In this document: positions 1 to 64,000 of the stretch, piece by piece
Position numbering within the stretch: the first letter of the stretch is position 1
How the letters are laid out: each line of letters starts with the position of its first letter
DNA from: Kitasatospora xanthocidica
Lineage (GTDB): Bacteria; Actinomycetota; Actinomycetes; Streptomycetales; Streptomycetaceae
Length of the DNA stretch: 64,000 bases
Reading direction: 5' to 3'
Assembly (NCBI RefSeq): GCF_014656195.1
Contig: NZ_BNBY01000019.1
Location: 62,722-126,721 of the forward strand
The notes under the pieces: model-generated
What the model was told of the DNA's origin: nothing
The model's input: the letters and a program-made list of their open reading frames with translations, nothing else
Databases searched by the model: none
Position numbers and translations under genes: made by a program

Positions 1-21
1 GGACGACCGTCGAGGTCGTCC
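1..21. terminator. GC-rich hairpin at the left edge
   Basis: Arms GGACGACC and GGTCGTCC pair perfectly around a 5-base loop. It lies at the very edge, so whether it ends a gene outside the window cannot be seen. A plus-strand reading frame continues through it to a stop at 49-51 and could be the tail of an upstream gene, but this is unsupported. Confidence 0.3.
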
Positions 22-57
22 GGCCCCGGCGGTTCCGTGTCCGGCTCCTGAGAACGG

Positions 58-552
58 TCAGTGAGGCCGGTCGTCCGGGCCCGTGTTCAGCCAGGCGCCG
101 ATCCTGGGCAGGGCCTCGGGGCCGCTGTCCTCCTCCACCGACGCGGCGAGGTCCGCGATCGTGACGGCGGCCAGCGACGCGCGCCACGCCGCGTCGGCGG
201 CTCCCATCGCCCGGGCGATCGGGCACCGCTTCGTGCACTGCTCCGGCGGCGTCCCCAGCGGTCCGCGCTGGCGTATCTCGGTGCAGACGAACGCGGGGTT
301 CGCCCCGTCGACGGCCTGCACCACGTCCAGCAGGCTGACCTCCTCGGGCTTCCTGGTGAGGACGTAGCCGCCGGTCTTGCCCTGGATCGAGTGCACCAGG
401 CCCGCGCGGGACAGCGCCTGCATCTGCTTGGCCAGGTAGCTCGGCGACACGTCGTGCAGCGCGGCCAGCCGGGCCGCCGGCACCGGATCACCGGCCGCGG
501 TCAGCACCACGCAGCAGTGCAGCGCCCACTCCACGCCACCGGACAGTTTCAT
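58..552 (-). CDS. Rrf2-family transcriptional regulator
   Basis: A 164-residue winged-helix regulator of the Rrf2 family. It starts MKLSGGVEWALHC, has a recognition region around SPSYLAKQMQALSRAGLV (about residues 29-46) and the family wing GKTGGYVL. Three cysteines sit in the C-terminal half (FVC, then EQCTKRC), but their spacing differs from the Fe-S ligand pattern of IscR and NsrR, so cluster binding is only possible. The start was placed at the ATG that begins the conserved N-terminus; an open frame upstream runs through the operator and is not family-like. It is divergent from the NAD(P)-binding gene at 659, with a palindromic site between them. By analogy with the Bacillus YwnA/YwnB arrangement it probably represses that neighbour and itself. 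Confidence 0.88.
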   Translation of the reverse strand: MKLSGGVEWALHCCVVLTAAGDPVPAARLAALHDVSPSYLAKQMQALSRAGLVHSIQGKTGGYVLTRKPEEVSLLDVVQAVDGANPAFVCTEIRQRGPLGTPPEQCTKRCPIARAMGAADAAWRASLAAVTIADLAASVEEDSGPEALPRIGAWLNTGPDDRPH

Positions 553-578
553 GCCACCTCCACTTGACTCGGACACAG

Positions 579-615
579 GATATCCGAGTAATATCTCGGA
601 TATCAGGTATCCGAG
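579..615. promoter_or_regulatory. Probable Rrf2 operator, three half-sites
   Basis: GATATCCGAG at 579-588 and CTCGGATATC at 595-604 form a perfect 10-base inverted repeat with a 6-base spacer. A third half-site, TATCCGAG, lies at 608-615. It sits between the divergent Rrf2 and NAD(P)-binding genes and is distinctly more AT-rich than its surroundings. Assignment to the adjacent Rrf2 protein is inferred from position. Confidence 0.75.
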
Positions 616-658
616 TTTGCGGGGGCTCGGCTCACGGACTCGCGAAGGAAGGCGCACC

Positions 659-1390
659 ATGAAGATCACCGTCATCGGCACCGGACTCATCGGCTCGCAG
701 TTCGCCACCGAGCTGACCGCACGAGGCCACGAGGTCACCGCCGCGTCCCTGTCGTCCGGCGTCGACCTGCTCACCGGGGCCGGCCTCGACGGCGCGCTCG
801 CCGGCGCGGAGGCAGTGGTGAACGTGACCAACTCCCCCACGTTCGACGAGAAGTCGATCGAGTTCTTCCGGACCACGGTGGGCAACCTCCTCGCCGCGGG
901 CGAGCGGGCCGGCGTACGCCACCAGGTGGTCCTGTCCATCGTCGGCGTGGACCAGGTCCCCGAACTGGACTACTACCGCGCCAAGACGCTCCAGGAAGAG
1001 CTGCTGCGCAACGGTCCGACGCCCTACTCGATCGTGCGCGCCACCCAGTTCTTCGAGTTCATGGAGCCGACCATGTCGTGGACCTCGGACGAGACCGCGG
1101 TGCGGCTGCCAGCGACGCCGCTCCAGCCGATCGCCAGCCGCGACATCGTCGACGTCCTCGCGGACGTGGCCACCGGCACGCCGCTCGACGGGATCCTCGA
1201 CATCGCGGGCCCCGACACGTTCACGCTCGACGAGATCGGCCGCATGACGCTGGCCGCGCGGGGCGACCGGCGCCCCGTCGTCGTCGACGACCAGGCCGGC
1301 CTGTTCGCCGCCGTCCACGGAGACGTCCTCACCCCGGGCCCCGGCGCCCGCCTGGCACCGACCCGCTACCAGGACTGGCTCAAGGGCTGA
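659..1390 (+). CDS. NAD(P)-binding SDR/NmrA-like oxidoreductase
   Basis: A 243-residue atypical short-chain dehydrogenase of the NmrA-like group. It opens with a Rossmann motif GTGLIGSQ (residues 7-14), followed by VVNVTNSPTF and later YYRAKTLQEELL, where the Tyr-x3-Lys of the SDR active site is retained as YRAK. The ATG at 659 follows a GAAGGAAGG ribosome site; the longer open frame starts inside the operator. The gene is divergent from the Rrf2 regulator and probably controlled by it. Proteins of this type often handle quinones, redox stress or small carbonyls; the substrate is not visible. It ends at a strong hairpin shared with the convergent gene. Confidence 0.88.
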   Translation: MKITVIGTGLIGSQFATELTARGHEVTAASLSSGVDLLTGAGLDGALAGAEAVVNVTNSPTFDEKSIEFFRTTVGNLLAAGERAGVRHQVVLSIVGVDQVPELDYYRAKTLQEELLRNGPTPYSIVRATQFFEFMEPTMSWTSDETAVRLPATPLQPIASRDIVDVLADVATGTPLDGILDIAGPDTFTLDEIGRMTLAARGDRRPVVVDDQAGLFAAVHGDVLTPGPGARLAPTRYQDWLKG

Positions 1391-1439
1391 CACTCCCGGC
1401 GGCGCGCGGAACGGCGCCGCACACCACGGGCACTCCGGA

Positions 1440-1480
1440 CCGGGCAGGGCGCGCTGGGTTGTCGAGCGCGCCCCGCCCGG
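1440..1480. terminator. Bidirectional terminator hairpin
   Basis: Sixteen-base arms at 1440-1455 and 1465-1480, with a single mismatch and a 9-base loop, lie between convergent genes ending at 1390 and 1502. Confidence 0.7.
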
Positions 1481-1501
1481 CCGGGCAGGGGATTCCAGGG
1501 T

Positions 1502-1792
1502 TTACGGCTGTCCCGGGTCGTTGGGGTGGGGTTCGAGGGCGGTCACGGTGAGGGTCATCCACGGGCGCAGCGGGAGGGTGCCGAGCACCTCGTCGTGCAG
1601 CTCGCGCTCGTCGGCGGCGCGCCAGAGGCCGATGCTCCGCAGTTCGCCGACCGGGCGCCAGAGGCGGGCCAGGTGGCCGGCGGCGGCGAGTTCGCGGGCG
1701 CGGACGGCTTCGGCGGCCCGGCGGCGGTCGACCTCGGCGGGGGCGGTGCCGTCGGGCACGGTGGTGGTGATCTCGACCAGGAACTCGCGCAT
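1502..1792 (-). CDS. Muconolactone delta-isomerase-like protein
   Basis: A 96-residue protein starting MREFLVEITTTVPDGT, with the compact alpha/beta barrel pattern of muconolactone isomerases (a decameric ferredoxin-like fold). The conserved stretches LAAAGHLARLWRP and LWRAADERELHDEVL, then LPLRPWMTLTVTALEPHP, fit the family along its whole length. True CatC works in the beta-ketoadipate pathway, but no cat or pca partner genes are nearby. This is therefore more likely a stand-alone paralogue of the kind common in actinomycetes. An ATG start fits the family; hairpins lie both upstream (1839-1860) and downstream. Confidence 0.85.
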   Translation of the reverse strand: MREFLVEITTTVPDGTAPAEVDRRRAAEAVRARELAAAGHLARLWRPVGELRSIGLWRAADERELHDEVLGTLPLRPWMTLTVTALEPHPNDPGQP

Positions 1793-1838
1793 CGGACTCC
1801 TCGCTGGACGCCCCGGCGAAGGGCCGGGGTGCTGTGGG

Positions 1839-1860
1839 GTGCGCCGCGGTTCCGGCGCAC
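1839..1860. repeat. Small inverted repeat upstream of the isomerase-like gene
   Basis: GTGCGCCG and CGGCGCAC pair around a 6-base loop, 47 bases upstream of the start at 1792. It could be a regulatory site or a hairpin; no regulator can be assigned. Confidence 0.35.
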
Positions 1861-1948
1861 CGTCGTGACCTCATGGTGCGTCGGAGCCGGCGGGGACGCC
1901 ACGAGCGGCGGGGCTGGCTGGCCGGTGCGCCGGCCGTGCTCGACCTGC

Positions 1949-1991
1949 GCCGTGCCCACCGCGGCCGGGGCACGGCGGCGGTGGGCACGGC
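1949..1991. terminator. Terminator of the VOC gene
   Basis: Perfect 14-base arms at 1949-1962 and 1978-1991 enclose a 15-base loop, immediately downstream of the minus-strand stop at 1998. Confidence 0.7.
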
Positions 1992-1997
1992 GGCCGG

Positions 1998-2960
1998 TCA
2001 GCGGTCGGTGTGGACCCCCGCGGTGTGGACCTCCGCGGTGTAGCCGCCCGGGAACCGCACCATCGCGCTGTCCCGGCCGCCGGCGGAGACCGGTCCCCAC
2101 AGCACGGACGCCCCGGCGGCCTTCGCCCGCGCCAGGGTGGCGCCGAGGTCCGCCACGCCGTAGCCGGTGAGCTCGCGGCCGAAGGGGTACGGCAGGTGGC
2201 CGTCCGTCACGGCGACCGTCGTGGTGCCGAAGCCGGAGGTGAGGCGCAGCAGCCGGTAGGTGGTGCCGGGCAGTCCGATCGCGGCGCCGTCGGCACGGCG
2301 GTCGTCGGAGACGATCCGTCCGCCGGTGAAGGGGAGGAAGCTGCGCAGGAAGGCGCCGACCTCGTCCGGTGACAGGTAGAGCCGGTTCTCCGGCACGCTG
2401 GCCAGTTCGGGGTAGGACGGCGGCGTGGTGTGCACGTAGAGCTGGGCGTTGACCCCGCCGGGGAACCGGATGACGGCGTCGCGGCCGATCGGGTCGGCGA
2501 AGGGTGCCACGGTCACGGCGGCGCCGTCGGCCCGGGCGGCGCGGACGGCCTGGTCGAGGTCGGTGACCAGCCAGCCGGTGCGCTCGGTGCCGAACGGGTA
2601 CGGGACGGGCGTGGTGAAGTCGAACACGGACAGCGTGCCGACCGGGGAGATCACCAGCTCGGAGAGCGTCCGGCTGGGCGTGGGCGTCACCTGTGTGGCG
2701 TTCGGCCCGATCGTCGTCCCGCCGAAGGTGGCCACCCAACTGGCCGCGAACGCCTGCTCGGTGCCCGGTTCGACGTACACGTGGGTGGAGTCGTACTGCG
2801 GGCCGACGGCCAACTGCCGGTGCGAGGCGGTCGGCGTGGCCTGGGTGCCCTGGGCCAGTGAGGCGGTGGGGACCGCCGTCAGCGCGACGATGGCCGCCAC
2901 CAGCAGGACCAGCCGTCGGGTGAGGCGTCGGGTCAGGCGTCGGGTCGGGCGTCGTTTCAT
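1998..2960 (-). CDS. Secreted two-module VOC/glyoxalase-like protein
   Basis: A 320-residue protein with an Arg-rich n-region and a hydrophobic stretch at about residues 18-36 (VLLVAAIVALTAVPTASLAQG-like), so probably exported. The mature part contains two vicinal-oxygen-chelate-like halves, each with the sequence PYPFG followed by a glyoxalase-type strand pattern (around residues 110-155 and 235-310). No complete metal-ligand set is obvious, and the substrate is unknown. The N-terminal Arg-Arg-Leu repeats come from an in-frame direct repeat in the DNA at about 2915-2955, so the true start could be internal to it. VOC proteins with a signal sequence are unusual. A terminator follows at 1949-1991. 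Confidence 0.72.
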   Translation of the reverse strand: MKRRPTRRLTRRLTRRLVLLVAAIVALTAVPTASLAQGTQATPTASHRQLAVGPQYDSTHVYVEPGTEQAFAASWVATFGGTTIGPNATQVTPTPSRTLSELVISPVGTLSVFDFTTPVPYPFGTERTGWLVTDLDQAVRAARADGAAVTVAPFADPIGRDAVIRFPGGVNAQLYVHTTPPSYPELASVPENRLYLSPDEVGAFLRSFLPFTGGRIVSDDRRADGAAIGLPGTTYRLLRLTSGFGTTTVAVTDGHLPYPFGRELTGYGVADLGATLARAKAAGASVLWGPVSAGGRDSAMVRFPGGYTAEVHTAGVHTDR

Positions 2961-3058
2961 CGGGTGACCTCCCGGTCATGGTGCGCACCCGGCCTCCGAG
3001 CGAGGGACACACCGGGCGCGCGGTTGTCGTGGGTACCTTTCAGGCCGGTCCCCGCCGT

Positions 3059-3784
3059 TCAGCCCGTCGGCGCGGCCCAGGGCGCGTCGGGGGCCGAGAC
3101 CCGGTGGGCGGCCACCGCGGTGGCCAGGAGCAGCAGGGCGGCGAGGGCGAGGGCCGCGGCGAGCGGTCCGTTCAGGACCAGGGCCGCGCCCGCGAGGCCG
3201 CCGAGCAGCATCGCCAGCGCGGAGAGGATCCGGCGCCCCGGCCGCGGTGCCGCGCCGCCGGCCGGGGTCGAGTCGGCGGCGAGGCCGGTCAGGGTGAGGG
3301 TGAGGACGGTGGTGGTCAGGTCGGGTACGGCGAGCCTCCGGACCACCGCGTTCTGCAGCCCCATGGCCAGGCCCAGCAGGACGATCAGGGCGTAGTCGGC
3401 GCCGCCGTCCGCGATCGCGGCGGTGACGGCGGCGCCGGCGGTGAGGACGGTCTGGGTGCCGGTGGCCGCGGTCAGCAGGCGCCCGCGGTGGGCCGCCAGT
3501 CGGCTGCCGAGCCGTCCGCCGGCGAGCGCGCCGGTCAGGAACGCCGCAAGGGAGACCAGCGAGGCGGTGGCCGACAGGCCCGGGGCGCCCGCCAGGGCGA
3601 AGCCGAGGAAGACCACGTTGCCGGTCATGTTGGCCACGAAGACGTGGCCGAGGCCCAGGTAGCTCACCGCGTCGACCACCCCGGTGGTGACCGTCAGCAG
3701 CAGCATCAGCGGCGGCAGCGGACCGTGTCGGTCGGTGCGCGGCGGGGCGACGGCCCGCAGGGCGTCAGTCAGCAGGGCGCGCAC
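3059..3784 (-). CDS. YoaK/DUF1275 family membrane protein
   Basis: A 241-residue integral membrane protein of the YoaK (DUF1275) family, with six or so hydrophobic segments. Its N-terminal segment contains TTGVVDAVSYLGLGHVFVANMTGNVV, whose core GHVFVANMTGN is the family signature. A central AMGLQNAVVRR motif is also typical. The function is unknown in the family. The GTG start lies 20 bases inside the end of the upstream DoxX gene, so the two are probably translationally coupled. Sharing a transcript with the DoxX and isochorismatase genes suggests a membrane partner in stress or detoxification, but this is inference. Confidence 0.85.
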   Translation of the reverse strand: MRALLTDALRAVAPPRTDRHGPLPPLMLLLTVTTGVVDAVSYLGLGHVFVANMTGNVVFLGFALAGAPGLSATASLVSLAAFLTGALAGGRLGSRLAAHRGRLLTAATGTQTVLTAGAAVTAAIADGGADYALIVLLGLAMGLQNAVVRRLAVPDLTTTVLTLTLTGLAADSTPAGGAAPRPGRRILSALAMLLGGLAGAALVLNGPLAAALALAALLLLATAVAAHRVSAPDAPWAAPTG

Positions 3785-4289
3785 TGGCGGTGGCCTCCTC
3801 GGGCGTGGGCGGGCGGTGCAGGGCGAGCCGGGTGAGCAGCCCGCTCGCCGGGCCGAGCACCAGGGCCGCGACCGACAGCCAGAGCGGCCAGGCGCTCAGG
3901 CCGGCGGCGTGGTCCACGGACCAGCGGCCCGGGCCGGTGAGGGCGAGCGCTCCCGTGACGACGACCAGTACCAGCGGGTACTCGTAGCCGTCGTCCTGCA
4001 CCCAGAGCCCGTGCGGCAGCTTGACGGTGATCGCCACCGTCATCACGCCCATGGCGACCATGGCCGCCGGCGGCGTGAGCGCGCCCAGGGCCAGGAACAG
4101 GCCCGAACCGATCTGCCCGGCGCCCGCGGCGAGCGCGGTGAGCGCCCCGCCGCGGAAGCCGTCGTGCCGGAACTCCTCGGTGCCGCCGGCGAGGCCGCGG
4201 CCGCCGAGGCGGTGGCTCACCTTCTGTGTTCCGTGTCCGGCGATGAGCAGGCCCACCACCACGCGGAGGATCAGCAGTCCGGTATCCAT
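3765..4289 (-). CDS. DoxX family membrane protein
   Basis: A 174-residue four-helix membrane protein of the DoxX family. The first helix carries LLILRVVVGLLIAGHGTQK, followed by a short loop, and then IGSGLFLALGALTPPAAMVAMGVM. DoxX proteins are linked to redox balance and thiol stress in actinobacteria, often together with oxidoreductases. The ATG at 4289 follows a spacer of 48 bases after the isochorismatase gene. Its 3-prime end overlaps the YoaK-like gene by 20 bases, pointing to one operon. Confidence 0.87.
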   Translation of the reverse strand: MDTGLLILRVVVGLLIAGHGTQKVSHRLGGRGLAGGTEEFRHDGFRGGALTALAAGAGQIGSGLFLALGALTPPAAMVAMGVMTVAITVKLPHGLWVQDDGYEYPLVLVVVTGALALTGPGRWSVDHAAGLSAWPLWLSVAALVLGPASGLLTRLALHRPPTPEEATASARPAD

Positions 4290-4337
4290 CGTGTCCTGTC
4301 CCTGGTCCCTGTTCTGATGCGGTGTCGCCGGAGCGGG

Positions 4338-5000
4338 TCAGCCGGCGGCGTGCTCGCCGATGACGGCCTGGGCGTAGACGACCCCGAGGCCGTACGCGCC
4401 GGCGTGCTCCTTGACGATCTCCATGACGGCGCCGTAGGTCTCCGTCCGGGCCCAGTCACGCTGGAGTTCGAGCAGCACCTGGACCCAGGTGACCGGCACC
4501 GCGCCGGCCTGGGTCATCCGCTGGACGGCGTGCTCGTGGGCCTGCGGGGAGACGCCGCCGGAGGCGTCGGTGACGACGTAGACCTCGTAGCCCTGGTCGA
4601 TCATCGACAGGACCGGCAGGACCAGGCAGACCTCGGTCCACAGGCCGGCGATGACGACCTTGCCGCGCCCGGTGGCCTTGACCGCCTCGACGACCGCCTC
4701 GTCCTCCCAGGCGTTCATCGAGGTGCGGTCGAGGATCTCGGCCTTGGGGAAGACCGCGGCCAGCTGCGGCAGCAGCGGGCCGGAGAAGGACTCGGCGGCG
4801 ACGGTGGTCAGCACGGCGGGCACGTCGAAGGCGCGGGCGGCCTTGGCGAGGCCGACGGTGGCGTTGATGATCGCGGTGCGGTCGCCGCTGCCGGTGCCGA
4901 AGAACATCTGCGGCTGGTGGTCCACGAACAGCACCACGGCGTTGTCGGGGGTCAGCAGGTCGGGGCTGGGGGTGGCGCGGACCTGGGTGAGGTCGACCAT
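4338..5000 (-). CDS. Isochorismatase-superfamily hydrolase (YcaC-like)
   Basis: A 220-residue cysteine hydrolase of the isochorismatase superfamily. The Asp-Lys-Cys triad is visible as D27 in VVLFVDHQP, K86 in FPKAEILDRT and C125 in GLWTEVCLVLP. Length and motifs are closest to the YcaC-like subgroup, whose substrates are poorly known. It follows the amidohydrolase gene at 5079-7010, with 78 bases between, and precedes the DoxX and YoaK-like genes, so the four may be co-transcribed. An amidase-like pair acting on amide substrates is a reasonable guess but not shown. Confidence 0.88.
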   Translation of the reverse strand: MVDLTQVRATPSPDLLTPDNAVVLFVDHQPQMFFGTGSGDRTAIINATVGLAKAARAFDVPAVLTTVAAESFSGPLLPQLAAVFPKAEILDRTSMNAWEDEAVVEAVKATGRGKVVIAGLWTEVCLVLPVLSMIDQGYEVYVVTDASGGVSPQAHEHAVQRMTQAGAVPVTWVQVLLELQRDWARTETYGAVMEIVKEHAGAYGLGVVYAQAVIGEHAAG

Positions 5001-5078
5001 GACGGGGTTCCCTTCGGTTGTTTCGGTGAGTCCCCCGCGCGGTGGTCCGCGCGGGGCTGGGGCAGGTGGTGAAAGTGG

Positions 5079-7010
5079 TCAGAGGAGGAAGCAGGGGTCG
5101 AACGGCTGGTGCTGTCCGGCCGCGAGACCGCGTTCGACGCGCCACCGGCGGTGCAGCTCGGACTCGGCGACGACCTCGCCGAGCAGCTCCGCCTGGCGGG
5201 CGCCCGCGGCGGAGGTGCTGCCGGAGGTGCTGCCGGAGATACGGCCCGAAGTACCGCCCGGGGGACGGCCGGAGGCCTGGTAGCCGCCGAAGTGGGCGAC
5301 CGGGCTCCAGTCCGGGCTGACCGCCGGGAGTTCCTCGTCCATGCCCTCGTACTCGGCCGCCGCGTGGACGATCCGGCCGCCGACGACGGTGAGCAGGGAC
5401 TCGATGGCCGGGATGTCCGGCTCGGGCACGGTGAAGTAGTCCTCGGACAGGACCGCCAGGTCGCCGTAACAGCCGGGCCGCAGCACACTCTTGACGTCCT
5501 GCTCGCCGGTGAGCGCGGCGCCCGCCGTGGTGTACATCGCGAGCGCGGTCGCCCGGTCCACCCGGTTCTGCGGCGGCCGGATCGCCAGGCCGCCGACCGT
5601 GCGGCCGGAGACCAGCCAGTGCAGGGCGACCCACGGGTTGTACGAGGACACCCGGGTGGCGTCGGTGCCGGCCGCGACGGCCAGCCCGCGGTCCAGCATC
5701 GCGCGGATCGGCGGCGCCTCGGCGGCCGCGCCGAAGCCGTACCGGCGGGTGAACGCCTCGCCCTGGAAGGAGAGCCGGTTCTGCACCGAGAGCGAGCCGC
5801 CGAGCGCCGCGATCCGGTCGAGGCTCTCCGGGGAGACGGTCTCCGCGTGGTCGAACAGCCACCGGTTGCCGGCCGGGAAGAGGCCCTCGGCGGCCAGCTT
5901 CTCGAACACCGCGAGGTCGCGCCGGATCGTCTCGTCGTAGGTCGCGTGCAGCCGGAAGCCCCAGCCGTTCTCCATGAGCAGCCGGACGGCCTTCTCGAAC
6001 TCGGCTTCGTAGCCTTCGAGTTCGGGCCGGGGTTCGGCGAAGTTCTCGAAGTCGGCGGCGGCCCAGGTGAGGTTCTCGCCGGCGCCGTTCAGCCGCAGCC
6101 ACTCGTCGCCGTCCCCCGGGCGGACCGTCTCGATCCACCGGGCGAGGTCGTCCAGTTCCTGGCCCGCGGTCTGCGGGAACAGGTGGTAGGCGATGCGCAG
6201 TGAGAGCAGCCCCTCGCGGGCGAGTTCGGTCACCGTGGCGTAGTTCTCGGGGAAGTTCTGGAACCCGCCGGCGGCGTCGATCGCCGAGGTCAGCCCGAAG
6301 CGGTTCAGCTCGCGCAGGAAGTGCCGGGTGGACGTCCGGCGGTCCTCGCCCTCCAACACCGGGGCCTTGGCCAGCGTGGAGTAGAGGACCAGGGCACTCG
6401 GGGCGGCCAGCAGCATGCCGTTGGGCTCGCCGCCGCGGCCCCGGACGATCCGGCCGCCCCTCGGGTCGGGGGTGTCCCGGGTGTAGCCGGCGGCCTTCAA
6501 CGCCGCGCGGTTGAGGATCGCCGACTGGTAGAGGTGCAGGACGAACACCGGGGTGTCCGGCGCGGCCTCGTTCAGCTCGGCGGGCGTCGGCAGCCGCCGC
6601 TCGGCGAACTGCTCCGCCGACCAGCCGCCCACCACCCGCACCCACTGCCCCGCGGGGGTGCGGGCGGCCTGCTCCCGCAGCATCGCCAGGGCCTGGCGCA
6701 GCGAGGTGACGCCGTCCCAGCGCAGCTCCAGGACGTAGTTGAGGCCGCCCCGGATCACGTGCAGGTGCGCGTCGTTGAGCCCGGGCACCACGCGCCGCCC
6801 GAGGGCGTCCACCACGGTGGTGGCCGGTCCGATGAGCGGGGCGACGTCCGCGTCGTCCCCGACGGCGGTGATCAGGCCGTCGCGGACGGCGAGGGCGCCG
6901 GCCTGTGGACGGCGGGCGTCCCCGGTGTAGATCTTCGCGTTGCGGACGACGACGTCGGCGGCGTCGTCGACCGCGCGGGGAACCAGCCCGCCGACCGGCA
7001 TTGCAGGCAC
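5079..7010 (-). CDS. YtcJ-like metal-dependent amidohydrolase
   Basis: A 643-residue member of the amidohydrolase_3 group (YtcJ-like), predicted to be cytoplasmic. It has an N-terminal beta-sandwich segment (VVVRNAKIYTGDA), the metal-binding HxH as NDAHLHV, further ligands around FDHAETVSP, and the C-terminal metal Asp in AAGTDATRVS. The GTG at 7010 is chosen because an AGGAGG lies 8 bases upstream; the ATG at 7001 would be too far from it. The C-terminus after about residue 600 is Gly/Ser-rich, from a short in-frame repeat (GSTSGSTS). It heads the series that continues with isochorismatase, DoxX and YoaK-like genes. The substrate is unknown. Confidence 0.87.
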   Translation of the reverse strand: MPAMPVGGLVPRAVDDAADVVVRNAKIYTGDARRPQAGALAVRDGLITAVGDDADVAPLIGPATTVVDALGRRVVPGLNDAHLHVIRGGLNYVLELRWDGVTSLRQALAMLREQAARTPAGQWVRVVGGWSAEQFAERRLPTPAELNEAAPDTPVFVLHLYQSAILNRAALKAAGYTRDTPDPRGGRIVRGRGGEPNGMLLAAPSALVLYSTLAKAPVLEGEDRRTSTRHFLRELNRFGLTSAIDAAGGFQNFPENYATVTELAREGLLSLRIAYHLFPQTAGQELDDLARWIETVRPGDGDEWLRLNGAGENLTWAAADFENFAEPRPELEGYEAEFEKAVRLLMENGWGFRLHATYDETIRRDLAVFEKLAAEGLFPAGNRWLFDHAETVSPESLDRIAALGGSLSVQNRLSFQGEAFTRRYGFGAAAEAPPIRAMLDRGLAVAAGTDATRVSSYNPWVALHWLVSGRTVGGLAIRPPQNRVDRATALAMYTTAGAALTGEQDVKSVLRPGCYGDLAVLSEDYFTVPEPDIPAIESLLTVVGGRIVHAAAEYEGMDEELPAVSPDWSPVAHFGGYQASGRPPGGTSGRISGSTSGSTSAAGARQAELLGEVVAESELHRRWRVERGLAAGQHQPFDPCFLL

Positions 7011-7412
7011 CTCGACAACCTCCTGTGACGGGTTCGGGCCGCCGCACCGGTGCGGGCGGCGACGTGGATGTCCGAGCGGGCGGAGGTCACGGGCCCGTCC
7101 CGCTCGGACACATGACAGGACGTTAGGTCGGCGGTCCGTACCGGACTTGGCTCCCAGCGCACCGTCTCCGTTCCGACAGCGCACCGCCCCACGGTGCGCT
7201 GTGGAGCGATGCGCCGTCGGGCGGTGTTTCGTCGGCGGACTCGCCTTCGGACGGCCCCCCGGACGTCGCGGGTCACCCCCGGCGTCGGCAAGGGTCGCTC
7301 AACTCGTCAGCCCCCGTGGGATGTTGCTCACCCGGAGGTCGATCGGGGGCATGTTGAGCGCTACCCTGAGCCACGACTCCGATGAGCGGGATCGGCCCTC
7401 GGGGGTGCCGGG
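7011..7412. promoter_or_regulatory. Intergenic region with an inverted repeat upstream of the amidohydrolase
   Basis: No gene is evident. Perfect 10-base arms ACAGCGCACC (7176-7185) and GGTGCGCTGT (7193-7202), with a 7-base spacer, are accompanied by a third half-site AGCGCACCG near 7155-7163. A second, looser palindrome around 7298-7356 shares GCTCAAC and GTTGAGC ends. These probably regulate the minus-strand operon, but no regulator gene is adjacent. Confidence 0.5.
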
Positions 7413-7787
7413 TCAGCCGGCCGGGCCGGGCCGGGTGCCCGGTGGCGGCAGTTCGAGCAGGGCCCTGGCGCGGCGCTCCGTCAGGATCGGGATGAACGCC
7501 CGGACCTTGGCGTCGCGCAGTTCGGCGTAGGCGCCCGCGACGAGGGCGTCCACGGTGGCGGGGTCGGCCGCGGGGTGAGCGGACTTGAGCCGGGTGGCGA
7601 CCAGCCGCATCGCCTCCGCGTCCTCGGGCGAGGCCCAGGTCACGGTCGCCACGTCCGCCGCGACAGCCACGTCCGACACGTCCGGCCGCGGCAGGTCCGG
7701 TCGGCCGCCCAGTCCTCCACCGCCGCCGTCCGCACCGAGCCCACGCCCCTTCGCATCCGCCTGAGAGCCGACCCCCGTCTCCAGCAT
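7413..7787 (-). CDS. Small three-helix-bundle domain protein
   Basis: Up to 124 residues. The last 65 or so (MRLVATRLKSAHPAAD... then AYAELRDAKVRAFIPILTERRARALLE) match the pattern of the short actinobacterial three-helix-bundle dimerisation proteins. In these a VRDFVP-like turn precedes the last helix. The N-terminal third is Gly/Asp-rich and low in complexity, so translation may start later, near the Met at about 7605. The role of the family is unknown. No partner gene is apparent: the neighbours on both sides are divergent or separately controlled. Confidence 0.55.
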   Translation of the reverse strand: MLETGVGSQADAKGRGLGADGGGGGLGGRPDLPRPDVSDVAVAADVATVTWASPEDAEAMRLVATRLKSAHPAADPATVDALVAGAYAELRDAKVRAFIPILTERRARALLELPPPGTRPGPAG

Positions 7788-7890
7788 TCTCCGACTGCCC
7801 GGACCGGAGCGCCTGCCGGTGCCGGGTAGCGCTCACTCCCACGCCCGGATCGGCCACCGCCGCCGTGACGGGACCCACCGCGCTTGAGAA

Positions 7891-7938
7891 ACGGACCAGC
7901 GGTCCGTATGCTACGAATCAAAGCGGACCGTTGGTCCG
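7891..7938. promoter_or_regulatory. Tandem TetR-type operators
   Basis: Two palindromes of the form CGGACC-N3-GGTCCG lie at 7892-7906 and 7924-7938. Their centres are 32 bases apart, about three helical turns. They precede the SnoaL-like/NmrA-like operon. The TetR gene at 9427, just downstream of that operon, is the obvious candidate regulator. This form is well known for TetR-family operators in streptomycetes. Confidence 0.75.
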
Positions 7939-7972
7939 TTTCATGCCGTCGAGCAGAACGGAAACCTTGACC

Positions 7973-8398
7973 ATGACAGTGCCGATGACAGCCGCGGAGC
8001 TGTACCACCACGGGTTGCGACTGCTGCTGGAGAAGGACGTCTCCGGCTGGGTGGACCTGTGGGACGAGGACGGCGTGCTTGAATTCCCCTTCGCGCCCCA
8101 GGGCTGGCCGACCCGCCTGGAGGGCAAGGCCGCGGTCGGCGAGTACATGCGGCACTACCCCGACCACATCGACCTGCACGACTTCCCCGAGGTGACGATC
8201 CACCAGACCGTCGCCCCCGGGACGATCGTGGTGGAGATGCGCGGGGTCGGCCGCCTGGTGGCGACGGACAGCCCCTTCGACCTGACCTACATCGCCGTGG
8301 TCACCGTCAAGGACGGGCGCATCACCTCCTACCGCGACTACTGGAACCCCCTCGCCGTGGCGCAGACCGGCGCCGACTTCCTGGCAGCGACCCGATGA
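7973..8398 (+). CDS. SnoaL/NTF2-like small protein
   Basis: A 141-residue NTF2-superfamily protein with the SnoaL-like pattern: an N-terminal helix with TAAELYHHGLRLLLEKD, the conserved WVDLWDEDGVLEFPFAP strand, and a C-terminal VVTVKDGRITSYRDYWNP. Such proteins act as small isomerases, hydratases or stress proteins; the closest are stand-alone detoxification proteins. The ATG at 7973 is preferred over the longer frame because the latter runs through both operators. Its stop overlaps the next ATG (ATGA), so it is translationally coupled to the NmrA-like gene. Confidence 0.85.
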   Translation: MTVPMTAAELYHHGLRLLLEKDVSGWVDLWDEDGVLEFPFAPQGWPTRLEGKAAVGEYMRHYPDHIDLHDFPEVTIHQTVAPGTIVVEMRGVGRLVATDSPFDLTYIAVVTVKDGRITSYRDYWNPLAVAQTGADFLAATR

Positions 8399-9243
8399 AC
8401 GCACCCGGCACCACCCTGGTCATCGGGGCCACCGGCACCACCGGCCGCCGCGTCGTCGCCGGACTGACCGCCGAGGGGCATCGCGTCAAGGCCGCCGGCC
8501 GGACCGCCGCCGCGGTGACGGGAGCCCGGGCCGTCCGCTTCGACTGGGACGTTCCCGCGACCTGGAGCGAGGCCGTCGACGGCGTCGACCGCGTCTACCT
8601 CGTCCCGCCCATCGGATCCGCCGAGCCGGCCGCGGTCATGCTGCCCTTCCTCCGCCAGGCCCGTGCGGCCGGCGTGCACCGCGCCGTGCTGCTCAGCTCC
8701 TCGGCGATCCCCGTCGGCGGTCCGGCGGTGGGCCGGGTCCACCAGGAGCTGCCCGGCCTGTTCGAGCAGTGGGCGGTGCTGCGGCCCTCCTGGTTCATGC
8801 AGAACTTCACCGGCTCCATGCCCCACGCGCGCAGCATCCGCGAGGACGGCGCCGTCCTGACGGCCACGGGGAACGGCCGCGTCGGGTTCGTCGACGCCGA
8901 GGACATCGCCGCCGTCGCCGTCCGCGCCCTGACCGACGACCGGTCCCCCGACACCGACCTGGTCCTGACCGGGCCGGAGACGCTCAGCTACGACGACGTC
9001 GCCGCGACCGTCGCCGCGGTCACCGGCCGTCCCGTCGTCCACCGGCACCTGACGTACGAGCAGCTGCGCGACCGCTGGGCGGCCGAGATACCACCGGCCT
9101 TCGCCACCATGCTGGCCGGCATGGACCGCGCCATCGCCGCCGGCGCGGAGGACCGCACCACGGACACCGTCCAGCGCCTCACCGGCCGCCCCCCGGGCAC
9201 CTTCCGCGCCTTCGCCGAACGGGAGCTGTCCGGAAGCCGTTGA
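8395..9243 (+). CDS. NmrA-like NAD(P)-binding protein
   Basis: A 282-residue NmrA/HSCARG-type atypical SDR. It has a Rossmann motif VIGATGTTGRRV (about residues 9-20), the central VHRAVLLSSSAI strand, and the LRPSWFMQNF signature of the group. It resembles NAD(P)H-azoreductase or quinone-linked family members. It overlaps the upstream SnoaL-like gene by four bases and is followed by a strong hairpin at 9257-9308. Both genes are probably repressed by the neighbouring TetR protein and induced by a small toxic compound; the inducer is unknown. Confidence 0.87.
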   Translation: MNAPGTTLVIGATGTTGRRVVAGLTAEGHRVKAAGRTAAAVTGARAVRFDWDVPATWSEAVDGVDRVYLVPPIGSAEPAAVMLPFLRQARAAGVHRAVLLSSSAIPVGGPAVGRVHQELPGLFEQWAVLRPSWFMQNFTGSMPHARSIREDGAVLTATGNGRVGFVDAEDIAAVAVRALTDDRSPDTDLVLTGPETLSYDDVAATVAAVTGRPVVHRHLTYEQLRDRWAAEIPPAFATMLAGMDRAIAAGAEDRTTDTVQRLTGRPPGTFRAFAERELSGSR

Positions 9244-9256
9244 GGTCCACGACGGT

Positions 9257-9308
9257 CCGCCGGCCGGAGGAGGAGCGCGGGGCCACCCGGGCGCCCGCCG
9301 GCCGGCGG
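9257..9308. terminator. Hairpin after the NmrA-like gene
   Basis: Perfect 11-base arms CCGCCGGCCGG and CCGGCCGGCGG at 9257-9267 and 9298-9308 enclose a 30-base loop, 14 bases after the stop. Confidence 0.55.
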
Positions 9309-9426
9309 TAGCGCGTATCGTCGGATGGCGCGACGGCACCATCCGACCCGCTTCGCGCCACGCGCGCCCACCGGACACCGTGAACCCGCCCGGGGGCCGC
9401 GACAGGCCGAGGACGAAGGAGGAAGC

Positions 9427-10077
9427 GTGGCCCAGCGCACGGAGCGCGAGGAGCGCACTGACCGTACGGGGCGCACCGACCGTACGGGGCGCACCGAGCG
9501 CGCGGACGCCCTGCGCAACCGGGAGGCCGTCCTGGCCGCCGCCGACGCGCTCTTCGCCGCCAGCAGCAGCCCCCACAGCGTGTCGATGGACGACATCGCG
9601 GCAGCCGCGGGCGTGGGCAAGGGCACCCTCTTCCGCCGCTTCGGCGACCGCGCCGGCCTGATCGGCGCCGTCATCGCCTCCCGCCTGGAACCCCTCCGGA
9701 AAGCACAGGACGCGGCGGCGTCCGCACCACGGCAGCGGGTGCTGGACCTGCTCGACGCCGCGCTGCGCTTCAAGATCGAGAACCGGAACCTGATGGCGGC
9801 GGCGGAGGGCGCCGGACTCGGCAGCCCCTACCAGGCCGCGCACTACGCCTGGTGGCACGAGACGCTCCGGGCGGCCCTGGACCAGGTGCCCGGCGTCCGC
9901 GCCGCGGACTTCACCGCCCACGCCCTGCTGGCCGCCCTCCGCGCGGACCTCGTGGCACACCTGATCGACGATCGGAAGATGACGCCCGAGGCCCTGCGCT
10001 CCGCGCTCGCGGCCCACCTCGACAACGTCCTCGGCAGCAGCTCCGGTCCGCCGGAGTCCACGCCCAAGGAGGCCTGA
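9427..10077 (+). CDS. TetR-family repressor
   Basis: A 216-residue TetR-family regulator. The helix-turn-helix is at about residues 50-75 (MDDIAAAAGVGKGTLFRRFGDRAGLI). The C-terminal ligand domain contains WWHETLRAALDQVPGV. The GTG start follows a GAAGGAGG ribosome site. The N-terminal tail has a tandem repeat, TDRTGRTDRTGRTER, encoded by an 18-base DNA duplication at about 9460-9500. It lies immediately downstream of the SnoaL-like/NmrA-like operon, whose promoter carries two CGGACC-N3-GGTCCG sites. Control of that operon is inferred. Confidence 0.87.
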   Translation: MAQRTEREERTDRTGRTDRTGRTERADALRNREAVLAAADALFAASSSPHSVSMDDIAAAAGVGKGTLFRRFGDRAGLIGAVIASRLEPLRKAQDAAASAPRQRVLDLLDAALRFKIENRNLMAAAEGAGLGSPYQAAHYAWWHETLRAALDQVPGVRAADFTAHALLAALRADLVAHLIDDRKMTPEALRSALAAHLDNVLGSSSGPPESTPKEA

Positions 10078-10116
10078 GGGGCCGGCCCCGCTCCCCAGAC
10101 CGCCGGCCGGGGGTGC

Positions 10117-10209
10117 TCAGCCGCCGTCCCGGACCGCGGTGAGGCACTGCTCGCAGAGGTCCGCCAGATCGAGTCGGCCCTCGTGCCCGGCCCAGATCTC
10201 GGTGGCATC
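10117..10209 (-). pseudogene. Possible C-terminal remnant of a regulator
   Basis: A minus-strand frame directly after the MBL gene reads ATEIWAGHEGRLDLADLCEQ and ends at a stop at 10117-10119. It resembles the C-terminal helix of a TetR-type regulator, but no start or N-terminal half is present. It may be a decayed end or chance coding. Confidence 0.25.
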
Positions 10210-10213
10210 GGCC

Positions 10214-11116
10214 TCAGGAAGCGGGGACGGGCTCCAACCGGTAGGCGTCCCCGTGGGCGACCACGCGGCCGGCGGTGGGCGGGGCGAAGTGGGTGCCGAG
10301 GAGGAGGGTGTCCGTGCCGACGAGGGAGCCGAGCAGCGTGCGGCGGGTGGCCTCGGACTTCCGCGGGTCGATGTCGACGCAGGCGCCGATGGCGGGGTGG
10401 GCGAGCTGGACGGGGTGGTGGACGCAGTCGCCGGAGATCAGCGCCGTCTCCCCCTGGCTGGTCAGTTCCACCGCGACGTGGCCGGGGGTGTGGCCGGGGG
10501 TCGGGATCAAGCGCAGGCCGGGGGCGATCTCGGCCCCCTTGTGCGGGACGTCGACCGTGCTCAGCAGACCCGCCCGTTCGACCGGGATCACGGAGTCGCG
10601 GAACATCTGTTCGCGTGCCTCCTCCATGTCGTACGTGGCCCAGAACTCCCGCTCGGCGCGGGAGGTGAGGTAGCGGGCGTTGGGGAAGGTGGGGACCCAT
10701 TCGCCGTTCACCTGCCGTGTGTTCCAGCCGACGTGATCGGCGTGCAGGTGAGTGAGGATCACCAGGTCGACGGAGTCCGGGGGGAAACCGGCGGCGGTGA
10801 GGCGCTCCAGGAAGTCGGTCCGCAGGTTGTGCCAGGCCGGGTTGGCCCGCTCCTTGCCGTTGCCGATGCCGGTGTCGACGAGAACGCGCAGCCCGTTCAC
10901 GACGAACGCGAAGCTGTGGCTGTCGATGTGCAGGCTCCCGTCCCGGCCGGCGAAGTGGGGGTGCAGCCAGTCCTGGGCGGTCACCACCTCAGGGGTGGCG
11001 TCGGGCAGCAGCCAGGGTCCGGTCGCGGGCGGCAGGGCGACCTCGTCGACGCGGTGGACGGTGACGCCGCCCACGGTCCAGGAGGGAATGGGGGTGGCGG
11101 CGGGGGAGGTGTGCAT
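10214..11116 (-). CDS. MBL-fold metallo-hydrolase
   Basis: A 300-residue metallo-beta-lactamase-fold enzyme with the full metal motif HLHADH in VILTHLHADHVGWN. A later His is in PTPGHTPGHVAVEL, the Asp in LISGDCVHHPVQL, and a final His in LLLGTHFAPPTAG. The pattern is that of AttM/AiiB-type lactonases and related hydrolases, which act on lactones or thioesters in the cytoplasm. Quorum-quenching activity cannot be claimed. The gene is divergent from the AtzG-like/amidase pair, across a strongly palindromic region, so the three genes are likely under one regulator. Confidence 0.88.
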   Translation of the reverse strand: MHTSPAATPIPSWTVGGVTVHRVDEVALPPATGPWLLPDATPEVVTAQDWLHPHFAGRDGSLHIDSHSFAFVVNGLRVLVDTGIGNGKERANPAWHNLRTDFLERLTAAGFPPDSVDLVILTHLHADHVGWNTRQVNGEWVPTFPNARYLTSRAEREFWATYDMEEAREQMFRDSVIPVERAGLLSTVDVPHKGAEIAPGLRLIPTPGHTPGHVAVELTSQGETALISGDCVHHPVQLAHPAIGACVDIDPRKSEATRRTLLGSLVGTDTLLLGTHFAPPTAGRVVAHGDAYRLEPVPAS

Positions 11117-11140
11117 GGTGTGTCGGTTCCTTTGTTCTCT

Positions 11141-11308
11141 TCAGTGGGAGCGGTCGGCTTCGGGGCGGGCCGCCCCGCGTCGTGACGCGGTGAGCGCCGC
11201 CAGGGCCGCTAGGGCCAGGAGGGCGGCGGTGATGGCGTAGGCGTGACGGTGACCGTGGGGGCGTCGGACATGACGTCGGGCATGGGACTCCTTCCGCAAA
11301 TGCAACAC
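11141..11308 (-). CDS. Possible small His-rich membrane peptide
   Basis: A 55-residue frame read from a GTG at 11308 contains HGHRHAYAITAALLALAALA, a His-rich stretch running into one plausible membrane helix, and stops 24 bases before the MBL start. It lacks a clear ribosome site and overlaps the operator, so it may be spurious. An alternative 24-residue leader begins at the ATG that follows AAGGAG on the same strand at about 11282. Confidence 0.2.
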   Translation of the reverse strand: MLHLRKESHARRHVRRPHGHRHAYAITAALLALAALAALTASRRGAARPEADRSH

Positions 11309-11372
11309 ATTTGCTTTAGTGCGACCATAGGGCCTACGGTCGCACTAAAGCAAACTGTTGGCTTTTAGTGCG
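11296..11372. promoter_or_regulatory. Complex operator between divergent MBL and amidase genes
   Basis: Perfect 17-base arms at 11310-11326 and 11338-11354, centred on an 11-base spacer, contain the core GCTTTAGTGCGACC. A further half-site GCTTTTAGTGCG lies at 11361-11372. A separate 7-base palindrome, GCAAATG/CATTTGC, spans 11296-11314 and overlaps the first arm. The region is AT-rich for this genome. It must hold both divergent promoters. Confidence 0.75.
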
Positions 11373-11413
11373 GGGGCGCTTCGCTGCCACGCCCCCTGAC
11401 CAGGAGAAACCAC

Positions 11414-11623
11414 GTGCCCTCCGCTGAACTCACGCCGCCCGAGGCCGCCCGCTGGGCCGCCCGTGCCGGACTTCCGCTGCCCGACGACCGCCACGCCGCG
11501 GTCGCCGCCACCGCTGACCACATCCACTCCGTCGTCGCGGTCCTGCGCGAGCTGGACTTCGGGGACACCCCGCCCGCCAGCGCCTACCGCGCCGGAAAGG
11601 AGAAGCACGATGCAGCCGTATGA
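11414..11623 (+). CDS. AtzG/DUF4089-like small amidase subunit
   Basis: A 69-residue protein with the pattern of AtzG-like, GatC-like small subunits (DUF4089): LTPPEAARWAARAGLPLPDDR, then a long helix, then ELDFGDTPPASAYRAG. In the AtzE/AtzG biuret-hydrolase system such a subunit binds and stabilises an amidase-signature enzyme. The GTG start follows an AGGAGAAA ribosome site. The end overlaps the amidase start by 14 bases, so the two are translationally coupled, which supports a stable complex. It is too short to be found by length criteria but is well supported by context. Confidence 0.8.
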   Translation: MPSAELTPPEAARWAARAGLPLPDDRHAAVAATADHIHSVVAVLRELDFGDTPPASAYRAGKEKHDAAV

Positions 11624-13001
11624 GCTGACCCTGGCCGACGCCGCGCAGCAGATCCGGGCCCGCCGGCTGTCCCCCGTCGAGCTGGTGGACTCGGTCCTCG
11701 ACCGCATCGACCAGGTGGACCCGCACGTCGGGGCGTACGTCGCGGTCACCGCCGAGCAGGCCCGCGGCGCGGCGCGGGAGGCCGAGCAGGAAGCGGCCCG
11801 CGGCGTGTTCCGGGGGCCGCTGCACGGCGTCCCGGTCGCGCTCAAGGACCTGATCGACGTCGCCGGTTCGGCCACCAGCGCCAGCTCCCGGGTCCGGGCC
11901 GGCCACCGCGCGGCCGCCGACAGCACGGTCGCCGCCCGGCTGCGGGCCGCAGGCTCCGTCCTGGTCGGCAAGACCCACACCCACGAGTTCGCCTACGGCC
12001 TGACCACCCCGCAGACCGGCAACGCCTGGGACCGCGGCCGGGTCGCGGGAGGCTCCAGCGGCGGGTCCGCCGTCGCGGTGGCGGCCGGGGCGGCGACCTT
12101 CGCCCTCGGCACCGACACCGGCGGGTCGATCCGGGTGCCCGCCGCGCTGAACGGGGTCGTCGGCTTCAAGCCCACCTACGGGCTGGTGCCACGCCACGGC
12201 GTCACGTCGCTGTCCTGGTCACTGGACCACGTCGGACCGGTCACCCGCACCGTCGAGGACGCAGCCCTGGTCCTGACCGTCCTCGCCGGGCACGACCCGC
12301 GTGACCCCGCCGCGCTGGACACCCCCGCCGTCGACTACCGGCCGGAACCGGAGCCGGACCTGACGGGCGTGCGCGTCGGGGTACCGCGCAACTACTACTT
12401 CGACCATGTCGACGCGGAGGTGGAGACCACCGTCCGCCGGGGCATCGCGCAGCTGGAGACGCTCGGCGCCCGTCTCGTCGAGATCGACATCCCGATGACC
12501 AGGTACATCCAGGCCACCCAGTGGGGGCTGATGGTGCCGGAGGCCACCGCCTACCACGAGGGCACGCTGCGTACGGTCCCCGAGCTGTACCAGGCGGACG
12601 TCCGCATCCTCCTGGAGGCCGGTGAGCTGATGGGCGCGGGCGACTATCTGCGTGCCCAGCGCTCCCGGACGCTCATGCGGGAGGAATGGGCCCGCGTTCT
12701 GGAGAAGGTCGACGTGATCGCCGCCCCGGCGGTCCCGATGACCGCGGTGAAGGCCGGTCAGGACAGTGTCACCTGGTCCGACGGCACGGTCGAGAGCGTC
12801 TCCGACGCCTACGTGCGTCTGTCCTCCCCGGCCAACATCACCGGAGTACCCGCCCTGTCCGTCCCGGTGGGCCACGACACGGCGGGCCTGCCGATCGGCA
12901 TGCAGCTGCTCGGACGGCCCCTCGGCGAGCGGCAGCTGCTGCGGGTGGGCCACGCCTACGAGCGGACGCAGTCCGCCCGACCGCTCGCGCCGACCGCCTG
13001 A
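11610..13001 (+). CDS. Amidase-signature enzyme (AtzE/GatA-like)
   Basis: A 463-residue amidase-signature enzyme. The catalytic Lys is K79 in PVALKDLID. The Gly/Ser-rich signature GGSSGGSAVAVAAG lies near residues 150-165, with the cis-Ser and nucleophilic Ser in DTGGSIRVPA. Its size and the coupled AtzG-like subunit suggest a heterotetrameric AtzE-type hydrolase of a small amide rather than tRNA amidation, since no gatB is nearby. The promoter region carries a large palindrome at 11310-11354. A strong terminator at 13012-13043 ends the unit before the TetR gene. Confidence 0.9.
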   Translation: MQPYELTLADAAQQIRARRLSPVELVDSVLDRIDQVDPHVGAYVAVTAEQARGAAREAEQEAARGVFRGPLHGVPVALKDLIDVAGSATSASSRVRAGHRAAADSTVAARLRAAGSVLVGKTHTHEFAYGLTTPQTGNAWDRGRVAGGSSGGSAVAVAAGAATFALGTDTGGSIRVPAALNGVVGFKPTYGLVPRHGVTSLSWSLDHVGPVTRTVEDAALVLTVLAGHDPRDPAALDTPAVDYRPEPEPDLTGVRVGVPRNYYFDHVDAEVETTVRRGIAQLETLGARLVEIDIPMTRYIQATQWGLMVPEATAYHEGTLRTVPELYQADVRILLEAGELMGAGDYLRAQRSRTLMREEWARVLEKVDVIAAPAVPMTAVKAGQDSVTWSDGTVESVSDAYVRLSSPANITGVPALSVPVGHDTAGLPIGMQLLGRPLGERQLLRVGHAYERTQSARPLAPTA

Positions 13002-13011
13002 GAACGGCATA

Positions 13012-13043
13012 CGGGCCGGGCCGGAACCGTCCGGCCCGGCCCG
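13012..13043. terminator. Terminator after the amidase
   Basis: A perfect 13-base stem, CGGGCCGGGCCGG with its complement around a 6-base loop, starts 11 bases after the stop. Flanking bases extend the pairing. Confidence 0.8.
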
Positions 13044-13177
13044 GCCTGTATGCGTTCGGCTCCGGTCGGGATCAGGACCGGATGCCCGCAGCGAGGAGAT
13101 CGGCAAGGGGGGCCTGGCGCCGCCGTCGAGCCGGCATGCTCCTCCTAAACGCAATATCCGTGCTTTAAGATGGAGTC

Positions 13178-13756
13178 ATGAGTCGCAAGCCGATGGCGCG
13201 CCCCGGCGGGCGCAGTGCACGGGTCCAGGCTTCGGTGCACACCGCCGTCCGCGAACTCCTGTCGGAGCAGGGCCGCGACGCGGTGACCGTCCCGCTGGTC
13301 GCCCAGCGCGCCGGAGTCACCCCCTCGACGATCTATCGCCGCTGGGGCGACCTTCAGGAGCTGCTGTCGGACGTCGCGGTGGAGCGCCTGCGGCCCGACA
13401 CAGCGCCGGAGAACCACGGCGACCTGCTGTCCGACCTGACGGCCTGGGCCGAACAGTTCCTCGACGAGATGTCGTCCCCCTCCGGCCGCGCCTACATCCG
13501 TGACGCTCTGCTCGGCGACCGGGACGGCAGCAACGCCGGCCGGTGCTCGGCCTACGCGGCCGAACAGATCGACGTCATGCTCGCCCGCGCGATCGGTCGC
13601 GAGGAGAAAACCCCCGACGTCGAGACGGCGATGGATCGCGTGGTCGCCCCCATGATGTACCGCATCCTCTTCCGCCCGGCCGGACTCGACGCCGCGTACG
13701 CCCGTCGGCTCGTGACCGACCTCCTCGACGCCGGCGAAAAACACCCCCTCCCATGA
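13178..13756 (+). CDS. TetR/AcrR-family regulator
   Basis: A 192-residue TetR-family protein. The helix-turn-helix is at about residues 38-62 (VPLVAQRAGVTPSTIYRRWGDL), the wing-free architecture is normal, and the C-terminal domain is of the TetR_C_16 type (AYIRDALLGDR, then VVAPMMYRILFRP). The ATG at 13178 lies close behind an AT-rich promoter (CTTTAAGAT). It sits downstream of the amidase unit and could bind the palindrome at 11310-11354, but its own promoter does not clearly carry the same sequence, so the link is only a guess. Confidence 0.87.
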   Translation: MSRKPMARPGGRSARVQASVHTAVRELLSEQGRDAVTVPLVAQRAGVTPSTIYRRWGDLQELLSDVAVERLRPDTAPENHGDLLSDLTAWAEQFLDEMSSPSGRAYIRDALLGDRDGSNAGRCSAYAAEQIDVMLARAIGREEKTPDVETAMDRVVAPMMYRILFRPAGLDAAYARRLVTDLLDAGEKHPLP

Positions 13757-13792
13757 TCCCGCGCAGCACGAGGAAGTCGGGTACGTGCCGGC

Positions 13793-14110
13793 GTGGACGG
13801 CCGTCGACGGCAGTGGACAGGAGGAACGGCCGGGCGAAGAGGGCCGTCAGCCACCGGTCCCGCGAACGTCACCGTCACCATCGGGGAAGCGACCTTCGGC
13901 ATCACCGGTGACCGGCGCCACGGCACGGAGACGGTCCAGCCCGCGGGATCGGCCCAGTGCTCAGCGCCGACATGGGACCCGAAGGCCGACTACGACAAGG
14001 GGGCGGTCGTCACGCACAAGAACCACCGCTGGGTCGCCCAGTACTGGGCCGACAAGGGCGGTGAACCGGGCGTCGCCCCGGTCTGGAGGAACATCAGCCC
14101 CCACGACTGA
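13793..14110 (+). pseudogene. Fragment with a chitin-binding (CBM5/12) domain
   Basis: The last 50 or so residues form a complete-looking carbohydrate-binding module of family 5/12: CSAPTWDPKADYDKGAVV, followed by HRWVAQYWADKGGEPG and VWRNI. The aromatic residues expected on the binding face are present. Upstream there is no signal peptide or catalytic domain, only a low-quality Arg/Gly-rich stretch. This is best read as the C-terminal scrap of a secreted chitinase or chitin-active oxygenase, although a short expressed peptide cannot be excluded. Confidence 0.6.
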
Positions 14111-14128
14111 CCACCGACAGAGAAGCAT

Positions 14129-14181
14129 GATGAGGGTGCCCAGAGGACGGTCGTGCCGACCGTCCTCTGGGCACCCTCATC
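14129..14181. repeat. Perfect 24-base inverted repeat
   Basis: The arms at 14129-14152 and 14158-14181 match without a mismatch, with a 5-base spacer. The right arm codes for the first residues of the hydrolase remnant. It is far stronger than needed for termination and lies between two gene fragments, so it may be a rearrangement scar. Confidence 0.85.
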
Positions 14182-14692
14182 GCCACCGGCGAGCAAGGAC
14201 CCCGCCAAGCGCCGCGGTGTGCTCTTCACCAATCCGGGCGGCCCCGGCGTCCCGGGACTCGGCTACCCGACGGCCCTCGTCGCCGCGGGGCTGCCGAAGG
14301 ACGTCGTCGACTCCTACGACCTGATCGGTTTCGACCCGCGGGGCGTCGGCCGCAGCACGCCGGTCACCTGTGACCTGACACCGTGGCAGCAGCAACGCGG
14401 CAGCAGCAACGCGGCAGCTTCCCGCCGTACGCGCACACCGCGGCCGACGTCGCCCGGGAGGCGGAGAACGCGCGGGCCGTCGCCCGGCAGTGCGCCGCCT
14501 CGCGGACCGGGTGGATGCTGCCGCACACCACCACCGCGAACACCGCACGCGACATGGACCGGATCCGCGCGGCGCTGGGCGAGCCGAAGGCCTCCTACTT
14601 CGGCACCTCCTACGGCAGTTACCTCGGCGCGGCCTACGCCTCGATGTTCCCCGAGCGCGGCGACCGGATCCTGCTCGACAGCAACCTCGGCC
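14153..14692 (+). pseudogene. Frameshifted N-terminal half of a secreted-peptidase-type alpha/beta hydrolase
   Basis: The first part encodes VLFTNPGGPGVPGLGYP and DLIGFDPRGVGRSTPVTCDL, the signature of streptomycete tripeptidyl-aminopeptidase-like hydrolases (compare the intact gene at 45405). The frame then breaks at a 14-base tandem duplication (14385-14398 and 14399-14412). It continues in another frame as SFPPYAHTAADVAREAENAR up to the nucleophile elbow FGTSYGSYLGAAYASM. Removing one duplicate copy restores the frame exactly. The signal peptide and the C-terminal half are missing, so the gene is dead. Confidence 0.82.
14385..14412 (+). repeat. 14-base tandem duplication causing a frameshift
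   Basis: GGCAGCAGCAACGC occurs twice in direct succession. Because 14 is not a multiple of three, it shifts the hydrolase reading frame from one that ends in noise to the frame carrying the rest of the protein. Confidence 0.88.
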
Positions 14693-14929
14693 GCCGGAGT
14701 CTTCACGTACAAGACGGTCCAGCAGGGGGCGGCCACCAGCATGGTCGCGGCCGTCGCCCCGGAGTTCGCCCACTCCGGGGGCCACTACCTCGACGACGCG
14801 CGAGAGGCCTACACCGTGCCGAACGACGCCGACCTCGCGCAGCACCCGCACGGTGTCAAGGAATGGGCGCTCGATCCCGCCGTCGCCGAGCGCCTCTGGG
14901 CGGTCTCGACCGACCTGCTCCGCGCCTGA
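14693..14929 (+). pseudogene. C-terminal remnant of an SDR oxidoreductase
   Basis: The sequence GVFTYKTVQQGAATSMVAA, with GGHYLDDAREAYTVPND and ALDPAVAERLWAVSTDLL, is the typical tail of retinol-dehydrogenase-like SDRs in streptomycetes, where it follows the Tyr-Lys active site. Nothing N-terminal to it survives. It is joined directly, after a deletion, to the unrelated hydrolase fragment at about 14690, creating a chimeric remnant. Confidence 0.7.
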
Positions 14930-15041
14930 GCTCTCGAGCCTCTCGACGCCGCGACACCCCGCGTCGATCGCGGGCTCGGCTGAACGGGAAACCACCGCGA
15001 AGACGCTCGTCGAAAAAAATTCTGCGCGGATACGTCCGCCG

Positions 15042-15068
15042 TGTCGATCCGCGGTCGCGCCGTTCGAC
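15042..15068 (+). promoter_or_regulatory. ECF42-type promoter of the DGPF gene
   Basis: TGTCGA at 15042-15047 and CGAC at 15065-15068, with a 17-base spacer, match the ECF42 target motif known from streptomycetes (TGTCGA at -35, CGA/TC at -10). It precedes the DGPF/ECF42 operon, as expected for autoregulation. Confidence 0.75.
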
Positions 15069-15078
15069 CTGGGAGTGA

Positions 15079-15100
15079 GAGGGTCGACAGAACGACCCTC
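15079..15100 (+). other. Hairpin in the 5-prime leader of the DGPF gene
   Basis: GAGGGTCG and CGACCCTC pair around a 6-base loop, just downstream of the likely transcription start and before the AAGGAG ribosome site at 15108-15113. Confidence 0.55.
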
Positions 15101-15120
15101 CCCGAACAAGGAGAACGGCC

Positions 15121-15540
15121 ATGGCGAAGTACATGCTGATCATGCGGGGCACGGACGAGTCCGTGGCCAAGATGATGGAGACGCCCTTCGAGGAGATGCT
15201 CGAAACGGTGGGCCGCTTCAACGAGGAGCTGATCCGGGCGGGCGTGCTCGTCGCCGCCGAGGGGCTGGACGACCCGTCCCAGGGCGTGGTGGTCGACTTC
15301 GACGGGGAGACCCCGGTGGTCACCGACGGCCCGTACGGTGAGACGAAGGAGCTGTTCGGCGGCTTCTACCTGATCGACGTCGCCTCCAAGGAGGAGGCGG
15401 TCGAGTGGGCCAAGCGGCTCCCGGCCGTCGCCGGCTCGAAGTGCGAGGTCCGCCGGGTGCCCGGTATCGAGGAGTTCCCGCAGGACAACGAGTGGATCGT
15501 CAAGGAGCGGGCGTGGCGCGAGCGGACCGGCCAGCTGTGA
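15121..15540 (+). CDS. DGPF/YCII-domain protein, ECF42 partner
   Basis: A 139-residue protein of the YCII-related DGPF family: MAKYMLIMRGTDES, with the family signature VVTDGPYGETKELFGGFYLI near residues 62-81 and a C-terminal VRRVPGIEEFP. These small ferredoxin-like proteins are genetically tied to ECF42 sigma factors and probably belong to their regulon. The ATG follows AAGGAG at a normal distance. The stop overlaps the sigma factor GTG (GTGA), so translation is coupled. Confidence 0.92.
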   Translation: MAKYMLIMRGTDESVAKMMETPFEEMLETVGRFNEELIRAGVLVAAEGLDDPSQGVVVDFDGETPVVTDGPYGETKELFGGFYLIDVASKEEAVEWAKRLPAVAGSKCEVRRVPGIEEFPQDNEWIVKERAWRERTGQL

Positions 15541-16844
15541 CACCCGAGGCCGCCGACGGCCCGCCGGTCGCCGAATCGGCGCGGCGGGCCGTCGAGGCCG
15601 TCTGGCGGATCGAGTCCGCACGGATCGTCGGTGCGCTGGCCCGCTACACGGGGGACTTCGCGCTCGCCGAGGACGTCGCGCAGGAGGCGCTCGCGGAGGC
15701 GCTCGTCGCCTGGTCGCGCGACGGGGCGCCGGCCAGTCCGGTGGGCTGGCTGCTGGCGACCGCCCGGCGGCGGGCCATCGACGCCTTCCGCCGCAGGTCG
15801 GCGCTCGACGAGCGGTACGCCGCGCTCGCCGGCCCGCTGGCCGACGGCGAACTCAGCTCGGGCGCGGCCGGCGCGCCCGAGCGGGCCGACGACCTGCCGT
15901 GGGACCCCGACCGGGTCGACGACGACGTCCTCGCGCTCATGTTCACCGCCTGCCACCCGGTGCTCTCGCCCGAGGCCCGGGTGGCCCTCACCCTGCGCGT
16001 GGTGGCCGGGCTGTCCAGCGAGGAGATCGCCCGCGCCTTCCTCGTGCCCGTACCGACCGTCCAGGCCCGGATCACCCGGGCGAAGAAGACCATCGCCGCG
16101 GCGCACGTCCCGTTCGAGCTGCCGCCGCCCGAGGACCGGCGCGAGCGGCTCGGCGCCGTCCTGAGCGTCCTGTACGTCATCTTCACGGAGGGCTCGACGG
16201 CCACGGCCGGCGAGGACCTGCTGCGCGTCGACCTCGCGTACGAGGCCGTGCGGCTGGCCCGGATGCTGGCCGCCCTGCTGCCCGCCGAGCCGGAGGTGTA
16301 CGGCCAGCTCGCGCTGTTCGAACTCACCGCCGCGCGCTTCCCGGCCCGCACCGGGCCCGACGGAGAGGCGGTGCTCCTGGAGGACCAGGACCGCCGCCGG
16401 TGGGACCGCTCGGCGATCCGCCGGGGCCTGGCCGCGCTCGGCCGGGCCTCGACCCTCGGGCGGGGCCTCGGACCGTACGGTCTGCAGGCCTCGATCGCCG
16501 CCTGCCACGCGACGGCGCCCTCGGTACGGGAGACCGACTGGGAGCGCGTCGTGCTCCTCTACGAGGCGCTCGGCCGGGTGGCCCCCTCACCCGTCGTCGA
16601 GCTCAACCGGGCCGTGGCCGTCGCGATGGCGAGCGGGCCGGAGCAGGCGCTGCGCACGGTCGACGAACTGGCCGTCTCCGGCCGCCTGTCGGGGTCGCAC
16701 CTGCTCCCGACCGTACGCGGCGAACTGCTCACCCGGCTCGGCCGCACCGCCGAGGCCCGGGCCGAGCTGGAACTCGCCGCCCGGCTGTGCCGCAACACCC
16801 GCGAGCGGTCCGTACTGCTGCGCAAGGCGGCCGCGCTGGGGTGA
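15537..16844 (+). CDS. ECF42-group RNA polymerase sigma factor
   Basis: A 435-residue ECF sigma factor. Region 2 is at about residues 18-85 (GDFALAEDVAQEALAEALVAW, then GWLLATARRRAIDAFRR). Region 4 is near 125-185 (LTLRVVAGLSSEEIARAFL, TVQARITRAKKTI). A long C-terminal extension of about 230 residues follows, with helical TPR-like pairs and the family stretch YVIFTEGSTATAG. This size and the coupled DGPF gene are diagnostic of group ECF42, which has no anti-sigma factor; the extension is thought to be needed for activity. The GTG at 15537 is chosen because of the GTGA overlap. Confidence 0.92.
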   Translation: MTPEAADGPPVAESARRAVEAVWRIESARIVGALARYTGDFALAEDVAQEALAEALVAWSRDGAPASPVGWLLATARRRAIDAFRRRSALDERYAALAGPLADGELSSGAAGAPERADDLPWDPDRVDDDVLALMFTACHPVLSPEARVALTLRVVAGLSSEEIARAFLVPVPTVQARITRAKKTIAAAHVPFELPPPEDRRERLGAVLSVLYVIFTEGSTATAGEDLLRVDLAYEAVRLARMLAALLPAEPEVYGQLALFELTAARFPARTGPDGEAVLLEDQDRRRWDRSAIRRGLAALGRASTLGRGLGPYGLQASIAACHATAPSVRETDWERVVLLYEALGRVAPSPVVELNRAVAVAMASGPEQALRTVDELAVSGRLSGSHLLPTVRGELLTRLGRTAEARAELELAARLCRNTRERSVLLRKAAALG

Positions 16845-16931
16845 CGTCCTCGTGGGGCGGCCCCGGCGGACCGCCGGGGCCGGCCACGGCCCCCGAGGAC
16901 CCGTTGTTCACGCGTCACAGGTGGGCGCCGT

Positions 16932-17110
16932 TCACACGGCGGCGCGCGCCTGGTCGAGGTCCACGACCTCACCGTCAGGCCCGAACTGGTCCAGGTCGCC
17001 GCCCGGCGCCTCGATGCGTCCGGCGGCGGCCGGACCGCCGGCCTTCACCGGGTCGAACCCGGCCGCCCGGATCAGCCGCTCGGCCGTCGCCGCGGCGCGC
17101 TCGCGATCGC
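16932..17110 (-). pseudogene. C-terminal remnant of an F420/NADPH-type oxidoreductase
   Basis: On the minus strand, AERLIRAAGFDPVKAGG is followed by GRIEAPGGDLDQFGPDGEVV and a stop at 16932-16934. This matches the tail of NAD(P)-binding F420-dependent NADP reductase-like proteins. No Rossmann half remains; upstream reading degenerates into Arg-rich noise. The rest of 16845-17416 shows no gene except the small frame at 17417. Confidence 0.5.
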
Positions 17111-17416
17111 GTCCTGCACGGAGGCGGCGCGGGCGAGCGGCGCGGGCGAGCGGCCCTAGCTCGTCCGCGAGTTGAACTTTTCGTGGCGCGGATTGGTCAC
17201 CCGCACGGGCGCGCCGCCCGGTCGGCAGCCGACGCCGCTTCCGCCGCAGGACCGAGGGGCTGCCCCGGGCTCGGTGTCCGGCAGGACGACGGATCGGACG
17301 GGACCGGACAGGCGAATCAGCACCAACGCTTGGGTGTGTCCCCGGTCCGAGGGCGCCGAGCGGCCCGCCGACCGGCGGATGCTGGGGGCTTCACCCCCTC
17401 GCTGGAAGGCACCGTC

Positions 17417-17512
17417 ATGAACGAACCGCACCCCGTCATCCCGCGGTACCGGCGCTCCGGTGCCGTCGCCGCCGTCCCGGCGCGGCCGCGGAGCCTGGCG
17501 GGCACGCGGTGA
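17417..17512 (+). CDS. Possible 31-residue leader coupled to an SDR
   Basis: A short frame from an ATG, behind GGAAGG, ends MNEPHPVIPRYRRSG... with its TGA overlapping the GTG start of the SDR gene (GTGA). The peptide has no recognisable domain. The overlap suggests translational coupling rather than an independent protein. Confidence 0.35.
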   Translation: MNEPHPVIPRYRRSGAVAAVPARPRSLAGTR

Positions 17513-18315
17513 GCGCGGCCCGCTTCGACCTGGGGCTCGCCGGGCAGCGCGTCGTGGTCACCGGCGCCGGCCGCGGTATCGGGCTCGCCGTCACCGAGGG
17601 CTTCCTGGCCGCCGGGGCCCGGGTGGTCGCCGGGAGCCGGGGACGCACCGACGCGCTGGACGAGCTGATCCGGCAGGGTGCCGAGCTGACCGTCGTGGAG
17701 GTCGACCTCGCCACGCCCGAGGGCCCCGCCGAGCTGGTCGCCGCCGCGGTCGCCGCGCACGGGGGCGTCGACGTCCTGGTGAACAACGTCGGCGCGGTCC
17801 GGCCCCGACTCGACGGCTTCTCCGCCATCACCGACGCGGACTGGGACTGGACGCTCACCCTCAACCTCATGACGGCGGTACGGGCCACCCGTGCCGCGCT
17901 GCCGCACCTGACCGCCGCCGGCGACGGCAGGATCGTCACCGTCTCCTCCCTCAACGCGCGGCTGCCCGACCCGCTGGTCCTCGACTACAGCGCCGCCAAG
18001 GGCGCCCTCACCAACTTCTGCAAGGCGCTGTCCAAGCAAGTCGGGCCGCAGGGCGTCCGCGTCAACTGCGTGAGCCCCGGCCCGGTCGAGACCGCGCTGT
18101 GGAAGGGCGCCGAAGGCATGGCCGCGACCGTCGGCCACCGTCTCGGCGTCGATCCGGACGAAGTCGCCAGGAACGCCGGGGCCCAGGCCGCGACCGGCCG
18201 CTTCACCAGGCCGACCGAGGTCGCCGACCTCGTCCTGTTCCTCGCCAGCCCCCGCTCCGGCAACGTCACCGGCGCGGACTTCGTCATCGACGGCGGCATG
18301 ATCGACGGCCTCTGA
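17509..18315 (+). CDS. Short-chain dehydrogenase/reductase
   Basis: A 268-residue classical SDR. The cofactor motif is TGAGRGIG (about residues 19-26). NNVGAVRPR stands in the NNAG position, with a catalytic Ser in VTVSSLNAR and the Tyr-x3-Lys motif in YSAAKGALTNF. The C-terminal IDGGMIDGL is typical of the FabG-like group. The substrate is unknown. It begins with a GTG overlapping a 31-residue upstream frame. It stands alone between pseudogene remnants. An ordinary intact enzyme is expected. Confidence 0.9.
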   Translation: MSAARFDLGLAGQRVVVTGAGRGIGLAVTEGFLAAGARVVAGSRGRTDALDELIRQGAELTVVEVDLATPEGPAELVAAAVAAHGGVDVLVNNVGAVRPRLDGFSAITDADWDWTLTLNLMTAVRATRAALPHLTAAGDGRIVTVSSLNARLPDPLVLDYSAAKGALTNFCKALSKQVGPQGVRVNCVSPGPVETALWKGAEGMAATVGHRLGVDPDEVARNAGAQAATGRFTRPTEVADLVLFLASPRSGNVTGADFVIDGGMIDGL

Positions 18316-18759
18316 CCCCGCGCGGCATCAACCGCCACCGGAACCGCACCGCGAACACCCCCGCCGCACTCCGCTCGATCCGCGTCACCCGCCCCGACCG
18401 CGCCCCGGTCCACGTGACCGACTCCAGGAGCCCGCACTTCTTCACGCTGGAGTGCGGTGCCTTCGCGGTCGCGGTGCCCCGGAGCGGGTCAGGCGCTTCT
18501 GCACCCGCGCCGCCGCCGGGGCGTTCCTCCGACCCGTCCCGTCGACGTCGGCGGGATCGCCGACGACGCCCTGTCACTGCCCCGGGTCCAAGTGATCGAC
18601 CTGATCAACACCGCCTATCGGGAGTCGGGTATGCGGGCCTTCCACTGACGCCGGTCCGGTCGGCTCTCGGGATCCCGCTCACCGCCATCAGCGCGCGGAC
18701 GTCGGCCGTGACCTCGCCGAGGCCCCAACTCACGGGCTCCGCCCCGTCCGTGTGCCGGA
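18316..18759. other. Intergenic stretch with a possible C-terminal scrap
   Basis: No intact gene. A plus-strand frame ending at 18648 reads DVGGIADDALSLPRVQVIDL followed by INTAYRESGMRAFH and looks protein-like only over its last 34 residues. It may be the tail of a lost gene. The remainder shows nothing. Confidence 0.3.
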
Positions 18760-20865
18760 TCACCCGCCCGTGGCCCCGGCCGCCTGCGGCAGCGGCAGGA
18801 CCCGGGCGACGAGGAGGGCGATGTCGTCGTTGCCGCCGCGGTGGCGGAGGGCGCCGAGGAGGAGGTCGCAGGTCTCCTCCGGGGATCTGCGGGGCCCGCC
18901 GAGGAGGTCGGTGAGGGCCGCGAGCCGTACGTCGATGTCGTGGTCCCGGGTCTCCACCAACCCGTCGGTGTAGAAGACGACTTCGTCCCCGGTCGCGAGG
19001 TCGACCGGGGTGTCGTCGAAGGCGACGCCGCCGACGCCCAGGGGTGCGCCGGTCGGCAGGTCGAGCAGGGCCGGCGGGCGGCCCAAGCGGGTGTGGACCG
19101 GGGGCAGGTGACCGGCGTTGGCGATGCGGCAGCGGTGGTGGCGGGGATCGTAGAGGGCGTAGACGCAGGTGGCGATGGATTCCCCGAGGCCGGCGGCGAT
19201 CCGGTCCAGGTGGGTCAGCACGGCGGCGGGCTCCAGGTCGAGGCCGGCCAGCGTCCGTGCCGCCGTACGGAGTTGGCCCATCGTGGCGGCGGCGGTGATG
19301 CCGCTGCCCATCACGTCGCCGACGACCAGGGCCGTCCGGTCCGCGGGCAGCGGGATGACGTCGAACCAGTCGCCGCCGACCTCGCCGACGCCGGGGGCCG
19401 GCTGGTAGCGGTAGGCGACCTCCAGCCCGGGCGGCTGCGGCGGCGGGCCGGGCAGCAGGTGCCGTTGGAGGGCGAGCGCGGCGTGGCGCTGGCGCTGGTA
19501 CCAGCGGGCGTTGTCGATGGCGACGGCGGCGCGGGCGGCCAGTTCACCGGCCAGGACCACGTCGTCGTGGTCGAACGGCTGCTCGGTGCGGGCGCGTTTG
19601 AGGTCGAGTGCGCCCAGGACCCGGCCGCGGGCGCGCAGCGGCACGGCCAGGTAGGAGTGGATCCCGGCCTGGCGGAGCAGTTCCACGCCCTCCTCGTCGC
19701 GGGCGATGCGGGGCAGGTCACGGTCGGTGACGTGGGCCAGCAGGACCGGACGGCCGGTCCGGACGCAGCGGGCGACCAGCCGGGTCGCGTCGTAGCGGGC
19801 GATCTCCCCGACCGGGTCGGCGGCCTCGGCGGCGGGCGTGGGGTGGGCGGCCTTGACCGCGAGGGCCCGGAACAGGGCCGGGCGGTTGCGGTCCGTCGTC
19901 GGCTCGCTGTCGGTCAGGACGTCCTCCAGGATGTCGACGGCCGCGATGTCGGCGAACTCCGGCACCAGGACGTCGGCGAGCTCGCGGGCGGTCACATCGA
20001 GGTCGAGCGTGGTGCCGATCCGCTCGGAGGCGTCGGCGATCACGGTGAGGCGTCGCCGGGCCGCCGCCGCGGCACTGGCCGCCCGGTGCTGCTCGGTGAC
20101 GTCGAGGACCGAGACGGCGACGCCGAGCACCCGGTGGGCGGGGTCCTCCAGCCGGTAGAAGGACCCCGACCACGCGTGTTCGACCCCCGGGTCGGCGGGG
20201 GTGCGTCCGGTGGTGAACTGGTTCAGCAGCGGCCTCCCGGTGGCCAGCACCTCCCGCATGGCCGCCTCGATGGCCGCGGTGTCCAGGAACGGCAGGGCCT
20301 CCCGGACGGTACGGCCCAGGCACTCGGCGGCGGGCAGGCCGTTGATGCGCTCCAGCGCCGGGTTGACCAGGACGAAGCGCAGGTCGGTGTCCATCAGCGA
20401 CAGCCCGATGGGCGACTGCTCCACCAGGCGCAGCGACAGCGCGAGGTCCCGCTCCAGGCGCCGCAGCGTGGCCTGGTCCGAGGCCAGGCCGAGCGCGTAG
20501 AACCGGCCGTGCTCGTCCTCCAGGCGCATGTTCCGGAACTCGGCGAGCAGCGTGGACCCGTCCTTGCGCCGCACCGGGAAGACCCCGGCCCACGCCCCGC
20601 CGCCGGCCATCACCCGCGCGAACAGCTCCAGCACCAGGTCCAGGTGCCGCTCGTCGACCAGCACCCGGGCGGCAGGGCGCCCGAGCGCCTCGGCCGCCGG
20701 ATAGCCGAACAGCTCCTCGGCCTGCGGACTCCACAGCGCGATCCGCCCCTCCGCGTCCAGCACCACCGCGGCGACGCCCAGGACGTCCAGCAGGCCGCCG
20801 GCCTGCATCGCCGGATCCCGCCCCGGCGGCGCGGCACCCGGCTGCCCCGCGTGTCCGGCTCCCAT
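18760..20865 (-). CDS. PAS-PAS-GAF-PP2C (SpoIIE-type) phosphatase
   Basis: A 701-residue soluble multidomain phosphatase. Two PAS domains occupy about residues 25-150 (AVVLDAEGRIALWSPQAEEL) and 155-285 (IGLSLMDTDLRFVLVNPALE). A GAF domain covers about 305-470. A SpoIIE/RsbU-like PP2C domain follows, with GGDWFDVIPL, LVVGDVMGSG and DEVVFYTDGLVE carrying the metal-binding Asp residues. Such proteins dephosphorylate anti-anti-sigma factors and so feed into stress sigma control. No HATPase domain is fused, unlike many streptomycete relatives. The ATG at 20865 follows GGAGGAGG; the longer frame upstream is unsupported. Confidence 0.92.
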   Translation of the reverse strand: MGAGHAGQPGAAPPGRDPAMQAGGLLDVLGVAAVVLDAEGRIALWSPQAEELFGYPAAEALGRPAARVLVDERHLDLVLELFARVMAGGGAWAGVFPVRRKDGSTLLAEFRNMRLEDEHGRFYALGLASDQATLRRLERDLALSLRLVEQSPIGLSLMDTDLRFVLVNPALERINGLPAAECLGRTVREALPFLDTAAIEAAMREVLATGRPLLNQFTTGRTPADPGVEHAWSGSFYRLEDPAHRVLGVAVSVLDVTEQHRAASAAAAARRRLTVIADASERIGTTLDLDVTARELADVLVPEFADIAAVDILEDVLTDSEPTTDRNRPALFRALAVKAAHPTPAAEAADPVGEIARYDATRLVARCVRTGRPVLLAHVTDRDLPRIARDEEGVELLRQAGIHSYLAVPLRARGRVLGALDLKRARTEQPFDHDDVVLAGELAARAAVAIDNARWYQRQRHAALALQRHLLPGPPPQPPGLEVAYRYQPAPGVGEVGGDWFDVIPLPADRTALVVGDVMGSGITAAATMGQLRTAARTLAGLDLEPAAVLTHLDRIAAGLGESIATCVYALYDPRHHRCRIANAGHLPPVHTRLGRPPALLDLPTGAPLGVGGVAFDDTPVDLATGDEVVFYTDGLVETRDHDIDVRLAALTDLLGGPRRSPEETCDLLLGALRHRGGNDDIALLVARVLPLPQAAGATGG

Positions 20866-21075
20866 CCGGCCACCTCCTCCCGCCACGCTCGAAGGGTCGG
20901 ATCCACTCCATCGTCCCGCCTCGAACCCCGACCGCCAGCCGGGCGGATCCGGCCCGCGGGCGGACCTGGCCTTCGGGCCCCACTCCCCCGTGCCGCACAG
21001 CGCGCGGGCCGGGCCGGACGGGCGGGTTGCCGCATCACCGTCCGGCCGGTCCCGGCGGGCACTATCCTCGGGTGC

Positions 21076-21456
21076 ATGCCGAGCCCTGATGCGCTGCTTG
21101 TCGACATCGCCGCCATGGTGGAGTCCGAGCGCAGCAACCAGATGCCCCTGACCGTGGTCGTCCCGGGAGCGGTCATCACCGGCCGTCTGGCGCCGGAACG
21201 CCTGTGGCACGAGCGGGTGGCCGAAGTCCTGGCCGCCTCCGACCACCTGAAGCCCTTCGCCGCGCTGTTCACGGCACCCGCCGCCGAGGGCGGAGAGACG
21301 GGTCCGCGCCCCGGCCGCCCCACCCACCTGCACCTGCACGTCGCCCGCATCCTCCAGGGCAGCTACGGCCTGCCGCACACCGGGGGCATGTACCGCATCG
21401 CCATCGCCGACGTGAGCAGCTGGACCGTGGGAGACCTCAGCTACTCCGACCAGTGA
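21076..21456 (+). CDS. Small conserved protein, possibly GvpU-like
   Basis: A 126-residue soluble protein, MPSPDALLVDIAAMVESERS, followed by PLTVVVPGAVITGRLAPERLWHERVAEVL, whose beta-strand then helix layout recalls the gas-vesicle accessory GvpU family. No other gvp gene is nearby, so this is only a resemblance. It is divergent from the PP2C phosphatase, with about 210 bases between. A strong terminator hairpin at 21463-21498 begins 7 bases after the stop, suggesting a monocistronic unit. Confidence 0.6.
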   Translation: MPSPDALLVDIAAMVESERSNQMPLTVVVPGAVITGRLAPERLWHERVAEVLAASDHLKPFAALFTAPAAEGGETGPRPGRPTHLHLHVARILQGSYGLPHTGGMYRIAIADVSSWTVGDLSYSDQ

Positions 21457-21462
21457 CACCTC

Positions 21463-21498
21463 GGCCGCCGGCCCCCACCCGGGCGCGGGCCGGCGGCC
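21463..21498. terminator. Terminator hairpin
   Basis: Perfect 12-base arms GGCCGCCGGCCC and GGGCCGGCGGCC enclose a 12-base loop, immediately after the stop at 21456. Confidence 0.75.
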
Positions 21499-21635
21499 GC
21501 ACCCGCGCCCGGGCGAGGCGCCGGAGTGATCTGTTCGAATCGTCCGGGTGAGGGGCCGGGGCACGACGACCGGAGGCAGCAGCGGAGGGGATACGGGAGA
21601 CACCCCTGCTCGTCCCCGTTCCCCCGGAGGAAGCG

Positions 21636-22469
21636 TTGAGAAGAACGCGAGCCCTGACCGTACTGATCGCCCTGATCCTCTCCCTCGCGGCGCCGCCCGC
21701 CGCCGCCCGGGAGTCCGGCCCTCCCCCGGCGCGCCCGCCCGCCGCGCCGGCGGAGGTACTCACCCAGGTCATCGGTGATCCGGTGGCCGTGCCCCGGAGC
21801 AACGTCCACGTCTTCTACGAAGCGAGCGTGACCTGCCCGGCCGGGCAGACCCCGACCGGCGGCGGACCGAAGGTCTCCCCCTACGACAACCCGCTGGAGA
21901 TGATCAGCTCCTACCCCCGCGGCAACGGCTGGGTCGTCACAGTGGACGGCGGATCGGACGTCGACGCGACCCTGTGGGCGACGGTGATCTGTTCCACGGA
22001 GCCGCACACCCAGGTCTCCAACGGGCCCGTCACGATTGCGCCGCAGAGCGAGGGCGGCCTCTCGGCGACCTGCCCGGCCGGCCAGTACGCCACCGGGGGC
22101 GGCGGGCTCGTCGACCTCGGAGTCGTCCATGTCTACGAGTCCTTCGCCGGCGGGAACGAGGCGAACGACCGCTGGACCTACTACATCAACAACCCGGCCG
22201 GTAGGCCCCTGGAGTTGAGGCCCTTCGTGATCTGCTCGACCTCGCCCCATCACCACTACTGGGGCGACGGCACGAAGCTCCCCTTCTCCCACGGGACCGC
22301 CCACGACCTGAAGTACTGCCCGTCGGGCACGGTCACCGGCGGAGGCGCGCTCGCCATCGGAACGGCGGTCTACGAGTCCAGCTTCTGGGGCAACGGCTGG
22401 CTGGCCCAAGCCGTGAACTACTCGGGGGACCATCCGGAAGTGCGCGCGAACGTGGTCTGCAAGGACTGA
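21636..22469 (+). CDS. Secreted protein with three CPAG/TGGG repeats, TTG start
   Basis: A 277-residue exported protein. A Sec-type signal sequence occupies about residues 1-25 (ALTVLIALILSLAAPPAAARE). The mature protein repeats a unit three times: CPAGQTPTGGG, CPAGQYATGGGG and CPSGTVTGGG. Each is followed by a strand with VYES or a similar aromatic, then a wx-rich strand ending in VICST or VVCKD, so each repeat has a likely disulphide pair. The start codon is TTG, placed 6 bases behind CGGAGGAAG; no ATG or GTG fits. The function is unknown; extracellular beta-repeat proteins of this type are common in streptomycetes. Confidence 0.82.
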   Translation: MRRTRALTVLIALILSLAAPPAAARESGPPPARPPAAPAEVLTQVIGDPVAVPRSNVHVFYEASVTCPAGQTPTGGGPKVSPYDNPLEMISSYPRGNGWVVTVDGGSDVDATLWATVICSTEPHTQVSNGPVTIAPQSEGGLSATCPAGQYATGGGGLVDLGVVHVYESFAGGNEANDRWTYYINNPAGRPLELRPFVICSTSPHHHYWGDGTKLPFSHGTAHDLKYCPSGTVTGGGALAIGTAVYESSFWGNGWLAQAVNYSGDHPEVRANVVCKD

Positions 22470-22485
22470 GTCGAACGGATCGATA

Positions 22486-22581
22486 CGGAGTGGGAAGTCA
22501 GCGGATCCGACGTCCCACTCCGTCGTTGAAGCCCGTCATCAGCACATGAGACGGCCCGGCGGCGAGAGCGCCGCCGGGCCG
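22486..22581. terminator. Two hairpins between convergent genes
   Basis: The first stem pairs CGGAGTGGGA at 22486-22495 with TCCCACTCCG at 22513-22522. The second, with 13-base arms and a 4-base loop, spans 22552-22581. Together they separate genes ending at 22469 and 22598. Confidence 0.8.
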
Positions 22582-22597
22582 CTGGTGCGTCGTGCGG

Positions 22598-23416
22598 TCA
22601 CTCGCAGGCGACGCCGTCGCCGTCGCGGTCGAGTGCCGGGCGGTAGCCCGCGTCGCCCCGGTGCAGCGGGGCCGCCCCGGCCGCGCGGGCCGCGGCGCAG
22701 TTGGCGTAGTACGCCGCGCCGCCGCCGGAGGACGAACCGCCGCCGGTGCCAGCGCTGGTGGAGCCGCTGGTGGAGCCGCCCGAGGTCGTGCCGCCGGTCG
22801 TGGACCCACCCGAGCCACCGGTCGTCGAGCCCCCGCTCGTGGACCCTCCGCTCGTCGAGCCGCCGGTGGAGCTCTTGCCGGAGTGGGGTTCGCAGGCGAC
22901 GCCGTCGCCGTCCGCGTCGAGATCCGGGCGGTAGCCCGCGTCGCCGCGGTGCAGCGGGGCCGCTCCGGCCTTCTCGGCCGCCGTGCAGTTCTCGAAGTAG
23001 ACGGCGGTCGGCGCGGCCGGGGTGGGCGTCGGCGCCGGGGGCAGCACGGGGGGCGGAGTCGGGGTCGGGGTCGGCGTGGGCGTCGGGGTGGGCGTGGGCG
23101 TCGGGGTGGGCGTCGGGGTCGGCGTGAGCGTCGGGACCGGCGCCATCGCCGCGGCGGGCGTCGCGGTGGCCGCGGCCGGCTGGGCCGAGGTGCCGGGGTT
23201 GGGCTTCGGGTCCGCCAGGACTGCCGCCAGCCAGATCAGGCAGTAGATCCCGCCGATCACGCTGACCGCGATCTTCACGGGCCGCTGCCAGAGCGAGGTC
23301 CACACCAGCGCCAGACCGATGGGCGGCACGAAGAGCAGGGCGATGACGATCACCGCGGGTCGACGCCACCACGGGCGGGCGGGAGCGGCGGCCGGCGGCG
23401 GGTACGCGTAGGTCAT
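22598..23416 (-). CDS. Membrane protein with two Excalibur calcium-binding domains
   Basis: A 272-residue protein. A cytoplasmic Pro/Ala-rich tail is followed by two membrane helices at about residues 22-72 (VIVIALLFVPPIGLALVW and IAVSVIGGIYCLIWLAAVL). Next comes a long Thr-Pro repeat linker, a first Excalibur domain (YFENCTAAEKAGAAPLHRGD...DADGDGVACE), a Gly/Ser/Thr linker and a second Excalibur domain at the C-terminus. The DxDxDG calcium loops and paired cysteines are intact in both. It probably displays two calcium-binding modules outside the membrane. The DNA under the TP linker is a hexamer-like tandem repeat (about 23045-23130), prone to length change. Confidence 0.85.
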   Translation of the reverse strand: MTYAYPPPAAAPARPWWRRPAVIVIALLFVPPIGLALVWTSLWQRPVKIAVSVIGGIYCLIWLAAVLADPKPNPGTSAQPAAATATPAAAMAPVPTLTPTPTPTPTPTPTPTPTPTPTPTPPPVLPPAPTPTPAAPTAVYFENCTAAEKAGAAPLHRGDAGYRPDLDADGDGVACEPHSGKSSTGGSTSGGSTSGGSTTGGSGGSTTGGTTSGGSTSGSTSAGTGGGSSSGGGAAYYANCAAARAAGAAPLHRGDAGYRPALDRDGDGVACE

Positions 23417-23485
23417 TGCGCCATCAGATCACCGCCTGCACACCTCCCGAGCCAAAATAGATCACATTTCAACTACAACCGGGCC

Positions 23486-23542
23486 GGACTCCGTGCCCCG
23501 GCCGCCCGGTCCCCTGTGCCGGGCGGACGGGACACGGAGTCC
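23486..23542. terminator. Terminator of the MBL-fold gene
   Basis: GGACTCCGTG-type arms at 23486-23498 and 23529-23542 pair over 13-14 bases with one mismatch, with further pairing inside. It lies just downstream of the minus-strand stop at 23551. Confidence 0.7.
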
Positions 23543-23550
23543 AGTGGTCG

Positions 23551-24444
23551 TCAGGAGTGGGCTTCCGCCGGCCGTCCCTGTTCGAAGCGGAGGTAGCGTT
23601 CGACCGAGCGGGCCAGGACCCCGTTGCCGTCGGCGGCGACGACGCCGTCCCACCAGGCGCCGTAGATCCGCTCGAAGCGGTAGCCGCCGAGCAGTTCGCC
23701 GGCGGCGCGCACCGCGTCGGGGCGCTCCGGGATGTGGTTGGCGTAGCTGTACATGATGCTGACCCAGCGGCGGTCCGGGCAGACGTTGACGACGTCGCCG
23801 CTGAACAGCGCGCCCTCGCCGGTGCTGTCGTGCATGACCGTGCTGCCGGGGAAGTGCACGCCCGGGTTGATCAGCGTCAGTTCGTCGGTGAGCCGGTGGG
23901 TCCGTCCGTTCCAGAACCGGATGGCGGGGTCGGGGCGGGCGACCCACCGGCGGTCGGCCTCGTGCAGGTGGACGGGGGCGTCGAAGGCGTGGGCCCAGTC
24001 GACCATGGCGGAGTAGAAGTGCGGGTGGCTGACGGCGATCGCGCTGATGCCGCCGAGCGCCCGCACCTCCTCGATCATCGCGTCGTCGAGGTAGGGGACG
24101 CAGTCCCACAGCACGTTGCCGGAGGGGGTGCGCAGCAGCAGTGCGCGCTGGCCGATGGCGAAGGAGGGGGTGCAGCCGATGCCGAGGACGCCGGGGCCCT
24201 GTTCCTCGAAGCGGCCCTGGTGGCCCTCCTCCCGCAGCTCGGCCAGGCTGGTCCACCGCTGGCCGTCGGGCCTGACGTACTGGCGCTCGTCCAGGCAGAC
24301 CGGGCAGTCGGGGCGCGGGGCGGCGTACTGGGTACCGCAGGTGCGGCAGACGGGCAGGGTGAGGCCCGCGAGTTCGGTGCGGTCACTGAGGCTGCTGGGG
24401 CCATCGAGGCCGCTGGGGTCATTGGGGTCATTGGGGTCAGCCAC
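23551..24444 (-). CDS. MBL-fold-like hydrolase with N-terminal zinc ribbon
   Basis: A 297-residue protein. A four-cysteine ribbon occupies about residues 33-52 (VCRTCGTQY, CPVCLDE). It is followed by an MBL-like core with GIGCTPSFAIGQRALLL, AIAVSHPHFYSAMVDWAH in place of the HxHxDH motif, and an Asp in FSGDVVNV. The metal site therefore keeps only some ligands (SHPHFY) and may bind one metal or none. The GTG start overlaps the previous gene end by 8 bases. The Asp-Pro-Asn repeats at the N-terminus come from a 9-base DNA repeat, so the true start could be downstream. Pairing with an epimerase-like protein suggests a small two-gene pathway. Confidence 0.78.
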   Translation of the reverse strand: MADPNDPNDPSGLDGPSSLSDRTELAGLTLPVCRTCGTQYAAPRPDCPVCLDERQYVRPDGQRWTSLAELREEGHQGRFEEQGPGVLGIGCTPSFAIGQRALLLRTPSGNVLWDCVPYLDDAMIEEVRALGGISAIAVSHPHFYSAMVDWAHAFDAPVHLHEADRRWVARPDPAIRFWNGRTHRLTDELTLINPGVHFPGSTVMHDSTGEGALFSGDVVNVCPDRRWVSIMYSYANHIPERPDAVRAAGELLGGYRFERIYGAWWDGVVAADGNGVLARSVERYLRFEQGRPAEAHS

Positions 24445-25336
24445 GGTCGCCTCCGGCGGCGTCGGTCAGGTCGGTCTGGTCGGTGAGGTCGGTCAGCGGG
24501 TGCGGGCGGACGGGCCGCCAGCCGAGTTCGGTGACGGCTCGGCGGCCGGCGACCACCTGATGGAGGGCCAGGGCCTCGGCGAACGGCGCGCCCACCGCCT
24601 CGGCGGCCCGCTCCACCGGCCAGGGCTCGGCCCGGCCGGTGCCGCCCGCGGCGACGTCGGCGGCCGCGGCCAGGGCGGCGACCGGCACCGCCCGGTGGGC
24701 CACGCCGTGCAGCACGCTGCCGGCCTCGGCCTTGGTCAGGGTCAGCGCGAACAGGTCGGCGAGGTCGTCCACGTGCACCATCGGCCAGCAGGTCGCCGCC
24801 GAACCGACGTAGCGGCCCGTGCCGTGCTCGCGCGCCCAGCCGGTCATCAGGCCGGGGATGCCGCCGCCGCGGCCGTACACGATGCCGGGCCGCACCACGA
24901 CGGCCCGCACCTCGTTCCCGGTGCTCGCCAGTACCCGCCGCTCGATCCGCGGGCGGTGGCCGACGATGGGGATCGCGTTCACCGGCGCGTCCTCGTCGAC
25001 CGCCTCCGCGCCGGTGGCGCCGAGCACCCACACGCCGCTGGCGTAGACGAACGCCCGGCCGCTGCCGTGGAGTTCACCGGTCAGCGCGTCCGCGGCCGCC
25101 GCGTCCACCGCCTCGTCGCCGGTCGGGGTGGCGAGGTTCAGGACGGCGTCGATGTCGTCGGTGACGGCGGCCCGCAGCGAGTCCGGGTCGGCCAGGTCGC
25201 CCACCCGTACCGGCACCTCGGGCGCGAACCGGCCCGCGTCCCGTACGAAGTGGACCACCTGGTGGCCGTCCGCCGTCAGCCGCCGCGCCACCGCCGATCC
25301 GACGTAGCCGGTGGACCCCAGCACAAGTACCTTCAC
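24437..25336 (-). CDS. NAD-dependent epimerase/dehydratase-family protein
   Basis: A 299-residue extended-SDR-like protein. MKVLVLGSTGYVGSAVARRL carries the GxxGxxG cofactor motif. It also has VLNLATPTG and VYASGVWVLG, then RAVVVRPGIVYG, and VHVDDLADLFALTL, typical of sugar-epimerase-like reductases. The usual YxxxK is not obvious, so it may be a non-catalytic or altered member. The GTG at 25336 begins the conserved strand; a longer open frame upstream is not family-like. It ends 8 bases inside the zinc-ribbon MBL gene, forming a coupled pair. It may be controlled by the AraC-type gene that follows on the same strand. Confidence 0.82.
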   Translation of the reverse strand: MKVLVLGSTGYVGSAVARRLTADGHQVVHFVRDAGRFAPEVPVRVGDLADPDSLRAAVTDDIDAVLNLATPTGDEAVDAAAADALTGELHGSGRAFVYASGVWVLGATGAEAVDEDAPVNAIPIVGHRPRIERRVLASTGNEVRAVVVRPGIVYGRGGGIPGLMTGWAREHGTGRYVGSAATCWPMVHVDDLADLFALTLTKAEAGSVLHGVAHRAVPVAALAAAADVAAGGTGRAEPWPVERAAEAVGAPFAEALALHQVVAGRRAVTELGWRPVRPHPLTDLTDQTDLTDAAGGDRG

Positions 25337-25438
25337 ATCCGCTCCCGTTCGCGTTCCCGATCGCAGGCAGCCGGCGGCCGCCCGTACGGTGGGCACCCGG
25401 TACGGACGTCGCTTCGGCGCTGCCGACGCCAGGAGAAT

Positions 25439-26467
25439 CTAGGGCCGTTCCTTCGACCCCGGTCGACCTTGCGTGCGCGATCGCTCGACTCCGCGTGCAC
25501 CGTCCGTGCCCAGGGCGCGCCGGCGGTGCTCGGTGGGCGTGCGCCCGAACTCCTGACGGAAGGCGCGGCCGAAGACGGTCGGACTGGTGAAGCCGGAGCG
25601 GACGGCGATCGTCTGGACCGGCAGGTCGCGCAGCTCGGGGCGGGCGAGGTCGTCGCGGCAGCGCTCCAGCCGGCGGCGCCGGATGAGGGCCGCGACGCCC
25701 TCGGGCTCGTCCCGGAACAGCGCGTAGAGGCTGCGCAGCGAGACGTTGAGGCGGGCGGCGACCACGCCGGGGGTGAGTTCCGGGTCGCCGAGGTTGCGTT
25801 CGATGAAGGTCTTGGCCTGTTCCAGGGCGGCGCGGGCGCGCACCTCGGGCCCGGTGGCCGCGAGGGCGCCGAGCTGGTCCGCCAGGTAGGCCGTGGCCAG
25901 GTCGAGGGCCACCCGCCCGAGCACCGGGAGCTCCTCGGGCCGGCAGTCCGGGCCGTTGTCGCGCACGCTGGTCATGAAGTCGGCCATCACGGCGCCGAGC
26001 CCGGTCCGGGGCAGCCCGGCGACCACCAGCCGGTCGGCCCGCTCGGCCCGGAGCGCCAGTTCCGACCTCGGGATCTGCAGCATGACCACCCGGGTCGGGC
26101 GGTCGTCACCGCTGTTGTCGCAGGCCAACGGAGCCGAGGTGTTGGTGAGGACGAAACCGTCGACGACCGGCCCGGACTCCCGCCCGAACTGGCAGGTCCT
26201 CATCGCGCTGACCTCGACCAGGGCGAGCTGGTACTGCTCGGGATCCCCGCGCCTGATGTGGGCCGGGGTGCGGCGCGACCGCAGCGGCGAGAACTCGTAC
26301 GCCGACAGCTTGGCCGTCCCCAGGTCGAGCTCCCCCAGCCAGGCGTCGAAGTCCCCCGCCCGCTCGGTGTCGATCGCCACGGGCATCAGATCCGTGGACA
26401 CCGTCTCGGTGAACCACTCGAACCTGTCCTCGACCGGCACGTCGGCCGCGGACACACTCGTCCACAT
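25439..26467 (-). CDS. AraC-family transcriptional regulator
   Basis: A 342-residue AraC-family activator. The N-terminal part (about residues 1-200) matches the AraC_binding_2 sensor typical of FeaR-like proteins (VPVEDRFEWFTETV, then the TNTSAPLACDN strand). The C-terminal part holds two helix-turn-helix motifs (VVAARLNVSLRSLYALF and IAVRSGFTSPTVFGRAFRQEFG). The ATG at 26467 follows a GAGTGGGG. Its likely targets are the two genes just downstream on the same strand or the divergent secreted hydrolase at 26681; the sequence does not decide which. Confidence 0.87.
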   Translation of the reverse strand: MWTSVSAADVPVEDRFEWFTETVSTDLMPVAIDTERAGDFDAWLGELDLGTAKLSAYEFSPLRSRRTPAHIRRGDPEQYQLALVEVSAMRTCQFGRESGPVVDGFVLTNTSAPLACDNSGDDRPTRVVMLQIPRSELALRAERADRLVVAGLPRTGLGAVMADFMTSVRDNGPDCRPEELPVLGRVALDLATAYLADQLGALAATGPEVRARAALEQAKTFIERNLGDPELTPGVVAARLNVSLRSLYALFRDEPEGVAALIRRRRLERCRDDLARPELRDLPVQTIAVRSGFTSPTVFGRAFRQEFGRTPTEHRRRALGTDGARGVERSRTQGRPGSKERP

Positions 26468-26680
26468 CCCCACTCCCCCCGTATCACAACGATCTTGATG
26501 ATACGTCCGGCGAACGGGCGGACGGGCTGACGGGCTGACGGGCGGGCTCCGGACGGAGGGGTATCGCCACTCCACTCTTTGCTACTGGCCGGTAATTTGG
26601 CTGATCATCATCTCCTCTGCGGCTTCATCAGCTCGCTAGGCTCCGGCAGTCGAGCGGTTCGAGCACAGATGGAGCACGTG

Positions 26681-28330
26681 ATGGAACGACCCACCCCCAG
26701 CCGTGGACGCCGGACGGCGAGCGCCGTCCTCGCGGCGGCCCTCGTCCTCGGCGGGGCCGCCGTCGCCCGGCCCGCCGTCGCGGACGCGTCGCCCGCGGCT
26801 TCGGTGGGGGCCGGGTCGTTCCGGCTGGCCGACATCCCGGCGAAGGACGGCGTCGTTCTCAAGGCCGACGTGTTCACCCCGGCCGCCGGGACGCCGTGGG
26901 CCGATCCGCGCGGGCGCTACCCGCTGGTGGTGCAGCCGGCCAGCTGGGGACAGAACGACCTGGAGTACGTCGCGCAGGGCCGGGCGCTCGCCGCCGAGGG
27001 GTACGTCGTCGTCACCTACACGGTGCGGGGCTTCTGGGGCTCCGGCGGGGAGGTCGACGTCGCCGGGCCCAAGGACGTCGCGGACATCTCCACGGTGATC
27101 GACTGGGCGCTCGCGCACACCCCCGCCGACCCGGACCGGATCGGCATGGTCGGGCTCTCGCTGGGCGGCGGCCTGACCCTGCTCGGCGCCGCCGCCGACC
27201 CGCGGATCAAGGCCGTCGCCTCGCTCAGCGGCTGGGCCGACCTCACCGACTCGCTCTACAGCGGGCAGACCCGGCACCTCCAGGCGGCGGCCGTGCTCGC
27301 CGGCATCCAGGCGCCGACCGGCCGCAAGAGCCCCGAGTTCGCGCGGGTCCTGGACGACCTGTTCGCCGACCGCGACCTGCCCGGGGTCGTCGACTGGGCC
27401 GACGCCCGCTCCCCCGCCCGCCGGCTCGACCGGATCAACGCCAACGGCACCGCCGTCCTGATGGCCAACGCCTGGGGCGACAGCTTCTTCAACCCCAGCC
27501 AGGTCACCGACTTCTACCAGCGGCTGACCGGCCCCAAGCGCCTCGAACTGCGCCCGGGCGACCACGCCAGCCAGGAGTTCACCGGACTGCTCGGCCTGGA
27601 CAACGCCACCTGGAACAGCGCGCGCCGCTGGCTCGACCGGTACGTCAAGGGCGACCCGGCCGCGGACACCCGCACCCAGCCGGTCCAGCTCGACGTCCGC
27701 CCCTCCGGCACGACCGAGAGCCACCCCGACTGGCAGTCCGTCAGCTCCCGGACCGAGCGGCTCGCGATCGGCGCCGACGGCCTCGCGGCCGCCCCCGGCG
27801 GTCCGGCCGTCGGTCCGGCCGACGCGGACTGGCGGACCACCGTACTCGGCGACACCCCCTCCGGCGCGAGCGGCGGCCTCGCCCTGCTGTCCGGGCTGGT
27901 CGACCAGACCGTGCACCAGCCGCCCACCGTGGTCGTCCCGCTGCTGGCCCGCCCGGCCGCCGTCGTCCGCCAGTCGCAGCCCTACCCGCAGGGCCTGTCG
28001 CTGCGCGGCGCCGCCCGGGTGCACACCACGGTCACCTCGACGGCCCCGCAGGGCACGGTCGTCGCCTACCTCTACGACGTGGACGCGCTCGGCATCGGCC
28101 GGCTGGTCTCGCACGCCCCGCGGAGCTGGTCCGGGCGGACCCCCGGACAGCCCTTCCCCCTGGACCTCCCGCTCTTCACCACGGCGTACGACCTGCCGGC
28201 CGGCCACCACCTGGCCCTGGTGCTGGGCACCCGGGACGCCCTGTACGGCGGGGAGACCCCGCTCGGCTCCCGGGTCACCTTCGGCTCCTCCGCCGCCGAC
28301 CCGGCCACCCTGACCCTGCCGGTGCGCTGA
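26681..28330 (+). CDS. Secreted Xaa-Pro dipeptidyl-peptidase-type (S15/CocE) hydrolase
   Basis: A 549-residue exported serine hydrolase. A signal sequence lies at about residues 8-37 with twin Arg (GRRTASAVLAAALVLGG). The alpha/beta-hydrolase core carries the nucleophile elbow GLSLGGG and an acid around AWGDSFFNPSQ. The His is in GDHASQEF. A C-terminal jelly-roll-like beta domain ends in LGTRDALYGGETPLGSRVTF. This layout fits the S15/CocE-NonD group acting on peptides or esters outside the cell. The ATG at 26681 is preferred because GGAG lies 6 bases before it. A strong terminator follows at 28351-28380. Confidence 0.88.
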   Translation: MERPTPSRGRRTASAVLAAALVLGGAAVARPAVADASPAASVGAGSFRLADIPAKDGVVLKADVFTPAAGTPWADPRGRYPLVVQPASWGQNDLEYVAQGRALAAEGYVVVTYTVRGFWGSGGEVDVAGPKDVADISTVIDWALAHTPADPDRIGMVGLSLGGGLTLLGAAADPRIKAVASLSGWADLTDSLYSGQTRHLQAAAVLAGIQAPTGRKSPEFARVLDDLFADRDLPGVVDWADARSPARRLDRINANGTAVLMANAWGDSFFNPSQVTDFYQRLTGPKRLELRPGDHASQEFTGLLGLDNATWNSARRWLDRYVKGDPAADTRTQPVQLDVRPSGTTESHPDWQSVSSRTERLAIGADGLAAAPGGPAVGPADADWRTTVLGDTPSGASGGLALLSGLVDQTVHQPPTVVVPLLARPAAVVRQSQPYPQGLSLRGAARVHTTVTSTAPQGTVVAYLYDVDALGIGRLVSHAPRSWSGRTPGQPFPLDLPLFTTAYDLPAGHHLALVLGTRDALYGGETPLGSRVTFGSSAADPATLTLPVR

Positions 28331-28350
28331 CCGTCCGGCAGCCTTGTCGC

Positions 28351-28380
28351 CCGTCGTCCCGGGGCGTGCCGGGACGACGG
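28351..28380. terminator. Terminator of the S15-type gene
   Basis: Perfect 12-base arms CCGTCGTCCCGG and CCGGGACGACGG enclose a 6-base loop, 20 bases after the stop. Confidence 0.85.
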
Positions 28381-28392
28381 CATTCGGCCACT

Positions 28393-28460
28393 GTTCAGCA
28401 CCGCGTGACCACCTGGATGACCTGCGACAAGGTTCGGTTCCTAGCGTCTGGGGACACCCC
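28393..28460 (+). promoter_or_regulatory. Promoter region of the metallophosphatase with loosely PHO-box-like repeats
   Basis: GTTCAGC at 28393 is followed by CGTGACC and GATGACC at roughly 11-12-base spacing, which loosely recalls PhoP direct repeats (GTTCACC units of 11). Mismatches are several, so the assignment is weak. A possible -10 element, TAGCGT, lies at 28442. Confidence 0.3.
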
Positions 28461-28478
28461 ACTCGCTTTGGAGCGATC

Positions 28479-30446
28479 ATGCACGAATTCCACCCGTCCG
28501 ACGCGTGTGCCTGCCCCCGTACCGCGGACCTCGACGGGCACGGGACGGCGGCGGCGAGCCGGCGGCGGTTCCTGCGCGGGGCCGGGCTGTTGGGGGCCGG
28601 GGTGAGCGCGGCGGGGCTCGGCGTGTTCGGCGCGGCCGGTCCGGCAGAGGCGGCGGCCGACGCACCCAAGCCTCCCCGGGACCGCACCCGCCGGAACGGC
28701 TGGGAGCCCGATCCCGACAGCCGGCGGTTCACCTTCGTCGTCATGCCGGACACCCAGTACCTGTTCGACGAGGACCGGATCCACCCCGCCCCGCTGGAGG
28801 CGTCCTTCCGCTACGTCCTCGACGGCGGGACGAACCGCGAGGGTGGCGGGGACGACAACATCGTCTTCCTCGCCCACCTCGGCGATGTCACCGAGCACGG
28901 ACTGCCCACCGAGTACGCCGCCGTGACGAAGTCCTTCGCCATGCTGGACGACGCCGGCGCCGCGTACGGCGTGCTCGCGGGCAACCACGACGTCCGGTCC
29001 TCGACCGACGACCAGCGGGGCAGCACCCCGTACCTGCAGACCTTCTCCCCGGCGCGGGCCGCCCGCACGCCCGGCTACCGGGCCTCCAGCCCCGACGGGT
29101 ACAACACCTGCCACGTCTTCAAGGCGGCCGGCCGCGAGTGGATGGTCCTCTCGCTGGACTGGCGCCTGTCGGACGCGGGCTTCGCCTGGGCCAACAGGAT
29201 GATCGCCGCGAACCCGAAGCTGCCGGTCATCCTCACCACCCACGAGCTGGCGTACGCGGACGACAGCGGCAAGGCGACGCTCTCCGACTACGGGCACCGC
29301 CTCTGGGACAAGCTCGTCAGCGGCAACGACCAGGTGTTCCTCACCGTCAACGGGCACTACTGGCCGCCCGGCCGCACCGTCCTCAAGAACAAGGCCGGGC
29401 ACGACGTCCACGTCCACATCACCAACTACCAGGACCGCTACTACGGCGGCGCGGCGATGATCCGCAGCTACCGGTTCGACCTCGACCGGAACACCGTCGA
29501 CGTGTCGACGTTCTCGCCCTGGATCCTGGAGACGGCCGCCGAGGAGCGCAACGCCCTCGCCGCCCAGGAGGCCGAACTGACCTCCGACGTCGACCGGTTC
29601 TCGATCCCGATCGACTTCGAGCAGCGCTTCGCCGGCTTCGCCCCCGCCCCGCGCCGCCCGGCCCGTCCCGCGAGTGACCTGCTCGTCCGCGACACCCTCG
29701 CCTACTGGCGCTTCGACAACGGCGGCAAGGCCGGCACCGGGCTCCCGGACCGGCAGGTCGTCCGGGACCTCAGCGGGCAGGGCAACGACCTGGTCCGCCA
29801 GGCCACCCCGGGCGCGCCCGACACCGCGCTCACCTGGTCGTCCGACCACCACCCGGACCAGCCCGGCCACGGCAGCCTGCTCTTCGACAGCCGTAACAAG
29901 CCGCCGGTCGGCGCGTACCTCGAGACCGTGCCCACCGCGCCCGTCAACCGCGAGACCTTCGAGCGCGGTTACACCGTCGAGGCGTTCTTCAAGCTGCCCG
30001 CCGACTGGTCCCCGGGGCAGAACGCGTGGTCGGCACTGCTGAGCCGCTGGGGCATGAGCGGCGAGGCGGGCAAGAGCGGCGACTCGACCGACCCGCAGGA
30101 GCCGGTCGTCACCCTCAGCCTCTCCGACGCACCCGCCCTGCAGTGGTGCGTCTACCCGCTCAACCAGACCGGCGCCTCGACCTGCTGGGGCCACCAGCTG
30201 CCGCTGGACCACTGGTGGCACGTCGCCGTCGTCAACGACGGCCGGCTCAACCGGATGTACGTGGACGGCTGCGAGGTGGCCCGCAACCCGTCGACCCCGG
30301 CGGTCGGCCTCACCGCCCTCGGGCGGCCGTGGATGCTCGGCGGGTACGAGTACGCCGGCGTGCTGGACAAGATCCTCCACGGCTGGATCGGCGACGTGCG
30401 GATCGTGCGGCGTGCGCTGTCGACGGAGGAGTTCATGATCTCGTGA
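28479..30446 (+). CDS. Tat-exported metallophosphoesterase with C-terminal LamG-like domain
   Basis: A 655-residue exported protein. A twin-arginine signal lies at residues 27-62 (SRRRFLRGAGLLGAGVSAAG). A calcineurin-like metallophosphoesterase domain spans about residues 75-330, with FVVMPDTQYL, FLAHLGDVTEHG, VLAGNHDV and HHVHIT-like ligands (here VNGHYWPP and HVHITNY). A concanavalin/LamG-like domain follows at about residues 410-655, with AYWRFDNGG, FFKLPADWSPG and GWIGDVRIVRRALS. The LamG part probably binds a polymer or surface. The ATG follows TTTGGAGCGATC. Nearby repeats weakly suggest phosphate control. Confidence 0.9.
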   Translation: MHEFHPSDACACPRTADLDGHGTAAASRRRFLRGAGLLGAGVSAAGLGVFGAAGPAEAAADAPKPPRDRTRRNGWEPDPDSRRFTFVVMPDTQYLFDEDRIHPAPLEASFRYVLDGGTNREGGGDDNIVFLAHLGDVTEHGLPTEYAAVTKSFAMLDDAGAAYGVLAGNHDVRSSTDDQRGSTPYLQTFSPARAARTPGYRASSPDGYNTCHVFKAAGREWMVLSLDWRLSDAGFAWANRMIAANPKLPVILTTHELAYADDSGKATLSDYGHRLWDKLVSGNDQVFLTVNGHYWPPGRTVLKNKAGHDVHVHITNYQDRYYGGAAMIRSYRFDLDRNTVDVSTFSPWILETAAEERNALAAQEAELTSDVDRFSIPIDFEQRFAGFAPAPRRPARPASDLLVRDTLAYWRFDNGGKAGTGLPDRQVVRDLSGQGNDLVRQATPGAPDTALTWSSDHHPDQPGHGSLLFDSRNKPPVGAYLETVPTAPVNRETFERGYTVEAFFKLPADWSPGQNAWSALLSRWGMSGEAGKSGDSTDPQEPVVTLSLSDAPALQWCVYPLNQTGASTCWGHQLPLDHWWHVAVVNDGRLNRMYVDGCEVARNPSTPAVGLTALGRPWMLGGYEYAGVLDKILHGWIGDVRIVRRALSTEEFMIS

Positions 30447-30535
30447 CGCCGGAATGCCCCGGGAGACGCGGGAATGACGCCGCGCGCCACCGCGCCCCAC
30501 CTCGTCGGTTGTGCGAAGCAGCGGCTCCTCCGGGC

Positions 30536-31579
30536 TCAGGCCCCGGGCAGGTGGTGTCCGTCGACCATCGTCCGTACCGGCGGCGGCAGCCAGTCGTCGA
30601 CCGGGGCCTGGACCCCGGAGAGCTGCCGGAGGACGTCGGACGCGGTGGGCCGGCGGCCGGGGTCGTGGTCGAGGCAGCGCGCGATGATCCCGGCCAGCTG
30701 GGTGGGGAGCATGCCCAGGGCCGACTCCAGCGACGTGCCCTGGGGGAAGGGCGCGGCGCCGGCGGCGTGGCAGAGCACCATGCCGAAGGCGTACAGGTCG
30801 ACGGCCGAGGTGACCGGTGCGCCGGAGAGCTGCTCGGGTGCGACGAACCCCGGTGTCCCGATGACGAAGCCGGTGGAGGTGAGCTGGGTGCCGTCGGCGA
30901 GCTGGGCGATGCCGAAGTCGATCAGCCGCGGGCCCGTCCCGGAGACGATGACGTTGCTCGGCTTGAGGTCGCGGTGGATCACCCCGCTCCCGTGGATCTC
31001 GGCCAGCGCCTCGGCGATGCCGGCCGCGAGCGCGTGCAGGGTCCGTACGGGCACCGCGCCGTGCCGCTGGAGGACCTCCTGCAGCGACGGGCCCGGGATG
31101 TACTCGGTGGCCAGCCACGGCGGATCCCCGTGCGGGTCCGCGTCGACCACGGGGGCCGTGTGGAACCCACCGACCGTGCGGGCCGCCTCGACCTCCCGGG
31201 CGAAGCGCCGCCGGAAGCCGGGGTCGACGGCGAGCTCGGGGTTGATGACCTTGACGGCGACCGGGCGACCGCCGGGCGTCAGGCCCAGGTAGACCGTGCC
31301 CATGCCGCCCTGGCCCAGCCGCGCCGTCAGCCGGAACCGCCCGAGACTGCCCAGGGCGGGCGGGGCGGGCGAAGCACTTTGTACGGGCCGGTGGGCGGGC
31401 GGGGCTGCCCCGAACACGGGCGGTGGGCCGACGCCCGGAGCGTGCCGCGGCGCCGCGAGGAGGCCGGCGTGCTCCTGCTCCGCGTGCCGTCGACGCTTCG
31501 CCCGCCGACGCGCCGACCTCACCGAGACCGTGACCGCCAGCACCAGGACGACCAGGGAGACCAGGACCACCGGTTCCAT
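30536..31579 (-). CDS. Membrane-anchored Ser/Thr protein kinase
   Basis: A 347-residue Hanks-type kinase with an unusual layout: one N-terminal membrane helix at about residues 3-20 (PVVLVSLVVLVLAVTVSV), a basic and Pro-rich linker, then a kinase domain at about residues 80-330. The P-loop GQGGMGTVYLG, the Lys in VAVKVIN, the loop HRDLKPSN, the DFG in LIDFGIAQ and the APE-like VAPEQL are all intact. There is no extracellular sensor, so activation must come from partners. It is convergent with the metallophosphatase gene; 89 bases between them show no strong terminator. Substrates are unknown. Confidence 0.9.
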   Translation of the reverse strand: MEPVVLVSLVVLVLAVTVSVRSARRRAKRRRHAEQEHAGLLAAPRHAPGVGPPPVFGAAPPAHRPVQSASPAPPALGSLGRFRLTARLGQGGMGTVYLGLTPGGRPVAVKVINPELAVDPGFRRRFAREVEAARTVGGFHTAPVVDADPHGDPPWLATEYIPGPSLQEVLQRHGAVPVRTLHALAAGIAEALAEIHGSGVIHRDLKPSNVIVSGTGPRLIDFGIAQLADGTQLTSTGFVIGTPGFVAPEQLSGAPVTSAVDLYAFGMVLCHAAGAAPFPQGTSLESALGMLPTQLAGIIARCLDHDPGRRPTASDVLRQLSGVQAPVDDWLPPPVRTMVDGHHLPGA

Positions 31580-31695
31580 CCGAACTCCCCTGCCACCGAC
31601 CGACAGTGGCCGCGCACCGTGCCACCCGACGGAGTCTCCCAGATCCGCCGCACACCGCGACAGGGATTGGGGACATCGGTGCGCGGGCCGTTCCG

Positions 31696-31791
31696 TCAGC
31701 CGAGGCGCTCGGCGGCGTCGGGGCCGACGTGGAACATGCCGGTGGGGCTCGGGGCGAATCGGACGCGTACGGGACGGGGTGCCTCGGTCAT
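31696..31791 (-). pseudogene. gltX: Truncated N-terminus of glutamyl-tRNA synthetase
   Basis: Reading from an ATG at 31791, the first 23 residues (MTEAPRPVRVRFAPSPTGMF then HVG) are the intact beginning of a class-I glutamyl-tRNA synthetase, including the PSPTG segment and the HIGH-equivalent HVG. The next residues diverge and a stop follows after 31 residues. The rest of the enzyme is absent. It is a truncated copy rather than a functional gene. The region 31580-31862 otherwise shows no gene. Confidence 0.8.
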
Positions 31792-31862
31792 GGACGCAGG
31801 GTAGCGGTGACGGGCCGTGACCGAGGGCGATTTTCCCTGGCTCCGCGCCGAGGACCCGACGG

Positions 31863-33521
31863 CTACGGGTGGACCTCGGGACCCGTGGGCGCGGGTGCCC
31901 GGTGGTCGGTGGTGCGGCGGGCGCGGAGCGGCAGCCGGCGCAGGGCGGCGTCGAGGGCCGCGGCCGGGTCCGCGGGGCCGGTGGTCGTCGGGTCGGTGGT
32001 CGTCCCGTCGGCGGCCGCCCGGCCGGTGGAGCGCCAGGCGATGTGGCCGTCGAGGCGGACGAGGACGGCGCCGTCGGGGGCGGTGCCGGTGAGGGCGGCG
32101 AACTCGGGTCCGGGGTCGGCGTGGCGCAGGCCGGCGGTGTCGGCGGGGCGGTGCCAGGCGGGTGGGCCGAGGAGGATCCAGTCCCCGGCGGGCAGGTCGA
32201 GGGTGGAGCGCGTCCGGGCGGGGTCGGTCCAGGCGTGCGGGAGGCGGGTGCCGGGGCTGCCGTCGAGGTCGGTGGCGACGGGGTCCGCCGGGTCCGCCGC
32301 GCCGGTGAGGACGGCGGTGGAGCGGTAGCGCTCGCCGAGGCCGTGCGCGGCGGGGGTGGTCCAGTCGGGGTCGGGTGTGGGGCTGCCGGGGGTCATGGCC
32401 CGGGCGTTGGCGCCCGAGGCGGCGACGGCGTGGACGGCCGCGGGGTGGCGCTCGTCCTGGTAGGTGTCCAGCAGGGTCTCGTCCGCGCGGCCGCCGAGGA
32501 CGGCGCCGAGCTTCCAGACGAGGTTGTGGACGTCGGCGATGCCGGTACTGGCGCCGCGGGCGCCGGCCGGGGGCATCTGGTGGGCCGCGTCGCCGGCGAA
32601 GAACACCCGGCCGGCGCGCAGCCGGTCGAGGGTGCGTTCGCGGGCCTCCCAGGGCAGGACGCTGACCACCTCGGGCTCGGCGCCGGGCACCCCGAGGACG
32701 TCCCGCAGGATCTGCTCGCACCGCTCGGGCGGGTAATCGGCGGGGCTTTCGACGGCCGGGTCGTAGCGCAGGTGGAAGGCCCAGCGGGTGCGGGCGTCGA
32801 TGGCGGTGAGCATGCCTCGTACGCCGGGGCGTGCGATCAGGACGACGCTGAACTCCCTGTCCCGGACGAGCTGTTCGAGGTCGGCGCGGAACAGGATGTT
32901 GAGCTGGTGCCCGTGGCTCGGGCCGTACGTCGAGGAGACGCCGAGTTCGTGGCGCAGCGCGCCGCCGGCGCCGTCGGCGGCGATCAGGTAGTCGGCGGTG
33001 ACGGTCTCGGTGGCGCCGGTGGCCAGCTCCGTCAGGTCGACGGCGAGGTGGTCGCCGCCGTGGCGCAGGCCGGTGCGCAGCGTGCCGAAGCGGATCTCGG
33101 CCGGTCGGCGGCGGGCCGCCGCGAGCAGGACGGGTTCGACGGCGTCGAGGGTCGCGCGACGGCCGGTGGCCGGGCTCCAGCGGGCCATCGCGGCGGGGGC
33201 GAAGATGCTCGCGGGCCGGTCCCCCGGGTTCGGTCGGCGCGGGACGTCGGCGAGGGCGGTGGCGAGGTCGGGGCCGCGGTGGAGCCCTTCGGCGCGGGCC
33301 AGTGGGGCGCCGGCCTCGCGGACGGCGTCCGCCACCCCGAGTTCGCGGTAGATCTCCATCGCGCGGGCGTTGAGGCTGCGGGCGCGCGGGTGGTCGTGGG
33401 TCGCGGGGTGGGCTTCGACCAGGAGGGAGGGCACGCCGTGGTGGGAGAGGGCGAGGGAGGCGGTCAGGCCGACGATGCCGCCGCCGACGACGAGGACGGG
33501 GTAGTGCTTGCCGGTGTGCAT
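31863..33521 (-). CDS. FAD-dependent aromatic monooxygenase (PgaE/RdmE-like)
   Basis: A 552-residue flavoprotein hydroxylase. An N-terminal GGGIVG motif sits in LVVGGGIVGLTASLALS, the DG motif in LIAADGAGGALRHELG, and the FAD-ribityl site in FFAGDAAHQMPPAGARGAS. A C-terminal thioredoxin-like region covers about residues 400-550. Relatives hydroxylate aromatic polyketides or inactivate antibiotics of that kind. It is transcribed with an MFS exporter upstream on the same strand, 32 bases apart, and a divergent TetR, which together look like an antibiotic resistance or tailoring cassette. The substrate is not visible. Confidence 0.88.
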   Translation of the reverse strand: MHTGKHYPVLVVGGGIVGLTASLALSHHGVPSLLVEAHPATHDHPRARSLNARAMEIYRELGVADAVREAGAPLARAEGLHRGPDLATALADVPRRPNPGDRPASIFAPAAMARWSPATGRRATLDAVEPVLLAAARRRPAEIRFGTLRTGLRHGGDHLAVDLTELATGATETVTADYLIAADGAGGALRHELGVSSTYGPSHGHQLNILFRADLEQLVRDREFSVVLIARPGVRGMLTAIDARTRWAFHLRYDPAVESPADYPPERCEQILRDVLGVPGAEPEVVSVLPWEARERTLDRLRAGRVFFAGDAAHQMPPAGARGASTGIADVHNLVWKLGAVLGGRADETLLDTYQDERHPAAVHAVAASGANARAMTPGSPTPDPDWTTPAAHGLGERYRSTAVLTGAADPADPVATDLDGSPGTRLPHAWTDPARTRSTLDLPAGDWILLGPPAWHRPADTAGLRHADPGPEFAALTGTAPDGAVLVRLDGHIAWRSTGRAAADGTTTDPTTTGPADPAAALDAALRRLPLRARRTTDHRAPAPTGPEVHP

Positions 33522-33553
33522 GGGCTCTTTTCCGGGGTGGTGTTGAGGCGGGT

Positions 33554-35071
33554 TCAGGAACGGCTACCGGTGCGGCCCGGCAGGAGCAGGGAGGTGAGCG
33601 CGCCCAGCAGGCTGAGGGCCGCGGCGGCGAGCAGCGCCGCGCGGGAGCCGTGCAGGAGGGCGGTGGCGGTGGCCGTACCGGAAGCCGCGGAAGCCGCGGT
33701 GTCGGCCGTGCCGCCGGTGACGGACTGGGCGATGGCGCCGAGCAGGGCGAGGCCGAGGGCGCCGCCGAGTTGGCGGGAGGTGTTGAGCAGGCCCGAGGCG
33801 AGGCCGGCCTCGGCGGGCGGGACGGCGGCGGTGGCCGCCGTGGTGGCGGACATCAGCATCAGGCCGAGGCCGGATCCGGTCAGCAGCAGCGGGCCGAGCA
33901 GGTCGGCGGTGTAGCGGGGGTCGGCCGGCAGGGCGGCGAGCCACAGCAGTCCGGCCGCCGCGACGGTGCCCCCGTACAGCGGCAGTCGGCGCGCCCCGGC
34001 GTCCAGCAGGCGGCGGGAGATCAGCGCGGCCGCGGCCAGGCACACGCCCATCGGCAGCATCGCCAGTCCGGTCTGCTGGGCGGAGTAGCCGAGGACCTGC
34101 TGCATCAGCTGGGAGACGAGGAAGAGCGACGCCGTCAGGCTCGAACCGAGCAGGAGGACGACGAGGTTCCCGGTGGTGACGCCGGGCAGGCGGAAGACCG
34201 GCAAGCGGACCAGCGGGTTCGCGCTGCGCGCCTCGACGCGGACGAAGACGGTGAGCAGCAGGGCCGCGGCGGTGAGGGTGGCGAGGGTGGTGGGGGACGT
34301 CCAGCCGCGCTCACCGCCGCGGGTGAGGCCGAACAGGAGCAGTCCGACGCCGGTGGTCGAGACGAGGGCCCCCGGCAGGTCGAGGCGGCCCAGGGAGCCG
34401 CGGACGTCGGCGGGCCGCAGGCAGAGGTGGACGGCGGTCAGCAGTGCGATGCCGATGGGCATGTTGACGTACATCACCCAGCGCCAGCCGGCGTGTTCGG
34501 TGAGGACACCGCCGAGCAGCACGCCGAGTGCGGCGGCCGACGAACTCGACGCCGCCCAGGCCGACATGGCGCGTCGGCGCAGGTGTGGCCGGTCGGCGGT
34601 GGCGGCGAGGACGACCCCGAGGGTCGAGGTCGCCAGTGCCGAGGCCCCCAGGCCCTGGGCGGCGCGGGCGGCGATCAGGGCCGGGCCGTTGTCGGCGAGT
34701 CCGCCGAGGGCGCTGGCGGCGGTGAACAGCACCAGGCCCGCCCGGAGGGTGGCCCGGCGGCCGAAGAGGTCGCCGGCGCGGGCCGCGAGCAGGGTGAAGC
34801 CGCCGAGCACCAGCAGGTAGGCGTCCACCACCCAGCGGGCGGCGGCGGATCCGAGTCCGAGGTCGGCGCTCATCGCGGGCAGGGCCACGTTCACGATGGC
34901 GCCGTCCGTCACGACCATGAACGACGCGGTGCAGGCGATCGCCACGGCCGCCGCGACGGGGAGGCCGGGCCGCAGCAGGCGCGGTGGCCCGGGCGGTGGC
35001 GGGCCGGCGGGCGGCGGCGCGGCGGGCGGAGGTGGTGCGGCGGGGTCGCCGGCGGAGGAGGGCAGGGGCAT
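33554..35071 (-). CDS. MFS drug exporter (EmrB/QacA, 14-TMS type)
   Basis: A 505-residue major facilitator with about 14 hydrophobic segments. It has motif A-like GDLFGRRATLRAG, the WRWVMYVNMPIG stretch typical of DHA2 drug:H+ antiporters, and an N-terminal Pro-rich tail. It probably exports a drug at the expense of the proton gradient. It lies head-to-head with the TetR gene at 35201, with a palindromic operator at 35079-35121 just 8 bases upstream of its start, and is followed by the FAD monooxygenase gene. Repression by the TetR protein and induction by the drug are inferred. Confidence 0.9.
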   Translation of the reverse strand: MPLPSSAGDPAAPPPPAAPPPAGPPPPGPPRLLRPGLPVAAAVAIACTASFMVVTDGAIVNVALPAMSADLGLGSAAARWVVDAYLLVLGGFTLLAARAGDLFGRRATLRAGLVLFTAASALGGLADNGPALIAARAAQGLGASALATSTLGVVLAATADRPHLRRRAMSAWAASSSSAAALGVLLGGVLTEHAGWRWVMYVNMPIGIALLTAVHLCLRPADVRGSLGRLDLPGALVSTTGVGLLLFGLTRGGERGWTSPTTLATLTAAALLLTVFVRVEARSANPLVRLPVFRLPGVTTGNLVVLLLGSSLTASLFLVSQLMQQVLGYSAQQTGLAMLPMGVCLAAAALISRRLLDAGARRLPLYGGTVAAAGLLWLAALPADPRYTADLLGPLLLTGSGLGLMLMSATTAATAAVPPAEAGLASGLLNTSRQLGGALGLALLGAIAQSVTGGTADTAASAASGTATATALLHGSRAALLAAAALSLLGALTSLLLPGRTGSRS

Positions 35072-35078
35072 GTCGACT

Positions 35079-35121
35079 CCTAACCTGAACAGTGTTCTAG
35101 TAGAACGGTGTTCAGGTTAGG
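35079..35121. promoter_or_regulatory. Nested palindromic operator between MFS and TetR genes
   Basis: Outer arms CCTAACCTGAACA (35079-35091) and TGTTCAGGTTAGG (35109-35121) pair perfectly over 13 bases. An inner palindrome, GTTCT/AGAAC, lies at 35094-35106. It overlaps where both promoters must be, matching classical TetR-type divergent regulation. Confidence 0.85.
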
Positions 35122-35200
35122 GTAGGCTCAACGGCGTGTCAACGCGGGTGGCCATGGTCCGGAAGCCGGCCCAACCCGCCTTCCCAGCAAGGAGATCCGC

Positions 35201-35818
35201 GTGCGCCTGCACCGCGAGGACGTGCTCGCCGGAGCCCTCGGCCTGCTCGACCAGGACGGCCTGGACGGGCTCACCATGCGCCGCCTCGCCACGTCCCTGG
35301 GCGTCGGCCCCAGCGCCCTGTACTGGCACTACCGCGACAAGCAGGCCCTGCTGGAGGCCATCGCCGAGGAGATCATGAGCGGCGTCGCCGACGTCGACCT
35401 CGCACTGCCGCCGCGCGAGCGGACCGCCGAACTCGCCCGGCGCCTGCGGCGCGCCCTGCTCACCCGCCGCGACGGCGCCCGCGTCCTGTCCGGCACCTAC
35501 GTACGCCGACCCAACACCCTCCGCTTCGGCGAGGTCGCCGTCCAGACCCTCGCCGCCGCCGGGGTGCCGGAGACGGAGACCGCGCTGGCCTTCTTCACCG
35601 TCCAGGACTACGTCCTCGGTCACGTCATCGAGGAACAGAGCCGCGAGCACCAGTTCGCCACCACCGACCGCACCCCGACCCCGGACGCCGCCGCCACCGG
35701 CGACTACCCGGCCATCGGTACGGCGATCCGCCACTGGGCCGCCCACACCCCGGACGACCGCTTCGAGTACGGCCTGCGGCTCCTGCTCGACGGCCTCGAC
35801 CGCCGCACCGGCGCCTGA
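35201..35818 (+). CDS. TetR-family repressor of the tetracycline-repressor subgroup
   Basis: A 205-residue repressor: MRLHREDVLAGALGLLDQDG, the helix-turn-helix RLATSLGVGPSALYWHYRDKQALL at about residues 28-51, and a C-terminal domain resembling TetR_C_1 (ELARRLRRALLTRRDGARVL, then FFTVQDYVLGHVIEEQ). The GTG start follows CAAGGAG. It is divergent from the MFS exporter and FAD monooxygenase, with the nested palindrome between. Its likely inducer is a polycyclic aromatic drug, by analogy with the subgroup, but this is inferred. Confidence 0.9.
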   Translation: MRLHREDVLAGALGLLDQDGLDGLTMRRLATSLGVGPSALYWHYRDKQALLEAIAEEIMSGVADVDLALPPRERTAELARRLRRALLTRRDGARVLSGTYVRRPNTLRFGEVAVQTLAAAGVPETETALAFFTVQDYVLGHVIEEQSREHQFATTDRTPTPDAAATGDYPAIGTAIRHWAAHTPDDRFEYGLRLLLDGLDRRTGA

Positions 35819-35866
35819 CCGCCTGCCGCCCCGCGGCCGCCCTCCCCATGCCGGACAGGTGAGCAC

Positions 35867-35913
35867 GGCCGAAGACGGCCCACGGCGGTTGCCGCCGTGG
35901 GCCGTCTTCGGCC
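35867..35913. terminator. Perfect 22-base-pair terminator hairpin
   Basis: Arms at 35867-35888 and 35892-35913 match fully, with a TTG loop, between convergent genes ending at 35818 and 35994. Confidence 0.9.
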
Positions 35914-35993
35914 GCTGCCTCACCGCACCGCTCGTCCGCTTCCCGCGCGAAGGCCCCGCCCATCGGATCGGCGGACGACAGCGAGACGGCTCG

Positions 35994-36716
35994 TCACACC
36001 TCGCCGGTCGGCCGCAGTTCGCGTTCGAGGGCGGAGAGGGCGAACGCGTCCGCGGAGGCGTGCTGCCAGCGCGGGCGTCCGAACATCACGTCCCCGGAGA
36101 GCCCGTTGAGCATGGCCACGGCCCTGATGACGAACTCGGTCGGGTCCACGTCGGCGAACCGCCCCAGGGCCCGGCCTTCGAGGAGGATGGCTTCCAGACG
36201 CTCCTCCCACGCGTCGGAGAGCGCGGTGAGGAGCTGCCGGCCGGCGTCGTCGTGGTGCTGGGCGAGCACGTGCGTCCACAGCGCGTAGCGCTCGTCACCC
36301 TGGTGGCGGGGCAGGTAGAAGCGGACGAACAGGGCCAGCTTCTCGGAGGGGGAGGCGGCCTGGTCCGCGGCCTGCTGGAACCGGGCCAGGAGGTCCGCTT
36401 CGCTCCATGCGAGGACTTCGAGCAGGAGGCGGTCCTTCTTGCCGAAGTGGTACAGGATGTGCCCGGTGCTCATCCCGGCCCGCGCGGCGATGTCCGACAT
36501 CCGCACGGCGGCGGGGCCCTTCTCGGCGATGGCGCTGATCGCGGCCCGCATCGCCCGTCCCCGCGCTTCGTCGCCGCTGGGCTGGCGCTTCCGGTCGGCC
36601 GAGGCCAGGGCCGGCTGCGGGGTGGCACCGGGCTCCGCGTTCGGCGCGAGCCCGGTCGTGCCGTCCGGCGAGCGGAGTGGCTGGGGCCGGGCGGGCTCGG
36701 TCTCTGGCGTCGGCAT
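35994..36716 (-). CDS. TetR-family regulator (BetI-like)
   Basis: A 240-residue TetR-family protein with a long, Pro/Ala-rich N-terminal tail of about 45 residues, a helix-turn-helix near residues 70-95 (MSDIAARAGMSTGHILYHFGKK) and a C-terminal region of the TetR_C_6/BetI type (YALWTHVLAQHHDDAGRQLL). The tail means the true start could be one of several later codons, but the ATG at 36716 is acceptable. It is divergent from the amidase at 36880, with AT-rich palindromes between, and is likely its repressor. Confidence 0.87.
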   Translation of the reverse strand: MPTPETEPARPQPLRSPDGTTGLAPNAEPGATPQPALASADRKRQPSGDEARGRAMRAAISAIAEKGPAAVRMSDIAARAGMSTGHILYHFGKKDRLLLEVLAWSEADLLARFQQAADQAASPSEKLALFVRFYLPRHQGDERYALWTHVLAQHHDDAGRQLLTALSDAWEERLEAILLEGRALGRFADVDPTEFVIRAVAMLNGLSGDVMFGRPRWQHASADAFALSALERELRPTGEV

Positions 36717-36736
36717 GGCCTCACCTCGCGTCTGGG

Positions 36737-36771
36737 GATCTAGATCCGTAGTCTAGACTGAAAATCTAGAC
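36737..36771. promoter_or_regulatory. CTAG-type operator between TetR and amidase
   Basis: GTCTAGA at 36751-36757 and TCTAGAC at 36765-36771 are perfect inverted 7-mers with a 7-base spacer. GATCTAGATC at 36737-36746 is a third CTAG palindrome. It is AT-rich against its surroundings and lies between divergent starts. Confidence 0.75.
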
Positions 36772-36879
36772 AGTGCGATTGGAGCCCGAAGGCCGCGTGA
36801 GCGCGGTCCCGACGCCCAGTGACTCCGCTTGTCCGACCCACCCGCCTGTCCGACCCACCCCCCCTCAGGAGGCACCCGC

Positions 36880-38616
36880 ATGACGCGCGGATTCGACGTT
36901 GTGGAGACCTGTATCGCCGACCTGCGCGCGGCGCTGGAGAAGGGCGAGACCACCTCGGTCGACCTGCTCGACGCGTACCTCGCGCGGATCGACGCGTACG
37001 ACCGGCCCGGCACCGCCACCGCGCTCAACGCGATGGTCGTGATGAACCCGGACGCCCGCGCCGAGGCGGAGGCCTCCGACGCGCGCCGCGCGCGCGGCGA
37101 GACGCTCGGCCCGCTGGACGGCATCCCGTACACCGCGAAGGACAGCTACCTCGCCAAGGGCCTGACGGCGGCGGCCGGTTCCCCGGCGTTCGAACACCTC
37201 GTCGCCCAGCGCGACGCCTTCGCCATCGAGCGGCTGCGCGCGGGCGGGGCCGTCCTCATCGGCCTGACCAACATGCCGCCGATGGCGAACGGCGGTATGC
37301 AGCGCGGCGTGTACGGCCGCGCGGAGAGCCCGTACAGCGCCGACTGGCTCACCAGCGCCTACGGCTCCGGCTCCTCCAACGGCTCGGGCACCGCGACCGC
37401 GGCGTCCTTCGGGGCCTTCGGCCTCGGCGAGGAGACCTGGTCCTCGGGCCGGGCACCCGCGTCGTACAACGCGCTGTGCGCCTACACCCCCAGCCGCGGC
37501 GTGATCTCGGTGCGCGGCAACTGGCCGCTCGTCCCGACCATGGACGTCGTCGTCCCGCACACCCGCAGCATGGCCGACCTGTTCGAACTGCTCGACGTCG
37601 TCGTGGCCGACGACCCGGAGACCCGCGGGGACCTGTGGCGGGCGCAGCCGTGGATCCCGCTGCCCGCCCCCTCCCAGGTGCGTCCCGCCTCGTACCCCGC
37701 ACTCGCCCCCGCCGACGCCGCGGCGGCGCGGGCCGCCCTCGCCGGAAAGCGCGTCGGCGTCCCCAGGATGTACATCAACGCCGACCCGGACGCCGGGACG
37801 AACCCCGGCGGCGGCATCGGCGGCCAGACCGGGCAGCGGATCGACACCCGCCCCTCGGTGATCGCCCGGTGGGAGGCGGCTCGCCGCGACCTGGAGGCGG
37901 CCGGCGCCGAGGTGGTCGAGGTCGACTTCCCCGTCGTGTCGAACTACGAGTCCGACCGCCCCGGCGCGCCCTCGCTGTCCACCCGCGGCCTGGTCGGCGC
38001 CGACTTCCTCACCGTCGAGATCGAGGACCTGTCCGCCTGGGCCTGGGACGACTTCCTGCGCGCCAACGGCGACCCCGCGCTCACCACCCTGACCGAGGTC
38101 GACGGCGACCGCATCTTCCCCAAGCACCCGGGCGAACTCCCCGACCGCTACGCCGGCTTCGACGACACGATCGGCGACTACCCGCGCTTCGTCCGCGAGC
38201 GCCCGTACGCGTCCTTCACCGACATGCCCCACCTGGAGGAGGGACTGCGCGGCCTGGAGGAGACCCGCCGGGTCGACCTGGAGCTGTGGATGGACGGACT
38301 CGGCCTGGACGCCGTGGTGTTCCCCGCGGTCGCCGACGTCGGCCCCGCGGACATGGACGTGAACGAGGCCTCCGCCGACCTCGGCTGGCGCAACGGCGTC
38401 TGGGTCGCGAACGGCAACCTGGTGCCCCGTCACCTCGGCATCCCCACGGTGACCGTGCCCATGGGCACCATGACCGACACCGGCATGCCCGTCGGGCTGA
38501 CGTTCGCGGGCCGCGCCTACGACGACAACGCCCTGCTCGCCCTCGCCGCCGCCTTCGAGGCCACCGGCAACCGGCGCACGGAGCCGCCCCGCACGCCCCG
38601 GCTGGCGGCGGAGTGA
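36880..38616 (+). CDS. Large amidase-signature hydrolase
   Basis: A 578-residue amidase-signature enzyme. The catalytic Lys is in GIPYTAKDSYLAKG. The signature YGSGSSNGSGTATAASFG lies near 165-182, with the cis-Ser and nucleophile expected in the following WSSGRAPAS segment, where the usual DTGGS is replaced by EETWSSG. It has additional insertions over the 460-residue norm. The change at the nucleophile region makes it an unusual member; activity should be checked. The ATG follows CAGGAGG. It is divergent from the TetR gene and probably repressed by it. The substrate is unknown. Confidence 0.82.
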   Translation: MTRGFDVVETCIADLRAALEKGETTSVDLLDAYLARIDAYDRPGTATALNAMVVMNPDARAEAEASDARRARGETLGPLDGIPYTAKDSYLAKGLTAAAGSPAFEHLVAQRDAFAIERLRAGGAVLIGLTNMPPMANGGMQRGVYGRAESPYSADWLTSAYGSGSSNGSGTATAASFGAFGLGEETWSSGRAPASYNALCAYTPSRGVISVRGNWPLVPTMDVVVPHTRSMADLFELLDVVVADDPETRGDLWRAQPWIPLPAPSQVRPASYPALAPADAAAARAALAGKRVGVPRMYINADPDAGTNPGGGIGGQTGQRIDTRPSVIARWEAARRDLEAAGAEVVEVDFPVVSNYESDRPGAPSLSTRGLVGADFLTVEIEDLSAWAWDDFLRANGDPALTTLTEVDGDRIFPKHPGELPDRYAGFDDTIGDYPRFVRERPYASFTDMPHLEEGLRGLEETRRVDLELWMDGLGLDAVVFPAVADVGPADMDVNEASADLGWRNGVWVANGNLVPRHLGIPTVTVPMGTMTDTGMPVGLTFAGRAYDDNALLALAAAFEATGNRRTEPPRTPRLAAE

Positions 38617-38751
38617 CCTGAGGACGTCCGGGAGGGCACGAAGTCGCGGGGGGGGTGCCGCAGCGGAACGTGAGCGGCGGGCCTCAGCCGGCCACCCCGA
38701 GCCCCGCTCCCGTTACGGCCGCACAGCGGTCGCACGGGGGCGGGTCTCGTC

Positions 38752-41025
38752 CTACCCGGCCGGGGCCGTCGCCGGGGAGGCCGGCGCCAGGGGCCCGTCG
38801 TGGCGGGCGCTGGCGCGCCAGTCGGCGACGCGGACCAGGGTTTCGAGGAAGGCGAGGCGGAACGGGCCGAGACCGGGGGCGTCGCGCAGGGACAGGGCCC
38901 GTTCGGTCCAGGCCGCCGGGAAGGCGGCGGTGCGCAGGGTCCGGGCGGGGAAGTGCTCGCCGGTGGACAGCCGGATCGGCGGGGTGCGGTCCCCGTCCGC
39001 GACGCCGAGCAGCAGTGGGGCCTCGTCGCCGCGCGGGCGCACGGTGAGCCGGACCTGGCCGTGGTGGGCGGCGGCGAGGTACGTCACGAGCGGGTGGTGA
39101 CCGCCCTCCCAGAGCAGCAGGGCGCTGACGAGCTCGTGCCGCAGGTAGGGGCGCGGCGAGTGGTAGGGCGGCAGGGGGTCGGCGCCGTTCCTGGACTTGG
39201 CGAGCAGGCCGCCGGGTGGGTCGGTGCGGCCGGCCCGCAGCTTCTCCTGGAAGGCGTCGTGGCACTTGCCGAGGTCGTGGAAGCGGGCCGCCTCGACCAC
39301 GGCCTCCCGCAGGCCGGTGGGGAGCGCGGGCAGCGCGGCGAGCAGCGACTCCGCCTCCTGCGCGGTCTCCTGGAGGTGCTGGTCGAGGCCGACCCAGGCA
39401 GTGCAGCCGTAGGCCGGCCGCCCGGGGACGGCGGCCTCGCAAGCCACCGGGGCCGGACTCGCCGGGGTCCAGCCGCGGTCCGGGAGGTAGCCGCCGGTGC
39501 GGGCGTCCAGGAGCAGCCGGACGCCGGGCCGCAGGTCCTCCGGCCGCGCGGGGCGCCAGCGGCGGTCCAGGGTGTCGCGCAGCCAGGCCCGCCCGGCGGG
39601 AAGCCGCCGGAGCTCGCCGAGCGGCACCGGGCAGAGTTCGGCGCCGCTCGGGTCCGGCTCGTCCTCGCCGGGCTCGGCGCGGTCCCAGGCGCGCCAGGCG
39701 ACCAGGGCCGGGAGCGAGTCGGCCTGCGCCGGGTCGCGGATCCAGTGGTCCACCCCGGCGGTGTCCCCGGCGGTGTCGTCGGCGGGCGAGTCGAAGAGGG
39801 CCAGGACGTCCTCCCGCCCCGGCCCGGGCGGCGCAAGCGGTACGGGCTGTACGGGCGCCGCGGCCGGCGCGTCGACGTCGGCCGTCAGCAGCTCGCCGGG
39901 GGTGACGGCCCGGCCCTCGTGGGCGGTCAGCCAGCGCGCGGTGGCCGCGTCACCGCCCTCGGGGGGCGTGCACCACAGCAGGTCGCCCCCGTCCGGGTGC
40001 TCGCCGTGGCGGTTGCAGCGGCCGGCGCGCTGCACGAGCGAGGCCCAGGGCGCGAGTTCGGTGACCAGGGTGCGGCTGGAGAGGTCGAGCCCGGCCTCCA
40101 GGGCGGGGGTGGCGACGAGGACGAGGTCGCGCGCGCCCTCGGCGGCGGCCAGGGCACGGTCGAGGTCGGCGCGCCGGAAGTGCGGGTGCAGCAGCAGTGC
40201 CTCGCACCTCCGGGCGGCCAGGGCGGCGTGCACGGCCCGGGCCCGTCCTGGGGAGTCGAGCACCACGACGGTCCGGGTGCCCGGCACGTGCGCGGCGGTG
40301 ACGGCCTCGGCGAGGGCGGTGACGTAGCGCCCCGGCGGAAGGTCGAGACGGCCGATGCGCCGCACCGTCCCGGTCGTGTCCGGCGCGCGCACCGTCCTCC
40401 CGCCGAGACCGCCCGGCCCCCGGACCGACGACATCCACATCGTCCCGGTCGCCGCAGCCGTCCCCAAATCGTCTCGTAGACACTGGAGTTGCACACCGGT
40501 GGCCAGACCGGGCCCGAGCAGGCGCGCCTCGTCGAACACCCACTGGGCGTCGGTGTGCAGCAGCGCGTACGAGACCGGCGCCATCGTCGGCGCGTCCGCG
40601 TAGCCGCGCATCAACGCCCGGCTGAGCACCATGTCGTGGGTGCCGACCAGGATCGCGCTGCGCTCGGGGCGCCGCAGCCAGCCGCCCTCCTGCGCCGCGG
40701 CGCCCGCGAGCAGGTGCAACCCGACCTCGTCCGCGCGGCCCAGGCGCGCCAGCCACTCCCCGATCCGGTCGACGGCCTGGTCGGCGAGGCTGTGCCGGGG
40801 CAGCACGTACACCAGCCGGCGGGGCGTGGCCCCCGGCGCGGCGATCAGCCGCCGGTACAGCCACGGCAGCACGGCGGCCACCGTCTTGCCGGCCCCGGTG
40901 GGCGCCTCCAGCAGAGTGGGCAGTCCCTCGGCGGCCAGCGCCGACTGGTAGGGGTAGGGGGTGAAGCCGGTGGCGGTGCGCGCGAAGGTCTCGTAGGTCT
41001 CGCAGGTCTCGAACTCGGCCGTCAT
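38752..41025 (-). CDS. cas3: Orphan Cas3-like helicase with C-terminal HD nuclease (type I-G-like)
   Basis: A 757-residue SF2 helicase-nuclease. Walker A is EAPTGAGKT (residues 40-48), the Walker B box is DEAR (165-168) and the motif III equivalent is MWMSSV (196-201). Motif V is VATPALEAGLDLS (304-316) and motif VI is QRAGRCNR (332-339). The C-terminal HD domain has H550, H583-D584 (ARFHDLGKC), H630, H654-H655 (AAAHHGQVR) and D735 (VADWRAS). A helicase-first, HD-last order is typical of type I-G Cas3. No cascade gene, adaptation gene or repeat array is in the window. DEAR replaces the more usual DEAH/DEVQ, and SSV replaces SAT. It stands alone between the amidase and the two-component locus. 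Confidence 0.85.
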   Translation of the reverse strand: MTAEFETCETYETFARTATGFTPYPYQSALAAEGLPTLLEAPTGAGKTVAAVLPWLYRRLIAAPGATPRRLVYVLPRHSLADQAVDRIGEWLARLGRADEVGLHLLAGAAAQEGGWLRRPERSAILVGTHDMVLSRALMRGYADAPTMAPVSYALLHTDAQWVFDEARLLGPGLATGVQLQCLRDDLGTAAATGTMWMSSVRGPGGLGGRTVRAPDTTGTVRRIGRLDLPPGRYVTALAEAVTAAHVPGTRTVVVLDSPGRARAVHAALAARRCEALLLHPHFRRADLDRALAAAEGARDLVLVATPALEAGLDLSSRTLVTELAPWASLVQRAGRCNRHGEHPDGGDLLWCTPPEGGDAATARWLTAHEGRAVTPGELLTADVDAPAAAPVQPVPLAPPGPGREDVLALFDSPADDTAGDTAGVDHWIRDPAQADSLPALVAWRAWDRAEPGEDEPDPSGAELCPVPLGELRRLPAGRAWLRDTLDRRWRPARPEDLRPGVRLLLDARTGGYLPDRGWTPASPAPVACEAAVPGRPAYGCTAWVGLDQHLQETAQEAESLLAALPALPTGLREAVVEAARFHDLGKCHDAFQEKLRAGRTDPPGGLLAKSRNGADPLPPYHSPRPYLRHELVSALLLWEGGHHPLVTYLAAAHHGQVRLTVRPRGDEAPLLLGVADGDRTPPIRLSTGEHFPARTLRTAAFPAAWTERALSLRDAPGLGPFRLAFLETLVRVADWRASARHDGPLAPASPATAPAG

Positions 41026-41112
41026 CGGGCCAACCTACGGCCAAGCCGGTCCGGTGGACAGCACGGGGACCGGCGGACGGCTCGTCCCGTGGTCCACGCG
41101 CCCGAGGGCGTC

Positions 41113-41127
41113 ATCATCGAATCCTCA
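41113..41127 (+). promoter_or_regulatory. CTCA-N7-CTCA direct repeat, copy 1 (imperfect)
   Basis: ATCATCGAATCCTCA: the second half is exact and the first has one change. It lies 58 bases before the small exported protein at 41186. Confidence 0.55.
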
Positions 41128-41185
41128 TCCGGCCCCGGCCAAGCTCCTCCCACAGCAGAACGGTGCGAACGGGCGGAGCTGGACG

Positions 41186-41497
41186 GTGCGGAAATCCCTT
41201 CTCGGCAGGGCCGGCTGGTCGTCCGTCGTCCCGGCGGCGGCCCTGGTGACGGTCCTGGCCACCGGGGCGGCGACGGCGGCCCAGCTCGTCGCGGACGCGG
41301 GCGTCAGCCCGGCCGGCGTGGTCTGCGAGCGCCTGCGGGTGGTACGGCACCACCGGCTGGTGGCACAGCACTGCCCTCCCGCGCCGGACGAGGGCGCTCA
41401 CCTCGGCGCTCACCTCGGCGCTCACGACGGCGCTCCCGGCGAAGCGCCCGGCGGCACGCCTCACCCGCCTCATCGAATCCTCAGGTTCCCCCTGTGA
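41186..41497 (+). CDS. Small exported or membrane-anchored protein
   Basis: A 103-residue protein. A basic N-terminus leads into a hydrophobic segment at about residues 11-33 (SSVVPAAALVTVLATGAATA). It is followed by a short periplasm-facing part with two cysteines (VVCERLRVVRHHRL, QHCPPA), and an imperfect tandem GAHLGAHLGAHDGA run near the C-terminus. The GTG is preceded by GGAG at a good distance. No family is recognised. It lies just upstream of the two-component genes on the same strand and shares their direct-repeat motif. It could be an input or accessory protein of that system. Confidence 0.55.
   Translation: MRKSLLGRAGWSSVVPAAALVTVLATGAATAAQLVADAGVSPAGVVCERLRVVRHHRLVAQHCPPAPDEGAHLGAHLGAHDGAPGEAPGGTPHPPHRILRFPL
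41469..41483 (+). promoter_or_regulatory. CTCA-N7-CTCA direct repeat, copy 2
   Basis: CTCATCGAATCCTCA lies inside the last codons of the small exported-protein gene and 121 bases before the response-regulator start at 41605. Confidence 0.6.
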
Positions 41498-41604
41498 TGC
41501 TGTTCGCGGTCGACGGCGGCGCCTCCCCGGTCCCCCACGGAGGGGGAGGCGCCCCGTCGCCGCGGCCGACGGCTCCGCCGCAGGTCACGGCTATCCTGGC
41601 CGGC

Positions 41605-42270
41605 ATGCGCGTACTGGTGGTCGAGGACGACGATGACCTGCGGTTCGCCGTGGCCGCGGCTCTGCGCGGCAGCGGCCTGGCCGTCGACGAGGCCGGGGAC
41701 CTGCCGGCCGCGGACGAGGCGTTGTTCGTGACCGCCTACGACTGCGTGGTCTTCGACCGGATGCTGCCCTCCGGCGACTCCGCGGCCTACGTGCAGCGGA
41801 TGCGCGCGGACGGCCGGACGGTGCCGGTGCTGTTCCTCACCGCCCGCGACACCGTCGCCGACCGGGTCGAGGGCTTCGCCACCGGCGGCGACGACTACCT
41901 GGTCAAGCCCTTCGCCGTGCCCGAACTCGTGGCCCGGGTACGGAACCTGTGCCGGCGCACCGCCGTCGCCCGGCCGCCCGTGGTGCGCTGCGGCGGGCTG
42001 GAGATCGACACGGCCCGCCGTACGGTGCACCGCGACGGCGTCCTGCTGTCGCTCACCACCAAGGAGTTCGCCGTCCTGGAGACGCTCGCCGCCCGCCCCG
42101 CGGAGGCGGTGCGGCGCAGCGAGCTCGTCGAGCGCTGCTGGGACGAGCTGACCGAGCCCAACTCCAACGTGGTCGAGGTGCTGGTGTCGCAGCTGCGCCG
42201 CAAGCTCGGCGAGCCGCCGCTGATCCACACCGTGCGCGGGGTCGGCTACCGGCTGGAGGAGCAGCCGTGA
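41605..42270 (+). CDS. OmpR-family response regulator
   Basis: A 221-residue response regulator. In the receiver domain the acidic pocket VVEDDDD lies at the N-terminus. The phospho-acceptor Asp is in CVVFDRMLPSG, the Thr in LFLTARD and the Lys in YLVKPFAVPEL. The winged-helix output domain (about residues 125-221) has LTTKEFAVLETL, NVVEVLVSQLRRKLGEP and VRGVGYRL. OmpR-type regulators bind paired direct repeats about 11 bases apart, which fits the CTCA-N7-CTCA motif found four times in this locus. Its stop overlaps the kinase GTG (GTGA). Confidence 0.92.
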   Translation: MRVLVVEDDDDLRFAVAAALRGSGLAVDEAGDLPAADEALFVTAYDCVVFDRMLPSGDSAAYVQRMRADGRTVPVLFLTARDTVADRVEGFATGGDDYLVKPFAVPELVARVRNLCRRTAVARPPVVRCGGLEIDTARRTVHRDGVLLSLTTKEFAVLETLAARPAEAVRRSELVERCWDELTEPNSNVVEVLVSQLRRKLGEPPLIHTVRGVGYRLEEQP

Positions 42271-43568
42271 GACGGGACGGGCCGCGCAGGGGGCAGCGGG
42301 GGCGCAGGCCCCCGACCCCGGCGGGCCGGATCCGCCGGCTGCGGCGGCGGATCACCCTGCTGTTCGCCCTCGTCAGCGCCGCGGGCCTGGTCGGCATGGC
42401 CGTCATCGCGGTGCACGCCGACGACTCGTCCTGGCGCGCCCAGGTGGACGCCGATCTCAAGCTCAGGACCAGCGAGTTCTCCGCCGACCTGCGCTACGAC
42501 GAGCAGGGCGCGCTGGAGTACCCGGATCCGAAGGAGGGCGTCTACGACTGTCCCCCGGTGACCCTGTTCACCGGCACCGGTGGCCAGGTGACTCCCCTGG
42601 CCGGCCCGCACCGGCCGTGCCTGGCCGTCCCCGGACCGGCCCTCCAGGCGGTCGCCGAAGCGGCCGGCCGGGACGGGGACCTCGTCCGGGCCACCGTCAC
42701 CGCGGCGAACGGCCACCGGCTGCGGCTGTCCGCCCAGGCCTTCACCGGCCCGGCCGCGGAGAACGCCGACGGCGTGGTGGTCGCGGCCGTGGACACCTCC
42801 GGCAACCTGGACGACCACGAGCGGCTGACCGTACTCCTCGGCGTCGCGTGCGCCGTCCTGGTCGCGGTGTCGGCCCTGGCCGGCCACTGGCTCGCCGGGC
42901 GGGCCGTCCGGCCGGCGCTGACCGCGCTCGACCAGCAGGAGGCGTTCTTCGCCGACGCCGCCCACGACCTGCGCACCCCCGTCACCTCCATGCGGCTGCT
43001 CGCCGAGACCGGGCTGCGCGGCGAGGCGGACGGCCGGGAGGTGCTGCGCCGCACCCTGCGCCAGTCCACCCGGATGAGCGAACTGGTGGACGACCTGCTG
43101 ACCCGCGCCCGGCTGATGGCCGGTGCCGTCCCGCTGGACCGGGAGCCGCTCCGGCTCGACCAGCTGGTCGACGCGGTCGTGGCCGACACCCCGGCCGAGG
43201 GGCACCGGGTGACCGTCCGGGCCGAGCCGGTGGTCGTGCTCGCCGACGCGTCCCTGCTGCGCCGGGCCGTCGCCAACCTGCTGGGCAACGCGCTCGCCCA
43301 CGGGCACTCCCCGGGCGAACCGGCCGACGTCGAGGTCACCGTCGGCGCGGACGGCACCGTCGCGGTGGACGACGCCGGCCCCGGTGTTCCGCCCGAACAG
43401 GCGAAGTCGCTGTTCGAGCGCTTCCGCAGCGGCGCCGGCTCCAGCGGCCTCGGGCTGTCGATCGCCGCCTGGGTCGCGCACGCGCACGGCGGCTCGCTCG
43501 CCGTGGAGCGCGGCACCCGCGGCGGCGCCCGCTTCCTGCTGCGCCTCCCGGTCCAGAAGCAGCCCTGA
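42267..43568 (+). CDS. Sensor histidine kinase
   Basis: A 433-residue membrane kinase. A first membrane helix lies at about residues 31-52 (TLLFALVSAAGLVGMAVIAV). A periplasm-facing sensor of about 130 residues with two cysteines (YDCPPVTL, RPCLAVPG) follows, then a second helix (LLGVACAVLVAVSALAGHWL) and a short HAMP-like segment. The HisKA box is FFADAAHDLRTPVTSM and the HATPase region includes NLLGNAL, VDDAGPGVP and GLGLSIAAWVAHAHGG. The phospho-acceptor His is in AHDLRTP. The paired sensor cysteines may form a disulphide, suggesting redox or cell-wall input, which is speculative. The GTG start overlaps the regulator stop. Confidence 0.92.
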   Translation: MRRDGPRRGQRGRRPPTPAGRIRRLRRRITLLFALVSAAGLVGMAVIAVHADDSSWRAQVDADLKLRTSEFSADLRYDEQGALEYPDPKEGVYDCPPVTLFTGTGGQVTPLAGPHRPCLAVPGPALQAVAEAAGRDGDLVRATVTAANGHRLRLSAQAFTGPAAENADGVVVAAVDTSGNLDDHERLTVLLGVACAVLVAVSALAGHWLAGRAVRPALTALDQQEAFFADAAHDLRTPVTSMRLLAETGLRGEADGREVLRRTLRQSTRMSELVDDLLTRARLMAGAVPLDREPLRLDQLVDAVVADTPAEGHRVTVRAEPVVVLADASLLRRAVANLLGNALAHGHSPGEPADVEVTVGADGTVAVDDAGPGVPPEQAKSLFERFRSGAGSSGLGLSIAAWVAHAHGGSLAVERGTRGGARFLLRLPVQKQP

Positions 43569-43625
43569 CGCCCTGACCCGGTCTCCGGTCCGGAGGCAGC
43601 CCTGACCTCCCGGGACGGGCCGGCC

Positions 43626-43640
43626 CTCACCGATTCCTCA
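43626..43640 (+). promoter_or_regulatory. CTCA-N7-CTCA direct repeat, copy 3
   Basis: CTCACCGATTCCTCA lies 113 bases before the kinase start at 43754, in the gap after the histidine-kinase gene. Confidence 0.6.
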
Positions 43641-43753
43641 GCTTGGCCCGGCCACACTGCCCGCAGTCCCCGCACAGCGAGCAGCGAGCATGGACCGTGC
43701 CCCTCCGGCCCTTCGGGACGGGGAGAGGAGGGGCACGGCAGGAAATCGGACAC

Positions 43754-45277
43754 ATGACCCAGGTAAGGGCACACTCCGTCGGCGATCTGGTGGCCGGACG
43801 GTTCGAACTCCTGGCGCGGTTGGGTGCCGGCGGCATGGGCACGGTGTGGCGCGCCCACGACCTGCTCCTCGAACGCGAGGTCGCGGTGAAGGAGATGCGC
43901 TCCCCCATCGGCTCCCCCGCGGTCTCCGCCACGGGCTCCCCCACGGACTCCCCCACGGACTCCTCCGCCGAGGAGGACCCGAGCCGGGCCGTCCACACGC
44001 GGGCGCGGGTCCTGCGGGAGGCGCGCGCCCTCGCCAGGGTGAAGCACCCGAACGTGGTCACCGTCCACGAGGTACTCGACCAGGAGCCCTGCCCGTGGCT
44101 GGTGATGGAACTGGTGACCGGCCGTTCCCTGGACGCCGTCCTGCGGGACGGCCGGCTCGGTCCCGTCCGGGCCGCCCGCATCGGCCTGGACCTCCTCGGC
44201 GCCCTGCAGGCCGCGCACGCGGCCGGAGTCCTGCACCGGGACGTCAAGCCGGGAAACGTCCTCATCCGCCAGGACGGCACCGCCGCGCTCACCGACTTCG
44301 GAATCGCGGCCCTGCAGGGATGGCAGACACTCACCGCCCCCGGCGACATCGTCGGATCCCCGGAGTACATGGCCCCGGAACGGATCTGCGGCGGCGCCGT
44401 CGGCCCGGCCTCCGACCTGTGGTCCCTGGGCATGCTGCTGTACGTGTGCGTCGACGGCGACAACCCGGTCCGCCGCGACTCGGTGTGGCAGACCCTCCTG
44501 GCCGTCTGCGACCTGCCCATCCCGGCGCCGCCGGCCGAGGCGGGAGCGCTCGCCGAGGTGATCGGCGCCCTGCTGGCCCGCAGGCCGGAGGACCGCCCCT
44601 CCGCGACCCGGCTCGCCGGCCTGCTGGCCGCCGTCGCCGAGAGCGAGGCGCGCACGATCACGATCACCCGTCAGCCGACCCCGACGCTCGTCGAGGGACC
44701 GGCCGAGGCGGCCGCCGAGCTCCCGGCCCCGGCCCCCACCCCGGCGGCCCCGCGCGGGCGCCGGCGCGGGCGCCGCCGGCTGTCTCTCGTGCTCGCGGCC
44801 GTGACGGGCGCGGCTCTCGCGTCCGCCGCCGCGGTCACCCTGCCCGCCCTCCGGCACGGTCCCGCGCCCACCGCGGCCGAAGCCGACAGCGAGGCCGACA
44901 CCACCAGTGACACCAACGCCGACGCCCGACCGCCGAGCACCGGAGGAGACGGCTGGATCGCCCAACTGGCCCGGATCCCGCACACCGCGGGCCCAGACCG
45001 GCGGGACCGGGAACTCACGGCGCTCCAGCGGCAGGTGCCCGGCGCCACCCTGCTCGACAGCGACAACTGGCCTTCGCTGCCCCCGGGTTACTGGATCGTA
45101 CGGGCCCCCGGCAGCTTCGCCGACGGCTACGAGGCACTCGACTTCTGCACCGACCACGGCGGCGGGCAATGCTCCGGCCGGTACCTCAGCGGCAGCGCCG
45201 CCGACCGCGGCTACCTCTGCGAAGCCACCCCCGCCCCGGACCCCGCCACCTGCCGCCGCCCCGGCGACCGGGCCTGA
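43754..45277 (+). CDS. Transmembrane Ser/Thr protein kinase
   Basis: A 507-residue Hanks-type kinase. The kinase domain lies at residues 15-290, with GAGGMGTVWRA, the Lys in VAVKEMR, HRDVKPGN, DFG in LTDFGIAA and SPEYMAPE. A Pro/Ala/Arg linker, one membrane helix at about residues 343-366 (LSLVLAAVTGAALASAAAV), and an extracellular domain of about 120 residues with four cysteines (FCTDHGGGQC, YLCEA, TCRRPGD) follow. An insert of about 30 residues after the ATP-binding Lys (GSPTDSPTDSS-type repeats) is unusual. The extracellular part resembles a small disulphide-bonded sensor rather than PASTA repeats. Confidence 0.9.
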   Translation: MTQVRAHSVGDLVAGRFELLARLGAGGMGTVWRAHDLLLEREVAVKEMRSPIGSPAVSATGSPTDSPTDSSAEEDPSRAVHTRARVLREARALARVKHPNVVTVHEVLDQEPCPWLVMELVTGRSLDAVLRDGRLGPVRAARIGLDLLGALQAAHAAGVLHRDVKPGNVLIRQDGTAALTDFGIAALQGWQTLTAPGDIVGSPEYMAPERICGGAVGPASDLWSLGMLLYVCVDGDNPVRRDSVWQTLLAVCDLPIPAPPAEAGALAEVIGALLARRPEDRPSATRLAGLLAAVAESEARTITITRQPTPTLVEGPAEAAAELPAPAPTPAAPRGRRRGRRRLSLVLAAVTGAALASAAAVTLPALRHGPAPTAAEADSEADTTSDTNADARPPSTGGDGWIAQLARIPHTAGPDRRDRELTALQRQVPGATLLDSDNWPSLPPGYWIVRAPGSFADGYEALDFCTDHGGGQCSGRYLSGSAADRGYLCEATPAPDPATCRRPGDRA

Positions 45278-45310
45278 ACGTCGCCGTGCCGGGCCCGGCT
45301 CCCCACCGCC

Positions 45311-45325
45311 CTCAGCAATTCCTCA
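45311..45325 (+). promoter_or_regulatory. CTCA-N7-CTCA direct repeat, copy 4
   Basis: CTCAGCAATTCCTCA lies 79 bases before the peptidase start at 45405. Confidence 0.6.
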
Positions 45326-45404
45326 CGTCGCCCCGGCCATGCTTCTGCCCGTACCCGAACGCCCCGAACACCCCGAACACCCCGGACGAAACGGAAGCAG
45401 CGCA

Positions 45405-47120
45405 GTGCACGGAACCGCCCGGCCCCCGCACCACCCCACGGACGCCCCGACCGACACCCCCGCGGACGCCCGCACCGCGGGCGCCCCCGTGGCAGGCGCC
45501 CGACGCGGCGGCGCCGTACGGTTCGGCGTCCTGACCCTCGCCGTGGCCGCGCTGGGCGCCACCGCGCTCACCGGCTGCGGTCCCGACCGGGCGCGGCAGC
45601 ACATGGCGTTGTCGGCGCCGCCCGCGGCCACCGAACCGGCCGACCGGCCCGCCCTGCGGTCCTTCTACCAGCAGAAGCCGGCCTGGAGCGCCTGCGGCGA
45701 CCTCCAGTGCGCGACGCTGACCGTCCCCATGGACTACGACCACCCGCAGGACGGCAAGACCTTCACCCTGCCGCTGGTGCGCGCGGCCGCCACCGACCCG
45801 GGCCGCCGGATCGGGTCGCTGGTCCTCAACCCCGGTGGCCCCGGCGGCTCCGGGGTGGAGACCGTGAAGTCCGGCGGCGCGGACTCCTTCGGCAAGCAGG
45901 CCCGGGCGCACTTCGACCTCGTCGGCTTCGACCCGCGCGGCGTGGCCGGCAGCAGGCCAGCCGTGGACTGCACTCCGCCCGACAGCGCCCCCGACCGCGC
46001 CCCGGACGGCGCATCCGACCAGGCCGCGGACGGCACCGACGCGACCGCCTCCCCGCTCTACCCGCGCACCGACGCCGAACGCCGGGCCGCCCTCGCCGAG
46101 GCCGAACGCACCACCGCGGACTGCGTCGCCCGCAGCGGCGACCTCCTGCCGCACGTCGGGACCATGGACGCCGCCCGGGACATCGACGTCCTGCGCGCCG
46201 CCCTCGGCGACGACAAGCTCACCTACCTCGGCTGGTCCTACGGCACCTGGCTCGGAACGGCCTACGCCGAGCAGTTCCCGCACCGGGTGCGCGCGCTGGT
46301 CCTCGACGGCGCCGTCGACCCCGCCCTCGACTGGTCCCAGCGCGCCCTCACCGGAGGCCGCGCCTTCCGCAAGGCCGTCGACGACTACGCCGACAACTGC
46401 GCGAAGGTCGTCAAGCGCGGCTGTCCCGCGAACACCCCGGACGGCATCCGCCGGCTCGTCGCCGACCTCTACGCCAAGGTGGCCCGGCACCCCCTGCGGA
46501 TCAAGGGCAGCACCGACCGCCTCGACGAGAACACCCTGCACAGCGCGATCGTCCTGTCGATGTACACCCCGGAAGCCCAGTGGCAGGACCTCTCCGACGG
46601 GCTCACCGCCGCCGCCAAGGGCGACGGCGGCAAGCTCGCCGCGGTCGCCGGGGCGACCGCGACCCAGGGCGACGACTCCTCCGACGCCGCCCCGGACGAC
46701 CGGCCCCGCGACAACAGCAGCGACATCCTGACCGCCGTCAACTGCCTCGACGTGCCGCACCCCGTGGACCCGCAGGCCTACTGGGAGGTCCTCGACCGCG
46801 CCCACCAGGAGTCCGGCGTCTTCGGCAGCTCCGGCGTCCTCGCCGAACTCAACTGCCGCACCTGGCCCGCCGGCCCGACCCGGCCCCACCGGGTCGAGGC
46901 CGACGGTGTCCCGCCCGTCCTGGTCATCGGCACCACCGGCGACGCCGCCACCCCGTACGAGGACGCGAAGAGCCTGGCCTCCCAACTGCCCGGCGGCATG
47001 CTGCTGACCTACCGCGGCCTCGGCCACACCGCCTACGGCCGCGGTAGCGCGTGCGTCACCGACGCGGTGGACGACTACCTCGTCCGCCTCACCCCCCTGC
47101 CCGCGGGCACCACCTGCTGA
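45405..47120 (+). CDS. Lipoprotein-like tripeptidyl-aminopeptidase (alpha/beta hydrolase)
   Basis: A 571-residue exported hydrolase of the streptomycete SlpD/SlpE or tripeptidyl-aminopeptidase type. After a long cytoplasmic-looking N-terminus comes a hydrophobic segment ending in a lipobox-like ALTGC at about residues 57-61. The oxyanion strand is LVLNPGGPGGSGV, followed by DLVGFDPRGVAGS, the nucleophile elbow GWSYGTWLG and a C-terminal TAP-like domain (VLVIGTTGDAATPYEDA, then His in GLGHTAYG). It is predicted to cleave peptides at the cell surface. The GTG at 45405 follows GGAAG; an earlier in-frame ATG at 45339 is only 14 bases from the repeat. It is convergent and overlaps the DUF1062 gene end by 46 bases. 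Confidence 0.87.
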   Translation: MHGTARPPHHPTDAPTDTPADARTAGAPVAGARRGGAVRFGVLTLAVAALGATALTGCGPDRARQHMALSAPPAATEPADRPALRSFYQQKPAWSACGDLQCATLTVPMDYDHPQDGKTFTLPLVRAAATDPGRRIGSLVLNPGGPGGSGVETVKSGGADSFGKQARAHFDLVGFDPRGVAGSRPAVDCTPPDSAPDRAPDGASDQAADGTDATASPLYPRTDAERRAALAEAERTTADCVARSGDLLPHVGTMDAARDIDVLRAALGDDKLTYLGWSYGTWLGTAYAEQFPHRVRALVLDGAVDPALDWSQRALTGGRAFRKAVDDYADNCAKVVKRGCPANTPDGIRRLVADLYAKVARHPLRIKGSTDRLDENTLHSAIVLSMYTPEAQWQDLSDGLTAAAKGDGGKLAAVAGATATQGDDSSDAAPDDRPRDNSSDILTAVNCLDVPHPVDPQAYWEVLDRAHQESGVFGSSGVLAELNCRTWPAGPTRPHRVEADGVPPVLVIGTTGDAATPYEDAKSLASQLPGGMLLTYRGLGHTAYGRGSACVTDAVDDYLVRLTPLPAGTTC

Positions 47121-47851
47121 CCCGCGCCGACCGCCGCCGAGCGCGCCCATCGCGGCGGCCCGATGCGGCGCGGGTCCGTAAGCAGGTCCGTACCCGGATC
47201 CGGACGCGGGTCCGTGCCCGGGTCCGGGCGGGCGTCGGTCGGGGCGGTGACGGGGTGCGGGTGCTTCGCGGCGTCGACGGCTCCGGGCCCGTGGAGGGTG
47301 AGCTCGAAGTCCTGGTGCGCCTTGGCGTCCAGGGCCAGCGGCACCCGGATGTGCCCGGACCCGGCCAGGCGTCGGACCGCGGTGCGGCTGAGGCCGAGCC
47401 CGAGCATGAGCAGCCGCTCGACCCGGACCGGCACGGGCAGCTCGAAGCCGACCAGCACCGTGAGCGGTGTCGGGTCGTCGAGTGCGTAGAGGGGCGTCCG
47501 GGTCTCCAGCGCCCAGGTGCCGGTCCAGTCGAGGCGGTAGCCGTTCCGGGTGGCGAGCGACGCACTCATCGTCAACTCGCGTACCACGGCGGGGTCGTTG
47601 TTCTCGTACGCCACCAGCCGGGCGGGATCCAGCGACGAGACGTGGACGCGCTCGTGGACGGGCACCTTCGAGGTCCGGTCGCAGGCCGCGCAGCTCAGGA
47701 GCAGCCAGACGTCGAGGAGTTTGCCGCTCGCGTTGACCCGGACCTTGCCCGAGGGACGGTGACGGGTGCCGGAGCAGTCCGGGCAGGGTCGTACGACAGC
47801 GGGCAGGGCGGACTGGCGCACGGCCCAGAGGGCCTTGCGGTCGGTATTCAT
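47075..47851 (-). CDS. DUF1062 family protein
   Basis: A 258-residue soluble protein of DUF1062. It starts MNTDRKALWAVRQSALPAVV, then a zinc-ribbon-like set CPDCSGTRHRPSGKVRVNASG and LLSCAACDRTSKVPVHERV (residues about 22-70). The C-terminal half contains LLMLGLGLSRTAVRRLAGSG. The family is of unknown function; in streptomycetes it is often a single gene. The C-terminal 60 residues are low-complexity (DPGTDPRPDPGTD repeats) and antisense to the end of the peptidase gene. The tail may therefore have grown by readthrough into the neighbour. Confidence 0.8.
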   Translation of the reverse strand: MNTDRKALWAVRQSALPAVVRPCPDCSGTRHRPSGKVRVNASGKLLDVWLLLSCAACDRTSKVPVHERVHVSSLDPARLVAYENNDPAVVRELTMSASLATRNGYRLDWTGTWALETRTPLYALDDPTPLTVLVGFELPVPVRVERLLMLGLGLSRTAVRRLAGSGHIRVPLALDAKAHQDFELTLHGPGAVDAAKHPHPVTAPTDARPDPGTDPRPDPGTDLLTDPRRIGPPRWARSAAVGAGQQVVPAGRGVRRTR

Positions 47852-48137
47852 ATGGTTGTGGTCGCCTTCAGGACTCAGCAGGAGCTCTCGCGGGCCGGCC
47901 GCGGCTCCTGGGATATGACGGATGCACACGAGGGCGCGGGTCGTCGCCTCGGAGCCGAGTGGTCAGGCTCAGAGGTCGACCGCGCGACAGGTCGGTCGTT
48001 GCTACGTGGCAGCCGTTACTTGTCCATGCGGCGATCATGCGCGTGGCCGCGCCCGGCGGGCAACTCATTTTCCGCCGGGCGCGGGCCGGGGAGCCTCAGC
48101 CGGACGACGTCGGCGACCCGGTCACCTGGTCACCCGG
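47852..48137. other. Intergenic region between minus-strand genes
   Basis: No gene is supported. It must hold the promoter of the DUF1062 gene (right part nearest 47851) and the terminator of the esterase gene at 48049-48082. Confidence 0.5.
48049..48082. terminator. Terminator after the esterase-like gene
   Basis: Perfect 11-base arms GCGCCCGGCGG and CCGCCGGGCGC surround a 12-base AT-rich loop, 55 bases past the minus-strand stop at 48138. Confidence 0.7.
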
Positions 48138-49256
48138 TCAGCCGGTCTTCCCGATGGCCTGGGTGAGCCAGGTGAACACGGACGGCACGAGGGGTTCCCA
48201 GGTGGAGGTCAGGTGCGGGCCGCTGACCTCGACCGGGGTGACGGCCGTCGGGGCCTTGGCGTTCTTCTGCAGCGCGAGGGCGTCCTCGTACCCGTCGCCC
48301 TTCTTCCCGGTCGCGTACAGGAGGACGTCCGGCGGCGTCTGCGCGTGCTGGAGCAGGTAGAGGGGGTTGGAGACCTCGCGCAGGTGCGCGTCCTTGGCGG
48401 TCAGCGAGGCCGGCTCCCCCATCGGGTCGTTGTACCCGGACAGGCTGACGGCGGCGTGGTAGCGGTTCGGGTGCGCCAGCGCGAGCCGGGCGGCGCAGTG
48501 CGCGCCCGCCGAGTAGCCCGCCACGGCCCACCGCTCGGGGCCGGTCTCGGCGCGGAAGTTGTCGAGCACCATCTGCGGCACGTCGCGCGCCAGCCAGGTC
48601 TCGGCGTTGACCTTTCCGGGCACGTCCGCGCAGCCGGTGTCGAGGTGCGAGCCGAGCAGCACGACGCGCGGGGCGACCAGGATGAACGGCGCGATCTGAC
48701 CGGACTTCATCAGCGGCGCCAGCTGCTTGGAGACGTTCATGCTGCCGAACCAGGCGCTGGACGAGCCGGGGAAGCCGGCGAGCAGTTCGACGACCGGGAA
48801 CTTCCGGTCCTTGAAGGCCGGGTCGTCGTACTGCGGCGGCGTCCAGACCAGGACCTCGCCGTCCACACCGGAGACCCGCCCCTTCAGGTCGGTCGTCCGC
48901 ACGTCCTTCGGCACGGCCTTGTCGTCCACCGGCCCGAACTGCTGGACCACCTTGGGCTGCTCGGGCCCGTTCGCGGCCGCCGTCGCGTCCGCCGCGGGCG
49001 GGACGGGAACCGCCCGGACGTGGTTCCCGGTCCCGAGCAGGTCGTCCCAGGTGCCGTACAGCTGGTTGTCGTTGTTGACGATCACGAACACCAGCGTCAC
49101 GGCCGTGAACTGGGCGAACGCCACCAGGAGCAACCGCGCCCCGAAGCGCAGTGGCCGCGGCCCGCGGACCCGGTTCCACAGGTACATCAGAAGTCCTATG
49201 GAGAGCGGGACGAGGAGGACCGAGAGGACGAAGAACGTGGTGCCTGTCAGTTTCAC
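48138..49256 (-). CDS. Membrane-anchored esterase D/antigen 85-like hydrolase
   Basis: A 372-residue protein. Two N-terminal membrane helices lie at about residues 3-23 (GTTFFVLSVLLVPLSIGLLM) and 39-58 (LLLVAFAQFTAVTLVFVIV). An alpha/beta-hydrolase domain of the esterase D/mycolyltransferase type follows: VVELLAGFPGSSSAWF, nucleophile elbow AVAGYSAGAHCAARLAL, and a late His in SGPHLTSTWE. Streptomycetes lack mycolic acids, so it is probably an esterase acting at the cell envelope. The GTG at 49256 begins just before the first helix. It stands alone on the minus strand. Confidence 0.85.
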   Translation of the reverse strand: MKLTGTTFFVLSVLLVPLSIGLLMYLWNRVRGPRPLRFGARLLLVAFAQFTAVTLVFVIVNNDNQLYGTWDDLLGTGNHVRAVPVPPAADATAAANGPEQPKVVQQFGPVDDKAVPKDVRTTDLKGRVSGVDGEVLVWTPPQYDDPAFKDRKFPVVELLAGFPGSSSAWFGSMNVSKQLAPLMKSGQIAPFILVAPRVVLLGSHLDTGCADVPGKVNAETWLARDVPQMVLDNFRAETGPERWAVAGYSAGAHCAARLALAHPNRYHAAVSLSGYNDPMGEPASLTAKDAHLREVSNPLYLLQHAQTPPDVLLYATGKKGDGYEDALALQKNAKAPTAVTPVEVSGPHLTSTWEPLVPSVFTWLTQAIGKTG

Positions 49257-49379
49257 GTCACCTGATACGTGCCGGTACGGCCGTTCGGTTGCGTCCGCCC
49301 GCGCACACCCGCTCGACGGTCCCACCGACCGCCCGGTTCGCCGCCGCCCGCGGGGTGGGCGGCGGCGGGCGCGGTGGGG

Positions 49380-50909
49380 TCAGGCGGACTTGGCGGTGGC
49401 GCGGACGCCGAAGTGGACGTAGCGGGTGCCGTCGGCGAGGGCGTAGAAGACGACCGGGATCCAGGCGTCCTTGTCGTTGCGGCGGCCGGCGAAGACGGTC
49501 CTGTCGGGGGTGTCGGAGACGGGCGTGAGGTGCCAGACCAGCGGGTCGAAGGTCCCGGCGAGGCCTTCGACGCCCTCGTACCGCAGGTCCAGCACACCCT
49601 CGCCCGCTTCCGCATCCGCGGACTCGGTGCGGGCGGTGATGGTCATCAGGAAGCCCTCGCGCTTGTAGCGGCCGGTGAAGGGCTCGGTGTCGACGGCCGG
49701 GGGCGGGTCGGCCGGTCCGAACGCGGGCATGGCCACTCCGGCGAACTCGGCGCTCAGTTCGCAGCACAGGGCCTCGTGGACCTTCGGCGCGGCGCCTCCG
49801 CCGTTGGTCAGCAGGGCGATGGCGAGGCCCTTCTCCGGGATGGCCCGCAGGTAGGCGAGCTGGCCGAAGGTGCTGCCGTCGTGGCCGAAGCCGCGGGCGC
49901 CGTCCCATTCGAACAGGCCCCAGCCGAGGCCCCAGTGGGCGCCGAGGAACCACTGGTCGGGCATCTCCACCTCGCGGGTGAGCATCGCCTCCACGGCCGC
50001 GGCGGAGAGGACCCGGGTGCCGTCCGGCGCGGTCCCGCCGTCGATGAACATCCGGGCGAAGCGGACCACGTCGGCCGCGGTGGCGCTGATGCCGCCGTAC
50101 GGTCCGGCGGAGCGGGGCAGCATGTTCCACAGCGGGGTGGGGGTCGGGACCTCGCCGGGCTCGCCCATGTGCCCCATCGCGGCGCGGAAGCGCAGCACCT
50201 CCTCGGGCAGCGTCATGGTGTGCTCGAGTCCGAGCGGGTCGCAGATCAGCTCCTTGAGCGCCTCGTCCCAGCTACGGCCGGTGACCACCTCGACGATCCG
50301 GCCGAGGACGTTGTAGGCGGTGCTGGAGTAGGACATGGTGGCGCCGGGCGGGTTGGTGAGGCCGACGTCGCGGGCGCCGTCGACGTAGCGGGCCAGGCAG
50401 TCGTCGCCGCGGCCCGTGTCGTTGACGTAGTCCCCCTCGATCCCGCTGGTGTGGTTGAGGAGTTGACGCGGGGTGATGACCCGGGCGGCCTCGGCGTCGG
50501 CGAGGGCGAAGTCCGGCAGGACCGCCGTGACGGGTGCGTCCAGGTCGAGCTTGCCGGCGTCGGCGAGGCTCAGGACGAGGGCGGCGGTGTAGCCCTTGCT
50601 GACCGAGCCGATCTGGAACACCGAGTCGGTGGTGGTCTCGACACCGGTGCCGGTGTGCAGGACGCCGCTGGCCAGTTCGTGGACCTCACCGCCGGTGAGC
50701 ACGGCCAGCACGGCGCCGGGGATGCGGTGGGCGGCGAGCAGCTCGTCGAGCCGGCGCTGCCAGTGGGCGGTGTCGAACGCCGCCGTGGCGGGCGTCCTGC
50801 CCAGCGCCCGGTCCACGGCCTGCGCGGCGTCCCGGTTGGCCCGGTCCACGAGCTTGGCGACCTCGCGGTCGACGTTGTCCGAGAACTCCTTGTAGCTGTC
50901 CTTCGACAC
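49380..50909 (-). CDS. Class-C beta-lactamase-type serine hydrolase
   Basis: A 509-residue serine hydrolase of the beta-lactamase/penicillin-binding-protein C-like group. The SxxK motif is in IGSVSKGYTAA. The second motif, normally Tyr-x-Asn, reads YSS in TMSYSSTAYN. The third, HxG, is in FGHDGSTFG. It also has a C-terminal eight-stranded lipocalin-like domain (FTGRYKREGFLMTI to YVHFGVRA). No signal peptide is visible, so it acts in the cytoplasm. Activity is likely as an esterase or peptidase rather than a beta-lactamase. The Asn-to-Ser change is notable. The GTG start follows GGGGGA. Confidence 0.87.
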   Translation of the reverse strand: MSKDSYKEFSDNVDREVAKLVDRANRDAAQAVDRALGRTPATAAFDTAHWQRRLDELLAAHRIPGAVLAVLTGGEVHELASGVLHTGTGVETTTDSVFQIGSVSKGYTAALVLSLADAGKLDLDAPVTAVLPDFALADAEAARVITPRQLLNHTSGIEGDYVNDTGRGDDCLARYVDGARDVGLTNPPGATMSYSSTAYNVLGRIVEVVTGRSWDEALKELICDPLGLEHTMTLPEEVLRFRAAMGHMGEPGEVPTPTPLWNMLPRSAGPYGGISATAADVVRFARMFIDGGTAPDGTRVLSAAAVEAMLTREVEMPDQWFLGAHWGLGWGLFEWDGARGFGHDGSTFGQLAYLRAIPEKGLAIALLTNGGGAAPKVHEALCCELSAEFAGVAMPAFGPADPPPAVDTEPFTGRYKREGFLMTITARTESADAEAGEGVLDLRYEGVEGLAGTFDPLVWHLTPVSDTPDRTVFAGRRNDKDAWIPVVFYALADGTRYVHFGVRATAKSA

Positions 50910-51009
50910 TGTTCCCCCTCCGTGGTGACAGGTGGTGAAGGGTCACCCCACCCGTTCTAACGGTGTTTGAAACGATCTCGGGAGGACCCTGGTTCCCGCT
51001 GCGAGACCG

Positions 51010-52032
51010 TCAGTTCCCGGAAGGCGCCGAGCCCGTGGCGGTGAGCACCGAACCGGTGGCGGTGAGCACCGGGCCCGCCGCCGTGAGCGCGGTGCCGGTC
51101 GCGGTGCGCAGGTGGACGGCGGTGCGGCCGGTGCGCCGGGTGGCGACCAGGCCCGCGGCGCGCAGGGCGCCGAGGTGCTGGGAGACGGCGCTGGGGGTGA
51201 CGCCGAGCCGGGTGGCGAGGTCGGGGGTGGTCAGGGGTTCGCCGAGGGCTTCGAGCAGGGTGGCGCGGGTGCGGCCGAGGACCGCGGCGAGGCCGGCCCG
51301 GGTCGCGGCGGGCTCCTCCCAGAGCAGGCCGACGCCGGCCGCCGGGTAGCGGATGGAGGCGGCGGTGCGCGGGTCGTGGTCGACGATCACGTCCGGCCAG
51401 GCGAAGACCGAGGGCATCAGCACCAGGCCGTGTCCGCCGGCCTCGACCGTCCAGGCGGCGCCGGAGCCGCGGCGCCCGTGCACCACCAACTCGCCCTCGC
51501 GCCACACCACGTCGCCGTGCAGCTGGGCGAAGAGCCCCTCCACCCCGCCGTCCACCAGGGCCACCGCCCGGCGGCCGAGGTCGGCGTCGAGGACGGCGCG
51601 CATCCGCCCCCAGTGCGGGGCGATCAGCCGGGCGTGGCAGCGCTCCAGGAGGTCGGCGGTCCCGCGCAGCAGCTCGGCCGGTCCGGGCAGGTTCGCGGCG
51701 CGGCCGCCCAGGGCGGCGGCGCACTCCGCGGCGACGTACGCCGGGTCGGTCGCGCGCAGGCCCGCCAGCTCCGCCTCGAAGGCGGGCAGGCGTTCCTCCG
51801 GCACCGGGAAGAGGAAGGCGGGCAGGCAGCCCTCCAGCAGGGCGCGCAGCAGCGGCGCGCCGGGGTCGCGGGCCAGCACCGGCCGGGCCTGCCGCACCCA
51901 CGACCGGTGCACGGCGTGCCCGCCGATGCCCAGGGCGGCGCGCAGGCCGAGCACCGTCTCGGCCAGCGGCGACACGGCGAACCGGACCCTGGCCACCTCG
52001 GCCGCGGACAGCCGGATCTCCACCGCCACCAT
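51010..52032 (-). CDS. ArsR-type winged-helix regulator with DUF5937-like N-terminus
   Basis: A 340-residue regulator. The first 240 residues match the DUF5937-like sensor region typical of streptomycete ArsR relatives (LSAAEVARVRFAVSPLAET, then FLFPVPEERLPAFEAELA). The C-terminal winged helix is at about residues 245-320 (LTTPDLATRLGVTPSAVSQHLGALRAAGLV). The last 25 residues are a low-complexity TATG/ATGS tail, from a repeated GCGGTGAGCACCG unit in the DNA. The ATG at 52032 is favoured; alternatives lie at 52050. It is divergent from the alpha/beta hydrolase at 52118, with 85 bases between, and is its likely regulator. Confidence 0.83.
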   Translation of the reverse strand: MVAVEIRLSAAEVARVRFAVSPLAETVLGLRAALGIGGHAVHRSWVRQARPVLARDPGAPLLRALLEGCLPAFLFPVPEERLPAFEAELAGLRATDPAYVAAECAAALGGRAANLPGPAELLRGTADLLERCHARLIAPHWGRMRAVLDADLGRRAVALVDGGVEGLFAQLHGDVVWREGELVVHGRRGSGAAWTVEAGGHGLVLMPSVFAWPDVIVDHDPRTAASIRYPAAGVGLLWEEPAATRAGLAAVLGRTRATLLEALGEPLTTPDLATRLGVTPSAVSQHLGALRAAGLVATRRTGRTAVHLRTATGTALTAAGPVLTATGSVLTATGSAPSGN

Positions 52033-52117
52033 CGCCCCCTCACGGATCATGCAGCTGATCATGTAGCTGTGGCTGAACAGTAGCCGGGCCGGGCCGCCCG
52101 CCCGCAGGGTGTCCGGC

Positions 52118-53011
52118 ATGGAAACCTCCACGACCACCACCTTCACCTCGTACGACGGCACCCGGCTCGCCTTCCGCACCCTCGGCGACGGCCCGCCGCT
52201 GCTCTGCCTGCCGGGCGGCCCCGGCCGGGCCGCGGAGTACCTCGGCGACCTGGGCGGGCTCGGCGCCCACCGGACGCTCGTCCTGCCGGACACCCGGGGC
52301 ACCGGCGCCTCCGCCCCGTCCGCCGATCCGGCGAGCTACCGGGTGGACCGGCTGGTCGCCGACGTCGAGGCACTGCGCCGCCGGCTCGGCCTGGACCGGG
52401 TCGACCTGCTCGGCCACTCCGCCGGCGGCAGCCTGGCCCTGCTCTACGCCGCCGCCCACCCGGACCGGCTGGCGAGCCTGACCCTGGTCACGCCCTCGTT
52501 CGCGGCCGTCGGGCTGCCCTCCGACACCGGCGCCGAGGAGGTGATCACCGCCCGCGCCGCCGAGCCCTGGTACCCGGAGGCGGTGGCGGCCTACCGGCGG
52601 ATGAAGGCGGCCCGGTCCTTCGCCGAGGCCGCGCCGCACCGGCTCGCCTTCGAACCGCTGATGTACGGCCGCTGGGACGCCGCCGCGCGGGCCCACGCCG
52701 CCGCCGACCCGGCGCAGCGCTCGCTGACCGTCAGCGAGCACTTCTACGCGGGGTACGAACCCGATGTCGAGGACCTGCGGCGCCGGCTGGCCGCCCTGCC
52801 CTGCCCGGTGCTGCTGGTGGCCGGCGAGCTGGACCTGTGGCCGACCGCCGCCGCGGCCGCCGACGCCGCCGCGCTGTTCCCGGCGGCGACGGTCACCGTG
52901 CAGCCGGGCGCGGGCCACTACCCGTGGCTGGACGACCCGCGGGCGTTCACCGCCGGCGTCGAGCGCTTCCTCGCCTCCGGAAGGGAGACCACGGCAGCCC
53001 CCAGCCTGTGA
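52118..53011 (+). CDS. Alpha/beta hydrolase (proline-iminopeptidase-like)
   Basis: A 297-residue hydrolase: LAFRTLGDGPPLLCLPGGPG with the HGGPG-like oxyanion loop, DTRGTGAS, the nucleophile elbow LLGHSAGGSLALLYA, an acid in VAGELDLWP and a His in GAGHYPWLDD. The layout is that of prolyl aminopeptidase or related esterases. No signal peptide is visible. An alternative GTG lies 9 bases upstream. It is divergent from the ArsR-type gene. It could be paired with the MFS exporter at 53162, 150 bases downstream on the same strand. Confidence 0.87.
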   Translation: METSTTTTFTSYDGTRLAFRTLGDGPPLLCLPGGPGRAAEYLGDLGGLGAHRTLVLPDTRGTGASAPSADPASYRVDRLVADVEALRRRLGLDRVDLLGHSAGGSLALLYAAAHPDRLASLTLVTPSFAAVGLPSDTGAEEVITARAAEPWYPEAVAAYRRMKAARSFAEAAPHRLAFEPLMYGRWDAAARAHAAADPAQRSLTVSEHFYAGYEPDVEDLRRRLAALPCPVLLVAGELDLWPTAAAAADAAALFPAATVTVQPGAGHYPWLDDPRAFTAGVERFLASGRETTAAPSL

Positions 53012-53161
53012 GCCGGACTCACAGGATCACCGCCTGTCTGGCTGGGCGCCGCACCGGTCCGCAGGATGGCCGCATCGGACGTCCCGTCAGCCGTCGCGGC
53101 CGCCTGCGCCTGCCGTCCGAGGGCCCGGCCGCGTCCCCGTACGTGAAGGTGGTACTTCGCC

Positions 53162-54436
53162 GTGAGCAGCATCTCCGATCCGCCCCGGTCGACCGACGAG
53201 GCCGAGGAGGTCCCCGAACTGCCCGCCTCGGCGCGGGGTTTCGACCGGTGGCGGTACGCCGGGGTGTTCCTCCTGCTGTTCCTGTTCGGCACCGAGACCT
53301 TCCTGGTGTCGCCGCTGCTGCCGACGATCGCGGACTCGGTCCACACCAGTGAGGCGGCCGCCGCGTCGAGCGTCACCGCCTACGTGCTGGTGTACGCGGT
53401 CGCGGCGCCGTTCCTGGGGCTGCTGAGCGACCGGCTCGGCCGTCGCCGCACCCTGCTGGTGGGCACGCTGCTGTTCGTCCTGTCGAACGCGGCGGCGGCG
53501 CTGTCCACCGGGCTGACGCTGCTGGTGGTCTCCCGGGCGGTGGCCGGGCTGGCGGCAGCCGCGGCCGGGCCGGCGATCTGGGCGCACATCGCCGAGACCG
53601 CGCCGGAGGCCGTGCGCGGCCGGGCGCTGGGCCTCGGCATGGCGCTGTTCTCCCTGGGCCAGGTGATCGGGGTGCCGCTGGGCGGCTTCCTGGCGGGGCT
53701 GGCGGGGTGGCGCTCGGCGTTCTGGGCGCTGGCGATCGGCACCGCCGCGGCCGTCCCGCTGCTGCTGCGCCAGGTCGGGGCCGCCGCGGCGCCGGCACCG
53801 GCGGCGCGGGTCGGGGCCGTCCGGGCGATCCTGGCCGGCTGGGCCGATCCGACGCTGCGCCGGGCCCTGCTGGTCAACACCGTCTTCAACACGGCCAACC
53901 TGGGGGCCTACACCTTCCTCGGCGCGCTGCTGGTGCAGCGCTTCGACCTGTCGGTGCAGGCGCTCGGCCTGGTCGGCGTACTGGTCGGCGCGGGCAGCAT
54001 GACCGGCTCGCTGCTGGGCGGTCGGCTCGGCGACCGGGCCAGGACGGCGGGCCGCTCGGACCTTCCGCTGCTGCCGCTGTGGGGCCTGCTGCTGGCGGTG
54101 GGCATCGCGGTGGCGGCCGAGGCGCCGGGCCTGGTGCTCGCGCTGGCCGGGGTGACGGTCTGGTTCGTGGCCTCGGGCGGCTTCGTGACGGACCAGCAGA
54201 CGCTGGCGGGCACCATCGCGCCGGAGCTGCGGGCGACGTCCAGCGCGTGGCTGACGTCGACCATGTACGCGGGCACCGGGGTCGGCGCCTGGGCGGTGGG
54301 CACCTTCGGCGACGTCGCGGACGGCACCCTGCTGGTCGGCGCCGGGCTGGCGCTGGTGGCCGCGCTGGGCGGTCTGGCGGTCAGCCTGGGCCTGCGCCGC
54401 GCCGCGGCCGCGACGGCCACCACTCCGGGCGCCTGA
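53162..54436 (+). CDS. MFS transporter (DHA1-type, AraJ-like)
   Basis: A 424-residue major facilitator with about 12 membrane segments, motif A as LSDRLGRRRTLLVG and motif C-like GQVIGVPLGGFLAG. It is of the AraJ/Cmx drug-efflux type. The N-terminal tail is acidic. The GTG start follows a weak AAGGTGG. The gene runs with the alpha/beta hydrolase and is convergent with the XRE-type regulator, with only 9 bases between stops. Export of a drug or peptide is inferred. Confidence 0.87.
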   Translation: MSSISDPPRSTDEAEEVPELPASARGFDRWRYAGVFLLLFLFGTETFLVSPLLPTIADSVHTSEAAAASSVTAYVLVYAVAAPFLGLLSDRLGRRRTLLVGTLLFVLSNAAAALSTGLTLLVVSRAVAGLAAAAAGPAIWAHIAETAPEAVRGRALGLGMALFSLGQVIGVPLGGFLAGLAGWRSAFWALAIGTAAAVPLLLRQVGAAAAPAPAARVGAVRAILAGWADPTLRRALLVNTVFNTANLGAYTFLGALLVQRFDLSVQALGLVGVLVGAGSMTGSLLGGRLGDRARTAGRSDLPLLPLWGLLLAVGIAVAAEAPGLVLALAGVTVWFVASGGFVTDQQTLAGTIAPELRATSSAWLTSTMYAGTGVGAWAVGTFGDVADGTLLVGAGLALVAALGGLAVSLGLRRAAAATATTPGA

Positions 54437-54445
54437 AGACGGGGC

Positions 54446-55320
54446 TCAGCCCACCCGGCGCTCCGCCTCGGCGCCGCCGACCGCGCGCAGCGGGTGTTCG
54501 ACGAGTTCGGACATCCGCGCCCGGTCGGCGGCGCCGTTCGGCGTGAACAGCAGGACCGTCGCCGTGGGGTCGTCCACCGGGTGGAAGGAGGACAGCATCA
54601 GCCGGACCGGGCCGAGGCCGGCCGGTTCGACGGTGACGGTACGGACGGTCAGCTCCGCCACCGAGTGGCACCCCCACCAGTGGCGGAGCTCCGGCGCGTC
54701 CTGGTCCAGGTGCCGGTAGACCTCCGCGGTGCGGGGCTCGGCCAGGGCCGGGCCCGCCTGGGCGCGGAAGTGCTGGAAGACGTTCATCGCGAGCGGTTCC
54801 CAGTCCCGCAGCACGGCGCGCACCCGGTGGTCGGCGGCCATCACCCACATCAGGTTGCGGCGCTCGCCGGGCACGAACTCGGGCGCGCCCCAGAGCGCCG
54901 TCCAGGCCGCGTTCCAGCCGCGCAGGTCGAAGTGGCGGTCCAGCAGGACGGCGGGGCTGGTGGGCCAGGAGTCGAGGACGGGCTGGATGGCCCCGGCGAG
55001 CCGGTCGGTGCCGTCCGGGCCGCCGGCCGGGGCGGGCTCGTGGTACCCGGCCAGGCGCAGGGCGTGCCGCAGCCCGGCGTCGTCCAGCTTGAGCACCCGG
55101 GCGATGGCCTCCAGCACCTGGCGGGAGGCGGCGACCCTCCCCTGCTCGACCCAGGTGTACCAGGCGAGGCCGACGCCGGAGAGCGAGGCGACCTCCTCGC
55201 GGCGCAGGCCGGGGGTGCGGCGCCGGGTGGTGGCGGTGAGGCCGACGTCGGCGGCTTGAGGAGCTCTCGGTGGGCGCGCAGGAAGGCGCCGAGTTCCCGT
55301 CCGGCGGTGGGAGTTGACAC
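54446..55320 (-). pseudogene. MmyB-type XRE regulator broken by a single-base frameshift
   Basis: The N-terminal part starts at GTG 55320 (STPTAGRELGAFLRAHREL), characteristic of MmyB-like XRE regulators. It then leaves the frame at about 55250-55256. The continuing protein (TTRRRTPGLRREEVASLSGV, then the MmyB ligand-binding part LRGWNAAWTALWG to the stop) is in the next frame. One missing G in a GGC/GCC-rich run (expected CCGGCC, seen CCGCC) accounts for it. It is either a sequencing error or a recent inactivation, because the rest is intact at about 290 residues. Such regulators usually control an adjacent oxidoreductase or exporter, here perhaps the MFS gene. Confidence 0.8.
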
Positions 55321-55413
55321 GGTTGGGCTCCTCGGCCGTGGTCGGTGCTGCGGACTGTCGGGGGTACCGCGGATCGTGGTGAGCGGTGCGGACGAGCCCA
55401 GCGTAGGCGTATG

Positions 55414-55444
55414 CCCGCCGCTCCTCCCAGGGATGAGCGGCGGG
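55414..55444. terminator. Terminator of the methyltransferase operon
   Basis: Perfect 10-base arms CCCGCCGCTC and GAGCGGCGGG enclose an 11-base loop, downstream of the minus-strand stop at 55481. Confidence 0.65.
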
Positions 55445-55480
55445 CTACACACGCTGTTAACGGAAGGCCGGCTTGGCCGG

Positions 55481-56323
55481 CTACCGGGCGGTCAACGTCC
55501 AGAGCCGGACCGGCATGTGGCTGACGTGCCCGCGCTCGCGCCGGCGCCGCCAGGCGCTCTCGCCGACGGCCCGGAAGAACGCGGCCCGCCGCTCCTCGGG
55601 CACCAGGCGGCTGTAGTAGTCGCCGAAGGTGGCGGCGTGGAAGTGCTCGTACTGGGCCGCGCTGTCGACCGTGACGACGGCGTCGCGCTCCAGGTGGCCG
55701 GCCACCCTCAGGTGCGGGCCGATGACGGCCGTGAGGTCCTCGACGGTCCTGGTGCGGGTGGCGATCGGCAGCACCCCGCCGCGCGCGAACAGGCCGGGCA
55801 CCTCCTCGTACGGGGTGCCGAGGGCCACCAGGGCGTCCCGGACCAGTTCGTCCTCGCCGCCGAGGCCGTGCTCGTCCCGGGCGGGGTGGTACGTGGTGAG
55901 CAGGAACCTGCCGCCGGGGGCGAGGTGGGCGGCGGCCCAGGCGAAGATCCGCTCCTCGTCCGGGTAGAGCCAGTGCAGCACCGAGGTCTGGGTGATCAGC
56001 TCGGCCCGGAAGGGCAGCGGTTCGGGCGCGGTGAGGTCGGCCCGGTGCAGGGCGGCCCGCTCGCCGTACGGCCGCAGCCGCTCGGTGGCCTCGGCGATGC
56101 GGTGTTCGGAGCGTTCCAGGCCGACGGCGCGCCGCAGACCGGGGAAGCGTTCCAGGGCCTCCTGGAGCAGCTGGCCGATCCCGCTGCCGAGGTCGATCAG
56201 GGACTCGGGGGCGTCGGTGACCTGGTCGAGCACCCAGTCGCGGTCCTGGACCTGGCGCAGCCGGCTGGCGTCGGCGTACCCGGCGAGGGTACGGGCCTGG
56301 ATCTCGACGGCGGACGTGCTCAC
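55481..56323 (-). CDS. Class-I SAM-dependent methyltransferase
   Basis: A 280-residue methyltransferase. Motif I is SLIDLGSGIGQLLQEALE. The acidic post-I motif is VGLERSEHRIAEA. A SVLHWLYPDEERIF segment and HLAPGGRFLLTTYHP follow. The pattern is that of small-molecule O-, N- or C-methyltransferases of the trans-aconitate-methyltransferase type. The GTG start overlaps the end of the HpaB-type gene (GTGA), which places it last in the minus-strand operon. It probably tailors the product of that operon; the position methylated cannot be read from sequence. Confidence 0.88.
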   Translation of the reverse strand: MSTSAVEIQARTLAGYADASRLRQVQDRDWVLDQVTDAPESLIDLGSGIGQLLQEALERFPGLRRAVGLERSEHRIAEATERLRPYGERAALHRADLTAPEPLPFRAELITQTSVLHWLYPDEERIFAWAAAHLAPGGRFLLTTYHPARDEHGLGGEDELVRDALVALGTPYEEVPGLFARGGVLPIATRTRTVEDLTAVIGPHLRVAGHLERDAVVTVDSAAQYEHFHAATFGDYYSRLVPEERRAAFFRAVGESAWRRRRERGHVSHMPVRLWTLTAR

Positions 56324-57864
56324 GACTGCTCCTCCTCGATGCCGGTGGTGCCGGTGGTTTCAGTGGTGCCCGTGGTACCAGTGGTGCCGGTGGGCCGGTC
56401 GACCAGCCGCAGCAGCCGCTCGCGGGCCTCGCTCTGGTCGTACCGCTTGAAGACGTTGATCCGGTTGCGGGCCAGGTCGCCCCGGTGGACGTACTCGTAG
56501 AGGTCCTGGCGCTGGCCGAAGCCGTCGCCGGTGAGCTCCCAGGCGATCCGGAACAGCCGGGACTTGCGCTCGGCGTCGATGCCCCGGCCGCGCATGTAGC
56601 GGTCCAGGTGGGGGCGGAGCCGCGGGTGGGCGAGGTCGTCGGCGGTGGGCTGGATGAGCAGTCCGGAGGCGCCGATACGGCGGACGATCTCGACGGCGCT
56701 GCCGGCCACTTCGGCGGACCAGACCCGGGAGGCGGCGGTGTCGCCGGGGGCGAACAGGCCGCCGTCGGTGACACCGCCGCGGGCTTCGGCGGCGTCCAGG
56801 AAGTACTCGGTCAGTTCGGCGTAGCCGGCGAGCCGGCCGAGGTCCTCCTGGATGTTGCGGAAGCCGTCCACGCCGATGGATTCGGCGACGAGGGTGGCGG
56901 TGGCGAGCAGGGTGCGCAGCCGCTCGCGGTAGCGGATGTGGCCGACGTAGGCGCTCCAGGCGTTGATCCGGCCGAGGCCGAGCCGGGCGAGGCCGGCGTC
57001 GCGGAGCAGGAAGACGCGGTCCCAGGGCACCAGGACGTCGTCGAAGAAGAGCATCGCGTCCTGCTCGTCGTACCGTGCGCCGAGCGGGTGGGCGTGGCCC
57101 CAGGGGGCGCTGCCGAGCGGTTCGCGGGCGAGGGTGATCAGGCCGGGGGTGTTGAGCGGCAGGGCGAACCAGCTGACGAACTGCTCGCCGCGGCCCTCGG
57201 TGAAGGAGGCGGAGAGGTAGACGAGGACCTCGTGGGCGAGCGGGGCGAGGGTGGTGAGCTGCTTGGCGCCGCGCACCACGATGCCCTTGTCGTTCTCCTC
57301 GACGACGCGCAGGGCGAGGTCGGGGTCGTCGACCGGGTCGGCGGAGCGGTCGATCTGCGGGTCGCCGAGGGCGTGCGAGAGGACGAGGTCGTTGGTGGCG
57401 CAGTACCGGTACCAGGCTTCGGCGTTGGCGCCGAAGCGCGGGTCGGCGGCGGCCAGCCGGTTGCGGAAGTCGTGGACGCCGACGGCGATGGAGGCCATGA
57501 AGGCGGGTGAGCGGCCCTGTTGTCCGAGTGCCTCGGCGTGCCAGAACTCGGCGCTGCGGCGCTGGAGCCGGAGGTCTTCGAGGGTGCGCGGGGGCTGGTA
57601 GGCGCGGGCCAGCCGCAGGCCGCTGTCCGGGTCCTTCCAGGTGAGCAGCTCGCGGTGGTCGGGGTCGTGCTGGAGGTCGAGCAGGCGGGCGAGTTCGTCG
57701 ACGGCCGGGCGGAAAGCGGGGTGTTCGGCGGGGTTCGCGATCCGCTTGCCGTCGAGGTACAGCTCGCGCCCGTCGTCGAGTTCGGACCGGTAGCGGTCGC
57801 CGGTGAGCAGGCCTCGGGCGGTGGCGGGCGCGCCGCGACCGGTGACGGTGTCCAGCAGTGTCAT
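56320..57864 (-). CDS. HpaB-type FADH2-dependent monooxygenase
   Basis: A 514-residue protein of the 4-hydroxyphenylacetate 3-hydroxylase large-component family: RYRSELDDGRELYLDGKRI, then FRNRLAAADPRF and the central WGHAHPLGARYDEQDAMLFF, followed by VPWDRVFLLRDA and a C-terminal helical bundle. Such enzymes ortho-hydroxylate phenols or act on amino groups using FADH2 supplied by a partner. That partner, the flavin reductase, is directly upstream with an ATGA overlap. The C-terminus has a TGTTGTTGTTETTG repeat tail. It sits in the coupled minus-strand operon. Confidence 0.9.
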   Translation of the reverse strand: MTLLDTVTGRGAPATARGLLTGDRYRSELDDGRELYLDGKRIANPAEHPAFRPAVDELARLLDLQHDPDHRELLTWKDPDSGLRLARAYQPPRTLEDLRLQRRSAEFWHAEALGQQGRSPAFMASIAVGVHDFRNRLAAADPRFGANAEAWYRYCATNDLVLSHALGDPQIDRSADPVDDPDLALRVVEENDKGIVVRGAKQLTTLAPLAHEVLVYLSASFTEGRGEQFVSWFALPLNTPGLITLAREPLGSAPWGHAHPLGARYDEQDAMLFFDDVLVPWDRVFLLRDAGLARLGLGRINAWSAYVGHIRYRERLRTLLATATLVAESIGVDGFRNIQEDLGRLAGYAELTEYFLDAAEARGGVTDGGLFAPGDTAASRVWSAEVAGSAVEIVRRIGASGLLIQPTADDLAHPRLRPHLDRYMRGRGIDAERKSRLFRIAWELTGDGFGQRQDLYEYVHRGDLARNRINVFKRYDQSEARERLLRLVDRPTGTTGTTGTTETTGTTGIEEEQS

Positions 57865-58406
57865 GCGCCAACTCCGTTGGTGTTCAAGGAGGTCGGGGCC
57901 AGTACCCGGTACTGGCCGTCGTGGTAGAGGAGGGGTGCGCCGGTGCCGCGGGCCGCGGCGGCGACCCGGCCGACCAGGATGGTGTGGTCACCGCCGGGCA
58001 GGTCGGCGTGCAGCCGGCAGTCGAACCAGGCCAGGGCGGATTCGACCAGCGGGGCTCCGGTGGCGGCGGTCCTGGTCGGCACGGCGGTGAAGCCGCCGAG
58101 GGCACGCCCCGCCCCGGGGGCGGCGAACCGCCGGGCGACGGATTCCTGACGGTCCGTCAGGACGGAGAGCCCGAACCGTCCGGAGGTCCGCACGGCGGCC
58201 ACCAGCGGACTGTGCCGGCCGATCGCGACGGTGACCAGCAGCGGGTCGAGGGAGAGGGTGCTGAAGGAGGAGACGGTCTTGGCGAAGACCTCCTCGCCCG
58301 CCCGGGTGGTGACCACCGCGACCCCGCTGGTCCAGCCGCGGGAGGCGGCCCGGAAGTCCTGGTCGGTGACCTGCGCGTCCCGCACGGCCGGCGCGGTGCC
58401 GCTCAT
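57861..58406 (-). CDS. Flavin reductase (HpaC-like)
   Basis: A 181-residue flavin reductase: FRAASRGWTSGVAVVTTRAG, FSTLSLDPLLVTVAIG, FGLSVLTDRQ and DHTILVGRVAAA are all characteristic of the family, which reduces free FAD or FMN with NAD(P)H. It is the natural partner of the downstream HpaB-type monooxygenase. Both ends overlap neighbours by four bases (ATGA), so the stoichiometry of the system is probably set by coupled translation. The ATG at 58406 is chosen from this overlap; longer open frames upstream lie in asnB. Confidence 0.92.
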   Translation of the reverse strand: MSGTAPAVRDAQVTDQDFRAASRGWTSGVAVVTTRAGEEVFAKTVSSFSTLSLDPLLVTVAIGRHSPLVAAVRTSGRFGLSVLTDRQESVARRFAAPGAGRALGGFTAVPTRTAATGAPLVESALAWFDCRLHADLPGGDHTILVGRVAAAARGTGAPLLYHDGQYRVLAPTSLNTNGVGA

Positions 58407-60238
58407 CGCAGCCCCACCCGGTAGGCGCGCAGCCACTCGTCGACCTGGACCAGGTGGTCGAGGCCGCCGACCGGGTTCGGCGCGGTGCGCGGGCTGGGCA
58501 GCGGGCGGCCCTCGGCGAGCAGCCGGCGGACCGTCTCGCGGTCCACCAGGTCGAAGACCGGCGCGTTCGGGTCGGCCAGCAGCTCCTGCGCCCGGGCCGT
58601 GAGCACCTCGGTGTAGCGGACGGCCGGGGTGGACGGGTAGCCGCTCTTGGGCCGGTCGGTGACCTGCGGCGGGAGCAGGTCGCGGACGGCGTCGCGCAGC
58701 AGCCCCTTGGACCGTCCCTCCGGCGCCTTGAGCGCCCAGGGCACGTTCCACAGGTATTCCACCAGGCGGTGGTCGCAGAACGGCACCCGTACCTCCAGGC
58801 CGACCGACATCGACACCCGGTCCACCCGGTCCAGCAGCGGGGGCAGCCAGCGGGTGAGCGCGAGGTGGAAGACCTCGCGGGTACGCGCCTCGGCGGCCGA
58901 CTCCCCGGCCAGTCGCGGCACTTCGGCGAGCGAGCGCCGGTAGGCGTCGGCGGCGTACTCCTCCGGGCGCACCTCGGCCCGGACGTCCGGGCGCAGCAGG
59001 TCCGCCGGGGTGGCCTTGCCGTGCAGCCACGGGAAGGTCGGGGCGGCGAGCGCGGCGGCGTCGTGGAAGTAGGGGTAGCCGCCGAAGATTTCGTCCGCGG
59101 CCTCACCGGAGAGCGCGACGGTGGAGCGCCGCCGCACCTCGCGGAAGAGCAGGTGCAGCGAGGCGTCCATCTCGCCCCAGCCGGGGCGGTCGCGGGCTCG
59201 CAGGACGGTGTCGCGGGCGTCCAGCAGGTCGTCGTCGGGCACCAGGACGGTGGTGTGCAGGGTGCCGATGTGGTCGGCGGCGGCCGCCACGTACGGGGCG
59301 TCGCGGGTGGTCCGCCAGGCGTCGGGGGTGCGGTCGGCGCTGCCGGGGAAGTCGACGGAGAAGCTGGCGATCTTCCCCTGGCCGGCGCGTTCGCGGGCGG
59401 CGGCGGCCAGGGCGGTGACGGCGCTGGAGTCGACGCCGCCGGAGAGCAGGGTGCACAGCGGCACGTCGCTGATCAGCTGCCGTTCGACGGCGTCGGCGAG
59501 CAGCTCCCGGACGGTGCGCCGGGTGGTCGCGGCGTCGTCCCGGTGCTCGGCGGACTCCAGCCGCCAGTACCGGAGTTCCCGGGTGGCGGCGCGGGCGACG
59601 ACCACCAGGTGGCCGGGCCGGACCTCGTGCAGGCCGCGGAAGACGCCGTGGCCGGCGCTGGGCGCGGCGGGCAGGGCGAACAGCTCGGCGATGCCCTCGG
59701 CGTCGAGTTCGGGGCGGAACAGCGGGTTGGCGAGCACCGCCTTCGGCTCGGAGCCGAACAGCACGCCGCTGCGGTGGGCGTGCCAGTGGAGCGGCTTGAT
59801 GCCGAGGTGGTCCCGGACCAGCAGCAGCTCCTCGCGCCGGGCGTCCCACAGGGCGTAGGCGAAGATGCCGTTGAACCTGGCCGGCGCCTCCCTGCCCCAC
59901 TGGAGGTGGGCGCGCAGCACCACCTCGGTGTCCGAGCGGGTGCGGAAGGCGTGGCCGAGGGCCTCCAGTTCGGCGCGCAGCTCGCGGTGGTTGTACAGCT
60001 CGCCGTTGTAGGCGAGGACGGCCCCGGCCTCAGGTCCGGGGCGGTCGGCGAGCGGCTGGACGCCTCCGTCGAGGTCGATGACGGAGAGCCGGCGGTGGCC
60101 GAGGGCGGCGTGCCGGGACAGCCAGACGCCGTCGGCGTCCGGGCCGCGGCAGGCGAGGGTGGCGGTCATCTCCCGGACGGTCCGGGCCTGGTGGAGCAGG
60201 TCGGTGTCCCAGTCGATCCAGCCGGTGATTCCGCACAT
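58403..60238 (-). CDS. asnB: Asparagine synthetase (glutamine-hydrolysing), class B
   Basis: A 611-residue AsnB. The glutaminase domain has Cys2 as nucleophile (MCGITGWI), LAYNGELYNHRELR and the RSDTEVVL signature. The synthetase domain has the PP-loop SGGVDSS at residues 266-272 and the LSGEAADEIFGGYPYF stretch. All catalytic motifs are present. In a small operon with a monooxygenase and methyltransferase it more likely amidates a pathway carboxylate than makes asparagine for growth. It overlaps the flavin-reductase start and begins only one base after the stop of the preceding unknown gene (TGAGATG). Confidence 0.92.
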   Translation of the reverse strand: MCGITGWIDWDTDLLHQARTVREMTATLACRGPDADGVWLSRHAALGHRRLSVIDLDGGVQPLADRPGPEAGAVLAYNGELYNHRELRAELEALGHAFRTRSDTEVVLRAHLQWGREAPARFNGIFAYALWDARREELLLVRDHLGIKPLHWHAHRSGVLFGSEPKAVLANPLFRPELDAEGIAELFALPAAPSAGHGVFRGLHEVRPGHLVVVARAATRELRYWRLESAEHRDDAATTRRTVRELLADAVERQLISDVPLCTLLSGGVDSSAVTALAAAARERAGQGKIASFSVDFPGSADRTPDAWRTTRDAPYVAAAADHIGTLHTTVLVPDDDLLDARDTVLRARDRPGWGEMDASLHLLFREVRRRSTVALSGEAADEIFGGYPYFHDAAALAAPTFPWLHGKATPADLLRPDVRAEVRPEEYAADAYRRSLAEVPRLAGESAAEARTREVFHLALTRWLPPLLDRVDRVSMSVGLEVRVPFCDHRLVEYLWNVPWALKAPEGRSKGLLRDAVRDLLPPQVTDRPKSGYPSTPAVRYTEVLTARAQELLADPNAPVFDLVDRETVRRLLAEGRPLPSPRTAPNPVGGLDHLVQVDEWLRAYRVGLR

Positions 60239-60239
60239 C

Positions 60240-61172
60240 TCAGGACTCCCCGGGTTCGTCGGTGGCGGTGGGCGCGGCGGGCTCGGCGGGCGGCGCGGCG
60301 GGCTCCGCAGGCCGCGCGATGGTGACGTCGACGGGCCCGGGCGCGGCCGTGGACTCCCAGCGGCAGCCGTGGCCGGTCGGGCCGTGGGTGAGCCGGTGCG
60401 CGGGCCGGTAGCCCTTGGCGCGGATGTTGGCGGACAGCGCCTCGGTGCAGTAGGTGCAGGGCGAGGCGAGGGTCAGCCGGACGCCCGAGCGCCGGGCCTT
60501 CTCCCGGTAGTCCCAGATCGCGCAGTGCGTGATGGTGAGCGCGGCGTGCTCGGGGCCGGGTGCCGCATCGTCGTCGAACTCGTAGTCCGAGCCGTACAGT
60601 TCGGCCTGCCGGGCGATCCGGTGGATCGGGTCGGCGGCGCCCCGGCCGTGGTCGGGCTCGACCTCGCGGTGCACCTCGGCGTTGGACCGGGCCCATTCCC
60701 CCAGCACCTCCTCGCCGTAGCGCAGGACGAGGAAGCGTTCCATCAGCGCCTGGTCGCGGAAGAACACCCGCTGCCACTCGACGGCCGGGGCGTCCGGCAC
60801 GGGCAGGTCGGCGAAGAGCTCGGACTGCAGGACGAACCAGTCGGTGAGGTGCAGTTCGTCGCCCCGGGACACCAGGTACCGGGTCAGCCCGGCCTCGGCC
60901 TCGTGCAGCCGCTGCCGCCAGAGCGCGGACCGCTCGGCGTCCGACATCGCGCGGTACGGGGACCTCGGCTGCTCCACCCCGGGGCCCGGTCGGCTCGTGG
61001 CGGCGGCCAGCACCGCCGTGCGCGGGCCGGTCTCGCCACCCGGCCGGCCACCGGCACCGGCCCCGGCACTGGTCCCGGCCCCAGCACCGGCACCGGCACC
61101 GGCACCGGCACCGGCACCGGCACCGGTCGGACTGCCGGTCGGAGCGCCGGTCCCGTCGGACACACCCCCCAT
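60240..61172 (-). CDS. Unknown protein with a Cys/His-rich C-terminal domain
   Basis: A 310-residue protein that opens the operon. Residues 17-41 are an almost pure Gly-Ala repeat from a GGTGCC-type DNA repeat. From about residue 70 the sequence is structured: MSDAERSALWRQRLHEAEAGL, DWFVLQSELFADLP, WQRVFFRDQALMERFLVL. The C-terminal part has H216-C217, C239-x2-C242 (ASPCTYCTEAL) and H263, H268, C270 (THGPTGHGCRWE), a likely metal- or heme-binding set. The final GHGCRWE is loosely reminiscent of V4R-type small-molecule domains. No family is firmly recognised. The ATG at 61172 follows GAAGGGAG. Confidence 0.7.
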   Translation of the reverse strand: MGGVSDGTGAPTGSPTGAGAGAGAGAGAGAGAGTSAGAGAGGRPGGETGPRTAVLAAATSRPGPGVEQPRSPYRAMSDAERSALWRQRLHEAEAGLTRYLVSRGDELHLTDWFVLQSELFADLPVPDAPAVEWQRVFFRDQALMERFLVLRYGEEVLGEWARSNAEVHREVEPDHGRGAADPIHRIARQAELYGSDYEFDDDAAPGPEHAALTITHCAIWDYREKARRSGVRLTLASPCTYCTEALSANIRAKGYRPAHRLTHGPTGHGCRWESTAAPGPVDVTIARPAEPAAPPAEPAAPTATDEPGES

Positions 61173-61439
61173 CGGGCCATCTCCCTTCGGCTGAACGATC
61201 CTTCGGACCGTCGTGTCGTCGTCGTTCCCGCCACGCTACGAAGCGGTCCGTGCACCCCGGTAGCCCCGAAAGGCGCCGGTCAGGGCGCCGATCGTCGCCG
61301 TGGGCATGCTCCGAAGGTCGCCCCGCGCGGCACCGGGGACGCGCCCCGGGCACGACGAGGAACGGGCCAGGGCACGACGAAGGGCGGGCCCCGCACACCG
61401 GCGGGACCCGCCCTCGGGCGGTGTGGACGGACGGAGGAC
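61173..61439. promoter_or_regulatory. Promoter region of the biosynthetic operon and terminator of the LuxR gene
   Basis: No gene. AGGGCGGG at 61381-61388 pairs with CCCGCCCT at 61407-61414, a likely terminator for the LuxR gene. The left part (about 61190-61260) must contain the promoter of the operon starting at 61172; no clear operator can be named. A short direct repeat GGGCACGACGA occurs twice near 61345-61385. Confidence 0.45.
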
Positions 61440-62396
61440 CTACCCGGCGAGCCCGTGCCGGTGGGCGTACAGCGCGGCGCGCAGCCGGTCGGGCTGCCCG
61501 ATCTTCCGCATCGCCTGGGTCAGGTGCTTCTTCACGGTGGCTTCGGCCAGGGCGAGTTCACGCCCGATCTCGGCGTTGCTCAGCCCCTGCCCGAGCTTGA
61601 CCAGCACCTCCCGCTCGCGCTCGGTCAGCCCGGCCTGCTGCGGTGGCAGCTCGCCGAGGTGGCGTGCGGGGGCCACCGCGTGGGTCCGGGCGGGCGGCGG
61701 GGCCGGCAGGAACACCGACCCGCCGGCCGCGACGAGTTGGACGGCGCCGATGATCCGCTCCCCGGCCAGGTCGAGCGGGAAGCACCCGCTGGCCCCGGCG
61801 AGCAGCATCCGGCTCGCCTCGGCGGTGGACTCGGCGCGGCGCAGCAGCAGGACCCGGGCGTCGGGCGCGCCGTCCGGTCCGCGCAGCGCCACCACGGCCG
61901 CCAGGTCCTCCTCCAGGCTCGCGCCGCGGCCGAGCAGGACGACGTCGGGGGCGACCCGGTGCACGGCGGCGACGGCGCGCAGCGGGTCGCCGGTGGAGCC
62001 GACCACCGTCAGTCCGGGCGCTGTGGCCAGCACGCTGCGCAGTCCGGCGCTGGTCACCGAGTTCCGCTCGACCAGGAACACCCGGGCGAGTCCGGTGCGG
62101 TCGCGCGGCCCGTCCACGCACATCGGGTGGCCGCAGTCGCAGCCGCCGTCGGCCCGGGCCGGGACGGGCTGGGCCGGTTCGGCCAGCAGCTGGTGACCGG
62201 CGATCAGGTCGAGCGGGTTGTCGATCTCGGCGTGCAGCCCGGCGACCGGCCCGGCGGAGGAGTCCCCGGCGGAGGAGTCCCTGGGGCCGGTGCCCGGGCC
62301 GGTGACCGGGCCGGTGCCGCCGCAGGCGCCGCGGCGGGCGGGGAGCCGGCGGCCGCGCGGGCCGGCCGGGGCGGCGAAGGTGCTCACTGCTGCCAT
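61440..62396 (-). CDS. Atypical NarL/LuxR-type regulator with a Cys/His motif
   Basis: A 318-residue regulator. After about 75 Gly/Pro-rich residues comes C86-x-C88-x-H90-x2-C93 (GGCDCGHPMC), then a degenerate receiver at about 105-225. In it the phospho-acceptor Asp is replaced by Gly (PDVVLLGRGAS, G156) and the acidic pocket is missing (FLVERNS). The LuxR helix-turn-helix is at about 255-315 (LTEREREVLVKLGQGLSNAE). It cannot be a standard phosphorylated regulator; the Cys/His cluster may bind metal or sense redox. It lies directly upstream of, and on the same strand as, the five-gene biosynthetic operon and probably controls it. The ATG start is chosen at 62396; a longer frame upstream is unsupported. 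Confidence 0.82.
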   Translation of the reverse strand: MAAVSTFAAPAGPRGRRLPARRGACGGTGPVTGPGTGPRDSSAGDSSAGPVAGLHAEIDNPLDLIAGHQLLAEPAQPVPARADGGCDCGHPMCVDGPRDRTGLARVFLVERNSVTSAGLRSVLATAPGLTVVGSTGDPLRAVAAVHRVAPDVVLLGRGASLEEDLAAVVALRGPDGAPDARVLLLRRAESTAEASRMLLAGASGCFPLDLAGERIIGAVQLVAAGGSVFLPAPPPARTHAVAPARHLGELPPQQAGLTEREREVLVKLGQGLSNAEIGRELALAEATVKKHLTQAMRKIGQPDRLRAALYAHRHGLAG

Positions 62397-63102
62397 CGGG
62401 CGCCTCCGGGAGCGGAGGCAGGACGTCTGTGGTCGGGCATGGCTTTGCGGTCCCCCTAGCTGGTGGCTGGTCGGCCCCGTGGACGCGGAGTGCGACTCGC
62501 TGTGCGACGCGCCGTGCGAACCGGGGTTCGGCACGGCCTTCGACGCGAGGTGCGAGGTGCGGGGCGTCCTGCGACGCTGCGCGCCGCGACGGGGATCGGC
62601 CGACGACGCGGACGGGCGTCGGGCGTGGATCCGGGTGAGGAGGGTGCGCCGACCGCGGCGGCTGTGGACCGGGGCGGTCAGCGCGTCACGCGCGGTCGAC
62701 ACAGCTCGTCGAAGCACCTGCGGTGCCACGAGCCGCCGATCCCGACCAAGGTGAAGTCGGTCCGCCGAATAGCCATGTGGGGAGCGTAGGTCCGGTTCCT
62801 TGTGCGGGTCAAGGAAAGGACCGGGTCCCGGTGCCCCGGGCAGCGGCGCTGCGGCCACCGCTGATGCTGTGACCTGAAGTAACAGCATCAGGAGCTGACT
62901 GGCTGTCCGGGCCGTCCGTCCGCAACGCTCCTCCAAGCGGCCGTGGCCGTCACGGCGGTGCCCCCCCTGACGCCCGGTGACGGCCGCCGCCCGCGTTCCG
63001 GACGCCCGTCGTTCCCGTGCCGAACACCCGGCCACGAGGCCCTGATGACGGCCCGCCACGCCCGACTTCCCCGGCCCCCTTGATCGAAGGAGCAGCAGCG
63101 CC
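62397..63102. promoter_or_regulatory. Long divergent intergenic region with two palindromes
   Basis: No gene is supported on either strand. TTCCTTG/CAAGGAA (62796-62816, spacer 7) and CTGATGCTGT/ACAGCATCAG (62861-62891, spacer 11) are perfect inverted repeats, likely operators or leader structures. A 32-residue minus-strand frame at 62678-62776 lacks a ribosome site. The region separates the LuxR gene from the ABC permease. Confidence 0.5.
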
Positions 63103-63171
63103 ATGCCCGCCCCGCCCCACCGGCCCGCCGCCGGCCCGCTCGGCGCCCCGCCCCGGAGGGCCGGCGGGTGA
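63103..63171 (+). CDS. Possible 22-residue leader coupled to the ABC permease
   Basis: An ATG behind GAAGGAG starts a Pro-rich 22-residue frame (MPAPPHRPAAG...) whose TGA overlaps the permease GTG (GTGA). It probably serves translational coupling. Confidence 0.35.
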   Translation: MPAPPHRPAAGPLGAPPRRAGG

Positions 63172-64000
63172 CCCGGTTCCTGTTGCGCCGCCTCCTGCTG
63201 GCCGTCCCCACGCTGTTCGGCGTCACCGCCGTCGTCTTCGCGACCGTGGCGCTCGTCCCCGGCGACCCGGTGGCCGCCTTCCTCGGCCCGGGCGCACCGC
63301 CCGAGGCCCGCCGGGAGCTCACCGAACGGCTCGGTCTGGACGAGCCGTTGCCCGTCCGCTACGTCGACTGGCTCGGCCACGCGCTCAACGGCGACCTCGG
63401 CACCTCCGTCGCGGGCCAGCGTCCGGTCGCCGACCTGCTGCTGCCGGCGCTCGGCCAGACGCTCACCCTGACCGCGGCCGCGTTCCTGCTGGTGCTGCTG
63501 GGCGGGGTGGCGCTCGGCGCGCTCGGCGCGCTGCGCCCGCGCGGCCCCGGCGGGCGGATCTCCGGCGCGCTGTCCACCCTCGCGGTGTCCGCCCCGCAGT
63601 ACTCGGTGGCCCTGCTGCTGATCGCCGTGTTCGCGGTCGGGCTGCGCTGGCTCCCGGCGGGCGGGACGAACGACGCCTTCGGGCCCGGCGGTCCGGCCGA
63701 TCTGGCCCGGCACCTGGTCCTGCCGGCGGTCGCGGCGGCGCTGGTGCCGCTCGGGCTCACCGCCCGGGTGTTCCGGGCCGCGCTGGGCACCGTCCTGGCC
63801 GGTGAGCTGGCCGACTCGCTGCGCGCCCGGGGTCTGCGCCCGGCGGCCGTGCTGCGGCACTGCGTGCACAACGCCTCGCCCGCGCTGCTGACCATCGGCG
63901 GGCTGCAACTCGCCTACCTGCTGGAGGGGGTGGTCTTCGTGGAGACCCTGTTCGCCTGGCCCGGCGTCGGCCGGCTGCTGTACGACGCGCTGACCGCCCG
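63168..64000 (+). CDS. ABC transporter permease, DppB-like (partial)
   Basis: The first 277 residues of a binding-protein-dependent permease: MTRFLLRRLLLAVPTLFGVT, the conserved LVPGDPVAAFLGPGA and LGLDEPLPVRYVDWL. The EAA-like loop is ELADSLRARGLRPAAVLRHCVHNASPALLT, whose core is RARGLRPAAVLRH, and the VVFVETLFAWPGVGRLLYDA segment is typical of DppB/OppB-type peptide or nickel importers. The gene runs off the right edge, where the partner permease and ATPase genes should follow. The GTG start follows GGAGGG and overlaps a small upstream frame. It is divergent from the LuxR gene and may or may not belong with the biosynthetic operon. Confidence 0.9.
   Translation, partial: MTRFLLRRLLLAVPTLFGVTAVVFATVALVPGDPVAAFLGPGAPPEARRELTERLGLDEPLPVRYVDWLGHALNGDLGTSVAGQRPVADLLLPALGQTLTLTAAAFLLVLLGGVALGALGALRPRGPGGRISGALSTLAVSAPQYSVALLLIAVFAVGLRWLPAGGTNDAFGPGGPADLARHLVLPAVAAALVPLGLTARVFRAALGTVLAGELADSLRARGLRPAAVLRHCVHNASPALLTIGGLQLAYLLEGVVFVETLFAWPGVGRLLYDALTA

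Follow-up and report, generated by a model that had tools for sequence, protein, structure and literature searches.

The window, that is, the whole 64,000-nucleotide stretch of DNA analysed here, contains five minus-strand open reading frames at the positions given in the preliminary description: a protein of an unnamed family (U), an AsnB-family amidotransferase (AsnB), a flavin reductase, an HpaB-type oxygenase (HpaB), and a methyltransferase (Table 1). Spacings measured between successive genes in this order are +1, -4, -4, and -4 bases, reproducing the overlaps and one-base gap that had been claimed. The families assigned to the four enzymes are likewise borne out by domain matches. AsnB matches Asn_synthase and GATase_7 (Pfam/NCBIfam) and combines an N-terminal Cys glutaminase with an Asn_synthase domain, as do AsnB-family aromatic amidotransferases such as PhzH-type enzymes and NspN. 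The reductase matches Flavin_Reduct (129.2 bits), and HpaB contains HpaB_N and HpaB domains above cut-off (271.1 and 135.4 bits), so that both domains and a flavin reductase of an HpaB/HpaC two-component monooxygenase are present. The methyltransferase matches Methyltransf_12/23/25. Within the operon there is indeed no PKS, NRPS, or terpene synthase.

Table 1 Positions of genes and other features at the locus
Feature	Position	Strand	Basis or remark
MFS transporter, likely exporter, conserved in locus	53162-54436	+	domain search, locus comparison
MmyB-like HTH regulator (MLTR_LBD), conserved beside operon	54446-55318	-	start approximate
GC-rich hairpin, 11-bp stem, no T-run	55413-55445		downstream of methyltransferase gene
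Class I SAM methyltransferase, 280 aa	55481-56323	-	domain search
HpaB-type flavin-dependent oxygenase, 514 aa	56320-57864	-	domain search, alignment
HpaC/HsaB-like flavin reductase, 181 aa	57861-58406	-	domain search
AsnB-family glutamine amidotransferase, 611 aa	58403-60238	-	starts MCG; SGGVDSS present
U, 310 aa, unnamed family	60240-61172	-	ORF list, Pfam/NCBIfam search
U conserved core, 235 aa	60240-60947	-	Cys142, Cys164, Cys167, Cys195 invariant (core numbering)
NarL/LuxR-type regulator upstream of U	61440-62300	-	start uncertain
DppB-type ABC permease, runs off window	63168-64000	+	ORF list, locus comparison

The locus exceeds these five genes and also encodes two regulators (MmyB-type and LuxR-type), transport proteins (an MFS transporter and a Dpp-class importer), and monooxygenases of the luciferase-like kind; on the contig beyond the window, DppB is followed by genes for a substrate-binding protein and a luciferase-like monooxygenase. 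The hairpin after the methyltransferase gene (-28.5 kcal/mol) covers the place where a terminator had been proposed (55414-55444), but no T-run terminator was found there. When the 180 bases that contain it were shuffled 200 times (mononucleotide shuffles), a stem of at least 11 bp arose twice, and 4 of 22 relatives lack a stem of at least 8 bp at this position. From its sequence, the hairpin is a plausible terminator of the operon.

Conservation and spread of the gene unit

The same five-gene order occurs in 23 of 394 Streptomycetaceae genomes (the own genome and 22 others), and one further genome of the family retains a deletion remnant of the unit. Because it recurs in 22 other genomes among 394, the gene order is beyond chance, and the genes form a coupled unit, as proposed earlier, rather than being scattered in relatives. 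U was matched in 32 genomes, and the larger neighbourhoods that were read comprise 30 regions of 29 genomes (G031 has two U places) plus the own genome, which was read from the window and from an extended contig locus (L069); two genomes with weak U matches (G004 and G368; E 2.7e-4 and 7.5e-4) were left out of this reading. Among 35 named loci with a long U, all five genes are present at 24 and AsnB lies near U at 33, while the 11 loci without the full set include L090 and L101, on contigs of ~10 kb. The 394-genome and named-locus sets overlap: several of the loci L079-L098 come from genomes that are also counted under a G handle, as with L079 and L036, and the locus counts of the two sets are therefore not additive. 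Gap values of -2357, -996, and -266 are artefacts of start-codon picking, which remain in the counts and were not taken as real overlaps.

Other bacteria encode a U-AsnB pair without HpaB and the methyltransferase, and a Xenorhabdus cassette reads U-AsnB-AsnB-MFS-DAHP synthase. Among relatives of the Methylobacterium genome, as among those of the Xenorhabdus genome, U was found in 1 of 149 genomes, in each case the seed genome itself. The long-U loci also share transport genes (MFS, 30/35; DppB and DppC, 28/35 each; substrate-binding protein, 26/35), and at 26-28 of the 35 the importer genes and a luciferase-like monooxygenase gene are retained. Importer genes directly follow the methyltransferase gene at L099 and L100, where the gaps from methyltransferase to substrate-binding protein are 18 and 54 bp; no importer was found in the Xenorhabdus locus. 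The substrate-binding protein gave matches to several kinds of protein (heme-binding protein A, YliB, dipeptide binders, and nickel binders), so import of a product is just one option. An alpha/beta-hydrolase-like gene was observed near U at L099, L100, L101, and L105.

Standard cluster detection may miss this operon, because it contains no PKS, NRPS, or terpene synthase gene and its marker U belongs to no Pfam or NCBIfam family; even so, the operon is intact in more than 20 genomes of one family sample. We found no description of the gene set in the open-licence PMC literature, in searches that were partly low in power, in line with the earlier suggestion that its metabolite may be undescribed.

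Properties of U, AsnB, and HpaB

U is the marker and the most informative gene of the locus. Its ATG at 61172 agrees with the "MG.." starts of near relatives, which lack the GGTGCC-rich stretch behind the start. The full 310-aa protein has no NCBIfam match and only a chance match in Pfam (E 0.17), and its best PDB match (E 0.0073) falls within the low-complexity N-terminus. The best natural-protein matches of two U models are H-NOX chains (Z 9.5, rmsd 4.2 and Z 9.0, rmsd 4.0, each over 153 aligned residues), scores little above the 7-8 typical of the tool without a clear match; TRAPP subunits were also matched. Foldseek returned no E below 0.001 for the models, with MopR bound to phenol among the weak rows for the first. 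The predicted fold of U thus weakly resembles H-NOX/TRAPP. No V4R, HNOB, TRAPP, or ATC_hydrolase match (Pfam) appeared at E up to 10 among 27 U members, and hhalign of U against V4R and ATC_hydrolase sets, whose profiles were very shallow (five sequences each), was not significant. Assignment to ATC hydrolase or V4R by sequence was accordingly rejected, the Cys spacing being alike by eye but the profile comparison not significant. Identity with TsnB6 was also rejected, given that the TsnB6 query had no relative in 61 named loci and TsnB6 lacks U's Cys pattern. A cytidine-deaminase-like protein was suggested by a PC..C motif and one match in 27 members (E 0.049), and was discarded with no deaminase among the fold-list rows shown.

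The top PDB match of AsnB is by far TsnB9 (7ylz; 520.9 bits over residues 1-600), compared with 168.3 bits for AsnB 1ct9. In the phylogenetic tree, U-linked AsnBs form two clades with support of 99/99 and 100/100, the window AsnB falling in the former and TsnB9 outside it; TsnB9 pairs instead with L158, the AsnB of a phenazine-like cluster (92/87, branch not starred). Relatives of TsnB6, TsnB7, and TsnB8 were found at none of the 35 long-U loci within a search range of at most 10 kb to either side of U. Membership in a TsnB-type hydroxamate cassette was therefore rejected. As the own genome has nine Asn_synthase matches, this AsnB is not needed as the sole housekeeping AsnB.

The operon HpaB is the only HpaB-domain match in its genome, and R118, F122, H164, S218, and A219 are invariant among its relatives. 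R118 and H164 align with R100 and H142 of T. thermophilus HpaB and are kept in every one of 42 aligned rows, among which the window copy and some of the genomes appear two times each. In known HpaB enzymes this Arg and His, together with a Tyr, bind the phenol OH. The Tyr position is Phe in every row. HpaB scores below the NCBIfam equivalog cut-offs (HpaB-1, 338.5 vs 480.2; HpaB-2, 204 vs 885.2). The best-ranked plasmid HpaB (53%), from Sinorhizobium medicae, adjoins BagB/BagC-like 3-amino-4-hydroxybenzoate genes. PF01959, the 3,4-AHBA synthase family, is absent from the own genome in a search that detected three archaeal controls, for which reason 3,4-AHBA made in the own strain was rejected as the substrate, and no Sinorhizobium-type 3,4-AHBA gene was found in group A-C loci. 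DAHP synthase is encoded at 6 of the 35 long-U loci and, in Rhizobium sp. 007, adjoins a fragment of U. No relative of it was found in group A-C loci, and the class I DAHP synthases of G398 and G399 lie on different contigs from U. One PabB query had no relative near U in 61 loci, groups A-C included.

A proposed pathway, its alternatives, and related systems

We put at about even the odds that the operon forms the heart of a compact biosynthetic locus, where a phenolic acid would undergo amidation, ortho-hydroxylation, and methylation and leave the cell as a small phenolic amide. This acid would be small, and probably of C6-C1 type and shikimate origin. AsnB would adenylate its carboxyl and amidate it with glutamine-derived ammonia, HpaB, supplied by the reductase with reduced flavin, would add an OH ortho to the phenol OH, and the methyltransferase would act on the new catechol or another group; the three modifications may follow another order than this. 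U, with a four-cysteine and probably metal-binding site, may be a partner of AsnB that makes or holds the aromatic substrate. The MFS protein would export the product, and the neighbouring conserved importer may take up the product (perhaps with metal) or a precursor. An amide- or phenol-type metabolite had been suggested previously, and the enzyme classes do fit amidation, phenol hydroxylation, and methylation, with the HpaB Arg and His kept; the idea of an aromatic acid or amino acid "activated as an amide" is doubtful, since an AsnB amide is normally a product and not an activated form.

Counting for the small phenolic amide are, at the level of sequence, the shared order (23/394), the full gene sets (24/35), and AsnB near U (33/35), together with the U-linked AsnB clades, the spare Asn_synthase genes, the Arg and His of HpaB, the PhzH precedent, the DAHP synthases, the S. 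medicae HpaB neighbourhood, and the short methyltransferase gaps at L099 and L100. Counting against it are the group A-C loci, with no DAHP synthase, PabB, or 3,4-AHBA gene found, the lack of PF01959, the Tyr-to-Phe change in HpaB, a hydroxyamidotransferase as the top PDB relative of AsnB, and the mixed matches of the substrate-binding protein. If true, U-AsnB could be used to trace a class of small aromatic amides in different phyla, and with U a function would be assigned for the first time within its family. A more far-reaching version, which we regard as improbable, makes U and AsnB an undescribed biosynthetic module exchanged among Actinomycetota, Gamma-, and Alphaproteobacteria: U would be a new enzyme with an H-NOX/V4R-like scaffold and a four-cysteine metal site, turning a shikimate intermediate (chorismate or a precursor) into the aromatic acid for AsnB, and the five genes would lead all the way from primary metabolism to a benzamide that is both hydroxylated and methylated. 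DAHP synthases would then occur in U loci because U draws on a shikimate-pathway intermediate.

The closeness of AsnB to TsnB9 (7ylz) would also suit a hydroxamate or hydrazide product, with AsnB as a TsnB9-like hydroxyamidotransferase, hydroxylamine from glutamyl hydroxamate, and either HpaB with its reductase or U as the N-oxygenase; according to PMC13418202, a TsnB6/7/9 cassette in S. angustmyceticus yields benzohydroxamic acid. This is unlikely, and a trichostatin-type route is not supported, because AsnB branches elsewhere, in the U-linked clade, and TsnB6 and TsnB7, like TsnB8, are missing from the long-U loci; that HpaB has kept the Arg and His of the phenol site also speaks against it. 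The staphylopine Cnt system makes an opine-type metallophore that is exported and then re-imported loaded with metal. The operon might similarly make a metallophore with catechol and amide ligands that leaves through MFS and returns through SBP_5/Dpp, an explanation that is compatible with the phenolic amide and that we consider rather unlikely. MFS and SBP_5/Dpp importer genes co-occur here as in a Cnt-like locus, the direction of transport being predicted, and are frequent across the long-U loci; importer genes sit directly behind the methyltransferase at L099 and L100, and the class of the substrate-binding protein includes nickel-binding proteins. However, heme-binding protein A, YliB, and dipeptide binders rank best among the matches of this protein, and the Xenorhabdus locus yielded no importer. 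A catabolic or detoxifying role, in which luciferase-like monooxygenases act, along with HpaB and the methyltransferase, on a peptide-like or aromatic compound taken up by the cell, would account for the conserved importer and monooxygenase genes and for the hydrolase-like gene near U. It is very unlikely, given that an AsnB costing glutamine and ATP at 33 of 35 loci looks biosynthetic, as do the frequent MFS gene, the patchy spread over phyla, and the DAHP synthase at several loci.

Among known systems, the trichostatin A cassette (TsnB6/7/9) resembles the operon in being a short gene run that pairs an AsnB-family enzyme for a carboxylic acid substrate with an oxygenase and a methyltransferase. 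It differs in its diiron oxygenase TsnB7, as opposed to an HpaB-type enzyme, in TsnB6, absent from the operon, and in the clade of its AsnB; no TsnB8 relative was found. With H-NOX, TRAPP, and V4R folds (the MopR sensor), U shares weak structural matches of its predicted fold, from which no homology is inferred, and unlike them it has four invariant Cys and no Pfam match. The 4-hydroxyphenylacetate 3-hydroxylase HpaB/HpaC has the same two domains, paired flavin reductase, and phenol Arg and His, whereas the operon HpaB carries Tyr-to-Phe and Thr-to-Ala changes at two substrate positions and falls below the HpaB-1 cut-off. The 3-amino-4-hydroxybenzoate clusters (grixazone, nitrosobenzamide, and bagremycin/ferroverdin) are linked to the operon through the plasmid HpaB relative beside BagB/BagC-like genes, and the amide of 3-amino-4-hydroxybenzoate is already known as an intermediate (PMC6692506); in contrast, the 3,4-AHBA synthase family is absent from the own genome, and the operon has no copper oxidase. 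The operon also lacks the phenazine genes of PhzH-type systems, and its AsnB lies in a separate clade, although an AsnB from a phenazine-like cluster of R. leguminosarum shows 45.8% identity. What it shares with PhzH-type amidation is an AsnB-family amidotransferase, PhzH being an AsnB-like enzyme that converts an aromatic carboxylate to an aromatic amide, phenazine-1-carboxamide (PMC6060551).

Layout and conservation of the operon

All five minus-strand ORFs that the preliminary description had claimed were found where it had placed them, and their junctions, in gene order, measure +1, −4, −4 and −4 bases. The first gene encodes U, a protein of an unnamed family, and is followed by genes for AsnB, an HpaC/HsaB-like flavin reductase, an HpaB-type oxygenase and a class I SAM methyltransferase (MT). 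The hairpin beside the operon has no T-run; its 11-bp stem was matched in 2 of 200 shuffles, and comparable hairpins are not uniform among relatives. The Gly-Ala stretch of the window U is absent from relatives. Elsewhere in the window, a Cas3-like protein has an HD-after-helicase order reminiscent of type I-G/I-U CRISPR systems.

Features of the operon and of other sites in the window
Feature	Position	Strand	Length or unit	Remarks
U		minus	310 aa	ORF check
AsnB		minus	611 aa	ORF check
Flavin reductase		minus	181 aa	ORF check
HpaB-type oxygenase		minus	514 aa	ORF check
Methyltransferase		minus	280 aa	ORF check
Hairpin	55413-55445		11-bp stem	
Tandem repeat	61044-61126		6 bases, 13.7 copies	encodes Gly-Ala stretch near the U N-terminus
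Repeat	56340-56399		9 bases, 6.8 copies	encodes Thr-Gly tail of HpaB
Cas3-like protein	38752-41025	minus		HD domain C-terminal of helicase

A sequence search of 394 family genomes found U core matches in 32, and the same five-gene order is present in 22 genomes along with the window's own genome. Every fetched stretch of those 22 contains both an MmyB-like regulator and an MFS transporter gene, and a LuxR-type regulator occurs in all 22, in three of them up to several kb from U. One further genome (G108) has a deletion running from approximately U residue 65 (numbered on the 246-aa query) to MT residue 148, with an out-of-frame joint of U and MT and loss of AsnB, reductase and HpaB; the flanking regulators and transporter are still there beside the scar. 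The remaining eight of the 32 have distant or merely weak U matches. With start codons picked by a simple rule across 31 compared loci, spacing is −13 to +3 bases from U to AsnB (31/31), −34 or −4 from AsnB to reductase (31/31), −34 to +2 from reductase to HpaB (28/31), and −4 from HpaB to MT (26/31). Scattering of these genes in relatives, which the preliminary description had named as evidence against its reading, is not what we see: order and tight spacing are kept. The cluster is real and conserved, with directly observed gene content, order and families, and combines known enzyme classes with one unnamed protein family. Because U has no family in Pfam or NCBIfam, and no description of the five-gene cluster was found in the literature searched, which lay mostly outside subscription journals, the cluster is apparently not yet described.

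Fold and genomic contexts of U

Structures predicted with AlphaFold for the window U core (pLDDT 90.4) and for U from Xenorhabdus vietnamensis (pLDDT 91.5) both matched H-NOX chains (Z 9.5 and 9.0, respectively) as well as TRAPP subunits. For the window model, the weak Foldseek rows include the phenol sensor MopR; for the Xenorhabdus model, a designed protein with 79 residues aligned outranks H-NOX at Z 9.3. Since neither model gave a Foldseek E-value below 0.001, Z-scores lie only slightly above the level that the tool gives as typical where no clear match exists, and comparing profiles against small sets of V4R and ATC-hydrolase sequences yielded no significant score, the resemblance of these predicted structures to H-NOX and TRAPP is one of fold only. 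Four cysteines are invariant in 41/41 aligned U rows and probably form a metal or Fe-S site.

A contig scan among named genomes recovered 61 U loci, 35 with a long form and 26 with a short form. Within up to 10 kb on each side, AsnB accompanies long-form U in 33 of 35 loci, the exceptions being a 7-kb contig (L110) and a locus with U at the contig end (L112). All five operon genes are present in 24/35, an MFS gene in 30, DppB and DppC in 28, a substrate-binding protein and luciferase-like monooxygenases in 26 each, and DAHP synthase in six. Five arrangements stand out. Group A is the window's own arrangement, that of Kitasatospora/Streptomyces. Group B (S. fulvoviolaceus, Streptomyces sp. DvalAA-43, Marinitenerispora and Micromonospora arborensis) has all five genes at ~45–71% identity, and the substrate-binding protein gene lies 18 bp (S. 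fulvoviolaceus) and 54 bp (DvalAA-43) past MT. Group C (S. noursei and Embleya hyalina) has two AsnBs with U; an amidase and an FAD oxidoreductase were typed at S. noursei locus L104, with conserved ORFs in locus L106. Group D comprises five Streptomyces (L107–L111) with U beside DAHP synthase, an AMP-binding enzyme and a luciferase-like monooxygenase; typing of L111 assigned its DAHP synthase to class II and identified an aldehyde-dehydrogenase domain. The fifth, in X. vietnamensis, is a U-AsnB-AsnB-MFS-class I DAHP synthase cassette, and U was not found in other genomes of the 149 searched from that family. A transposase-like ORF, judged by eye (8696-9346 of locus L113), lies immediately upstream of the cassette. 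In Rhizobium sp. 007, a U fragment adjoins DAHP synthase and AsnB beside an IS6 element on two plasmids.

Short-form U is accompanied by a Rieske oxygenase and a carboxymuconolactone-decarboxylase (CMD)-family protein in 26/26 loci, and by AsnB in 0/26. The short form is present at L114–L139, L032, L061 and L062, in genera that include Micromonospora, Nonomuraea, Streptomyces and Rhodococcus. The L122 ORFs assigned as a glycosyltransferase (by eye) and as an FMN reductase have counterparts in 24/26 and 20/26 loci, respectively; DAHP synthase occurs at 2/26, and also in Rhodococcus.

Predicted pathway and known relatives

From family knowledge, AsnB would amidate, HpaB with the reductase would ortho-hydroxylate, the methyltransferase would methylate, and the product would be exported; U, by conjecture, would supply or hold the aromatic substrate. 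The idea of a metallophore comes solely from the transporter pairing, and the matches for the substrate-binding protein are heme-binding protein A, YliB, and dipeptide- and nickel-binding proteins.

The window HpaB is the only HpaB-domain match in its own genome. Its R118 and H164 align with R100 and H142 of T. thermophilus HpaB, which bind the substrate phenol in that enzyme, and are invariant across all 42 aligned rows (two being the window copy). F122 stands for Tyr and A219 for Thr without exception in these rows, including a Sinorhizobium medicae relative (53% to the window HpaB) that adjoins BagB/BagC-like genes for 3-amino-4-hydroxybenzoate. Its cluster, on plasmid pMl2, combines 3,4-AHBA-type genes and HpaB with a SagB-type dehydrogenase, a PPTase, a very large protein annotated as alpha/beta hydrolase, an AMP-binding enzyme and a cobalamin-dependent protein. 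Because the 3-amino-4-hydroxybenzoate synthase family has no member in the window's own genome, the acid here must be a different one. The corresponding 3-amino-4-hydroxybenzamide is a known intermediate (PMC6692506).

The own genome contains nine Asn_synthase matches. Separately, a Streptomyces sp. NBC_00648 plasmid encodes an isocyanide synthase, P450, AsnB, MFS transporter and iron-type ABC importer consecutively, a candidate for another AsnB-bearing metal-ligand cluster. The best PDB relative of the window AsnB is the hydroxyamidotransferase TsnB9 (520.9 bits, vs. 168.3 for AsnB 1ct9). In a 31-row tree, rooted for drawing only, the window AsnB falls in a 13-row clade (99/99) with one U-linked AsnB per group A–C row and Xenorhabdus. 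A second, 6-row clade (100/100) holds the other group C and Xenorhabdus AsnBs, two from group D and one from Rhizobium; the Xenorhabdus rows are long branches of less certain placement. TsnB9 itself groups with AsnB of an R. leguminosarum phenazine-like cluster (92/87). Given this placement and the absence of TsnB6, 7 and 8 relatives from the long-form U loci (0/35), the resemblance to TsnB9 is at the broad subfamily level and not that of a shared pathway. The TsnB6/7/9 module, as described in PMC13418202 on benzohydroxamate, is missing from the window locus. PhzH provides a precedent for AsnB-family amidation of aromatic acids (PMC6060551).
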